This document shows positions 1 to 37,570 of a DNA stretch of 37,570 bases, piece by piece. The notes under the pieces are model-generated. The model was not told the DNA's origin and did no database searches. It saw nothing but the letters and a program-made list of their open reading frames with translations. The DNA comes from Clostridiales bacterium (GTDB lineage: Bacteria > Bacillota > Clostridia > Lachnospirales > Lachnospiraceae), in assembly GCA_012518975.1 (NCBI GenBank), contig JAAYRC010000245.1, forward strand, positions 1 through 37,570, read 5' to 3'. The position numbers and the translations under genes were made by a program. Numbering within the stretch: the first letter of the stretch is position 1; each line of letters opens with the position of its first letter.

Positions 1-156
1 CGGTTCAAACGGGGCTTATTAAGGTGCCTATAATCCAGATACTGCCACTCTTACACTTCGAAATACGGCAGATTGGCACTTTAGTTAGATTTATTTGTTT
101 TCAAAGTGCAATTTACGAAAACTCAAGTAGAACTAGCATAAAGACAGGAGAATTAT

Positions 157-200
157 AAGAGAGTATTGATACTCCTCATATGGAATACCAATACCCTCTT
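157..200 (-). terminator. Imperfect hairpin downstream of the pyruvate:ferredoxin oxidoreductase gene, probable terminator
   Basis: AAGAG-A-GTATTG ... CAATAC-C-CTCTT arms directly after the minus-strand stop at 222; T-tract is weak. Confidence 0.5.
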
Positions 201-221
201 TATTCATTAGATGCTTAACTC

Positions 222-3200
222 TTATTCATTATCTTCATTTACAGAATATAAGGTTTCTAATCTCTTTAAGTGCTCATACTTAGCAGCAGACTGTTTCTCT
301 GCTTGTTCAAAGAGTTTCTTAGCTCTTTCAGGATTCTTGCGCATGAGTGAATTGTAACGTACCTCATTCTGTAAGAAGTCCTGGAAGTTCTCTGAAGGAG
401 CCTTACTATCAAGTGAGAAAGGATTCTTTCCTTCATCAAGTAAGCGTGGGTCATAACGGAAGTTATGCCAGTAACCAGAAAGAACTGCATTCTTCTCAAC
501 TGTCTGAGCCTTGCCCATTCCACCCTTGATACCATGATTGATACAAGGAGCATAAGCTATAATAAGTGAAGGTCCGTTATAGCTCTCCGCCTCAACAAGA
601 GCCTTTATTGTCTGGTTATAATCTGCACCCTGTGAAATCTGAGCCACATATACATAACCGTAACTCATAGCAATCTGTGCAAGATCCTTCTTCTTCACTT
701 CCTTACCTGCTGCAGCAAACTGTGCTACTGCACCAGTAGGTGTAGATTTGGAGGATTGTCCACCTGTATTTGAGTAAACTTCTGTATCATATACAAGAAT
801 GTTAACATCCTGTCCGCTAGCAATAACATGATCTAAGCCACCAAATCCAATATCATAAGCCCATCCATCACCACCAAAGATCCACTGTGACTTCTTGGAT
901 AGGAATTCCTTATCCTTTAAGATTTCTCTACATGCCTCACAGTCACATGCCTCTAATTCTCTAACAAGAGCCATAGTTGCACCAGAGTTCTCACGACCAT
1001 TATCATAAGTTGCAAGATATCTTTCTGCTGCTGCCTTTAAGTCCTCATTGGAGCTAGTGGACACTAGGTCTTCCACCTTAGTCTTTAATCTATCTCTTAA
1101 GGTCTGCTGAGCAAGCAACATACCATATCCAAACTCTGCATTATCCTCAAATAAGGAATTAGCCCAAGCTGGTCCTCTGCCACTCTTTGATACTGTATAT
1201 GGTGTAGAAGGCATAGAGCCACCCCAGATTGATGTACATCCTGTTGCATTAGCTATAAGCATTCTCTCACCAAAGAGCTGGGTTACTAGCTTAGCATATG
1301 GAGTCTCACCACAACCTGCACATGCTCCGGAGAACTCTAAGAGAGGTTGCTTAAACTGACTACCCTTAACAGTAGTTTCCTTGAACTTTTCATTTACTTC
1401 TGGCTTTGCTTCAAGTGAGAAACCATAATCAAAGTTTTTCTGCTCTTCTAGATTCTCTTCTAATGGCTTCATAACTAGTGCTTTTTCGCCCTTTCTACCA
1501 GGACATACATTTGCACAAGATCCACATCCAGTACAATCAAGTGCAGATACTGTAATAGCAAACTCTAGGTCTGGCATACCAGTCATCTTTACTTTCTTCA
1601 TGCCTTCAGGAGCCTTATCAGCTTCATCCTTAGTCATAGCAACAGGACGGATTACTGCATGAGGGCAAACATAGGCACAGAAGTTACATTGTATACAATT
1701 TTCAGGAACCCAATTAGGAACATCAACTGCAATACCACGTTTTTCATAAGCTGAAGAACCCTGAGGTAGTGTTCCATCTGCATTATCAACAAATGCTGAA
1801 ACAGGAAGCTCATTACCACGTTGCGCACTTACAGGAGCTAAGATATTATTAACAAAATCTACAACTTCTTTTCTTCCTGAAGTAACTTTCGCATGAAGTT
1901 CTTCATCCTTACAATCTTTCCAGCTTTCAGGAACCTTAACTTCCTTAACATCAGTAATACCACGATCGATTGCATCATGGTTCATCTTAACAATAGTCTC
2001 TCCCTTTGAACCATAGGAAGCTGTTGCTGCATCCTTCATATATTTTACTGCTTCGTCAACTGGTATAATATTAGCCAGCTTAAAGAATGCCGCCTGCAGT
2101 ACGGTATTAATACGTCCACCAAGACCTATCTCTCTACCAATACTTATACCATCAATTGTATAAAGCTTAATATCATTCTCAGCTATATAACGCTTAACCT
2201 GACCTGGAAGATGCTCTTCAAGCTCTTCTAAGTTCCAGCCGCAGTTTAGAAGGAATGTTCCACCTTTATTAATCTCCTGTACCATGTTGTATTTTCTTAC
2301 ATAAGAAGGATTATGGCATGCTACGAAATCAGCCTTTGAAATCAAATAGGTTGATTTAATAGGTTTCTTACCAAATCTTAAGTGAGACATGGTTACACCA
2401 CCAGACTTCTTTGAGTCATAATCAAAGTATGCCTGAGCGTACATATCTGTGTGGTCACCAATAATCTTGATTGAGTTTTTGTTGGCTCCTACTGTACCAT
2501 CTGCACCAAGTCCCCAGAATTTACAACTAATTGTTCCCTCAGGACTTGTAGATGGAAGTTCCTCAACATCAAGAGAAAGATTGGTAACATCATCCTTGAT
2601 TCCAATAGTAAATGTGTTTTTATCTTTATTGTTATAAACAGCAGATATCTGAGCAGGTGTAGTATCCTTTGATCCAAGACCATAACGGCCATTAAATACA
2701 GGAATATTCTCAAACTCAGTACCCTTAAGAGCTGTAACAACATCAAGATATAAAGGCTCGCCTATAGCACCAGGCTCCTTAGTTCTATCAAGTACTGAAA
2801 TCTTCTTAACAGTAGAAGGAATTGCCTCAATTAGGCGGTCAGCACAGAATGGTCTATACAAACGAACCTTTACCAGACCAACCTTCTGTCCATTAGCATT
2901 AAGATAATCTATAGTTTCTTCTATGGTGTCACATACAGAACCCATAGCAATAATAACCTGTTCAGCATCTTCTGCACCATAGTAATTGAATAGCTTGTAG
3001 TTAGAACCAATCTTAGCATTTACCTTGTCCATATATTCTTCTACAATGCCTGGAATTGCATCATAATATGTATTACATGCTTCTCTTGCTTGGAAAAACA
3101 CATCAGGGTTTTGAGCTGAACCACGAAGTACAGGACGCTCAGGATTTAATGACCTACGACGGAAAGCGTCTACTGCGTCCATATCAGCCATATCCTTAAG

Positions 3201-3770
3201 ATCCTCATAATCCCATGTCTCAATCTTCTGAAGCTCATGGGATGTTCTAAATCCATCAAAGAAATGTATAAAGGGTAGTCTTCCCTTGATAGAAGCTAGA
3301 TGAGCGACTGCCCCAAGATCCATAATCTCCTGAGGATTAGTACTACAAAGCATAGCTGCTCCAGTCTGACGACATGCATAAACATCAGAGTGATCTCCAA
3401 ATATTGATAATGCATGGCTAGCCAATGCACGAGCTGATACATGAAACACACCTGGTAGCAATTCACCAGCGATTTTATAAAGATTTGGTATCATCAATAA
3501 TAAACCTTGTGATGCAGTAAAGGTAGTTGTTAATGCACCAGCAGCTAGCGAGCCATGTACAGTACCTGCTGCACCTGCTTCAGACTGCATCTCAACAACC
3601 CTTACCTCTTGCCCAAAAATATTTTTTTTGCCTGCAGCTGACCATACATCAGTCACTTCGGCCATTACTGAGCTAGGGGTAATCGGATAGATAGCTGCCA
3701 CCTCAGTAAAAGCATATGAGACATGAGCGGCTGCATTATTTCCATCCATTGTTTTCATTTTTCTTGCCAT
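222..3770 (-). CDS. nifJ: Pyruvate:ferredoxin (flavodoxin) oxidoreductase
   Basis: Translation has YPITPSS, two ferredoxin-like CxxCxxCxxxC clusters (CIQCNFCAYVCP, CTGCGSCANVCP) and TPP-domain motifs (CAGCGETPYAKL, GGDGWAYDIGFGG). RBS AAGGAGG precedes ATG at 3770; the ORF track start at 3827 is probably an over-extension. Confidence 0.97.
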   Translation of the reverse strand: MARKMKTMDGNNAAAHVSYAFTEVAAIYPITPSSVMAEVTDVWSAAGKKNIFGQEVRVVEMQSEAGAAGTVHGSLAAGALTTTFTASQGLLLMIPNLYKIAGELLPGVFHVSARALASHALSIFGDHSDVYACRQTGAAMLCSTNPQEIMDLGAVAHLASIKGRLPFIHFFDGFRTSHELQKIETWDYEDLKDMADMDAVDAFRRRSLNPERPVLRGSAQNPDVFFQAREACNTYYDAIPGIVEEYMDKVNAKIGSNYKLFNYYGAEDAEQVIIAMGSVCDTIEETIDYLNANGQKVGLVKVRLYRPFCADRLIEAIPSTVKKISVLDRTKEPGAIGEPLYLDVVTALKGTEFENIPVFNGRYGLGSKDTTPAQISAVYNNKDKNTFTIGIKDDVTNLSLDVEELPSTSPEGTISCKFWGLGADGTVGANKNSIKIIGDHTDMYAQAYFDYDSKKSGGVTMSHLRFGKKPIKSTYLISKADFVACHNPSYVRKYNMVQEINKGGTFLLNCGWNLEELEEHLPGQVKRYIAENDIKLYTIDGISIGREIGLGGRINTVLQAAFFKLANIIPVDEAVKYMKDAATASYGSKGETIVKMNHDAIDRGITDVKEVKVPESWKDCKDEELHAKVTSGRKEVVDFVNNILAPVSAQRGNELPVSAFVDNADGTLPQGSSAYEKRGIAVDVPNWVPENCIQCNFCAYVCPHAVIRPVAMTKDEADKAPEGMKKVKMTGMPDLEFAITVSALDCTGCGSCANVCPGRKGEKALVMKPLEENLEEQKNFDYGFSLEAKPEVNEKFKETTVKGSQFKQPLLEFSGACAGCGETPYAKLVTQLFGERMLIANATGCTSIWGGSMPSTPYTVSKSGRGPAWANSLFEDNAEFGYGMLLAQQTLRDRLKTKVEDLVSTSSNEDLKAAAERYLATYDNGRENSGATMALVRELEACDCEACREILKDKEFLSKKSQWIFGGDGWAYDIGFGGLDHVIASGQDVNILVYDTEVYSNTGGQSSKSTPTGAVAQFAAAGKEVKKKDLAQIAMSYGYVYVAQISQGADYNQTIKALVEAESYNGPSLIIAYAPCINHGIKGGMGKAQTVEKNAVLSGYWHNFRYDPRLLDEGKNPFSLDSKAPSENFQDFLQNEVRYNSLMRKNPERAKKLFEQAEKQSAAKYEHLKRLETLYSVNEDNE

Positions 3771-3940
3771 TGAAATGTCCTCCTTAAATTTAATACAAAC
3801 AAAACTGAGAGGGTTATTCCTACTCATTTTATTTTTTTATTCGTCCAATTCATGATTATATCACATTATGAAAAATATTGAAATGCTAAATGTTTATTAT
3901 TTAACAAAATATCTAGTAGTTTTTATATTTTAAAGACTTA

Positions 3941-5455
3941 TTATTTCTTTTCTCCACTATTAGACTCAAAAAGCTTATATGTCTTGTCAAATATTTCTTT
4001 CTTAATTATATATATATCCTGAGCATCACTATCCCTGCATGCAATATAGTCATTGGCACAACCCAACATATAATCCTCATAATCCCATTTTGAAAATACC
4101 TTAGTGGTCTTGTCAAGCTGTTTGGCATATATTATAGATTTACTGGTAGGTATACAGGATTTGGCATGAGGTAAAAGATTTTTCGACTCTCCAGTAATAC
4201 GGTTTTTTACCTTGGGCGCATAGTCAAGCTCCGCATAAAAAGGCTCCTCTTTAGCAGTATATCTGTCAATAAACTTATCTTTACTAATGGGGTATGCCTC
4301 TCCACTAATACCTATCATAATATATATATCATCTTGTGCACGTATTGTAACATCTCCCTCTAAGGTACGGATTATCATTTCAGTATCGGAAGGCTCTATA
4401 TCTATAGATTTTACATAGCCTACAGTAACAGGTAGCTTAATATATTTTTTCATATTCGTAACATCTAATTTATCCTTCTTACTATCAATTACACAATAGC
4501 TTAAGAAGTATTCTTTCATCCTTGTAATTAAATAGTTTTCTAGATTTTGATTCTTATAAAGCTCGCTAAATTTAGTTCCTTTTATAAATCCACCAGCTTT
4601 TTTATTATGCCCACCACCATTTCCAATCATCTCAGTAATATATATAGCTATGTCGCTTGCTTTAGCATCTCTAAGACAACTTCGTACTGACAGCTTATAA
4701 TTACCATCCAATTCACAAAAAACAATACAAGATTCAATACAATCCACCTGTAAGACCAAGTCACTTATTAAACCCAAAATATTAGGATCACAGGGATTAG
4801 CTCTAACGATAGCAAAATGGTTCTCTTCATCATATATGTATCTAATAAGGGCAATTCCAGCAGTTTCTAGCTCCTCTAATGAAAAATTACTGTTTTTTAA
4901 TCGTTCAAAAATATATTCATCTACCTTTAAATCCTCCATTAAATCAATGTCATATGGGTGCTTCATTTCACCAAAACCATTACTATCTGAATAAAGGCCA
5001 TAATACAAGGCAGTTGATAAGCTTTTATCCGATCTTATATCAAACCCTTCTTCAAGAAACATTGCATATAAAACAGTGGCACAGCTAGCATAATTAGACC
5101 TTACTTCCTTATAATCAGCTTCTCTTCCACAGTCCCTATGATGATCTATAATTGCAATATTCTCTGCTTCAAACCTGCTAACATTCCCTTCTCCATATTG
5201 GCAGTCAACAGTAACCAGTATTTCTGGCTTATCAAGCTTCTCAACATACTCGATTGGTATATTTAGCTCCTTCACCATAAGAACAAGATTACTTTTAGTA
5301 ATCCTTCTACTACCTGAATATATTATCCTAGCTTTCTTACCATATGCCCTAAGATACTTATAAACCCCATATGCCGTTGCTATCGAGTCAGCATCAGGAT
5401 TATCATGGCATTGAATAACGAAATCCTTATATGCCAATAATTCATTCAGCCTCAT
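3941..5455 (-). CDS. DHH-family phosphoesterase (NrnA/GdpP-like core with extra C-terminal region)
   Basis: HDNPDADSIATA, IIDHHRDCG (DHH) and GGGHNKKAGG (DHHA1-type) motifs; AGGAGG RBS upstream. Confidence 0.88.
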   Translation of the reverse strand: MRLNELLAYKDFVIQCHDNPDADSIATAYGVYKYLRAYGKKARIIYSGSRRITKSNLVLMVKELNIPIEYVEKLDKPEILVTVDCQYGEGNVSRFEAENIAIIDHHRDCGREADYKEVRSNYASCATVLYAMFLEEGFDIRSDKSLSTALYYGLYSDSNGFGEMKHPYDIDLMEDLKVDEYIFERLKNSNFSLEELETAGIALIRYIYDEENHFAIVRANPCDPNILGLISDLVLQVDCIESCIVFCELDGNYKLSVRSCLRDAKASDIAIYITEMIGNGGGHNKKAGGFIKGTKFSELYKNQNLENYLITRMKEYFLSYCVIDSKKDKLDVTNMKKYIKLPVTVGYVKSIDIEPSDTEMIIRTLEGDVTIRAQDDIYIMIGISGEAYPISKDKFIDRYTAKEEPFYAELDYAPKVKNRITGESKNLLPHAKSCIPTSKSIIYAKQLDKTTKVFSKWDYEDYMLGCANDYIACRDSDAQDIYIIKKEIFDKTYKLFESNSGEKK

Positions 5456-5477
5456 AATAAGCTTAACCTCCTATGTG

Positions 5478-5570
5478 TTATGATCTATGCTTGCCGTCTT
5501 TTTCTAGATACTCACATAATTTACTTGCAATATTAAAATTCTCAGAAGCATAAGATATAAATATTTTCAT
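5478..5570 (-). CDS. 30-aa ORF resembling the N-terminus of a TIR domain (MKIFISYASENFNIASKLCEYLEKDGKHRS); truncated remnant or micropeptide
   Basis: Not in the ORF track. GGGGGG RBS 5' of ATG at 5570; xxFISYAS + amphipathic helix matches TIR beta-A/alpha-A; stops before the rest of a TIR fold. Confidence 0.5.
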   Translation of the reverse strand: MKIFISYASENFNIASKLCEYLEKDGKHRS

Positions 5571-5584
5571 ATTTCCCCCCTATA

Positions 5585-5675
5585 AAAAACATTTATTATA
5601 ATATATATTTACATTATCCCTCTATCAACATGACAATATAATGCAAAATATACCATTATTATAATAAATGTTTTT
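5585..5675. repeat. 19-bp perfect inverted repeat with 53-nt spacer
   Basis: AAAAACATTTATTATAATA (5585-5603) and TATTATAATAAATGTTTTT (5657-5675). Confidence 0.8.
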
Positions 5676-5733
5676 CCAATAATAATCAATGCTTATTTTA
5701 ACAGAATAATTAGCAAAAAGCGACATATATTTA

Positions 5734-6666
5734 TTACAAGCTTATTGTATCCCTTGATAATGAGTATATATATACATGGTCCGCCAATATCTCTTCTACT
5801 GGTAGTTGAGAACTGTTTATCTCCATAACCATTCTACTAAAACTCTCCTTATCCTTTGTACTCACCATAGGAACAAGTATTAATTCATGTATACTACTGG
5901 GTAGAATATAAAGATCCGATTTAAGAAGCTGGGCAAGCTCCTTGATCACATCTTTATATAATAAACAGGATGCTCCATTAATTCCTTTTACATTAGTTAG
6001 TACATACATTGGAAATTCATCATTGCAATCATTTTCAATAATAATACCTTCCTTCTCTCCAATGTCACCACTAATGATCCCATTAATCATCTCACCTATT
6101 GATTTTATTACAGGAGGAAATAGCCTCCTGGTATTTTCAAATGCCAAGTCTTTAATATCCTGGGAAGTAACACCCCATAGCCTAATATGTTCGTTAGTGA
6201 TTTGAATGGTCGCAATGTTGTCCTCTTCACTTCTTACTAGACAATGAAAAGTTATAGCAAGGTCCAAAAACTCCATGTAAGGTATCTGTGCAAGCATCTT
6301 TTTGTTCCTGTCAAGGCTAATAATACGAAAGAAAATATAAGGTTTCATAAGCTCAAATGAATATTCAAAGTTATCTTGCACAGCAGGTACTGCACAGTGA
6401 CTATAAATCATGCATAGACGATCCATGATTTCTCTTATACATGTACCCTCTAGATATGATTCATAATAGGCATTCAGATAAATATTCGGAGCAAAGCTTC
6501 TATCCTCCTTAAGTACAACCAGGCTGTCTAGCTCAAGTGAATTATTCTTCATTACCTTATACACCTTAACCTTATAGCCATGCCCCATTCTTTCTTTGAT
6601 ATTCTCCTTAACAAAGCTAACAAATGAAGTATAATCCAGTAATTCTTCGTTTACTGCATTTAGCAT
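5734..6666 (-). CDS. DUF5688-like protein
   Basis: Overall sequence (FVKENIKERMGHGYKVKVYKVMKNNSLELDSLVVL... NIYLNAYYESYLEG) resembles the DUF5688 family of Lachnospiraceae. Confidence 0.65.
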   Translation of the reverse strand: MLNAVNEELLDYTSFVSFVKENIKERMGHGYKVKVYKVMKNNSLELDSLVVLKEDRSFAPNIYLNAYYESYLEGTCIREIMDRLCMIYSHCAVPAVQDNFEYSFELMKPYIFFRIISLDRNKKMLAQIPYMEFLDLAITFHCLVRSEEDNIATIQITNEHIRLWGVTSQDIKDLAFENTRRLFPPVIKSIGEMINGIISGDIGEKEGIIIENDCNDEFPMYVLTNVKGINGASCLLYKDVIKELAQLLKSDLYILPSSIHELILVPMVSTKDKESFSRMVMEINSSQLPVEEILADHVYIYSLSRDTISL

Positions 6667-6854
6667 GAATGGTAATCCTCCTTATGAAATTTTAATATGA
6701 TCTTGGAATTTTAAAAGATTTTGTGAATTTCAGAATGTAGTGAATTAACCTAAGAAAATAAATCGTTAACATGATAGTCTGCCCGTATATTACTAGGCCA
6801 TAAATAAGTATAGAAGCATTATAGCAAAATGAACTAACAAATGCAAGTATCAAT

Positions 6855-7622
6855 TTACAACTTTTTACATAATATTTTTTTGTTTTTTTGTACTTTTTTC
6901 TCATTTTCTACACTAAGTGCAATCAAAACCTGGGAAGGTGCATAAAATGTCCACATAAGTATTGATGATATTGAATATATAATATTATAAGCAGGGCTTG
7001 GGGTAATAAAATCGGATAAATTAAATAATCCAACATTTATATCACATAGTAAAAACAAGACCATACCTATCGTAAAACACCTTACATCCCTACTGCCCCA
7101 ATAGACCTTGGAAAGCTTAATGGATCTTAATACATTTGTACATATACATACAAAATAAATAATGCTAGCAATTAAGAGGGGATTAATATCAAGACCCAAT
7201 CGCCATAGCATTATTAAGACTGTAATACTTACTAATCCTTGATAAAAAAGCACTAAGAATGCAGTTTTTAATGATATCTTCCTCTTCTTTGCCAGTCCTT
7301 CTCTATTAAAAAGTGCACTTATTCGCATACCATGAAGCTGTTGTACTAGTATAAATGTCATTACGCCATAAAGATAATAACCTAATAGTAAAATTAATAT
7401 ATCTGAAACAAGGGTCAAAACCATGGCATATCGCAGACAAGTAGTCTCTCTGCCATAGCCTTGTCCCTTAATAATAACATAAATAAAGCATAGGACCACT
7501 ACTGTAAATTTCAATTGATTTGATAAGATATAATTCCTACCCAAAAAATCTAATGTAAGAAATATACTATATAGAACCATCTGTAGTAAAATAAAAAAAT
7601 GCTTGAAGTAAGGTCCTTCCAT
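6855..7622 (-). CDS. Polytopic membrane protein, possibly YhhN-like
   Basis: Multiple hydrophobic segments; pattern MVLTLVSDILILLLGYYLYGVMTFILVQQLH and MVLFLLCDINVGLF loosely like YhhN/lysoplasmalogenase proteins. Confidence 0.5.
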   Translation of the reverse strand: MEGPYFKHFFILLQMVLYSIFLTLDFLGRNYILSNQLKFTVVVLCFIYVIIKGQGYGRETTCLRYAMVLTLVSDILILLLGYYLYGVMTFILVQQLHGMRISALFNREGLAKKRKISLKTAFLVLFYQGLVSITVLIMLWRLGLDINPLLIASIIYFVCICTNVLRSIKLSKVYWGSRDVRCFTIGMVLFLLCDINVGLFNLSDFITPSPAYNIIYSISSILMWTFYAPSQVLIALSVENEKKVQKNKKILCKKL

Positions 7623-7653
7623 TATGCACCATCCTAGACTTATGTATAAGCTA

Positions 7654-9204
7654 TTATTGTGACGTCATATTAATTAGTATTTCCTCAGCCCTCTCTTTTG
7701 GAACAGGTTTACTGTATAAATAGCCCTGTGCTACGTCACATTCTGACTCCATTAAGAACTGCTCCTGTTCTGGCTTTTCCACACCTTCAGCAATAACATG
7801 AAGATTAAGGCTCTTTGCAAGTGTGATGATTGCCTGTATGATTTTCTTGTCTCTATTATCCTCCATCACCAGGTCTAAAAAGCTCTTATCTATCTTTAAA
7901 TTACTAATTGGCAAATGTTTTAGATAACTCATGGCAGAATAACCTGTACCAAAATCATCCAAAGAGAAACTTACGCCCACAGTTTTTAGTTCCTTGATAA
8001 TCTCTATTGTATATTCTAGATCCTCTAAGGCCACCGTCTCTGTTATCTCCAACTCAAGCCTACTAGGGTCTATGCCGGTTTCTTCAATAATGCCATATAC
8101 CATTTGAACAAAGCCCCTGTCCTTAAACTGCCTAGATGATAAATTTACAGCCATAGTAAAATTAGTATATCCTATATCAGACCATTCCTTAAGCTGATAA
8201 CAAGCAGTTCTTAGGACCCATTCACCAATAGGAATAATCAAGCCTGATTCCTCTGCCAAACTCATAAAATCTCTTGGAATCAACAATCCCTTATTAGGGT
8301 GCTCCCACCTGATTAAGGCTTCAAAACCTATTAACCCCTTATTAGCAAGATCCATCTGGGCCTGATAAAACAGCTTGAATTCATCATTTTCAATAGCCTT
8401 TCTAAGCTCTGATTGAAGCTCGATTTTGTCGGTAAGCATTTTGTTAAAGTCAGGATCAAAGTATGTATAGGTGTTTTTCCCATTGGCCTTTGCCATATAC
8501 ATAGCAGAATCTACATTCTTAATTAAGGATTGGGCTGTCTTTCCATCCTTGGGTGCAAATGCCACTCCTATACTTACAGTTACGAAATACTCTTTAGTAG
8601 ACAATACAAAGGGAAAGGTAAATACATTTCTTATCTTTTTGATTTTTTCCTCATAGGAGGCCATATCCTCAAGATTTTGTGTAAGAATAATAAATTCGTC
8701 TCCACCAATCCGTGCTAGATAATCATTCTCGTCTGTAACCTGCTTTAGCCTATGAGTAACATCAATTAATAATTCATCACCATAGGAATGTCCTAAAGTA
8801 TCATTAATATTCTTAAAATTATCTATATCTATATCTATTATACCTATAATTTCATCACTACGAATAGTCAGCATAATATGATTGAGCATCTCTGTAAATG
8901 CTACTCGATTTGGTAGTTCAGTAAGAAGGTCAGTATAGGCCAGTTTTTTAAAACCTTCACTACTTTTATGAAGATCCTCATAATGGGTATTTAATGTATT
9001 ATATGAATTAATAGCACTTTTATACATTGACTCCATATCATCATAGCTTGTGATTATTCTGCCATTTTCCTTATCTAATTCACCAAGCTTTTGCCTTAAT
9101 TTCAAAATTCTAAAAAAGGCAATAATCAATAATAGTAATATTGCAATACTTACAATTACTACAATTAATACTATTGAATAATTAACTACAAATTCTTGGT
9201 CCAT
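7654..9204 (-). CDS. Membrane-anchored diguanylate cyclase/phosphodiesterase (GGDEF-EAL)
   Basis: N-terminal TM segment; ARIGGDEFIIL; EALIRWEHP, LEITETVALED, DDFGTGYSAMSYLK, IAEGVEKPEQ; both catalytic motifs look intact. Confidence 0.95.
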   Translation of the reverse strand: MDQEFVVNYSIVLIVVIVSIAILLLLIIAFFRILKLRQKLGELDKENGRIITSYDDMESMYKSAINSYNTLNTHYEDLHKSSEGFKKLAYTDLLTELPNRVAFTEMLNHIMLTIRSDEIIGIIDIDIDNFKNINDTLGHSYGDELLIDVTHRLKQVTDENDYLARIGGDEFIILTQNLEDMASYEEKIKKIRNVFTFPFVLSTKEYFVTVSIGVAFAPKDGKTAQSLIKNVDSAMYMAKANGKNTYTYFDPDFNKMLTDKIELQSELRKAIENDEFKLFYQAQMDLANKGLIGFEALIRWEHPNKGLLIPRDFMSLAEESGLIIPIGEWVLRTACYQLKEWSDIGYTNFTMAVNLSSRQFKDRGFVQMVYGIIEETGIDPSRLELEITETVALEDLEYTIEIIKELKTVGVSFSLDDFGTGYSAMSYLKHLPISNLKIDKSFLDLVMEDNRDKKIIQAIITLAKSLNLHVIAEGVEKPEQEQFLMESECDVAQGYLYSKPVPKERAEEILINMTSQ

Positions 9205-9272
9205 ATGTCCTCCCCTTTATGTCAATAATCTTTATAAGCCTAAAACACAAGCTAATTCAATATTAGTAAAGT

Positions 9273-10664
9273 CTATACATTCTTAGATAACAAATAATCA
9301 TTCATAGCCTTTGCAGCTACTTTACCGGCACCCATGGCTAATATTACAGTAGCAGCACCAGTGACAGCATCACCACCAGCAAATACTCCCTCTCTTGAAC
9401 TTAAACCTGTAGCCTCATCAACTACTATACATCCATATTTATTACTCTCTAATCCTTTTGTTGTAGAAATAATTAAAGGGTTTGGACTAGTTCCTAGAGA
9501 CATAATTACAGTATTTAGGTCTAGTATAAAATCAGACCCCTCAATCTCTATAGGTCTTCTCCTTCCTGATTGGTCTGCTTCTCCTAGCTCCATTCTAACA
9601 CATCTCATACCCTTTACCCATCCTTTTTCGTCAACAAGAATTTCTTTAGGATTGGTTAAAAGTTGAAAATGTATTCCTTCCTCCTTAGCATGATGAACCT
9701 CCTCAATCCTTGCAGGAAGCTCCTCTTCACTTCTTCTATATACTATAGTAACCTCTGCACCAAGTCTTAAGGCAGTCCTAGCCGCATCCATTGCTACATT
9801 TCCTCCACCTACAACCGCAACCTTCTTGCCGGTTATAATGGGAGTATCATAGCTAGAGTCAAAGGCCTTCATCAGATTACTTCTTGTCAAATACTCGTTA
9901 GCAGAGAACACACCATTGGCATTCTCACCAGGTATACCCATAAATTTGGGTAATCCGGCTCCACTTCCAACAAATACAGCCTCAAAGCCCTCATCATTCA
10001 TAAGCTCATCTATGGTTACTGATTTACCCACAATAACATTTGTTTCTATCTTTACACCCAATGCTCTAACATTCTCAATTTCTGGTCTTACCACTGCCTC
10101 TTTAGGAAGTCTAAATTCAGGTATACCATACACCAACACCCCACCAGGTTCATGTAGTGCTTCAAATATTGTCACATCATATCCCATCTCGGCCATTTCC
10201 TTGGCACAGGTAAGTCCTGCTGGTCCTGATCCAATAATTGCAACCTTTCTTCCATTCTTATTCTTGGGTTGTGAGGGCTTAATACCATTCTCTCTTGCCC
10301 AATCGGCTACAAATCTCTCAAGCTTACCTATTGATACAGGATCTCCCTTAATACCACGGATACATACTTGTTCACACTGGACCTCCTGGGGGCATACTCG
10401 TCCGCAAATGGCGGGCAAGGCTGAGTACTTATTAATAATCTGATATGCCTCATTTATGTCTTTATTAACTACTTCATTAATAAATCCCGGTATATCTATA
10501 GAAACTGGACATCCCTTAATACATTTTGCGTTCTTACACTGTATACAGCGACTAGCCTCAGCTACAGCCTCATCTAATGTATAGCCTAAGCATACCTCTT
10601 CAAAATTCTTAGCTCTTACCTTCGGGTCCTGTTCCTTTATGGGAACCTTTTTTAATACGTCCAC
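9273..10664 (-). CDS. gltA: NADPH-dependent glutamate synthase small-subunit-like / NfnB-type flavoprotein
   Basis: N-terminal CxxxxC Fe-S motifs (CIQCKNAKCIKGCP), GSGPAGLTCAKEMAEMGYDVTIFEA, VVGGGNVAMDAARTALRLGA; adjacent NfnA-type gene. Confidence 0.92.
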   Translation of the reverse strand: MDVLKKVPIKEQDPKVRAKNFEEVCLGYTLDEAVAEASRCIQCKNAKCIKGCPVSIDIPGFINEVVNKDINEAYQIINKYSALPAICGRVCPQEVQCEQVCIRGIKGDPVSIGKLERFVADWARENGIKPSQPKNKNGRKVAIIGSGPAGLTCAKEMAEMGYDVTIFEALHEPGGVLVYGIPEFRLPKEAVVRPEIENVRALGVKIETNVIVGKSVTIDELMNDEGFEAVFVGSGAGLPKFMGIPGENANGVFSANEYLTRSNLMKAFDSSYDTPIITGKKVAVVGGGNVAMDAARTALRLGAEVTIVYRRSEEELPARIEEVHHAKEEGIHFQLLTNPKEILVDEKGWVKGMRCVRMELGEADQSGRRRPIEIEGSDFILDLNTVIMSLGTSPNPLIISTTKGLESNKYGCIVVDEATGLSSREGVFAGGDAVTGAATVILAMGAGKVAAKAMNDYLLSKNV

Positions 10665-10704
10665 TATAATACTATCCTCCTAGCAATTATTCCATAAAAC
10701 AAAC

Positions 10705-11607
10705 CTAATTATCATGACACTCACATCCAGCATGATGGTGGGTATCTCCCTCTCTCTCACGAAGAACACTTTTACCCTCCTGTGTCTTATACATTGCAAG
10801 CCTGTTCATAGCCTCATCAAAATTAACTAAATGTCCATCAAACTCCGGACCATCTACACAGGCAAATTTTATTTGATCACCTATTGTAAGCCTACATGCA
10901 CCACACATACCAGTACCATCCACCATAATTGGATTCATACTTACTATAGTTTTTATACCAAGCTCCTTTGTGAGTATGCATACATACTTCATCATTATCA
11001 TAGGACCAATGGCAACAATTAAATCGTAGCTCTGGCCTTTTTCATTAACAAGATACTTGATACAGTCATTTACGTTTCCAGCCATTCCATAAGACCCATC
11101 ATCAGTAGTTATGTAAATATTCTTAGCGTATTGCTTTATCTGATCTTCAAGAATAATAAGGTCTTTGCTTCTTGCTCCAATTATACAGTCAGCTTCATAT
11201 CCATTTTCCTTCATCCATTTTACTTGAGGATATACTGGAGCAGCTCCTACGCCTCCTGCAACGAAAAGTACCTTTTTCTTACTTAGCTCCTCCTTGGGCA
11301 TCTTTATTAGCTCGGATCTTTGACCTAGGGGGCCTGTAAAATCACGAAAAGCATCGCCCTCTTTATATTCAGCTAATAGCTTTGTTGAATTTCCCAAAGC
11401 TTGAAAAACAATTGTAACGGTACCTGCTTCCCTATCATAATCACAGATGGTAAGAGGAATACGCTCTCCCTTTTCATCCGCTATAAGTATAATAAACTGC
11501 CCTGGGTAACAATGAGCTGCAACTCTAGGGGCAATAACATCCATAAGATGTATTGAATTGGCAAGCTTTACCTTTTTGCTAATGGTATAAGAATTATTAT
11601 CTGTCAT
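10705..11607 (-). CDS. Sulfide/dihydroorotate dehydrogenase-like FAD/NAD-binding subunit (NfnA-type)
   Basis: FAD/NAD-binding reductase pattern (VLFVAGGVGAAPVYPQVKWM) and C-terminal cysteine cluster CGACRLTIG...FACVDGPEFDGH; directly upstream of gltA. Confidence 0.9.
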   Translation of the reverse strand: MTDNNSYTISKKVKLANSIHLMDVIAPRVAAHCYPGQFIILIADEKGERIPLTICDYDREAGTVTIVFQALGNSTKLLAEYKEGDAFRDFTGPLGQRSELIKMPKEELSKKKVLFVAGGVGAAPVYPQVKWMKENGYEADCIIGARSKDLIILEDQIKQYAKNIYITTDDGSYGMAGNVNDCIKYLVNEKGQSYDLIVAIGPMIMMKYVCILTKELGIKTIVSMNPIMVDGTGMCGACRLTIGDQIKFACVDGPEFDGHLVNFDEAMNRLAMYKTQEGKSVLREREGDTHHHAGCECHDN

Positions 11608-11794
11608 TTATAAACCTCATTTCTTTCAATATTCAAGCTCAATAAAAAATCAAGCCTCTATTAATATTCAACTTTCATTATAAGACAGTTAGACCAAAAA
11701 ATCCAGTATATTTTATATCTCTTTACCATTTAATTCTATTTTATTACATATATGTTGTCATCCACGCCTATTTTGTAAAACAATAATTAAAAAA

Positions 11795-11819
11795 GCAGAT
11801 TAATCTATAAATAATCTGC
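11795..11819 (-). terminator. Intrinsic terminator of the HD-domain operon, overlapping its 3' coding end
   Basis: GCAGATTA/TAATCTGC 8-bp stem followed (minus strand) by a run of T (AAAAAA on plus just before 11795). Confidence 0.75.
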
Positions 11820-12425
11820 CTCTAGCATTTTCAAAAATTCTTTATGATTTTTTATTTCTTCCTCTCTATCTACCCCCATTCTTCCAAGCCTATCACATCT
11901 ACATAGAAGTGCAATATCGTGAACATCTGTATCTTTTACCATTTGTGTAGGATTTCCATGGGGCAATCCCTTTAATACGTATAGCATATGCATATGATAT
12001 TTTACCATCATACTGACCCTATTAATAAAATCTATATCACTAGTGTAAAATTCAAGGAAAGTAATACTAAGTCTAGCCCCCACAAGATCATGGTCATAGG
12101 ATGTGATTCTTCCCTTTCTGATTCTTGTAGTATCTGGCTTTCCTATATCATGTAGAAGAGCCGCCCACATAAAGACCTTACTATCATGACTCTCCTCTCT
12201 TACCTTTGCCGCTTCATCAATAACCATCATGGTGTGATTCCATACATTCCCCTCAGGGTGATACTTCTTTGACTGTTCTACTTTTTTTAGGTCAAGGACC
12301 ATACTAAGAGGGTATGTCTCAAGCTCTTTTTCAATACTATTAAAGTATTTGGAAGGACAATCATCCTGTAACAAGTGTATATTAAGTTCTTCAAAACTAA
12401 TCTTATTTTTAGTTTGTCTATTCAT
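11805..12425 (-). CDS. HD-domain (phosphohydrolase-like) protein
   Basis: H...HD...D pattern: VWNHTMMVIDEA, WAALLHDIGKPDT, YDHDLVGA. Confidence 0.85.
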   Translation of the reverse strand: MNRQTKNKISFEELNIHLLQDDCPSKYFNSIEKELETYPLSMVLDLKKVEQSKKYHPEGNVWNHTMMVIDEAAKVREESHDSKVFMWAALLHDIGKPDTTRIRKGRITSYDHDLVGARLSITFLEFYTSDIDFINRVSMMVKYHMHMLYVLKGLPHGNPTQMVKDTDVHDIALLCRCDRLGRMGVDREEEIKNHKEFLKMLEADYL

Positions 12426-12586
12426 TATGATTCACGGATGGGGTTAGCTTTCTTTTTACCCGACTTGGCCTTCCCTTGAATTTCAGGAACTGGTTCAACT
12501 ATATTTTTTGGTATATTCATTTTTTGATGCCCCTCTGTTCCATGAGGCTGTCTTGGATCAGGTCTTCTCATACCAGCCTTAGCCAT
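12425..12586 (-). CDS. 53-aa basic small protein, unknown (MAKAGMRRPDPRQPHGTEGHQKMNIPKNIVEPVPEIQGKAKSGKKKANPIRES)
   Basis: Absent from ORF track (too short). AGGAGG RBS before ATG; TAA stop overlaps ATG of the HD gene (TAATG). Confidence 0.75.
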   Translation of the reverse strand: MAKAGMRRPDPRQPHGTEGHQKMNIPKNIVEPVPEIQGKAKSGKKKANPIRES

Positions 12587-12600
12587 AGATTTTCCTCCTA

Positions 12601-12735
12601 TCATACATCATTATTAGGTATAGATTGTCTCTTTGCATTATTGTTCTTTTGCTTGTTTTCTCTTGTTATAGGTGTCTGTCCTTTAGCCTTTTTTATTCTT
12701 GCTTGTTTATTATCAGGTTGAGAATCTTTAGGCAT
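12601..12735 (-). CDS. 44-aa basic, Lys/Asn/Gln-rich small protein, unknown (MPKDSQPDNKQARIKKAKGQTPITRENKQKNNNAKRQSIPNNDV)
   Basis: Absent from ORF track. GGGAGG RBS 5' of ATG; 14 nt upstream of the 53-aa ORF on the same strand. Confidence 0.7.
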   Translation of the reverse strand: MPKDSQPDNKQARIKKAKGQTPITRENKQKNNNAKRQSIPNNDV

Positions 12736-12872
12736 AAATACCTCCCTACTTTATTCTAACTTTATTGTTTATTATTAAGTATTATTTTCAACTTCTACTA
12801 TACTATCCCTTTAATTTTTTAACAAATAAGGTTAAATATGCTGGCATAGGAAAGCCATGACAAGCAAATACT

Positions 12873-13280
12873 ATGCTTATGAAAAAAAACTTTATTAACA
12901 ATTTTTTTATATGTGGCCTATGTGGATGGTGTATGGAATGCTTCTGGACTGGCCTTGGATCCTTTAAAAAATGGAAGTCAAATGATAGAACTCTTTCTTG
13001 TCATACCTCCATTTGGATGTTCCCTATATATGGCCTAGCTGCCTGTCTCAGTCCTATATGTACTAAACTACAAAAAAGGAATGCTCTTTTGCGAGGAGGT
13101 GTATATGCATTTTTAATTTATACAATTGAATACACTACTGGTGTTATTCTAAAGAAATACAGAGCATGTCCTTGGGACTATAGTAAATCAAAATTTAATA
13201 TTAAGGGCGTCATTCGATTTGATTATGCCCCAGCTTGGTTCTTGACTGGCTTAATATTTGAAAAAATTCTAGATAGATAA
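12873..13280 (+). CDS. Putative ABC-transporter type IV / CmpB-like membrane protein
   Basis: FWTGLGSFKKW...SIWMFPIYGLAACLSP...TIEYTTGVILKK...PWDYSKSKFNIKGVIRFDYAPAWFLTGL, typical of PF06541-type proteins. Confidence 0.75.
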   Translation: MLMKKNFINNFFICGLCGWCMECFWTGLGSFKKWKSNDRTLSCHTSIWMFPIYGLAACLSPICTKLQKRNALLRGGVYAFLIYTIEYTTGVILKKYRACPWDYSKSKFNIKGVIRFDYAPAWFLTGLIFEKILDR

Positions 13281-13304
13281 AAACAAAAGCAGTACAAAAC
13301 ACAT

Positions 13305-13316
13305 GAACTATTGTTC
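13305..13316. promoter_or_regulatory. LexA/Cheo-box-like palindrome (upstream copy) GAACTATTGTTC
   Basis: GAAC-N4-GTTC directly upstream of the -35 at 13325. Confidence 0.4.
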
Positions 13317-13324
13317 GATTTTTC

Positions 13325-13353
13325 TTGACTAAGACCTTACTCTTTGATACAAT
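13325..13353 (+). promoter_or_regulatory. Sigma-A-type promoter TTGACT-N17-TACAAT for the radical SAM operon
   Basis: TTGACT 13325-13330, 17-nt spacer, TACAAT 13348-13353. Confidence 0.75.
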
Positions 13354-13360
13354 TTACTTA

Positions 13361-13372
13361 GAACAAGTGTTT
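13361..13372. promoter_or_regulatory. LexA/Cheo-box-like site (downstream copy) GAACAAGTGTTT
   Basis: Fits core GAACRNRYGTTY; lies just downstream of the -10. Confidence 0.5.
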
Positions 13373-13391
13373 GGTTAAGAGGACGAAAGTA

Positions 13392-14912
13392 ATGATTATT
13401 CAAGAAGCTATGACAATTCAAAGGAAATTAGAGATTTTATCTGATGCAGCCAAATATGATGTAGCCTGTACTTCCAGCGGCGTTAACCGTAAGGGTAAAG
13501 ACTCAAGTATAGGCAATAGCTTGGCCAGTGGAATTTGTCATTCCTTTTCTGCTGATGGAAGATGTATTTCCCTGCTAAAAATACTTTTTACAAATGAATG
13601 TATATTTGATTGTAAGTATTGCTTTAACCGGTCATCCAATGATGTGGTCCGCGCCTCCTTTACACCTGAGGAGATATGCGAGCTTACAATAGAATTTTAT
13701 CGAAGAAACTATATTGAAGGATTGTTTCTAAGCTCTGGTATTATGGTGAGTCCAAATCACACTATGGAGCTTATTTTCCAAGCCTTGAGAATGCTTAGAG
13801 AGGATTACAATTTCAATGGATATATTCATTGCAAGACTATTCCCGGAACTGATCAAGCCTTAATAGAAGCTATTGGTTGGTATGCAGATAGGATGAGCAT
13901 TAATCTTGAGCTTCCAACAGCAAGTAGTCTAAAGAAGCTGGCACCTCATAAGAGCAGAAATAATATTCTTAAGCCCATGCGTCAAATCCAGCTTAGGAGA
14001 GATATGAATAAGGATTACTTAGGCATCTATGACAGAAGCCTGGATTCAAAGCATACAAGGGCTAATAAGATTTCCGCTAGTAATACTAAGCTTCTCCTTC
14101 CAAGTAAAGAAGATTCAAAGAATATAGATAATAGTAATCAACTTACTCATAACACTACAAACAGTAATAAGAGCTTTACCAAGGAATTAAGTCAAGCTAT
14201 GGCTTCAACCTCCACTCTTTCACCTTATTGGAAACCTCCATCTGCATCTAGTAGGTATGTGCCTGCTGGCCAAAGCACTCAGATGATTATCGGTGCAACA
14301 GAGGAAAGTGACCTTCATATTATGTCCGTATCAGAGGCCCTATATGATAATTTTGATTTGAAGCGTGTATTCTATTCTGCTTTTATGAATGTGAACCAAG
14401 ATAATTTGCTACCCTCCACAGAAAATGGTCCTCCCCTCCTGAGAGAACATCGCCTATATCAGGCCGATTGGTTACTTAGGTTTTATGGCTTTAAGACTAG
14501 AGAGCTTTTAAGTGAAAGTAAGCCCAACTTCAACATATTTTTAGATCCAAAATGTGATTGGGCTTTGAGACATTTAGAACAATTCCCTATAGAGGTTAAT
14601 AAGGCGGACTATTTTACCCTGCTTCGAGTTCCTGGAATCGGAGTAAATTCTGCTAGAAGAATTATAATGGCGCGAAAAAACTCAGCTCTTGATTTTAAGG
14701 ACTTAAAAAAGATGGGGATAGTCCTAAAAAGAGCCGTATATTTTATTACCTGTAAGGGCAAAATGCTGTATCCAGTCAAACTTAACGAAGACTTTATCAC
14801 AAGAGAACTAATAGCTGATAATAAGAAACTACCCTTTGGAATAGACAAGGATATTACCTATAAGCAACTAAGTTTTTTCGATGATGTAAGCTTTCAGATT
14901 AACAATAAATAA
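13392..14912 (+). CDS. Putative DNA modification/repair radical SAM protein (TIGR03916-like) with C-terminal helix-hairpin-helix
   Basis: CIFDCKYC radical SAM motif; LRVPGIGVNSARRIIMAR HhH; RBS AGAGGA before ATG 13392 (ORF track start 13371 is TTG within the regulatory site). Confidence 0.88.
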   Translation: MIIQEAMTIQRKLEILSDAAKYDVACTSSGVNRKGKDSSIGNSLASGICHSFSADGRCISLLKILFTNECIFDCKYCFNRSSNDVVRASFTPEEICELTIEFYRRNYIEGLFLSSGIMVSPNHTMELIFQALRMLREDYNFNGYIHCKTIPGTDQALIEAIGWYADRMSINLELPTASSLKKLAPHKSRNNILKPMRQIQLRRDMNKDYLGIYDRSLDSKHTRANKISASNTKLLLPSKEDSKNIDNSNQLTHNTTNSNKSFTKELSQAMASTSTLSPYWKPPSASSRYVPAGQSTQMIIGATEESDLHIMSVSEALYDNFDLKRVFYSAFMNVNQDNLLPSTENGPPLLREHRLYQADWLLRFYGFKTRELLSESKPNFNIFLDPKCDWALRHLEQFPIEVNKADYFTLLRVPGIGVNSARRIIMARKNSALDFKDLKKMGIVLKRAVYFITCKGKMLYPVKLNEDFITRELIADNKKLPFGIDKDITYKQLSFFDDVSFQINNK

Positions 14913-14926
14913 AGCGGGGGACAGCT

Positions 14927-15724
14927 ATGAATCTTACTAAAATTTTTGTCTGTGAAAATAGTATAGATGGAATCTTTACAGCTATTTACCAGGCTTGGAG
15001 TTCAGGATATGGACATGCTAATGTCAAGATTGAAGAAGAGTGTGAAAAAAACACTTATTCAAATATTCAATTATTTTCAGATTATATTCATGTAAAGACA
15101 AACATAGAACAAGCCTTAATGGTCTCACGTTCAATCAAAACAAAGATATCTCTCCAGGTCTACGAGATGGTTTGCCGGGTAGCCTTATCTAACTACCAAG
15201 GCAAGGGGGACTTAATTTATAGATTTTTAGTATTAGGCTTTCATATAGGTAAAGATATTATCGGTCACTTAAGTAATGAGATTGTAAACAAGATATTTAA
15301 GATAAATAGATATGTGAACAATGAGGTTCACCATCTTCTAGGCTTTATTCGTTTTACTGAGCAGGATAATGGAGTTCTGGCTTCAATTATTCATCCTAAG
15401 AATAATATCCTATCTCTTGTTACTCCCCATTTTGTTGATAGGCTTCCAAAAGAAAAATTTATTATTTTAGATGGGGATAGAGGTCTATGTAGTATTTACA
15501 TACCTAAAAAACCATGGGTTCTAGCTGAAGTTCCTGTAATGGATTCATATTCTTATGATAAAGATATAGCTAATGGTGATGATGAATATCAGGATTTGTG
15601 GAAGATATTCTTTGACAGCATCGCTATTAAGGAAAGGATTAATCCAAAGCTTCAAAGAAATAACCTCCCTATACGTTTTAGGAGGGATATGACAGAATTT
15701 TTTATAACAGATAAAAACTCTTAA
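14927..15724 (+). CDS. TIGR03915/DUF4130-family putative DNA repair protein
   Basis: Pattern FVCENSIDGIFTAIYQAW... VEVNNEVHHLLGFIRF-like region ... FFDSIAIKERINPKLQRNNLPIRFRRDMTEF; immediately downstream of the radical SAM gene. Confidence 0.85.
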   Translation: MNLTKIFVCENSIDGIFTAIYQAWSSGYGHANVKIEEECEKNTYSNIQLFSDYIHVKTNIEQALMVSRSIKTKISLQVYEMVCRVALSNYQGKGDLIYRFLVLGFHIGKDIIGHLSNEIVNKIFKINRYVNNEVHHLLGFIRFTEQDNGVLASIIHPKNNILSLVTPHFVDRLPKEKFIILDGDRGLCSIYIPKKPWVLAEVPVMDSYSYDKDIANGDDEYQDLWKIFFDSIAIKERINPKLQRNNLPIRFRRDMTEFFITDKNS

Positions 15725-15833
15725 GCCTTTTATTTTCTAATCTAAAAGATATATTATGAATATGTATAAATCAATTTGTGGGTGGAATACTAATCGAGTA
15801 AGGTGATATAAATTAAATTTAGGAGGAGTATCC

Positions 15834-16184
15834 ATGAAAAAGAAATTAAGCATATTCATAGCTTTATGCTGTGTAATTATGTTTACCTTCATAGCATGTG
15901 GCAATGAAGGTGACACCAATAATCCTGGTAAGGATAATACAATTGGCACTAATGATAATAATGATGATAACACAGGTGATACTACTAATGGCACCACTAA
16001 TGGCACTACTAATGACACTACTGGTGGTACTGGAGGTAATACAGAAGACATTACTGGTGGTGATATAGGTGATACAGGAAATACGGGTGGAATGACTGGT
16101 GATGATACTGGTACTACTGGCGGAACAACAGGGGGCAATACCGGTGGAACAACGGGTGGTACTACTCCAACAAATACACCCTAG
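15834..16184 (+). CDS. Small lipoprotein with Thr/Gly/Asn/Asp-rich low-complexity repeat tail
   Basis: Signal peptide with lipobox FIACG; repeats of TNGTT/TGGTT; AGGAGG RBS. Confidence 0.75.
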   Translation: MKKKLSIFIALCCVIMFTFIACGNEGDTNNPGKDNTIGTNDNNDDNTGDTTNGTTNGTTNDTTGGTGGNTEDITGGDIGDTGNTGGMTGDDTGTTGGTTGGNTGGTTGGTTPTNTP

Positions 16185-16234
16185 TCAATAGATTTTTTAA
16201 AATAGGACAATCTTTTTTCTATAATATTAAAATA

Positions 16235-16253
16235 CCCTTCCTATCTGGAAGGG
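16235..16253. terminator. Bidirectional terminator CCCTTCC-TATCT-GGAAGGG
   Basis: 7-bp perfect stem followed by TTGTTTT on plus; between convergent genes. Confidence 0.8.
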
Positions 16254-16265
16254 TTGTTTTAATTA

Positions 16266-16658
16266 TTATTTGTTTGCACAGTTTTTACATATACCAATAA
16301 TTTGTATCTGATGGTCCTTAATGATAAAACCTTCTGCTTCTATAGCTTCCTCTACTTCAACCATGGGGCAAGTTGGTAAATTATGAAACTTTTTGCATTC
16401 ATCACAAATTATATAGTGGGTATGGTCCTTATGACTTTCTTTATACCGATAAAATATCTCATTATCATTAAAATAATATTTATCTATTAAGTTCTGTTCG
16501 AGTAGCTGATCTATGTTTCTATAAATGGTTGATTTGGCAATTCTGGGAAGCTCCTTAGTGGTTCTATCATATATTTCATTAATTGAAAGGGGATGATGGG
16601 CTTCCTTTAATATTGATATTATTAATTTTCTTTGCCTTGTATTTCTAGTGCTTTGCAT
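16266..16658 (-). CDS. Fur-family transcriptional regulator
   Basis: N-terminal wHTH TRQRKLIISIL...AKSTIYRNIDQL, CDEC and CKNC zinc motifs, H-rich DHTHYIICDEC. Confidence 0.92.
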   Translation of the reverse strand: MQSTRNTRQRKLIISILKEAHHPLSINEIYDRTTKELPRIAKSTIYRNIDQLLEQNLIDKYYFNDNEIFYRYKESHKDHTHYIICDECKKFHNLPTCPMVEVEEAIEAEGFIIKDHQIQIIGICKNCANK

Positions 16659-16751
16659 TAGTACACCTTCTTATATTTTGGTGACAACCACCAATTACTA
16701 GCCTTTAGTATACAACTTTCCTATGATCGTTTCAAGACTTGACATTGTATT

Positions 16752-17927
16752 CTAAGTAGCATTCTGTCTTTTTTTCTTAGCCACTACCAGAATCATAGCA
16801 ATAAACACAGCGGCAAATCCGATTTGAATAGCCATATACTGAAATATGGGTCTTAGATTTTTAATACCATAATTGCTTAGACTTCCTATTGTGTTATTTG
16901 CCCTAACATACCAATATGAAGGTAAGAAGCTTCCTACTTTTATAGTTGCAGAACCTAGAATTTCCTGTGGTACGAACATTCCGCCAAGGAATGCTAGCCC
17001 TAATGAGAGAGCTGTCGATAAAGCTTGTATAGCATTCTTTTCCTTTATAGATATACCAATAAGATAACTAATACATAAGGTAACCAGAGCAAAAACAAAG
17101 GAATTTATAACCATTAGCATAAAACCAAAGTCAAAACTACGAAGGGGATTAGCTAGGTAGCCGATAATAATAAGTATCGATAGATAAGCTACAACGAACA
17201 CCAAATTTGCTAATATAAGCTGAAAATTAAGTCCTCTAGATGATACAGGGGAAACAGACTGTCTTCTACTTATATCCAAGCCATTAAGTGACATCATAAC
17301 AGTACCAACACTTAATATAAAGCACACTATCATAATATAGCCCATATAATTAAAATAATACATATTAAATCCTGCAGAATCTATGCTCTTTTTCTTGCTT
17401 GATTCGATTATTATCTCTGTATCTTCTACAGGATTCATACTTAAAAAATTCGTAAGCTCTCCTATTTCAAATTCAGAATTATAATTTATATAAGTCTTTG
17501 CCATATTTAAATAATTATCAATCGCACTATCAACTGATTGCACTGGCATCATCTTATCCGGTTGAATTTCCTTAGTAAGCACAATCTCCTTTCCACTAAG
17601 AAATTCATCAGTAAAGCCCTTTGGTATAGTTAATATATAGTATACATCATGATAGAATAATGCATCCTTTCTCGCCCCTTCACTATCCTCTACATCAATA
17701 TATTTCACATAGCCTTCTAAGTAGGTTATGAATGCTTCAACAAATTCATTGTCACCATCATTATTAATAAGTAGAATCGGAACCTTACTTACTGCAAATT
17801 CTTTATTATCATCTCTAAATATCTGAAACGTAACAAGAAGGGTAATGGCAATAAACATAATACCGTATAAAAACAGACTAAGCATATGTTTCTTCATTAT
17901 TTTAAAATAAGTCCTAAATACTTGCAT
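16752..17927 (-). CDS. ABC-2 type transporter permease
   Basis: N-terminal TM, large extracytoplasmic loop, C-terminal TM bundle with FLGGMFVPQEILG; overlaps upstream permease gene. Confidence 0.88.
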   Translation of the reverse strand: MQVFRTYFKIMKKHMLSLFLYGIMFIAITLLVTFQIFRDDNKEFAVSKVPILLINNDGDNEFVEAFITYLEGYVKYIDVEDSEGARKDALFYHDVYYILTIPKGFTDEFLSGKEIVLTKEIQPDKMMPVQSVDSAIDNYLNMAKTYINYNSEFEIGELTNFLSMNPVEDTEIIIESSKKKSIDSAGFNMYYFNYMGYIMIVCFILSVGTVMMSLNGLDISRRQSVSPVSSRGLNFQLILANLVFVVAYLSILIIIGYLANPLRSFDFGFMLMVINSFVFALVTLCISYLIGISIKEKNAIQALSTALSLGLAFLGGMFVPQEILGSATIKVGSFLPSYWYVRANNTIGSLSNYGIKNLRPIFQYMAIQIGFAAVFIAMILVVAKKKRQNAT

Positions 17928-19056
17928 AAGTTTTCCTCCTTAATCCAAGATAGGATATGACTCCCAAGGCGACCGACATAAAAAGTAGTATACTTGTGTT
18001 AACATAAAAGCGATCTAGGTCGTCATAATAGTAGAGACTATAAAAGGAATCCGATATAAGACTTACAGGGTTGATATATGGCACAATCGGAACTTTTTTT
18101 ACTATTAAACCCTTTATCTCTACAATCATCATACCTGATAAAAAGGCGCTAATTAGAGTAAATGAAGTAGTTATAGCATCTTGTACACCAGTGCTTTTAT
18201 TTACCCATACCCCAACTGCTGCACCAAAAAAGAGTCCAAACATTTCACCTATTAAGCAGGCTAGAACCATCTGGGGTAATTGCCCTCCAAAACTGATTTT
18301 TAAGACCTTCAACATATAAATAATTAAAAGACAAATGCCAGCTGCATGGGCAGTGAAGGCTGCCAGCATATTAATAATAAGTAGCTTCATTTTATGAATT
18401 GGTGACACATTTATTCTGGCTCCACGACTAGACCTATTCCCCTGAATATTAATAACCTCATCCAGTCCCCAATTAACTGCCATCATACAAGTCATGGCCA
18501 ATAATGCATAAAAGTAGGTTAATGTTATATCTGGTTTTGCACCCTTATCTAACTCACTAGTAAAACTTTTATATTCCATAATATCATCCAGTAACCCTTG
18601 ACTTAATGCATCTGGATTCTTCATAAGAATTGCCTGAATCGTATAAGCAGACCTCTTATAGCTATCCAAAAATGACTTAACTATAGTCTCACTTATTCCA
18701 TTTTTCTTTACATATACCCTAACACCTTCGCCATTGACTATATAGGCAGTAATCTCATCTTCTCCAAGAGCTTTACTAGCTTCTTCAACATTCAAATATC
18801 TCACATTAAAAAGTGGAAGCCCTTGGGATATTTCCGCCTCCTCTAATACATCCTTCAGATAATCCATATCATTTTTGTAGCCTACATCCTCCACATATGC
18901 AATACTTATAGTCTCAAGATTATTTGATGAAAACATATCGGTAAAAGCAAAATAGAATAAGCTAGCAAGAAGGATGGGAAATGCATAACTCCAAAATATA
19001 TTTACTCTATTTCGAAAAAGGCACTTTAGCCTCGACTTATATAATTGAAAAACCAT
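17914..19056 (-). CDS. ABC-2 type transporter permease
   Basis: Same architecture; operon with ATPase gene. Confidence 0.88.
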   Translation of the reverse strand: MVFQLYKSRLKCLFRNRVNIFWSYAFPILLASLFYFAFTDMFSSNNLETISIAYVEDVGYKNDMDYLKDVLEEAEISQGLPLFNVRYLNVEEASKALGEDEITAYIVNGEGVRVYVKKNGISETIVKSFLDSYKRSAYTIQAILMKNPDALSQGLLDDIMEYKSFTSELDKGAKPDITLTYFYALLAMTCMMAVNWGLDEVINIQGNRSSRGARINVSPIHKMKLLIINMLAAFTAHAAGICLLIIYMLKVLKISFGGQLPQMVLACLIGEMFGLFFGAAVGVWVNKSTGVQDAITTSFTLISAFLSGMMIVEIKGLIVKKVPIVPYINPVSLISDSFYSLYYYDDLDRFYVNTSILLFMSVALGVISYLGLRRKTYASI

Positions 19057-19071
19057 ATTATTACCACCTTT

Positions 19072-20004
19072 CTAGTCCCTTAGTTCCTTACCAGTGATTT
19101 CAAGAAACACATCATTTAATGTTGGTAGCTGTGTAAATACTTTACCAAAACTTATATTATTACTCTCCATATAGTGGAGGACCTGTAATAGGTTGTTCTT
19201 GCCTTTTCCTGATTTTATCTCCAGTTGATTATTTTCATATGTAATAGAAAGGACATTTTGCATTTGTCTTAACATCATAATCTGGTCTTCAGTAATCTGG
19301 AATGTTTCTATGGTAATCTTTTCTCCAATCGAAATCATCCCCTTTAGTTCTTCCTTAGTACCCGAAGCTACAACCCTCCCTTTATCAATAATAGCTATCT
19401 TACTACATATCTGCTCTATCTCCTCCATATAATGAGAGGTATATATAATTGTAGCTCCCTGTTCATTAAGCTGCTTAATTCCTTCAAGGATCTTGTTTCT
19501 ACTCTGAGGATCAACTGCTACTGTAGGCTCATCCAATATAATTAGCTTCGGCTTATGAACTACACCACAGGCAATATTTAATCTTCGAAGCAATCCTCCA
19601 CTAAGTTTTTTAGGATAGAACTTTGCATAATCCTCTAAAGCAACAAACTTTATAGCTTCCTCGGTAAGTTCATTTACCTTCTTCTTATCATTAATGTACA
19701 AGCTGCAAAAATACTGGATATTTTCATACACAGTCAGCTCATCAAATACGGCCACATTTTGCATGATAAGACCAATATTTCGTTTAATATCGAACTCATC
19801 AGGACCCATGGGCTTGCCAAAAACCTCTATGCTTCCCTTATCATATTTTAAGAGAGCTAATATGCAATTAATAGCTGTAGTCTTTCCTGAACCGTTAGGT
19901 CCTAATAGGCCAAATATCTCGCCTTCTTCAACCTCAAAATTCAAATAATCCAGTGCAACAAGCTTTCCATACCTCTTTACAAGTCCATCTACCTTTACTA
20001 TCAT
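19072..20004 (-). CDS. ABC transporter ATP-binding protein
   Basis: Walker A GPNGSGKTT, signature LSGGLLRR, Walker B LIILDEPT. Confidence 0.96.
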   Translation of the reverse strand: MIVKVDGLVKRYGKLVALDYLNFEVEEGEIFGLLGPNGSGKTTAINCILALLKYDKGSIEVFGKPMGPDEFDIKRNIGLIMQNVAVFDELTVYENIQYFCSLYINDKKKVNELTEEAIKFVALEDYAKFYPKKLSGGLLRRLNIACGVVHKPKLIILDEPTVAVDPQSRNKILEGIKQLNEQGATIIYTSHYMEEIEQICSKIAIIDKGRVVASGTKEELKGMISIGEKITIETFQITEDQIMMLRQMQNVLSITYENNQLEIKSGKGKNNLLQVLHYMESNNISFGKVFTQLPTLNDVFLEITGKELRD

Positions 20005-20149
20005 ACTCCTAACCTCCTATATAAAATATACATCTCATTTAAAAATCGGAAATTTACCTTCATTAAGGGTTTCTATCTTTTCTTATATACATCGATAAAA
20101 AAATATATATCTTTTGATAATTCAACTATATACTAATAATCAATCCCAG

Positions 20150-20213
20150 TGTAGTGAACCCCGTCACTACATCCCATGACAAATGTCATTATTGTCATTA
20201 GATAACATGTCAC
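20150..20213. promoter_or_regulatory. Palindromic operator cluster in the divergent exporter / two-component intergenic region
   Basis: TGTAGTGA-N6-TCACTACA (20150-20171), ATGACA-AA-TGTCAT (20176-20189), plus TGTCAT (20193-20198) and TGTCAC (20208-20213). Confidence 0.6.
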
Positions 20214-20221
20214 ATCTCTAA

Positions 20222-20249
20222 TTGACAATCATTCCTTCTCATGTAATAC
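20222..20249 (+). promoter_or_regulatory. Promoter TTGACA-N16-TAATAC for the histidine kinase operon
   Basis: Consensus -35 and near-consensus -10 directly downstream of the palindrome cluster. Confidence 0.65.
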
Positions 20250-20294
20250 TGAAAATAAACTTACCAAATAAAGACTTATTAAGGATTAGATGAA

Positions 20295-21407
20295 ATGAAT
20301 GAATTATTTGATAAAACACTATTATTTATATCTTGTATGGTAATATACGTAATGAATGACAATAATCTCTATGCAGTGATACCTGCTATACTTACCATAC
20401 TTATAAGCTGTCTTTCCTATTATTTTGAGAATGATAGGATGTCCTTATTTGGCTGCCTTATATTCGCACTTGTATGCATTATTAAACCTAGCTATATAAT
20501 CTTTTTACCAATTCTTCTATATGATATAATTCATAGTAAATATCAGGCCTATGCTATGATAATAATTTTTCTATTTATAATAAATAATAGGTATTATAGC
20601 TTGTCAATTTTTACACTTACCATACTTATATTACTTTTTACTATTCACTTAAAATTAAAGACATATAAGTTTGAGACATTACAAAGTGAATATAACGAAC
20701 TTCGTGATTCATCCTCATCCTATTCTCAGTTATTAGAAGAAAAAAATCGAAGTATATTAAAAAATCAAGATTACGAAATTAACTTGGCCACCCTGAATGA
20801 GCGTAACCGTATCTCTAAGGATATTCATGATAGTATTGGTCATCTTTTATCCAGAGCCATCTTACAGGTTGGAGCCCTACTGACCATCACCAGGGATAAA
20901 ACTACTCATGAAGAACTATCAAAGCTTAAAAATTCCCTGTCCCTAGGAATGGATGATATTCGTAACAGTATACATAACATGTACGATGAATCCGTTGATT
21001 TATATAGTCAGATTAAACAAATCATTAAGGAATTTACTTTTTGTAAGGTGAACTTTGAATACGATATCACTAATACACCTCCCATAGCCCTAAGATATTG
21101 CTTTATCTCTATAACCAAAGAAGCTCTAGCTAATATAATCAAACACTCTAATGCAAGCCAGGCAAATATTACTATCAGAGAACATCCCGCTCTTTACCAA
21201 CTGATAATAAGAGATAATGGAACTATAAGTAAACAAAATAATGATCAGATATCCAATATTCAAAAGTCTCTTGAATATAGGGATGGTTTAGGGATTAGGA
21301 ATATCTCCGACAGGGTTAAGGGCTTTAATGGTAATCTAAATATATCCACAGAAGATGGCTTTAAAATATTCATTACAATACCAAAATCAAAGCCCATCAA
21401 TGAATAA
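20295..21407 (+). CDS. NarL/DesK-type sensor histidine kinase
   Basis: N-terminal TM segments; NERNRISKDIHDSIGHLLS (HisKA_3 H-box) and C-terminal HATPase (DNG, DGLGIRNISDRVKGFNG). Confidence 0.93.
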   Translation: MNELFDKTLLFISCMVIYVMNDNNLYAVIPAILTILISCLSYYFENDRMSLFGCLIFALVCIIKPSYIIFLPILLYDIIHSKYQAYAMIIIFLFIINNRYYSLSIFTLTILILLFTIHLKLKTYKFETLQSEYNELRDSSSSYSQLLEEKNRSILKNQDYEINLATLNERNRISKDIHDSIGHLLSRAILQVGALLTITRDKTTHEELSKLKNSLSLGMDDIRNSIHNMYDESVDLYSQIKQIIKEFTFCKVNFEYDITNTPPIALRYCFISITKEALANIIKHSNASQANITIREHPALYQLIIRDNGTISKQNNDQISNIQKSLEYRDGLGIRNISDRVKGFNGNLNISTEDGFKIFITIPKSKPINE

Positions 21408-21501
21408 GCACTATGTATTGAAAAATAACCACGAAATGCTAGCATAGGCTTACAATTATATAAGCTGATATTATTTTGAATTATCAAAAGGGGGAAGCAC
21501 T

Positions 21502-22128
21502 ATGAAGGTTTTACTAATAGATGATGATAAACTAGTCTGCTCTTCATTAAAAATTATATTGTCTGCAGACTCTGATATAAAAGTAGTAGGAACTGGCAAC
21601 TCTGGGCTTGAAGCTATAGACCTATACGAAAGTCTTAGACCAGACCTACTCTTAATGGATATTAGAATGGAGCAAATGTCCGGACTAGAGGCGGGGGAAA
21701 TTATCCTTAATAAACATAAAGATGCAAAGATTTTATATCTTACCACCTTTCTAGATGATGACTATATAATAAAAGCCCTCCGCATTGGTGCAAAGGGTTA
21801 TATGCTAAAGCAAGATTATGAAAGCATTATACCAGCCATAAAGGCTGTAAATACTGGACAGAATGTATACGGAAACGAGATAATAACCAAACTACCAGGC
21901 CTTATAGGAAGACCAGAAATCAAAAATAATTTAGACCATATTGGTATTTCTGAGAGAGAATTTGACATCATTAAAAAAATAGCAGACGGTTTTTCTAATA
22001 AGGAAATTGCTGAAAGTCTTTTCCTTAGTGAAGGTACCGTCCGCAACAATATCAGTAATATATTAGATAAGCTAGACTTAAGGGATCGTACTCAGATTGC
22101 TGTATATTACTATAAAAACATATCATAA
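21502..22128 (+). CDS. LuxR/NarL-family response regulator
   Basis: VLLIDDDKLV, LLMDIRM, LYLTTF receiver motifs; C-terminal HTH SEREFDIIKKIADGFSNKEIAESLFLSEGTVRNNISNIL. Confidence 0.96.
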   Translation: MKVLLIDDDKLVCSSLKIILSADSDIKVVGTGNSGLEAIDLYESLRPDLLLMDIRMEQMSGLEAGEIILNKHKDAKILYLTTFLDDDYIIKALRIGAKGYMLKQDYESIIPAIKAVNTGQNVYGNEIITKLPGLIGRPEIKNNLDHIGISEREFDIIKKIADGFSNKEIAESLFLSEGTVRNNISNILDKLDLRDRTQIAVYYYKNIS

Positions 22129-23550
22129 TACCCTTCTTGGCATTATGTGAATCGCCATTCCCTCAATATCATCTGCTGCCTCAGTAATTGCCTCCTCATA
22201 AGTGGGATGAGGCCTAATAATTGATGCTAAATCCTTACTAGTAAGTTTCTTAGAAATTGCTAGGCCTAGCTCACCAATCATATCTGTTGCCCTATCACAT
22301 AAAAGCTGTGCTCCCAAAATCCTTCCTGTATCAGCTTGGCATACCAGCTTAATAAAGCCCCTCTCACCCATAGATAATAGGGTTTTACTATTGCCAAGCA
22401 TTGGATACTTACCAACCTTAACCTGGTATCCTGCTTCCTTAGCCTCTGCCTCATCCATTCCTACAGTGGCCACCTCAGGAGCTGTATAGATACAAGAGGG
22501 TATTATCTCTAAGTCTATGGAGGGGGTAAGTCCGCAGATTCTTTCCACAGCAACAATTCCCTGGGCAGATGCTGCATGAGCAAGCTGTTTTCCACGAATT
22601 ACGTCTCCAATTGCGTATACTCCAGGAATACTAGTCTCAAAATCAGCATTTACCTTTATACAAGAACCATCCATTTCAGGAGACAGTCCTTGTCCAAACA
22701 AGCCTTCTGTATTTGCCTGTCGCCCTACTGATAATAAAATTCCATCAGCTTGACTTGTCTTAGGCTTATCCTTCTCAATATATTCACAAACCAATCCATC
22801 AGATTCTTTAATATTAGTAACCTTGGCCCTAGTATGGATGGTGACTCCTTTTCTTTTAAGTCCCATGGAAATGCTTTGGGATATCTCCTTATCCATGCCA
22901 CTAAGAATCCTGTCCATAGCCTCAATAATCTCCACATCACAGCCAAGCTCATTATAAATACTTGCCATCTCAACACCTATAACGCCACCGCCAATAATTA
23001 TAAGCTTATTATAAAGCCTAGCTTGGCCCGATAAAAGATGGTCACTTGTAAAGACATTTTCAAGATCCTTACCTGGGATATTAGGTATTAGGGGTACTGA
23101 ACCTGTTGCAATTAGGATATTATCTGCCTGAATATCAGTCCTATCCCCATTAGCTTCAATTTTTACAAGACCAGGATCAATAATACATGCTGCCCCTTGT
23201 AATACTGTAACACCGTTTCCCTTAAGCAGCCCCTCTATTCCCTTTTGAATCCTTGCTACGACCTCATCCTTTCTTTCCATGAGTTTGTCATAGTCTAGGC
23301 TTATTCCTGTAAATGAAATACCCGCCTCTTCCATACTCCTTGCCTCAGAAAGAAAACGAGTACTATGCATTAAGGTTTTTGTAGGAATGCATCCACGGTT
23401 AAGGCAGGTTCCACCTATATCTCTTTTTTCTATTAGTGCAGTCCTTTTTCCCAGCTTGGCTGCCTTTATAGCCGCCACATATCCACCAGGACCAGATCCT
23501 ATAACTATTAAATCATACTTATCCATCATTAGATGTTTCCTCCTTAACAC
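22123..23550 (-). CDS. lpdA: Dihydrolipoyl dehydrogenase
   Basis: GGTCLNRGCIPTK redox disulfide motif, FAD/NAD Rossmann motifs, HPTYEEAITEAA C-terminus. Start may be an internal Met (MDKYDLIVIG). Confidence 0.96.
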   Translation of the reverse strand: MLRRKHLMMDKYDLIVIGSGPGGYVAAIKAAKLGKRTALIEKRDIGGTCLNRGCIPTKTLMHSTRFLSEARSMEEAGISFTGISLDYDKLMERKDEVVARIQKGIEGLLKGNGVTVLQGAACIIDPGLVKIEANGDRTDIQADNILIATGSVPLIPNIPGKDLENVFTSDHLLSGQARLYNKLIIIGGGVIGVEMASIYNELGCDVEIIEAMDRILSGMDKEISQSISMGLKRKGVTIHTRAKVTNIKESDGLVCEYIEKDKPKTSQADGILLSVGRQANTEGLFGQGLSPEMDGSCIKVNADFETSIPGVYAIGDVIRGKQLAHAASAQGIVAVERICGLTPSIDLEIIPSCIYTAPEVATVGMDEAEAKEAGYQVKVGKYPMLGNSKTLLSMGERGFIKLVCQADTGRILGAQLLCDRATDMIGELGLAISKKLTSKDLASIIRPHPTYEEAITEAADDIEGMAIHIMPRRVL

Positions 23551-23583
23551 TTATCCTATAACCTGCCTCATCATTAATAATAC

Positions 23584-24582
23584 TTAAACTTCTTCACGTA
23601 TAAGCTGTATTAAATCCTTTAGAATCTTCCCCTTATCCATATCAGGCTGGGCATAGCTTAGGGCATCTTCCATAGCATCTGCTGTAAAGGCCTTACCAAG
23701 TAAAAATCCTGGTATCTGTTCAAATAGGTCTGTATCAAGACAATCAGAATAAGCCTGGCAGTCGGTAATTATTCCACCATTTACAACAAATTGAAGTTCT
23801 ATATCTCCCCAGCCAAACCTTCTTTCAAGGCTATCGCTAAACTCTATTTTCTTTCCAAAATTCCATTCCCAAGAGGAGAACTTCTCTGTTCTCTTATCTA
23901 AATCCTCTTTATCTAAGGATGATGAATCCATCCTTATTGGTTCCAATCCATAGGCCTTTCCAAATCCAACTATAAGCTCAGTCTTCAATCTATCGATGGT
24001 AAGATCATGCCTGTATTCTATAAGGTTAGCAACCCTAGATTTGACAGAGTCTACCCCCTTTGACTTAAGCTTGGCTTTTGATACATTCAAATATTTTGAA
24101 AGGCTTGGCATATCCACATCCACCAAAATTGTTCCATGATGGTAGCACTTATCACCTGTTGAATAAAATGCATTGCCAGAGAACTTCTTCTCCTCTACGA
24201 TTATATCATTTCGTCCTGATTTTATAGCTGGTATACCCAAATTATTAACAGCCTTAATTATTACATCTAGCTGCTTAGCAACATTATAATTATCCTTTGT
24301 CACTAGAAAGGTGAAATTTAGATTTCCTAAGTCGTGATAAACTGCCCCGCCACCTGATAGCCTTCTAACTAGTCGCCCTTGGTCCTGGCCCAAATCTTTA
24401 ATAAGGCATTCCTTCCAAGGATTTTGGTTTCTTCCAACAACAACTGTTTTCTCGTTCTGCCATAGATAAAGGATGCACTCATCCTCTGTCACATTGTCTA
24501 GCAGATATTCCTCCAAAGCCAAATTCTTATAAGGGTCTGTCTCATTTGTAATTAAATATCTAATTTGTTTAATAGCCATCAC
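23584..24582 (-). CDS. lplA: Lipoate--protein ligase A
   Basis: NLALEEYLL, VVVGRNQNPWKE, RRLSGGGAVYHDLGNLNFTF, KFSGNAFY, HHGTILVDVDM. Confidence 0.95.
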   Translation of the reverse strand: MMAIKQIRYLITNETDPYKNLALEEYLLDNVTEDECILYLWQNEKTVVVGRNQNPWKECLIKDLGQDQGRLVRRLSGGGAVYHDLGNLNFTFLVTKDNYNVAKQLDVIIKAVNNLGIPAIKSGRNDIIVEEKKFSGNAFYSTGDKCYHHGTILVDVDMPSLSKYLNVSKAKLKSKGVDSVKSRVANLIEYRHDLTIDRLKTELIVGFGKAYGLEPIRMDSSSLDKEDLDKRTEKFSSWEWNFGKKIEFSDSLERRFGWGDIELQFVVNGGIITDCQAYSDCLDTDLFEQIPGFLLGKAFTADAMEDALSYAQPDMDKGKILKDLIQLIREEV

Positions 24583-24658
24583 TTTTCCCGCCTGTCAATG
24601 TAGTTTTATTAATACTCCCTAGAATAGCTTGCTCTACTTAATATTAACTCATAGCTAT

Positions 24659-26101
24659 TCAACTATTAAACTTGTAGCGTAGAACCGGATTTCTTGCCGC
24701 CATCACCTCGTCAGGTCGTCCTATATGGGTTGTTGTAGGACTCTTATGGACCGCTTCCGGGTCCTTGCATGCCCTATTATATACCTCTTTATATATGGCT
24801 ATAGCTTCATCCAAGCTTTCCTTAGTTTCCGTCTCTGTAGGCTCAACCATTAAAGCCTCTGCTACAATTAAAGGAAAATACATTGTTGGAGGATGCATAT
24901 TATAATCTAAAAGTGTTTTAGCAAAATCTAAGGCTGACACACCCTTGTCCTTCTTAAGGTCAGATAGAGAAATGACAAACTCATGCATACAACGTCCATG
25001 GCCAAAGGGTATATTAAGTGTATCCTTTAGCATATGCATCATATAATTAGCATTTAAGACAGCATTTTCAGAAGCTAGTTTTAATCCTTCACTTCCCAAT
25101 GTCATCATATAGGTAAGGGCACGGACTATAACTAAAAAATTACCATAAAAATCCTTAACCCTACCTATGCTCTTTTCATTCTTATCTTCAAAGCAAAGCA
25201 TACCATCCTTATCAACTATTCTTGGAGATGGTAGATATTTTGCCAATATATCCTTGCAGCCTACAGGTCCAGCTCCAGGTCCTCCCCCTCCATGAGGAGT
25301 AGAAAAGGTCTTATGTAGGTTTAAATGAACTACATCAAACCCCATATCACCAGGCCTTGCCACTCCCATAATAGCATTAAGGTTGGCACCATCATAATAA
25401 TTCAAGCCTCCTGCTTCATGGACTATACTTGTAATCTCAAGTATATCCTCCTCAAACAGACCAATTGTGTTTGGATTGGTAAGCATGAAGCCTGCAGTAT
25501 CCTCACCTACTACTTTTTTTAGGGCTTCAACATCTACAAAACCCTCATCAGTAGAGGGAATATTTATAACCTTAAAGCCTGCCATAGCAGCACTGGCAGG
25601 ATTAGTACCGTGGGCAGAATCAGGAACAATTATCTTATCTCGTTTAGTATCTTTCCTGTCCTGGTGGTATGCCCAGATAAGTTTTAAACCAGTATATTCA
25701 CCATGGGCTCCTGCTGCAGGCTGAAAATCCATCTTATCCATACCAGTTATTTTACTAAGGTACTTATCAGCCAACTGATATATCTCAAGACAACCCTGGA
25801 CCGTATGAATAGGCTGTAGGGGATGAATATCAGAAAATCCAGAAAGTCTTGCCATCTCATCATTTATCTTAGGATTATATTTCATAGTACAAGAACCAAG
25901 GGGATAGAATCCATTATTTACGCCAAAGGTTCTATTCGCAAGCTTGGTATAATGTCTGCTAATTTCAGTTTCAGAGACTTGAGGAAGGTTAAGCTCCTTC
26001 TTTCTTTTAAACCTCTCACTAAGCTTAAAATCAGCTACATCACTTTCTGGTATTAAATCTAATCCTCGATCCACATTTCCCTTCTCAAAGATAAGCTTCA
26101 T
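24659..26101 (-). CDS. gcvPB: Glycine dehydrogenase (decarboxylating) subunit 2
   Basis: YPLGSCTMKYNPK, HGTNPASAAMAGF, NLHKTFSTPHGGGGPGAGPVG (PLP lysine). Confidence 0.97.
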   Translation of the reverse strand: MKLIFEKGNVDRGLDLIPESDVADFKLSERFKRKKELNLPQVSETEISRHYTKLANRTFGVNNGFYPLGSCTMKYNPKINDEMARLSGFSDIHPLQPIHTVQGCLEIYQLADKYLSKITGMDKMDFQPAAGAHGEYTGLKLIWAYHQDRKDTKRDKIIVPDSAHGTNPASAAMAGFKVINIPSTDEGFVDVEALKKVVGEDTAGFMLTNPNTIGLFEEDILEITSIVHEAGGLNYYDGANLNAIMGVARPGDMGFDVVHLNLHKTFSTPHGGGGPGAGPVGCKDILAKYLPSPRIVDKDGMLCFEDKNEKSIGRVKDFYGNFLVIVRALTYMMTLGSEGLKLASENAVLNANYMMHMLKDTLNIPFGHGRCMHEFVISLSDLKKDKGVSALDFAKTLLDYNMHPPTMYFPLIVAEALMVEPTETETKESLDEAIAIYKEVYNRACKDPEAVHKSPTTTHIGRPDEVMAARNPVLRYKFNS

Positions 26102-26179
26102 ATATACCTCTCAATCCGCCGCATCCGCGGCATATATAATCAATGAAGATTCCACATCTTATAAATCAAGTATGGTCAT

Positions 26180-27520
26180 TTACACTAATTCCTTTAGAAT
26201 CTCAATCATGGCATCAATCTCTTCTTTAGTATTCATCTCAGTTGCACACCAAAGAACCTGTCCCTTATGCTTTTCTGGACTGCCATCTTGCTCCAAAGGA
26301 TATCCTCCTAATATTCCACGTTCCTCAAGAGCCTTAAGTATCTTATCCACATCAGTATTAACTGTGGTAACAAATTCGTTGAAAAACTCTCCTGAATATA
26401 CCATCTTATATCCATCTATTTCACATAATTTATCTGCTAGATAATGTGCCTTAGACATAGATAGACTTGCCAACTGAGATAGTCCCTTCTTACCCATAGC
26501 GGAAAGATAGACTGCTGCTGTCATAGCACAAAGAGCTTGATTCGAGCAAATATTACTGGAAGCCTTCTCCCTACGAATATGTTGTTCTCTAGCCTGCAAG
26601 GTCAAAACAAATGCCCGTCTTCCCTCTGAATCCTTAGTCTCTCCTACTATTCTTCCAGGAAGTCTACGCATGAGCTTATCAGTAGTTGCCATAAATCCAA
26701 GGTATGGTCCACCAAAAGACAAACCTAAACCAAGGGGTTGACCTTCTCCAACTGCTATATCAGCCCCATATTCACCTGGGGACTTTAATAAACCTAAGGA
26801 AATGGGGTTACAGCTCATTATATATTTAATATCAGAATCAGCAAGAATTTCACCGATTTTATCTCCATCCTCCAAGAGCCCATAATAATTAGGCTGCTGA
26901 ATCATAACACATGATACATTATCATCTAGCATTTCCCTTAAGGCGGCTACATCTGTTATTCCATCACTTGTGGGAACTACTTCTAACTCCATATCGGTTC
27001 CAGCTATATAAGTAGTTATGGTTTCTATAATTCTAGGATTTACAGAAGCCGAGATAAGAGCTTTCTTTCTTCTTCTCTCACTGCTCATAATAACTGCCTC
27101 AGCTGCAGCAGTGGCTCCATCATAAACCGATGCATTTGACACCTGCATACCAGTCAGCTCACATATCATTGTCTGGTATTCGAAAATTGACTGTAAAATA
27201 CCCTGACTAATCTCTGCCTGATAAGGGGTGTAGGCTGTGATAAATTCCTCCTTGGAGGTAACCTGCTTTACTATGGCAGGAATATAATGCCTATAAGCTC
27301 CACATCCCCTAAATATAGAGTTAAAAACTTTATTCTTGCCTGCAATACTTGTTACTTTTCTTGACACTTCCATCTCAGACATACCCTTAGGGATATCTAA
27401 TGGATTGTTAAGCTTGACTTTCTTAGGGATGGCATCAAATAATTCATCCATGGATTTTAAACCGATGGCCTCAAGCATCTGATGCTGCTCTTTCTTTGTA
27501 TTTGGAACATAAGTACCCAT
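26180..27520 (-). CDS. gcvPA: Glycine dehydrogenase (decarboxylating) subunit 1
   Basis: YIPNTKKEQHQMLEAIG, AYTPYQAEISQGILQSIFEYQTMICELTGM, REQHIRREKASSNICSNQAL. Confidence 0.97.
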   Translation of the reverse strand: MGTYVPNTKKEQHQMLEAIGLKSMDELFDAIPKKVKLNNPLDIPKGMSEMEVSRKVTSIAGKNKVFNSIFRGCGAYRHYIPAIVKQVTSKEEFITAYTPYQAEISQGILQSIFEYQTMICELTGMQVSNASVYDGATAAAEAVIMSSERRRKKALISASVNPRIIETITTYIAGTDMELEVVPTSDGITDVAALREMLDDNVSCVMIQQPNYYGLLEDGDKIGEILADSDIKYIMSCNPISLGLLKSPGEYGADIAVGEGQPLGLGLSFGGPYLGFMATTDKLMRRLPGRIVGETKDSEGRRAFVLTLQAREQHIRREKASSNICSNQALCAMTAAVYLSAMGKKGLSQLASLSMSKAHYLADKLCEIDGYKMVYSGEFFNEFVTTVNTDVDKILKALEERGILGGYPLEQDGSPEKHKGQVLWCATEMNTKEEIDAMIEILKELV

Positions 27521-27545
27521 AACGGCCTCCTAATCTAAGATAAAT

Positions 27546-27914
27546 CTACTCTGCTATATACTTATTATATTCCTCCTCTGTCATGAGCTGGCCTCTATTA
27601 GTAATGTTCTCGACCTCTATAAACCAAGACTCCATTGCACTAGAATTAACTAGCTCTGGTTGGTCTAGTAATTCCTCATTAACAGCTTTTATAGTTCCTG
27701 TTACAGGACTGTAGACATTAGAAACTGCCTTAACAGATTCTACATCAGCAAATGACTCTCCTACTTCTACCTCATCACCATCCTCTGGTAGACCTATGAA
27801 GACCAAATCCCCCATCTCATTCTGTGCATAATCAGATATTCCAATCCTTGCTGTATTATCATCTAAAAACTCTACCCATTCATGGGACTTTGCATAAAAT
27901 ATTTCCTTACTCAT
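27546..27914 (-). CDS. gcvH: Glycine cleavage system H protein
   Basis: ESVKAVSNVYSPVTG lipoylation motif; SHEWVEF start. Confidence 0.97.
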   Translation of the reverse strand: MSKEIFYAKSHEWVEFLDDNTARIGISDYAQNEMGDLVFIGLPEDGDEVEVGESFADVESVKAVSNVYSPVTGTIKAVNEELLDQPELVNSSAMESWFIEVENITNRGQLMTEEEYNKYIAE

Positions 27915-27947
27915 AATATAAACCTCCTATTATCATATAATTTCAAA

Positions 27948-29048
27948 TTATCTTTTATAAAATGGTAGGGCTACAATCTCTGCATTAATCCTTCTTCCCC
28001 TAACATCTACCTCAAGTTTTGTAGCTATATTATTAATATTATCATCTAATCCATCCATATCAATTAGGGCCATAGCGATGGGATAACCCAAATAGGGAGA
28101 ATGGGTCCCCGAAGTGGTCCTACCAATCTCCTTATCACCATAATACACAGGACAAGCTTCTCTAGCTATTCCTCTGCCAGTTATCTTTATACCTATACGG
28201 GTCTTAGTAGGTGTTCCCCTATCTATAATACCCTTTTTACCAATGAAATCCTCTTCCTTTTTAAGCTTTACTGCAAATCCCAAACCAGCCTCTATGGGGG
28301 AAATAGTCTCATCCATCTCATGTCCATAAAGAGGCATTCCAGCTTCTAGCCTTAGAGTATCTCTAGCTCCAAGCCCACAGGGAATTAAGCCATAGTCACT
28401 GCCCTCACTTAGTAGTAGTTCCCATAGCCTTACAGCATCACTATTCTTGCAACAAAGCTCATAACCTTCCTCACCTGTATACCCTGTTTTTGATATCATA
28501 CAGCTAATACCCGATACATCTACATTTTCTTTAAATGTATAGTATTTTACAGGTAACTTTTCAACATTAGTAAGCCTTTCAAGTATAGCTGTAGAATTTG
28601 GCCCCTGTAGCGCAAGAAGTGCCATATCATCTGATATATCCACAAGCTCTATATCTCCGGATATATGCCTTTTAATCCAGTCCAAATCCTTCTGGCGGTT
28701 AGATGCATTGACAATAATTAAATACTCCTCTTCATTAATGCGATAGATAAGTAAATCATCAATAACTCCGCCCTCGTCATTACACATTGGGCTATATCTG
28801 ACCTGTCCATCCTTCATTTGACTACAATCATTAGTAACTAGCATCTGTATATAATTAAGGGCATCCTTACCCTTAAGAATAACCTCTCCCATGTGGGATA
28901 CATCAAAAAGTCCCGCCTTATTCCTAACTGCCATATGCTCTGCTATAACCCCAGACTTATATTGTACTGGTAGTAGATAGCCTGCATATGGAACCATTTT
29001 CCCTTCTGCCCTCACATGACAATCATAAAGAGGAGTTTTCAAGTCCAT
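27948..29048 (-). CDS. gcvT: Glycine cleavage system aminomethyltransferase T
   Basis: [58 protein letters not shown] at 29048 preceded by GGAGGG; ORF track start 29063 is an upstream TTG over the RBS. Confidence 0.97.
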
Positions 29049-29102
29049 ATTGTTACCCTCCAATCACTTAAGCTATTAGAATTACCATTTTTGCATAAAT
29101 TT

Positions 29103-29131
29103 ATTATATTATGGGCAAATTGCAAAGTCAA
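29103..29131 (-). promoter_or_regulatory. Sigma-A promoter TTGACT-N17-TATAAT for the gcv operon
   Basis: Plus-strand ATTATA 29103-29108 and AGTCAA 29126-29131. Confidence 0.8.
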
Positions 29132-29179
29132 TAACCCAAAGAGTAGAGATAATTTACCCAGGGCATGAAACCCGGCAGG

Positions 29180-29223
29180 TGATGACGTCACAAATGCTAT
29201 GTAACCTATCATTTACGACATCA
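29180..29223 (+). promoter_or_regulatory. Imperfect inverted repeat upstream of the NitT/TauT-type ABC operon
   Basis: TGATGACGTCACAAATG ... CATTTACGACATCA; pairs TGATG/CATCA, CGT/ACG, AAATG/CATTT with one mismatch and a CAC bulge; 13-nt loop. Confidence 0.6.
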
Positions 29224-29257
29224 TATAATACAGTATAAGCAAAAAGGGAGGCACAAT

Positions 29258-30034
29258 ATGAGCGAACTACTTCGAATTGATCATATTAGTTATACCTACC
29301 ATAACCTAGAAGGGGAAACTCCTGCTCTTCTCGATGTTTCATTTGGAGTTAATGATGGCGAATTTATAGGTATCGTCGGACCTAGTGGCTGCGGTAAATC
29401 CACTCTGCTTTCTCTAATTGCAGGCTTGCTCACACCAAGCTGTGGTTCTATATATATAGATGGTAAGGATATTAAATCTTCAGGTAAGAATATAGGATAT
29501 ATGCTACAAAAGGATCATCTACTGGATTGGCGAAACACCCTGAAGAATGTAACCCTAGGTTTGGAAATCCAGCACAAGCTTTCCGATAACAGCTATGCTC
29601 AAATAAATGACTTATTAAATACCTATGGACTAATAACATTTAAGAACTCATATCCTTCAGAATTATCCGGTGGAATGCGGCAAAGGGCGGCACTTATACG
29701 TACCCTTTTGTTAGAACCGGATATATTGCTTCTTGACGAACCATTTTCCGCTTTAGATTACCAGACAAGACTTGAAGTGTCTGATGATATATGGACAATA
29801 ATTCGCAAAGAACAAAAAACAGCTATTTTGATTACCCATGATATCTCTGAAGCAATCAGTATGTCTGATAAAATAATAATATTGTCCAGCCGACCTGGTA
29901 GAGTAAAAAACATTATTGATATTAACTTATCTGTATCAGATAGAAGTCCCTTTGCAGCAAGAAGTGCTCTTGAGTTTAAGGATTACTTTAATTTAATATG
30001 GAAGGAGCTAAATCATAATGAGCAGGCGACATAG
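29258..30034 (+). CDS. NitT/TauT-family ABC transporter ATP-binding protein (SsuB-like)
   Basis: Walker A GPSGCGKSTL, LSGGMRQR, LLLDEPFSALD. Confidence 0.95.
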   Translation: MSELLRIDHISYTYHNLEGETPALLDVSFGVNDGEFIGIVGPSGCGKSTLLSLIAGLLTPSCGSIYIDGKDIKSSGKNIGYMLQKDHLLDWRNTLKNVTLGLEIQHKLSDNSYAQINDLLNTYGLITFKNSYPSELSGGMRQRAALIRTLLLEPDILLLDEPFSALDYQTRLEVSDDIWTIIRKEQKTAILITHDISEAISMSDKIIILSSRPGRVKNIIDINLSVSDRSPFAARSALEFKDYFNLIWKELNHNEQAT

Positions 30035-30842
30035 AAAGGTTTCAAGCGAAGGCTTAGACATTTCAGCTGCTCAGAAAGCCTATGTCAGAAGGCACGAGTT
30101 AAGGAAACGAAAGATCCGCTTCTATCAAATAATAATATTAATCGGATTTATTTCTTTCTGGGAAATCAGTACCCATTTTAATATTGTAGATGCATTCATT
30201 TTTTCTAGCCCCACTAGGCTAGTAAGAACCATTAAGGAAATGGCAATGGATGGCAGCCTTTTTTACCATATTGGCATTACCTTATTTGAAACCCTAGCAA
30301 GCTTTGCCTTAGTTAATATTATTGGTATAATATTTGCCATAATAATATGGTGGAATGACAGTATAGCCAAGGTACTAGAGCCCTATCTGATTGTCCTAAA
30401 CAGCCTACCAAAATCAGCTCTAGCTCCAGTATTTATAGTGTGGTTAGGAAATAATATGAAGACAATTATTGTAGCTGCAATTTCAGTCGCTTTATTTGGA
30501 ACTATCATAACTCTATATTCTGACTTCAAAGCAGTTGAAGAGGATAAAATTAAGTTAATTTACACCTTGGGAGGAAAAAAGAAGGATGTATTATATAAAG
30601 TTATTATACCCTCTAATATTCCCTCCATGATTAGTCTAATGAAGGTAAATATAGGCCTGTCTCTTGTAGGGGTAATAATTGGTGAGTTTTTAGCCGCTAA
30701 GGCTGGCCTAGGATACCTAATTGTTTATGGAAGCCAGATTTTTCGTCTGGACTGGGTTATAATGAGCATAGTAATCCTATGTGTTATAGCAACAGGTTTA
30801 TATAAATTATTATCATTCTTTGAGAATAAGTATTCTAAGTAA
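30018..30842 (+). CDS. NitT/TauT-family ABC transporter permease (SsuC-like)
   Basis: BPD_transp_1-like: LNSLPKSALAPVFIVWLGNNMKTIIVAAISV; overlaps the ATPase gene. Confidence 0.93.
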   Translation: MSRRHRKVSSEGLDISAAQKAYVRRHELRKRKIRFYQIIILIGFISFWEISTHFNIVDAFIFSSPTRLVRTIKEMAMDGSLFYHIGITLFETLASFALVNIIGIIFAIIIWWNDSIAKVLEPYLIVLNSLPKSALAPVFIVWLGNNMKTIIVAAISVALFGTIITLYSDFKAVEEDKIKLIYTLGGKKKDVLYKVIIPSNIPSMISLMKVNIGLSLVGVIIGEFLAAKAGLGYLIVYGSQIFRLDWVIMSIVILCVIATGLYKLLSFFENKYSK

Positions 30843-30847
30843 GAAGC

Positions 30848-30884
30848 ATGGCGATACGCTGACATAATGCGAATCGCCATTTTT
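30848..30884 (+). terminator. Terminator of the NitT/TauT-type ABC operon
   Basis: ATGGCGAT-A-CGC ... GCG-A-ATCGCCAT stem followed by TTTT. Confidence 0.8.
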
Positions 30885-30923
30885 ATATGTATAAAACCAA
30901 AAGCTTATTTACAATTATTTGAT

Positions 30924-30956
30924 GTTTTATAAACTAATTATAAAGTTTTATAAACT
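30924..30956. repeat. Two copies of palindrome GTTTTATAAACT, 21 bp apart
   Basis: GTTTTATAAACT at 30924-30935 and 30945-30956, upstream of degV-like gene. Confidence 0.75.
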
Positions 30957-31084
30957 TGTTCTAAAAATATTCTAAAAACAAGATTGCTAATTTAGGCTTT
31001 CTTTAGTAGAATATGTGTATGTATTGCTTGTAATATTTTAAATCAATATCAATTATATGATGTATCATTTTATGAAGGGGGTTA

Positions 31085-31957
31085 ATGATGAGAGATTTTG
31101 TTATTACTGCTGATTCAAACTCAGATTTACTAGAGAAATATATAAAAGAGAAAAATATTGGAATCATTCCACACTACTATGACATAGATGGGGTAACTTA
31201 TGGTGACGAAATAAACCTAACACCAAAGGAGTTTTATGACAAGATGAGAGGAGGCAAAATGCCTACTACCATGGCCAGCAATCCCGAGGTGATTAGAGAA
31301 ACCTTTCAAAATTACATAGATAAAGGCCTTGATATCCTACATATAAGCTTTTCCTCAGCCCTAAGTGGCGGTTGCAGTAACGTAATGGCAGGTGCAAGAG
31401 ATCTCTGTGAGGAAAACCCTGATGCTAAAATAATTGTAGTAGATACCCTCAACGCCTCTCTTGGCGAAGGAATGTTTGTGATGAAGGCAGTTATGATGAA
31501 GGAAGAAGGTAAAACCATAGACGAAATCGCCTCATGGCTAGAAGACCATAAGATGGAGTTTTGTGTTCGTTTTACAGTTGACGACCTTAACCATCTTCAA
31601 AGAGGTGGAAGAATATCGAAAACCACTGCTTTAATTGGATCTATTATGAACGTAAAGCCACTACTATATATTAATGAAGAAGGTCAATTAGTACCCTTGG
31701 CTAGCTCAAGGGGTAGAAAGAAATCCCTTGTCACTATTTGCAACAACATGATAGAAAGCATGGGAAAATATAAGGATGAAGAGGATTATGTCTGTATTGC
31801 CCATGGCGATGCAATAGATGATGCAAATTATCTTGCTAAACTAGTAAAAGACGCACTTCCCCATAAGCAAATAATTATTAATACAATAAGCCCTAGTATT
31901 GGGTCTCATTCAGGACCTGGGGCTATTGGTCTTTGCTTTATGGGAGAAAAACGCTAG
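31085..31957 (+). CDS. DegV family protein (fatty-acid-binding, FakB-like)
   Basis: ITADSNSDL..., TTMASNPE, SFSSALSGGCSN, DDLNHLQRGGRISKT, HSGPGAIGL. GGGGG RBS. Confidence 0.93.
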   Translation: MMRDFVITADSNSDLLEKYIKEKNIGIIPHYYDIDGVTYGDEINLTPKEFYDKMRGGKMPTTMASNPEVIRETFQNYIDKGLDILHISFSSALSGGCSNVMAGARDLCEENPDAKIIVVDTLNASLGEGMFVMKAVMMKEEGKTIDEIASWLEDHKMEFCVRFTVDDLNHLQRGGRISKTTALIGSIMNVKPLLYINEEGQLVPLASSRGRKKSLVTICNNMIESMGKYKDEEDYVCIAHGDAIDDANYLAKLVKDALPHKQIIINTISPSIGSHSGPGAIGLCFMGEKR

Positions 31958-32018
31958 TAACCTATAAGCTACAATGTAAAGAATTATGAAGAAACATTAC
32001 TAAAAATTAGGATTTTAA

Positions 32019-32045
32019 AAGGACTTTCCATATTGGAAGGTCCTT
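32019..32045 (-). terminator. Terminator for tRNA-Thr
   Basis: AAGGAC-TTTCC/GGAA-GTCCTT hairpin; minus strand is followed by TTTT. Confidence 0.65.
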
Positions 32046-32069
32046 CTGAGTTATAAGGCTTTTCTTAAC

Positions 32070-32142
32070 AGCTCCCCATGGGACTCGAACCCACGACCTA
32101 CGCATTACGAGTGCGTTGCTCTACCAACTGGGCTAGGGAAGC
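32070..32142 (-). tRNA. tRNA-Thr (anticodon CGU)
   Basis: Minus strand GCTTCCCTAGCCCAGTTGGTAGAGCAACGCACTCGTAATGCGTAGGTCGTGGGTTCGAGTCCCATGGGGAGC; cloverleaf closes, loop CT-CGT-AA; CCA not encoded. Confidence 0.95.
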
Positions 32143-32231
32143 ATTATAAAAATTTTAATACAATAATTCTACAATTTCAAGTAAATATTCTAACAAATAA
32201 ACATATGCTCTCTCTTCTTATAATAAAAAAA

Positions 32232-32268
32232 CATGGCTATTGGGTTTTTCTTAACCCTATTAACCATA
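32232..32268 (-). terminator. Terminator of the second degV-like gene
   Basis: ATGG..ATAGGGTT/AACCC..AT..CCAT hairpin followed on minus by TTTTTTT. Confidence 0.75.
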
Positions 32269-32349
32269 GTTTTTCTGTGTTTTACTAGAACTTTATTTTG
32301 TTAAAATTTGATATATTAAAAAGTTGATTTTGAAAAGATAATTCATGTC

Positions 32350-33183
32350 TTAATAAGCCACTATTATTCCGCCTTCATTAGCATACATGGTGCTTACCCC
32401 TGCCGTATCTACAATAAAGCAATCCTTAAAGGGAACTAATTTTAGAATCTCTTCCTTAAAAAACTGTGCCCTTTCTAAGCAATTACAATGGGCGATACCT
32501 AATATCCTTTCCTTAGGTCTTATTACATCTCGTTCAATAGTTTTAGCCATAGCAATTAATGCCTTTTTAATCCCTCTAGCCTGATCTATTTTAGTTATTG
32601 TTCCTTCTGGAGTAGCTCCCATGATAGGCTTGATATTCAAGACATTGGCAACTAAAGCCTTGATGTTACTTAACCTACCACTCTTTTTCAAATTATCTAG
32701 GCTCTCTAGAACGAACTTAGTCTTCATATCAGACCTAAATGCATTAACCTTCTCAACAATACTTCTAAATGAATATCCTTCACTAATAAGTTCCTTTATC
32801 TTCATAACTATCAAGGTCTGTCCTACAGAAGCACTGCGGGAATTAATTACTTCTATGTCTTTCTTGTTTTCCTCAAGATATAATCTCTTTGCTAATTCAG
32901 CACTATTATAGGAACCACTTAATTCTGCAGATATTGTAACTGCAAAAACATTGTCTCCACCATTAAACTCCTTCAAATAATCATCAGGCGAAGGACATGC
33001 TGATTTTGGGCTACTAGGGCTAGCCTTCATAGTCTGTAAGAATTTTTTTTGGTCAAATTCTTGATTATCCATATAAACAAGATCACCTACCATTAGTGTC
33101 AATGGAACAACCTTAATGGCTGGATCTTCTTTAAGTATTTTAGGAAGATCTGTGCAACTATCTACTACAATTTTATATTCCAT
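32350..33183 (-). CDS. DegV family protein (fatty-acid-binding, FakB-like)
   Basis: VVDSCTDLPK, SAELSGSYNSAELA, LESLDNLKKSGRLSNIKA. Confidence 0.92.
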   Translation of the reverse strand: MEYKIVVDSCTDLPKILKEDPAIKVVPLTLMVGDLVYMDNQEFDQKKFLQTMKASPSSPKSACPSPDDYLKEFNGGDNVFAVTISAELSGSYNSAELAKRLYLEENKKDIEVINSRSASVGQTLIVMKIKELISEGYSFRSIVEKVNAFRSDMKTKFVLESLDNLKKSGRLSNIKALVANVLNIKPIMGATPEGTITKIDQARGIKKALIAMAKTIERDVIRPKERILGIAHCNCLERAQFFKEEILKLVPFKDCFIVDTAGVSTMYANEGGIIVAY

Positions 33184-33419
33184 CTTTTACCTCCTATATT
33201 AATTAAATCACCTTAGTATTACAAATATATGACCTTGGATATTATTTACATACCTACATCATGTTACATCAAAGTCCCGTTACATGGTTTTCATTACTAT
33301 ATAATAAAGCATTTGGGTTGACTTTACAAGAGAAACTATTCCATAATTGATTTTTTTATAATTATTTTATATTTATTCTACTATTATTTTTTACATTTAA
33401 TATTTTTTTATTTATAGGC

Positions 33420-33448
33420 TTGACATTCATTTCTTACTCTATCATAAT
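33420..33448 (+). promoter_or_regulatory. Promoter TTGACA-N17-CATAAT for the EF-Tu/L7-L12-like lipoprotein gene
   Basis: TTGACA 33420-33425; CATAAT 33443-33448. Confidence 0.7.
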
Positions 33449-33490
33449 CATGTTATTATTTGACATTATGTGCAAACGAAAGGATAGATT

Positions 33491-34630
33491 ATGATTAAAA
33501 AAACATTACAAATAATACTTCTAAGCTTGACTATTATTTCTTTAGTAGCTTGTAAACATAAGGATGACGAAAACACTTATGAAATAGAGTCTAAAATCAA
33601 GGATTCTAAAACAAACTATGAATGGGAAGAAAATGATAACGATAAGAGTGAGATTCAAGATAAGAACATCCCAGAAAATGCTGCAGAAGAAATCCAGTCA
33701 GAAGCAATTGAATTATCTGACTCACAAGTCAAGGATAATAATATAATCGAGGATGATAATATGACCGAGGATAATCTTCCCAAAGTGCTGATAACTGATG
33801 ACTTTGTAATGAAGGTTAGCAAAATCTATGAAACTCCTGGAGAAGGCATTGCCGCTGAAGGAGAAGTTTTATCAGGGTCTGCCTCTATCGGTGCCGAGAT
33901 TGAGATTTTAAGCCGTAATAATGGGTTGATTCCAGCACAGATAACTTCAATAAGAGTAAAGGGCGATCTGGTTGACAATATTTCAGTCGGTGATTATGGT
34001 TTTGTAGCCTTACCAAATCTGGAGGGTAAGGATTTGGACGTAGGTGAGTGCCTTGTAACCAAGGGGCTTTATATGACATATAATTCTTTTCTTGCTAAGA
34101 TGAAATTTATAGAAGAAAAAGAAGATTCCTTCTACAATGAAATCCTAAAATCTCGTTCTTATATTCTTGTTACAGATACATACTGTAATATTACTTTTGA
34201 TAAAAGCAGCTTAGATGACAATGGTTACATAATGGCAACTTTCGAATTAATAACACCTCTATATATGAGTATTGGGACAGAATTTGAACTTCGAGAAGGT
34301 TTTGATCCTATTGCTTATGGGGAGGTTATCTCTTTCGATCTATCGTCATTCTCTGTAGAAACCAGCATAGAAGAAAATGATTCGGAAACCATGGATTCAA
34401 GCGATAACGATGAAGGCACCGGCATAAGGATAAAATTAATTGATAGCGGATCACTTAAGATACAGGTTATAAAGGAGATACGAGATATATTTGGTTTAGG
34501 CTTAAAGGAAGCTAAAGATATAACAGATAATGTACCTTATGAATTCACTGAAATACTTACAATGGAAGAAGCAATTGAAATAAAAACAAGGTTAGAGGAA
34601 TATAATGCTATTGTTGAAATTATTGACTAG
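33491..34630 (+). CDS. Predicted lipoprotein: EF-Tu domain 2-like + EF-Tu domain 3-like (no GTPase domain) + ribosomal protein L7/L12 C-terminal domain
   Basis: Lipobox SLVAC (Cys21); acidic linker; DFVMKVSKIYETPGEGIAAEGEVLSGSASIGAEIEIL (domain 2-like); FELITPLYMSIGTEFELREGFDPIAYGEVISF (domain 3-like); IRIKLIDSGSLKIQVIKEIRDIFGLGLKEAKDITDNVPYEFTEILTMEEAIEIKTRLEEYNAIVEI (L7/L12 CTD). Confidence 0.8.
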   Translation: MIKKTLQIILLSLTIISLVACKHKDDENTYEIESKIKDSKTNYEWEENDNDKSEIQDKNIPENAAEEIQSEAIELSDSQVKDNNIIEDDNMTEDNLPKVLITDDFVMKVSKIYETPGEGIAAEGEVLSGSASIGAEIEILSRNNGLIPAQITSIRVKGDLVDNISVGDYGFVALPNLEGKDLDVGECLVTKGLYMTYNSFLAKMKFIEEKEDSFYNEILKSRSYILVTDTYCNITFDKSSLDDNGYIMATFELITPLYMSIGTEFELREGFDPIAYGEVISFDLSSFSVETSIEENDSETMDSSDNDEGTGIRIKLIDSGSLKIQVIKEIRDIFGLGLKEAKDITDNVPYEFTEILTMEEAIEIKTRLEEYNAIVEIID

Positions 34631-34661
34631 GAAGATATACTAGAGAAATGATAATTATATG

Positions 34662-34708
34662 AATATAAGCTATTCCATATTAACTTCATCTATGGAATAG
34701 CTTATATT
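34662..34708. terminator. 18-bp perfect hairpin between convergent genes, probable bidirectional terminator
   Basis: AATATAAGCTATTCCATA / TATGGAATAGCTTATATT, 11-nt loop. Confidence 0.75.
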
Positions 34709-34737
34709 ATTTATAATATTTATAGCCTATAAAAATC

Positions 34738-36828
34738 CTACTTTGTTAGAAGCATCATGATATCATTACTTCTCTGAATAAACTTTGTCATAGCCTCAGG
34801 CTCTAATGGCTTATGGGCCAGGTATGCTAAATCATACAGCTGTTCGCATATCATCTGTGTATGTTCTGACTCCTCATTAGTAATAATATGCTGTACAAGC
34901 TCATGGTTAGCGTTTAATACAAGGGTTTCTCCGTCACCAAATTGACCAGCACCCATACCTGCCATATTGTACATACGCATCATATCCTGCATTCTACGGC
35001 TTTCCTCTGATAGGGTCATAACAGAGGCTAGCTTATTATTTTTAAGCTTTTCTACCTTAACCTCAAGCTTATCCATTCCTAGAGTCTTTCTAAATAGCTT
35101 AGTCATGGCTTCGGTATTTTTCTTTAGAATCTTTTTATCTTTTTTCTGGGTTTCATCCTTAAATCTATCTGTAATGTCAGCATCTATACGCTGGAATTTT
35201 ACCTTTTGATTCTTATATTCAACATGGCTTATAAAAGGCTGGTCGATATTATGAGTTAGTATAAGAGCATCTAGTCCTTCTTCCTTAAACATGTTAATAT
35301 ACTGGCTCTGTTGCTTCTCATCACTTACATAATAGACAATGACCTCTTCCTCTTCCTCAGACTTATCATCCTCATGGCTTTCAGCACTATCTGCTTCATT
35401 TCCATCTGTAGAAACTTTATCCTCTTTTGTCTCTTTGGAAGCCTCTGCCTTATCAGCTTCTGAGGCCTTGGCTTTAGAGGCCTCTACATATTCATCCAAG
35501 CTTATATATTTTCCTTCAAGGTTCTTATAAATGATAAAATCCTTCATTCTTTCACTGAACTTTTCATCCTTTAGACAGCCAAACTTAATAAAGGGGTTAA
35601 TATCATCCCAGAACTTTTCATAGTCTTCTCTTTCAACCTTGTACATACCAGAAAGCTTATCTCCTACCTTCTTTGTGATGTAGTCAGATATCTTTTTTAC
35701 AAATCCGTCATTTTGAAGTGCACTTCTTGATACATTCAAGGGTAGGTCAGGACAGTCAATCACACCTTTTAGGAGCATCAAAAACTCTGGTATTACTTCC
35801 TTAATATTATCAGCTATAAATACTTGATTATTATATAACTTAATTGTACCCTCTATAGAATCATACTCTGTATTGATTTTCGGAAAATATAGGATGCCCT
35901 TAAGATTAAATGGATAGTCCATATTCAGATGGATCCAGAATAAAGGCTCCTTATAATCATGAAATACCTCACGGTAAAAAGTCTTGTATTCCTCTTCTGT
36001 ACATTCATTTGGATGCTTTGTCCATAGGGGTGTAGTATCATTTATAGGCTTAGGCTTCTTATCCTCTTTCTTGTCATCTTCTTTAGGATCACTACTATCA
36101 TCAGCTGAATCTACTTCCTCTATGGCCTTCCCATCCTCATCAACAGATGTGGTTATAATATCTTCCTTATCTTCGACTTCCTCCTCTTCTGGAGTATTGG
36201 CGTTCTTAAAATATATTTCTACAGGCATAAAGGAACAGTATTTATTAAGGACTTCCTTAACCCGATATTCATTGGAGAATTCATAGCTTTCGTCATTAAG
36301 ATAGAGGGTTATTTCTGTTCCTCTTTCGGTTCTGCTACCTTGTCCCATCTCATACTCTGTACCACCATCGGATTCCCAATAGACAGGGCTAGCTCCCTCC
36401 TGCCAGGACAGTGTATTAATTGTTACCTTGTTTGCTACCATAAATGCTGAATAAAAACCAAGTCCAAAATGGCCAATAATCTGATCATCATTGGTTTTAT
36501 CCTTATATGTCTCTAAGAATTTTTTAGCACCTGAGAAGGCTATCTGATTGATATATTCCTTAACCTCATCTGCAGTCATCCCTATACCATTGTCTGTAAA
36601 GCTTATGGTTTTTTCCTCCGGATTAACTGTAACAAGTATTTTATAATGATTATCCTCGGGAATATCAACCTCACCCATTATCTCTAGCTTCTTTAATTTA
36701 GTAATAGCATCGGATCCATTTGATACAAGCTCTCTAACAAATATATCATGATCCGAATACAACCATTTTTTAATTATAGGAAATATATTTTCCGAATTAA
36801 TCGATAGATTACCTCTTTCTGTACTCAT
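34738..36828 (-). CDS. htpG: Molecular chaperone HtpG (Hsp90) with two charged insertions
   Basis: RELVSNGSDAITKL, DNGIGMT, GHFGLGFYSAFMVA, LPLNVSRSALQND; acidic/lysine-rich segments at aa ~210-262 and ~449-495. Confidence 0.97.
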   Translation of the reverse strand: MSTERGNLSINSENIFPIIKKWLYSDHDIFVRELVSNGSDAITKLKKLEIMGEVDIPEDNHYKILVTVNPEEKTISFTDNGIGMTADEVKEYINQIAFSGAKKFLETYKDKTNDDQIIGHFGLGFYSAFMVANKVTINTLSWQEGASPVYWESDGGTEYEMGQGSRTERGTEITLYLNDESYEFSNEYRVKEVLNKYCSFMPVEIYFKNANTPEEEEVEDKEDIITTSVDEDGKAIEEVDSADDSSDPKEDDKKEDKKPKPINDTTPLWTKHPNECTEEEYKTFYREVFHDYKEPLFWIHLNMDYPFNLKGILYFPKINTEYDSIEGTIKLYNNQVFIADNIKEVIPEFLMLLKGVIDCPDLPLNVSRSALQNDGFVKKISDYITKKVGDKLSGMYKVEREDYEKFWDDINPFIKFGCLKDEKFSERMKDFIIYKNLEGKYISLDEYVEASKAKASEADKAEASKETKEDKVSTDGNEADSAESHEDDKSEEEEEVIVYYVSDEKQQSQYINMFKEEGLDALILTHNIDQPFISHVEYKNQKVKFQRIDADITDRFKDETQKKDKKILKKNTEAMTKLFRKTLGMDKLEVKVEKLKNNKLASVMTLSEESRRMQDMMRMYNMAGMGAGQFGDGETLVLNANHELVQHIITNEESEHTQMICEQLYDLAYLAHKPLEPEAMTKFIQRSNDIMMLLTK

Positions 36829-36889
36829 GCTTTTCTCCTTTCCTACTCTTAATAATATTTAAGTAATTACGAAACTCAAGTTATGATCT

Positions 36890-37061
36890 AGTGCAAGTTT
36901 AACAAACCATGGCAGGCACGCTTTCGCTACCTTCGCCTCGTAACGGTACATAAGCTGCCAAAGTAGGCCAGCTAAATACCGACGGTCTCAGAGTACCTGC
37001 TTGTGGTCCTTGTTTAACTTGCATTAGAAACAAGGATTTCGTGAGTCTCGCAATTGCCTGC
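36890..37061 (-). ncRNA. Candidate structured, pseudoknotted RNA in the htpG leader
   Basis: Minus-strand 9-bp hairpin UCCUUGUUU/AAACAAGGA whose loop UGCAAGUU pairs with downstream AACUUGCA; 7-bp GCAGGCA/UGCCUGC outer helix; GGUAGC-GAAA-GC(G)UGCC hairpin; locally higher GC than flanks. Confidence 0.6.
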
Positions 37062-37139
37062 TTTAATAATATTTTATAGTTAGTCATATCCCTAAATATC
37101 TGTATGTAACCATAGGGCTTGACTAACCTTTTATCAAAT

Positions 37140-37168
37140 ATAATAATACCTTAGACATAAAATGTCAA
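37140..37168 (-). promoter_or_regulatory. Sigma-A promoter TTGACA-N17-TATTAT upstream of the htpG leader
   Basis: Plus-strand ATAATA 37140-37145 and TGTCAA 37163-37168. Confidence 0.8.
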
Positions 37169-37175
37169 GATAAAT

Positions 37176-37202
37176 TTAGCACTCTTCATGCAAGAGTGCT
37201 AA
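37176..37202. promoter_or_regulatory. CIRCE element (HrcA operator)
   Basis: TTAGCACTC-N9-GAGTGCTAA, perfect match to the CIRCE consensus. Confidence 0.95.
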
Positions 37203-37213
37203 CAATTCCCTAT

Positions 37214-37570
37214 CTATTGTTCTTCATACGTAAGTTCTTGACTTTTCAAAAAGTTCTTTACCCACATATCCCATTCCTGTTCCAGAGTCTTATCTAAGGT
37301 AAATGTTTTTATAGCTGTTCCAGTAATTATATGAAGCTCGTTTTTTTCAAATCTTATATTGATAAATAATCCACCCAAGTCTTCTAATCGAAGCTTTCCT
37401 CCTAGGTCTTCAACCAATTTGTTTGCCTGGGCTTGTGGTAGTTGAAACACAATTTTCATTGAAACAGGAGACTTATTACCACGTATTATGGCAAATGCTA
37501 TCCCCTTTATTTCTCCCCACAATACCGCCTGCTCTCCCCCTCTTTCCTCCAATTCCTCTTTTGAAAAAAA
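37214..37570 (-). CDS. C-terminal part of an uncharacterised protein, truncated by window edge
   Basis: Frame has no stop from 37552 to the window end (upstream codons TTT TTT TCA AAA GAG GAA); annotated TTG start is probably internal. Confidence 0.55.
   Translation of the reverse strand, partial: FFSKEELEERGGEQAVLWGEIKGIAFAIIRGNKSPVSMKIVFQLPQAQANKLVEDLGGKLRLEDLGGLFINIRFEKNELHIITGTAIKTFTLDKTLEQEWDMWVKNFLKSQELTYEEQ

Follow-up and report, generated by a model that had tools for sequence, protein, structure and literature searches.

The window, by which we mean the whole stretch of 37,570 nucleotides that was analysed, contains a gene for a predicted lipoprotein built from parts of two translation proteins: domains 2 and 3 of EF-Tu, lacking the G domain, and the C-terminal domain (CTD) of ribosomal protein bL12 (L7/L12). 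The parts are known, but their combination and its location appear to be new. The protein belongs to a real and conserved family which is apparently undescribed in the open-access literature, where we found no description of this architecture. Translation-factor domains are usually treated as tied to protein synthesis in the cytoplasm; here they appear, from the signals in the gene, to be rebuilt into an exported, lipid-anchored protein. The reading which we favour, with a probability of about 0.55, is that of a lipid-anchored extracytoplasmic binding protein, in which the bL12 head would bind a partner in trans and the two EF-Tu barrels would act as a spacer or adhesive module.

The gene and its product

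The features of the gene, in the order in which they occur, are:

33420..33448, + strand: promoter-like site TTGACA-17-CATAAT, 42 bases 5' of the start codon (a consensus match only)
33478..33484, + strand: ribosome-binding site GAAAGGA, 6 bases 5' of the ATG (read from the sequence)
33491..34630, + strand: whole gene, 379 aa, lipoprotein with EF-Tu domains 2 and 3 and bL12 CTD
33491..33553, + strand: predicted lipoprotein signal peptide, MIKKTLQIILLSLTIISLVA followed by Cys21 (codon 33551-33553); the lipobox Cys has the same position in six relatives
33554..33799, + strand: acidic disordered linker, aa 22-103, net charge about -17, pLDDT below 50
33800..34060, + strand: EF-Tu domain 2 barrel, aa ~104-190 (NCBIfam, PDB, AlphaFold/Foldseek and residue scoring)
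34076..34339, + strand: EF-Tu domain 3 barrel, aa ~196-283, shortened at the R318-H319 loop and at the 344-346 turn
34340..34423, + strand: second acidic linker, aa ~284-311 (AlphaFold model and charge count)
34424..34627, + strand: bL12 (L7/L12) CTD, aa ~312-379 (Pfam), GTPase-binding face kept
34662..34708, no strand assigned: perfect 18-bp inverted repeat with an 11-base loop (read from the sequence)

The gene looks like a single-gene unit, since a promoter-like site and a ribosome-binding site of its own lie before it and since the inverted repeat precedes the convergent htpG; the repeat is probably a bidirectional terminator between the two genes. A misplaced start for the 379-aa ORF was rejected because the ribosome-binding site and the promoter-like site lie directly upstream and fit the lipoprotein start. 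An assembly chimera or a frameshift was also rejected, because the parts occur in the same order in seven other genomes, giving eight genomes of identical architecture of which one is complete. Directly upstream of the gene there are two convergent DegV-type genes (31085-33183, by eye). Elsewhere in the window we noted a small lipoprotein (15834-16184, + strand; FIACGNEGD...) which consists of Asn/Asp/Gly/Thr repeats and is without a Pfam match, and a stretch (13371-15724, + strand) with a radical SAM/HhH protein and, behind it, a DUF4130 protein; the radical SAM protein has an apparent low-complexity Ser/Asn-rich stretch in its middle.

The N-terminus of the protein, MIKKTLQIILLSLTIISLVAC, has the composition of a bacterial lipoprotein signal, with a basic n-region (MIKK), a hydrophobic core and a lipobox LVAC ending in Cys21, from which lipidation is predicted. 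The stretch aa 97-280 matches the NCBIfam model of EF-Tu at 2e-13, over domains 2 and 3 together, and a sequence search of PDB finds EF-Tu at 3e-10. The EF-Tu of the same genome matches the window protein at 3e-12 with 26% identity; its tuf is a separate gene (G000:C186), as is rplL, both being on other contigs. Taken alone the Pfam model GTP_EFTU_D2 is weak in the window copy (E 0.066, which misses the cut-off) and strong in relatives (to 7.8e-15). The Pfam model of domain 3 is weak, with E 0.004 in one of the eight members; the domain 3 barrel is supported by an alignment which runs through EF-Tu residue ~389 and by Foldseek. For the G domain no GTP_EFTU match was found with Pfam in the window protein, in which aa 22-103 are the low-complexity acidic linker. 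The bL12 CTD is found by Pfam at aa 314-377 with E 2.2e-15 (57 bits, the cut-off being 26) and makes up the C-terminal 66 residues. The N-terminal dimerisation/bL10-binding domain and the hinge of bL12 are absent from the window protein, and the EF-Tu barrels stand in their place.

The AlphaFold2 model, for which the input was a three-sequence alignment of the window protein and two relatives, consists of two beta-barrels and an alpha/beta CTD with disordered linkers. The pLDDT is mostly 70-88 in the barrels and 82-92 in the CTD; the low mean of 64 and the pTM of 0.39 are due to the disordered linkers. The best matches of the model to PDB by Foldseek are EF-Tu structures (1.4e-13), and a relative (L064) treated with AlphaFold and Foldseek gives the same fold, with EF-Tu at 2.7e-15. 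The rmsd to EF-Tu over both barrels is 7-8 Angstrom, so that the match bears on each barrel taken singly and says little on their mutual orientation. A profile of the eight family members finds EF-Tu at 6.6e-44 and bL12 at 7e-20 in PDB. The anatomy given in the original prediction, i.e., signal peptide, lipobox, GTPase-less EF-Tu domains 2 and 3 and a bL12 CTD with a basic factor-binding face, was thus borne out in all its parts. Two findings had been named that would speak against it. One was a missing EF-Tu or L7/L12 match, and the searches returned EF-Tu (Foldseek, 1.4e-13) and L12 (Pfam, 2.2e-15); the other was an N-terminus without signal peptide or with a misplaced start, and there we found the LVAC lipobox, the ribosome-binding site and the promoter-like site.

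Distribution, descent and membrane side of the family

A first scan of genome contigs with the window protein gave no match. As the original prediction had proposed, the same architecture was sought in other Clostridia, and seven further members in three families were found. Three are congeners, the genus being taken as Herbinix, with 40% (G021), 35% (G018) and 34% (G007) identity to the window copy, the last one being from a complete genome which is taken to be that of Herbinix luporum. The other four belong to two further families of Clostridia. Of these, G972, G855 and G890 came from a search of the whole class (1e-75 to 1e-87) and G1130 from one of family f31. Among 397 genomes of the window's own family, 392 of the order and 300 of the phylum only EF-Tus were found elsewhere. 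The gene is rare and sporadic, as it is carried by 4 of 34 genomes in the genus and 3 of 32 in f31; in the order of G855 that genome is the sole carrier among 58. A Paenibacillus match over query residues 125-377 (L095) turned out to be neighbouring rplJ and rplL and not a fusion. An origin from a mobile element or phage was rejected, there being no full-length match in plasmids, phages or viral contigs, and no gene neighbourhood is conserved among the members.

We regard common descent of the eight members as shown by their sequences. They have in common several features which are not those of EF-Tu: P295K, G384A, D354 changed to Gly, and losses around 316-318 and 344-346. A tree of domains 2-3 places the four Herbinix copies together and apart from EF-Tu (100/100). 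The branch from the family to EF-Tu in this tree is about 10 changes per column, with long-branch warnings, and it is too long for the tree to assign the EF-Tu from which the family came. In an RpoB tree the four Herbinix carriers did not come out as one clade. The gene evolves fast, as the barrels of the four Herbinix lipoproteins are 29-54% identical to one another, whereas the RpoB proteins of the same four carriers share 85-94% identity with the one of their nearest congener.

An arms race would be in keeping with such rapid divergence and with the patchy occurrence. A model of this kind postulates that the protein is an extracellular decoy or sponge for toxins or antibiotics directed against EF-Tu, such as contact-dependent tRNase toxins, thiopeptides and elfamycins, some of which contact domains 2/3 (5i4q, 7vmc and 1d8t are among the structural matches). 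However, most of these ligands depend on the G domain as well or have their action in the cytoplasm, and bL12 is not known as a target of such toxins or antibiotics. None of the members has a toxin or immunity gene next to it, and PADLOC, which looks for anti-phage defence, gave no match in any of the eight. We consider the decoy most improbable.

A lipoprotein-type signal peptide with Cys21 is present in seven of the eight members, despite identities of about 40% or less to the window copy; in G855 the lipobox is an atypical PTAC. The barrels of these seven proteins are acidic (net -9 to -18) and their spacers are mostly acidic or Pro/Thr-rich. The exception is G890 (L210:7027-8160, - strand), which starts with MEYLILLLFLVAVMSFLVICIEKYNLAKERR and has a ribosome-binding site directly 5' of its ATG. 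It has an N-terminal TM segment with 0 basic residues before it and four within the 15 residues that follow. The positive-inside rule puts the domains of this protein probably on the cytoplasmic side; these domains are neutral to basic, with near neutral barrels (+2). The surface location put forward in the original prediction therefore agrees with seven members and may not hold for the whole family, given a TM-anchored G890 that probably faces inward. One could turn this around and hypothesize that the inner membrane face is the ancestral and true site, with a tethered docking protein for translation factors from which the lipoprotein members are a diverged branch. The topology and the charge of G890 would agree with this. 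It is, however, one member of eight and it has lost K70 of the binding face, and all the others, including the most EF-Tu-like one (G1130), have lipoprotein signals, which makes this hypothesis very improbable.

Contact residues kept and lost

Residues are numbered on the E. coli EF-Tu and bL12 sequences, the length and the anchor residues of EF-Tu having been checked. The T-stem and CCA-end contacts of the tRNA are those of EF-Tu-tRNA structures. As reference we used the domain 2-3 columns which are at least 90% conserved in EF-Tu, and 37% of their cells are retained across the family. Retention of the T-stem contacts in domain 3 is 0.19: R318-H319 sit in the shortened loop, and there is mostly another residue in place of Q329, T338 and E378. 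The CCA-end pocket of domain 2 is retained at 63%, against 0.37 for the average domain 2-3 column; its N273 survives in G1130 alone. The window copy has kept 1 of the 13 best-conserved residues of this pocket and lost 12. With the T-stem contacts lost and nearly the whole CCA pocket changed in the window copy, binding of aminoacyl-tRNA is a most unlikely function of this protein. The suggestion that domains 2/3 might still bind a tRNA-like nucleic acid finds no support in a window copy with 12 of the 13 pocket residues gone. The more general idea of a role outside elongation has two points in its favour, the export signal and the lost T-stem contacts.

The higher retention of the domain 2 pocket (0.63 vs 0.37) would be in favour of a model in which the barrels are the business end and the bL12 domain an accessory. 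The protein would then correspond to the moonlighting EF-Tu adhesin, in a form dedicated to this role and competent for export, and would bind polymers or other cells. EF-Tu is a common surface adhesin (PMC6604927) and is abundant in clostridial biofilm (PMC6245871), and the signal peptide found here is a real one, without counterpart in moonlighting EF-Tu. Against this model, most of the pocket is lost in the window copy, and the domain 2-3 part is less conserved between members (27-53% identity) than the CTD (35-56%). Host-matrix ligands are unlikely as well, because the source of the Herbinix luporum isolate is a biogas plant (PMC4956452). On balance we find the adhesin unlikely.

The bL12 head has a different history. 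As the binding site we took K65, K70, R73 and K84, a choice based on the mutational literature. The equivalents of K65, I69, K70, R73 and K84 in the window copy are K323, I327, K328, R331 and K342. Across the eight members K65, I69 and K84 are kept in all, and K70 and R73 in seven each (it is G890 that has lost K70). For comparison we used 13 charged positions of rplL, each at least 94% conserved. Retention is 30 of 32 cells at the four face positions and 37 of 72 at the others, which are often lost (K81 is kept in 4/8, K95 in 3/8, K100 in 2/8 and K120 in 0/8). The four face positions are thus the top four of the 13 in retention, an outcome expected 1 time in 715 by a permutation of positions which treats these as independent. 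We infer that the face is used for binding; its residues could also have an unnoticed structural role.

The bL12 CTD is found in other non-ribosomal proteins. In Lachnospiraceae there is a recurrent type with an N-terminal bL12 CTD, a long acidic disordered region and a C-terminal zinc ribbon (L157, L159, L160). Two-TM proteins (L161, L163) end in a truncated bL12-like motif, AI..LRDITG.GLAEAK.I.DNW, which is the helix 4/5 part alone. G031, of the same genus as the window, has a protein (L153:3954-4973) with a signal peptide, a Big_5 Ig-like domain, an acidic linker and a bL12 CTD with intact GTPase-binding face; by its architecture this is a second, independent export of the bL12 domain, unrelated to the EF-Tu fusion.

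These proteins help in judging the face. The CTDs of three zinc-ribbon proteins, which are without export signal, have lost K65, K70, R73 and K84 altogether, so the bL12 fold does not need the four residues. Truncated membrane-anchored domains (L161, L165) keep K70, R73 and K84 (by eye), so retention of the face is not unique to exported proteins. It might be argued that the family is a near-neutral chimera in which the domains are just stable modules and the conserved face is left over from ancestry. Fast evolution and the sporadic occurrence (4/34, 3/32 and 1/58 genomes) would be expected from this. The frames are intact, though, the three parts are always in the same order and the face is selectively retained after divergence to 26-40% identity, which argues for selection and makes such a chimera improbable.

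Proposed function and known systems

The reading as a binding protein hypothesizes that domains 2 and 3 of EF-Tu, having lost the G domain, were fused to the bL12 CTD and that an export signal came to stand in front of both. With the acidic linker and the two barrels in between, the bL12 domain would be kept off the membrane, the barrels being a spacer or an adhesive module. Helices 4/5 are the part of bL12 which binds the G domains of IF2, EF-Tu, EF-G and RF3 (PMC6753160). As the fused EF-Tu part has no G domain, it offers this face no ordinary binding partner in cis, and for this reason we read the protein as a tethered arm whose head would use the basic/hydrophobic face of helices 4 and 5 to bind a partner in trans. 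Among candidate ligands the most specific, albeit an unproven one, is a translation GTPase exposed at the surface; that the protein captures surface-exposed or released EF-Tu or EF-G, either on the cell or within the matrix, is a guess which we think unlikely to hold. Alternatively, an acidic polymer or some other protein could be what the basic patch holds. In biofilm of Clostridium acetobutylicum EF-Tu ranks ninth and L7/L12 eighteenth by abundance among the extracellular proteins (PMC6245871), and how moonlighting EF-Tu and similar proteins are attached to the surface is unknown in most cases (PMC6604927). A dedicated lipid-anchored receptor, which captures exposed or released EF-Tu and EF-G by a stalk interface moved outside the cell, is an unlikely identity for the family; if true, it would be one answer to how anchorless moonlighting EF-Tu stays at the bacterial surface.

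Should the face still bind translation GTPases, the question of how EF-Tu and its like are held on bacterial surfaces becomes testable; should it bind something else, this would be a clear case of a ribosomal interaction surface in new use. For annotation there is a warning, as such genes can be misnamed as fragments of EF-Tu or L7/L12.

Compared to EF-Tu, the tuf product, the family is homologous over the whole length of domains 2 and 3. It differs in having no G domain, in its predicted export (with one exception), in the lost T-stem contacts, in two deletions in domain 3 and in the fused bL12 CTD. Compared to bL12, the CTD with its intact GTPase-binding face is alike, whereas the window protein lacks the N-terminal dimerisation/bL10-binding domain and carries the CTD on barrels and a predicted lipid anchor. 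The non-ribosomal bL12-CTD proteins of Lachnospiraceae (L157, L159-L164) and the G031 protein (L153) share the reuse of the CTD in other architectures; none of them has EF-Tu barrels, and those with a zinc ribbon have lost the basic face. With moonlighting surface EF-Tu (PMC6604927, PMC6245871) the window protein would share the presence of EF-Tu modules outside the cell. Moonlighting EF-Tu, however, is a cytoplasmic enzyme without a signal peptide, whereas the window protein is the product of a separate gene with its own export signal.
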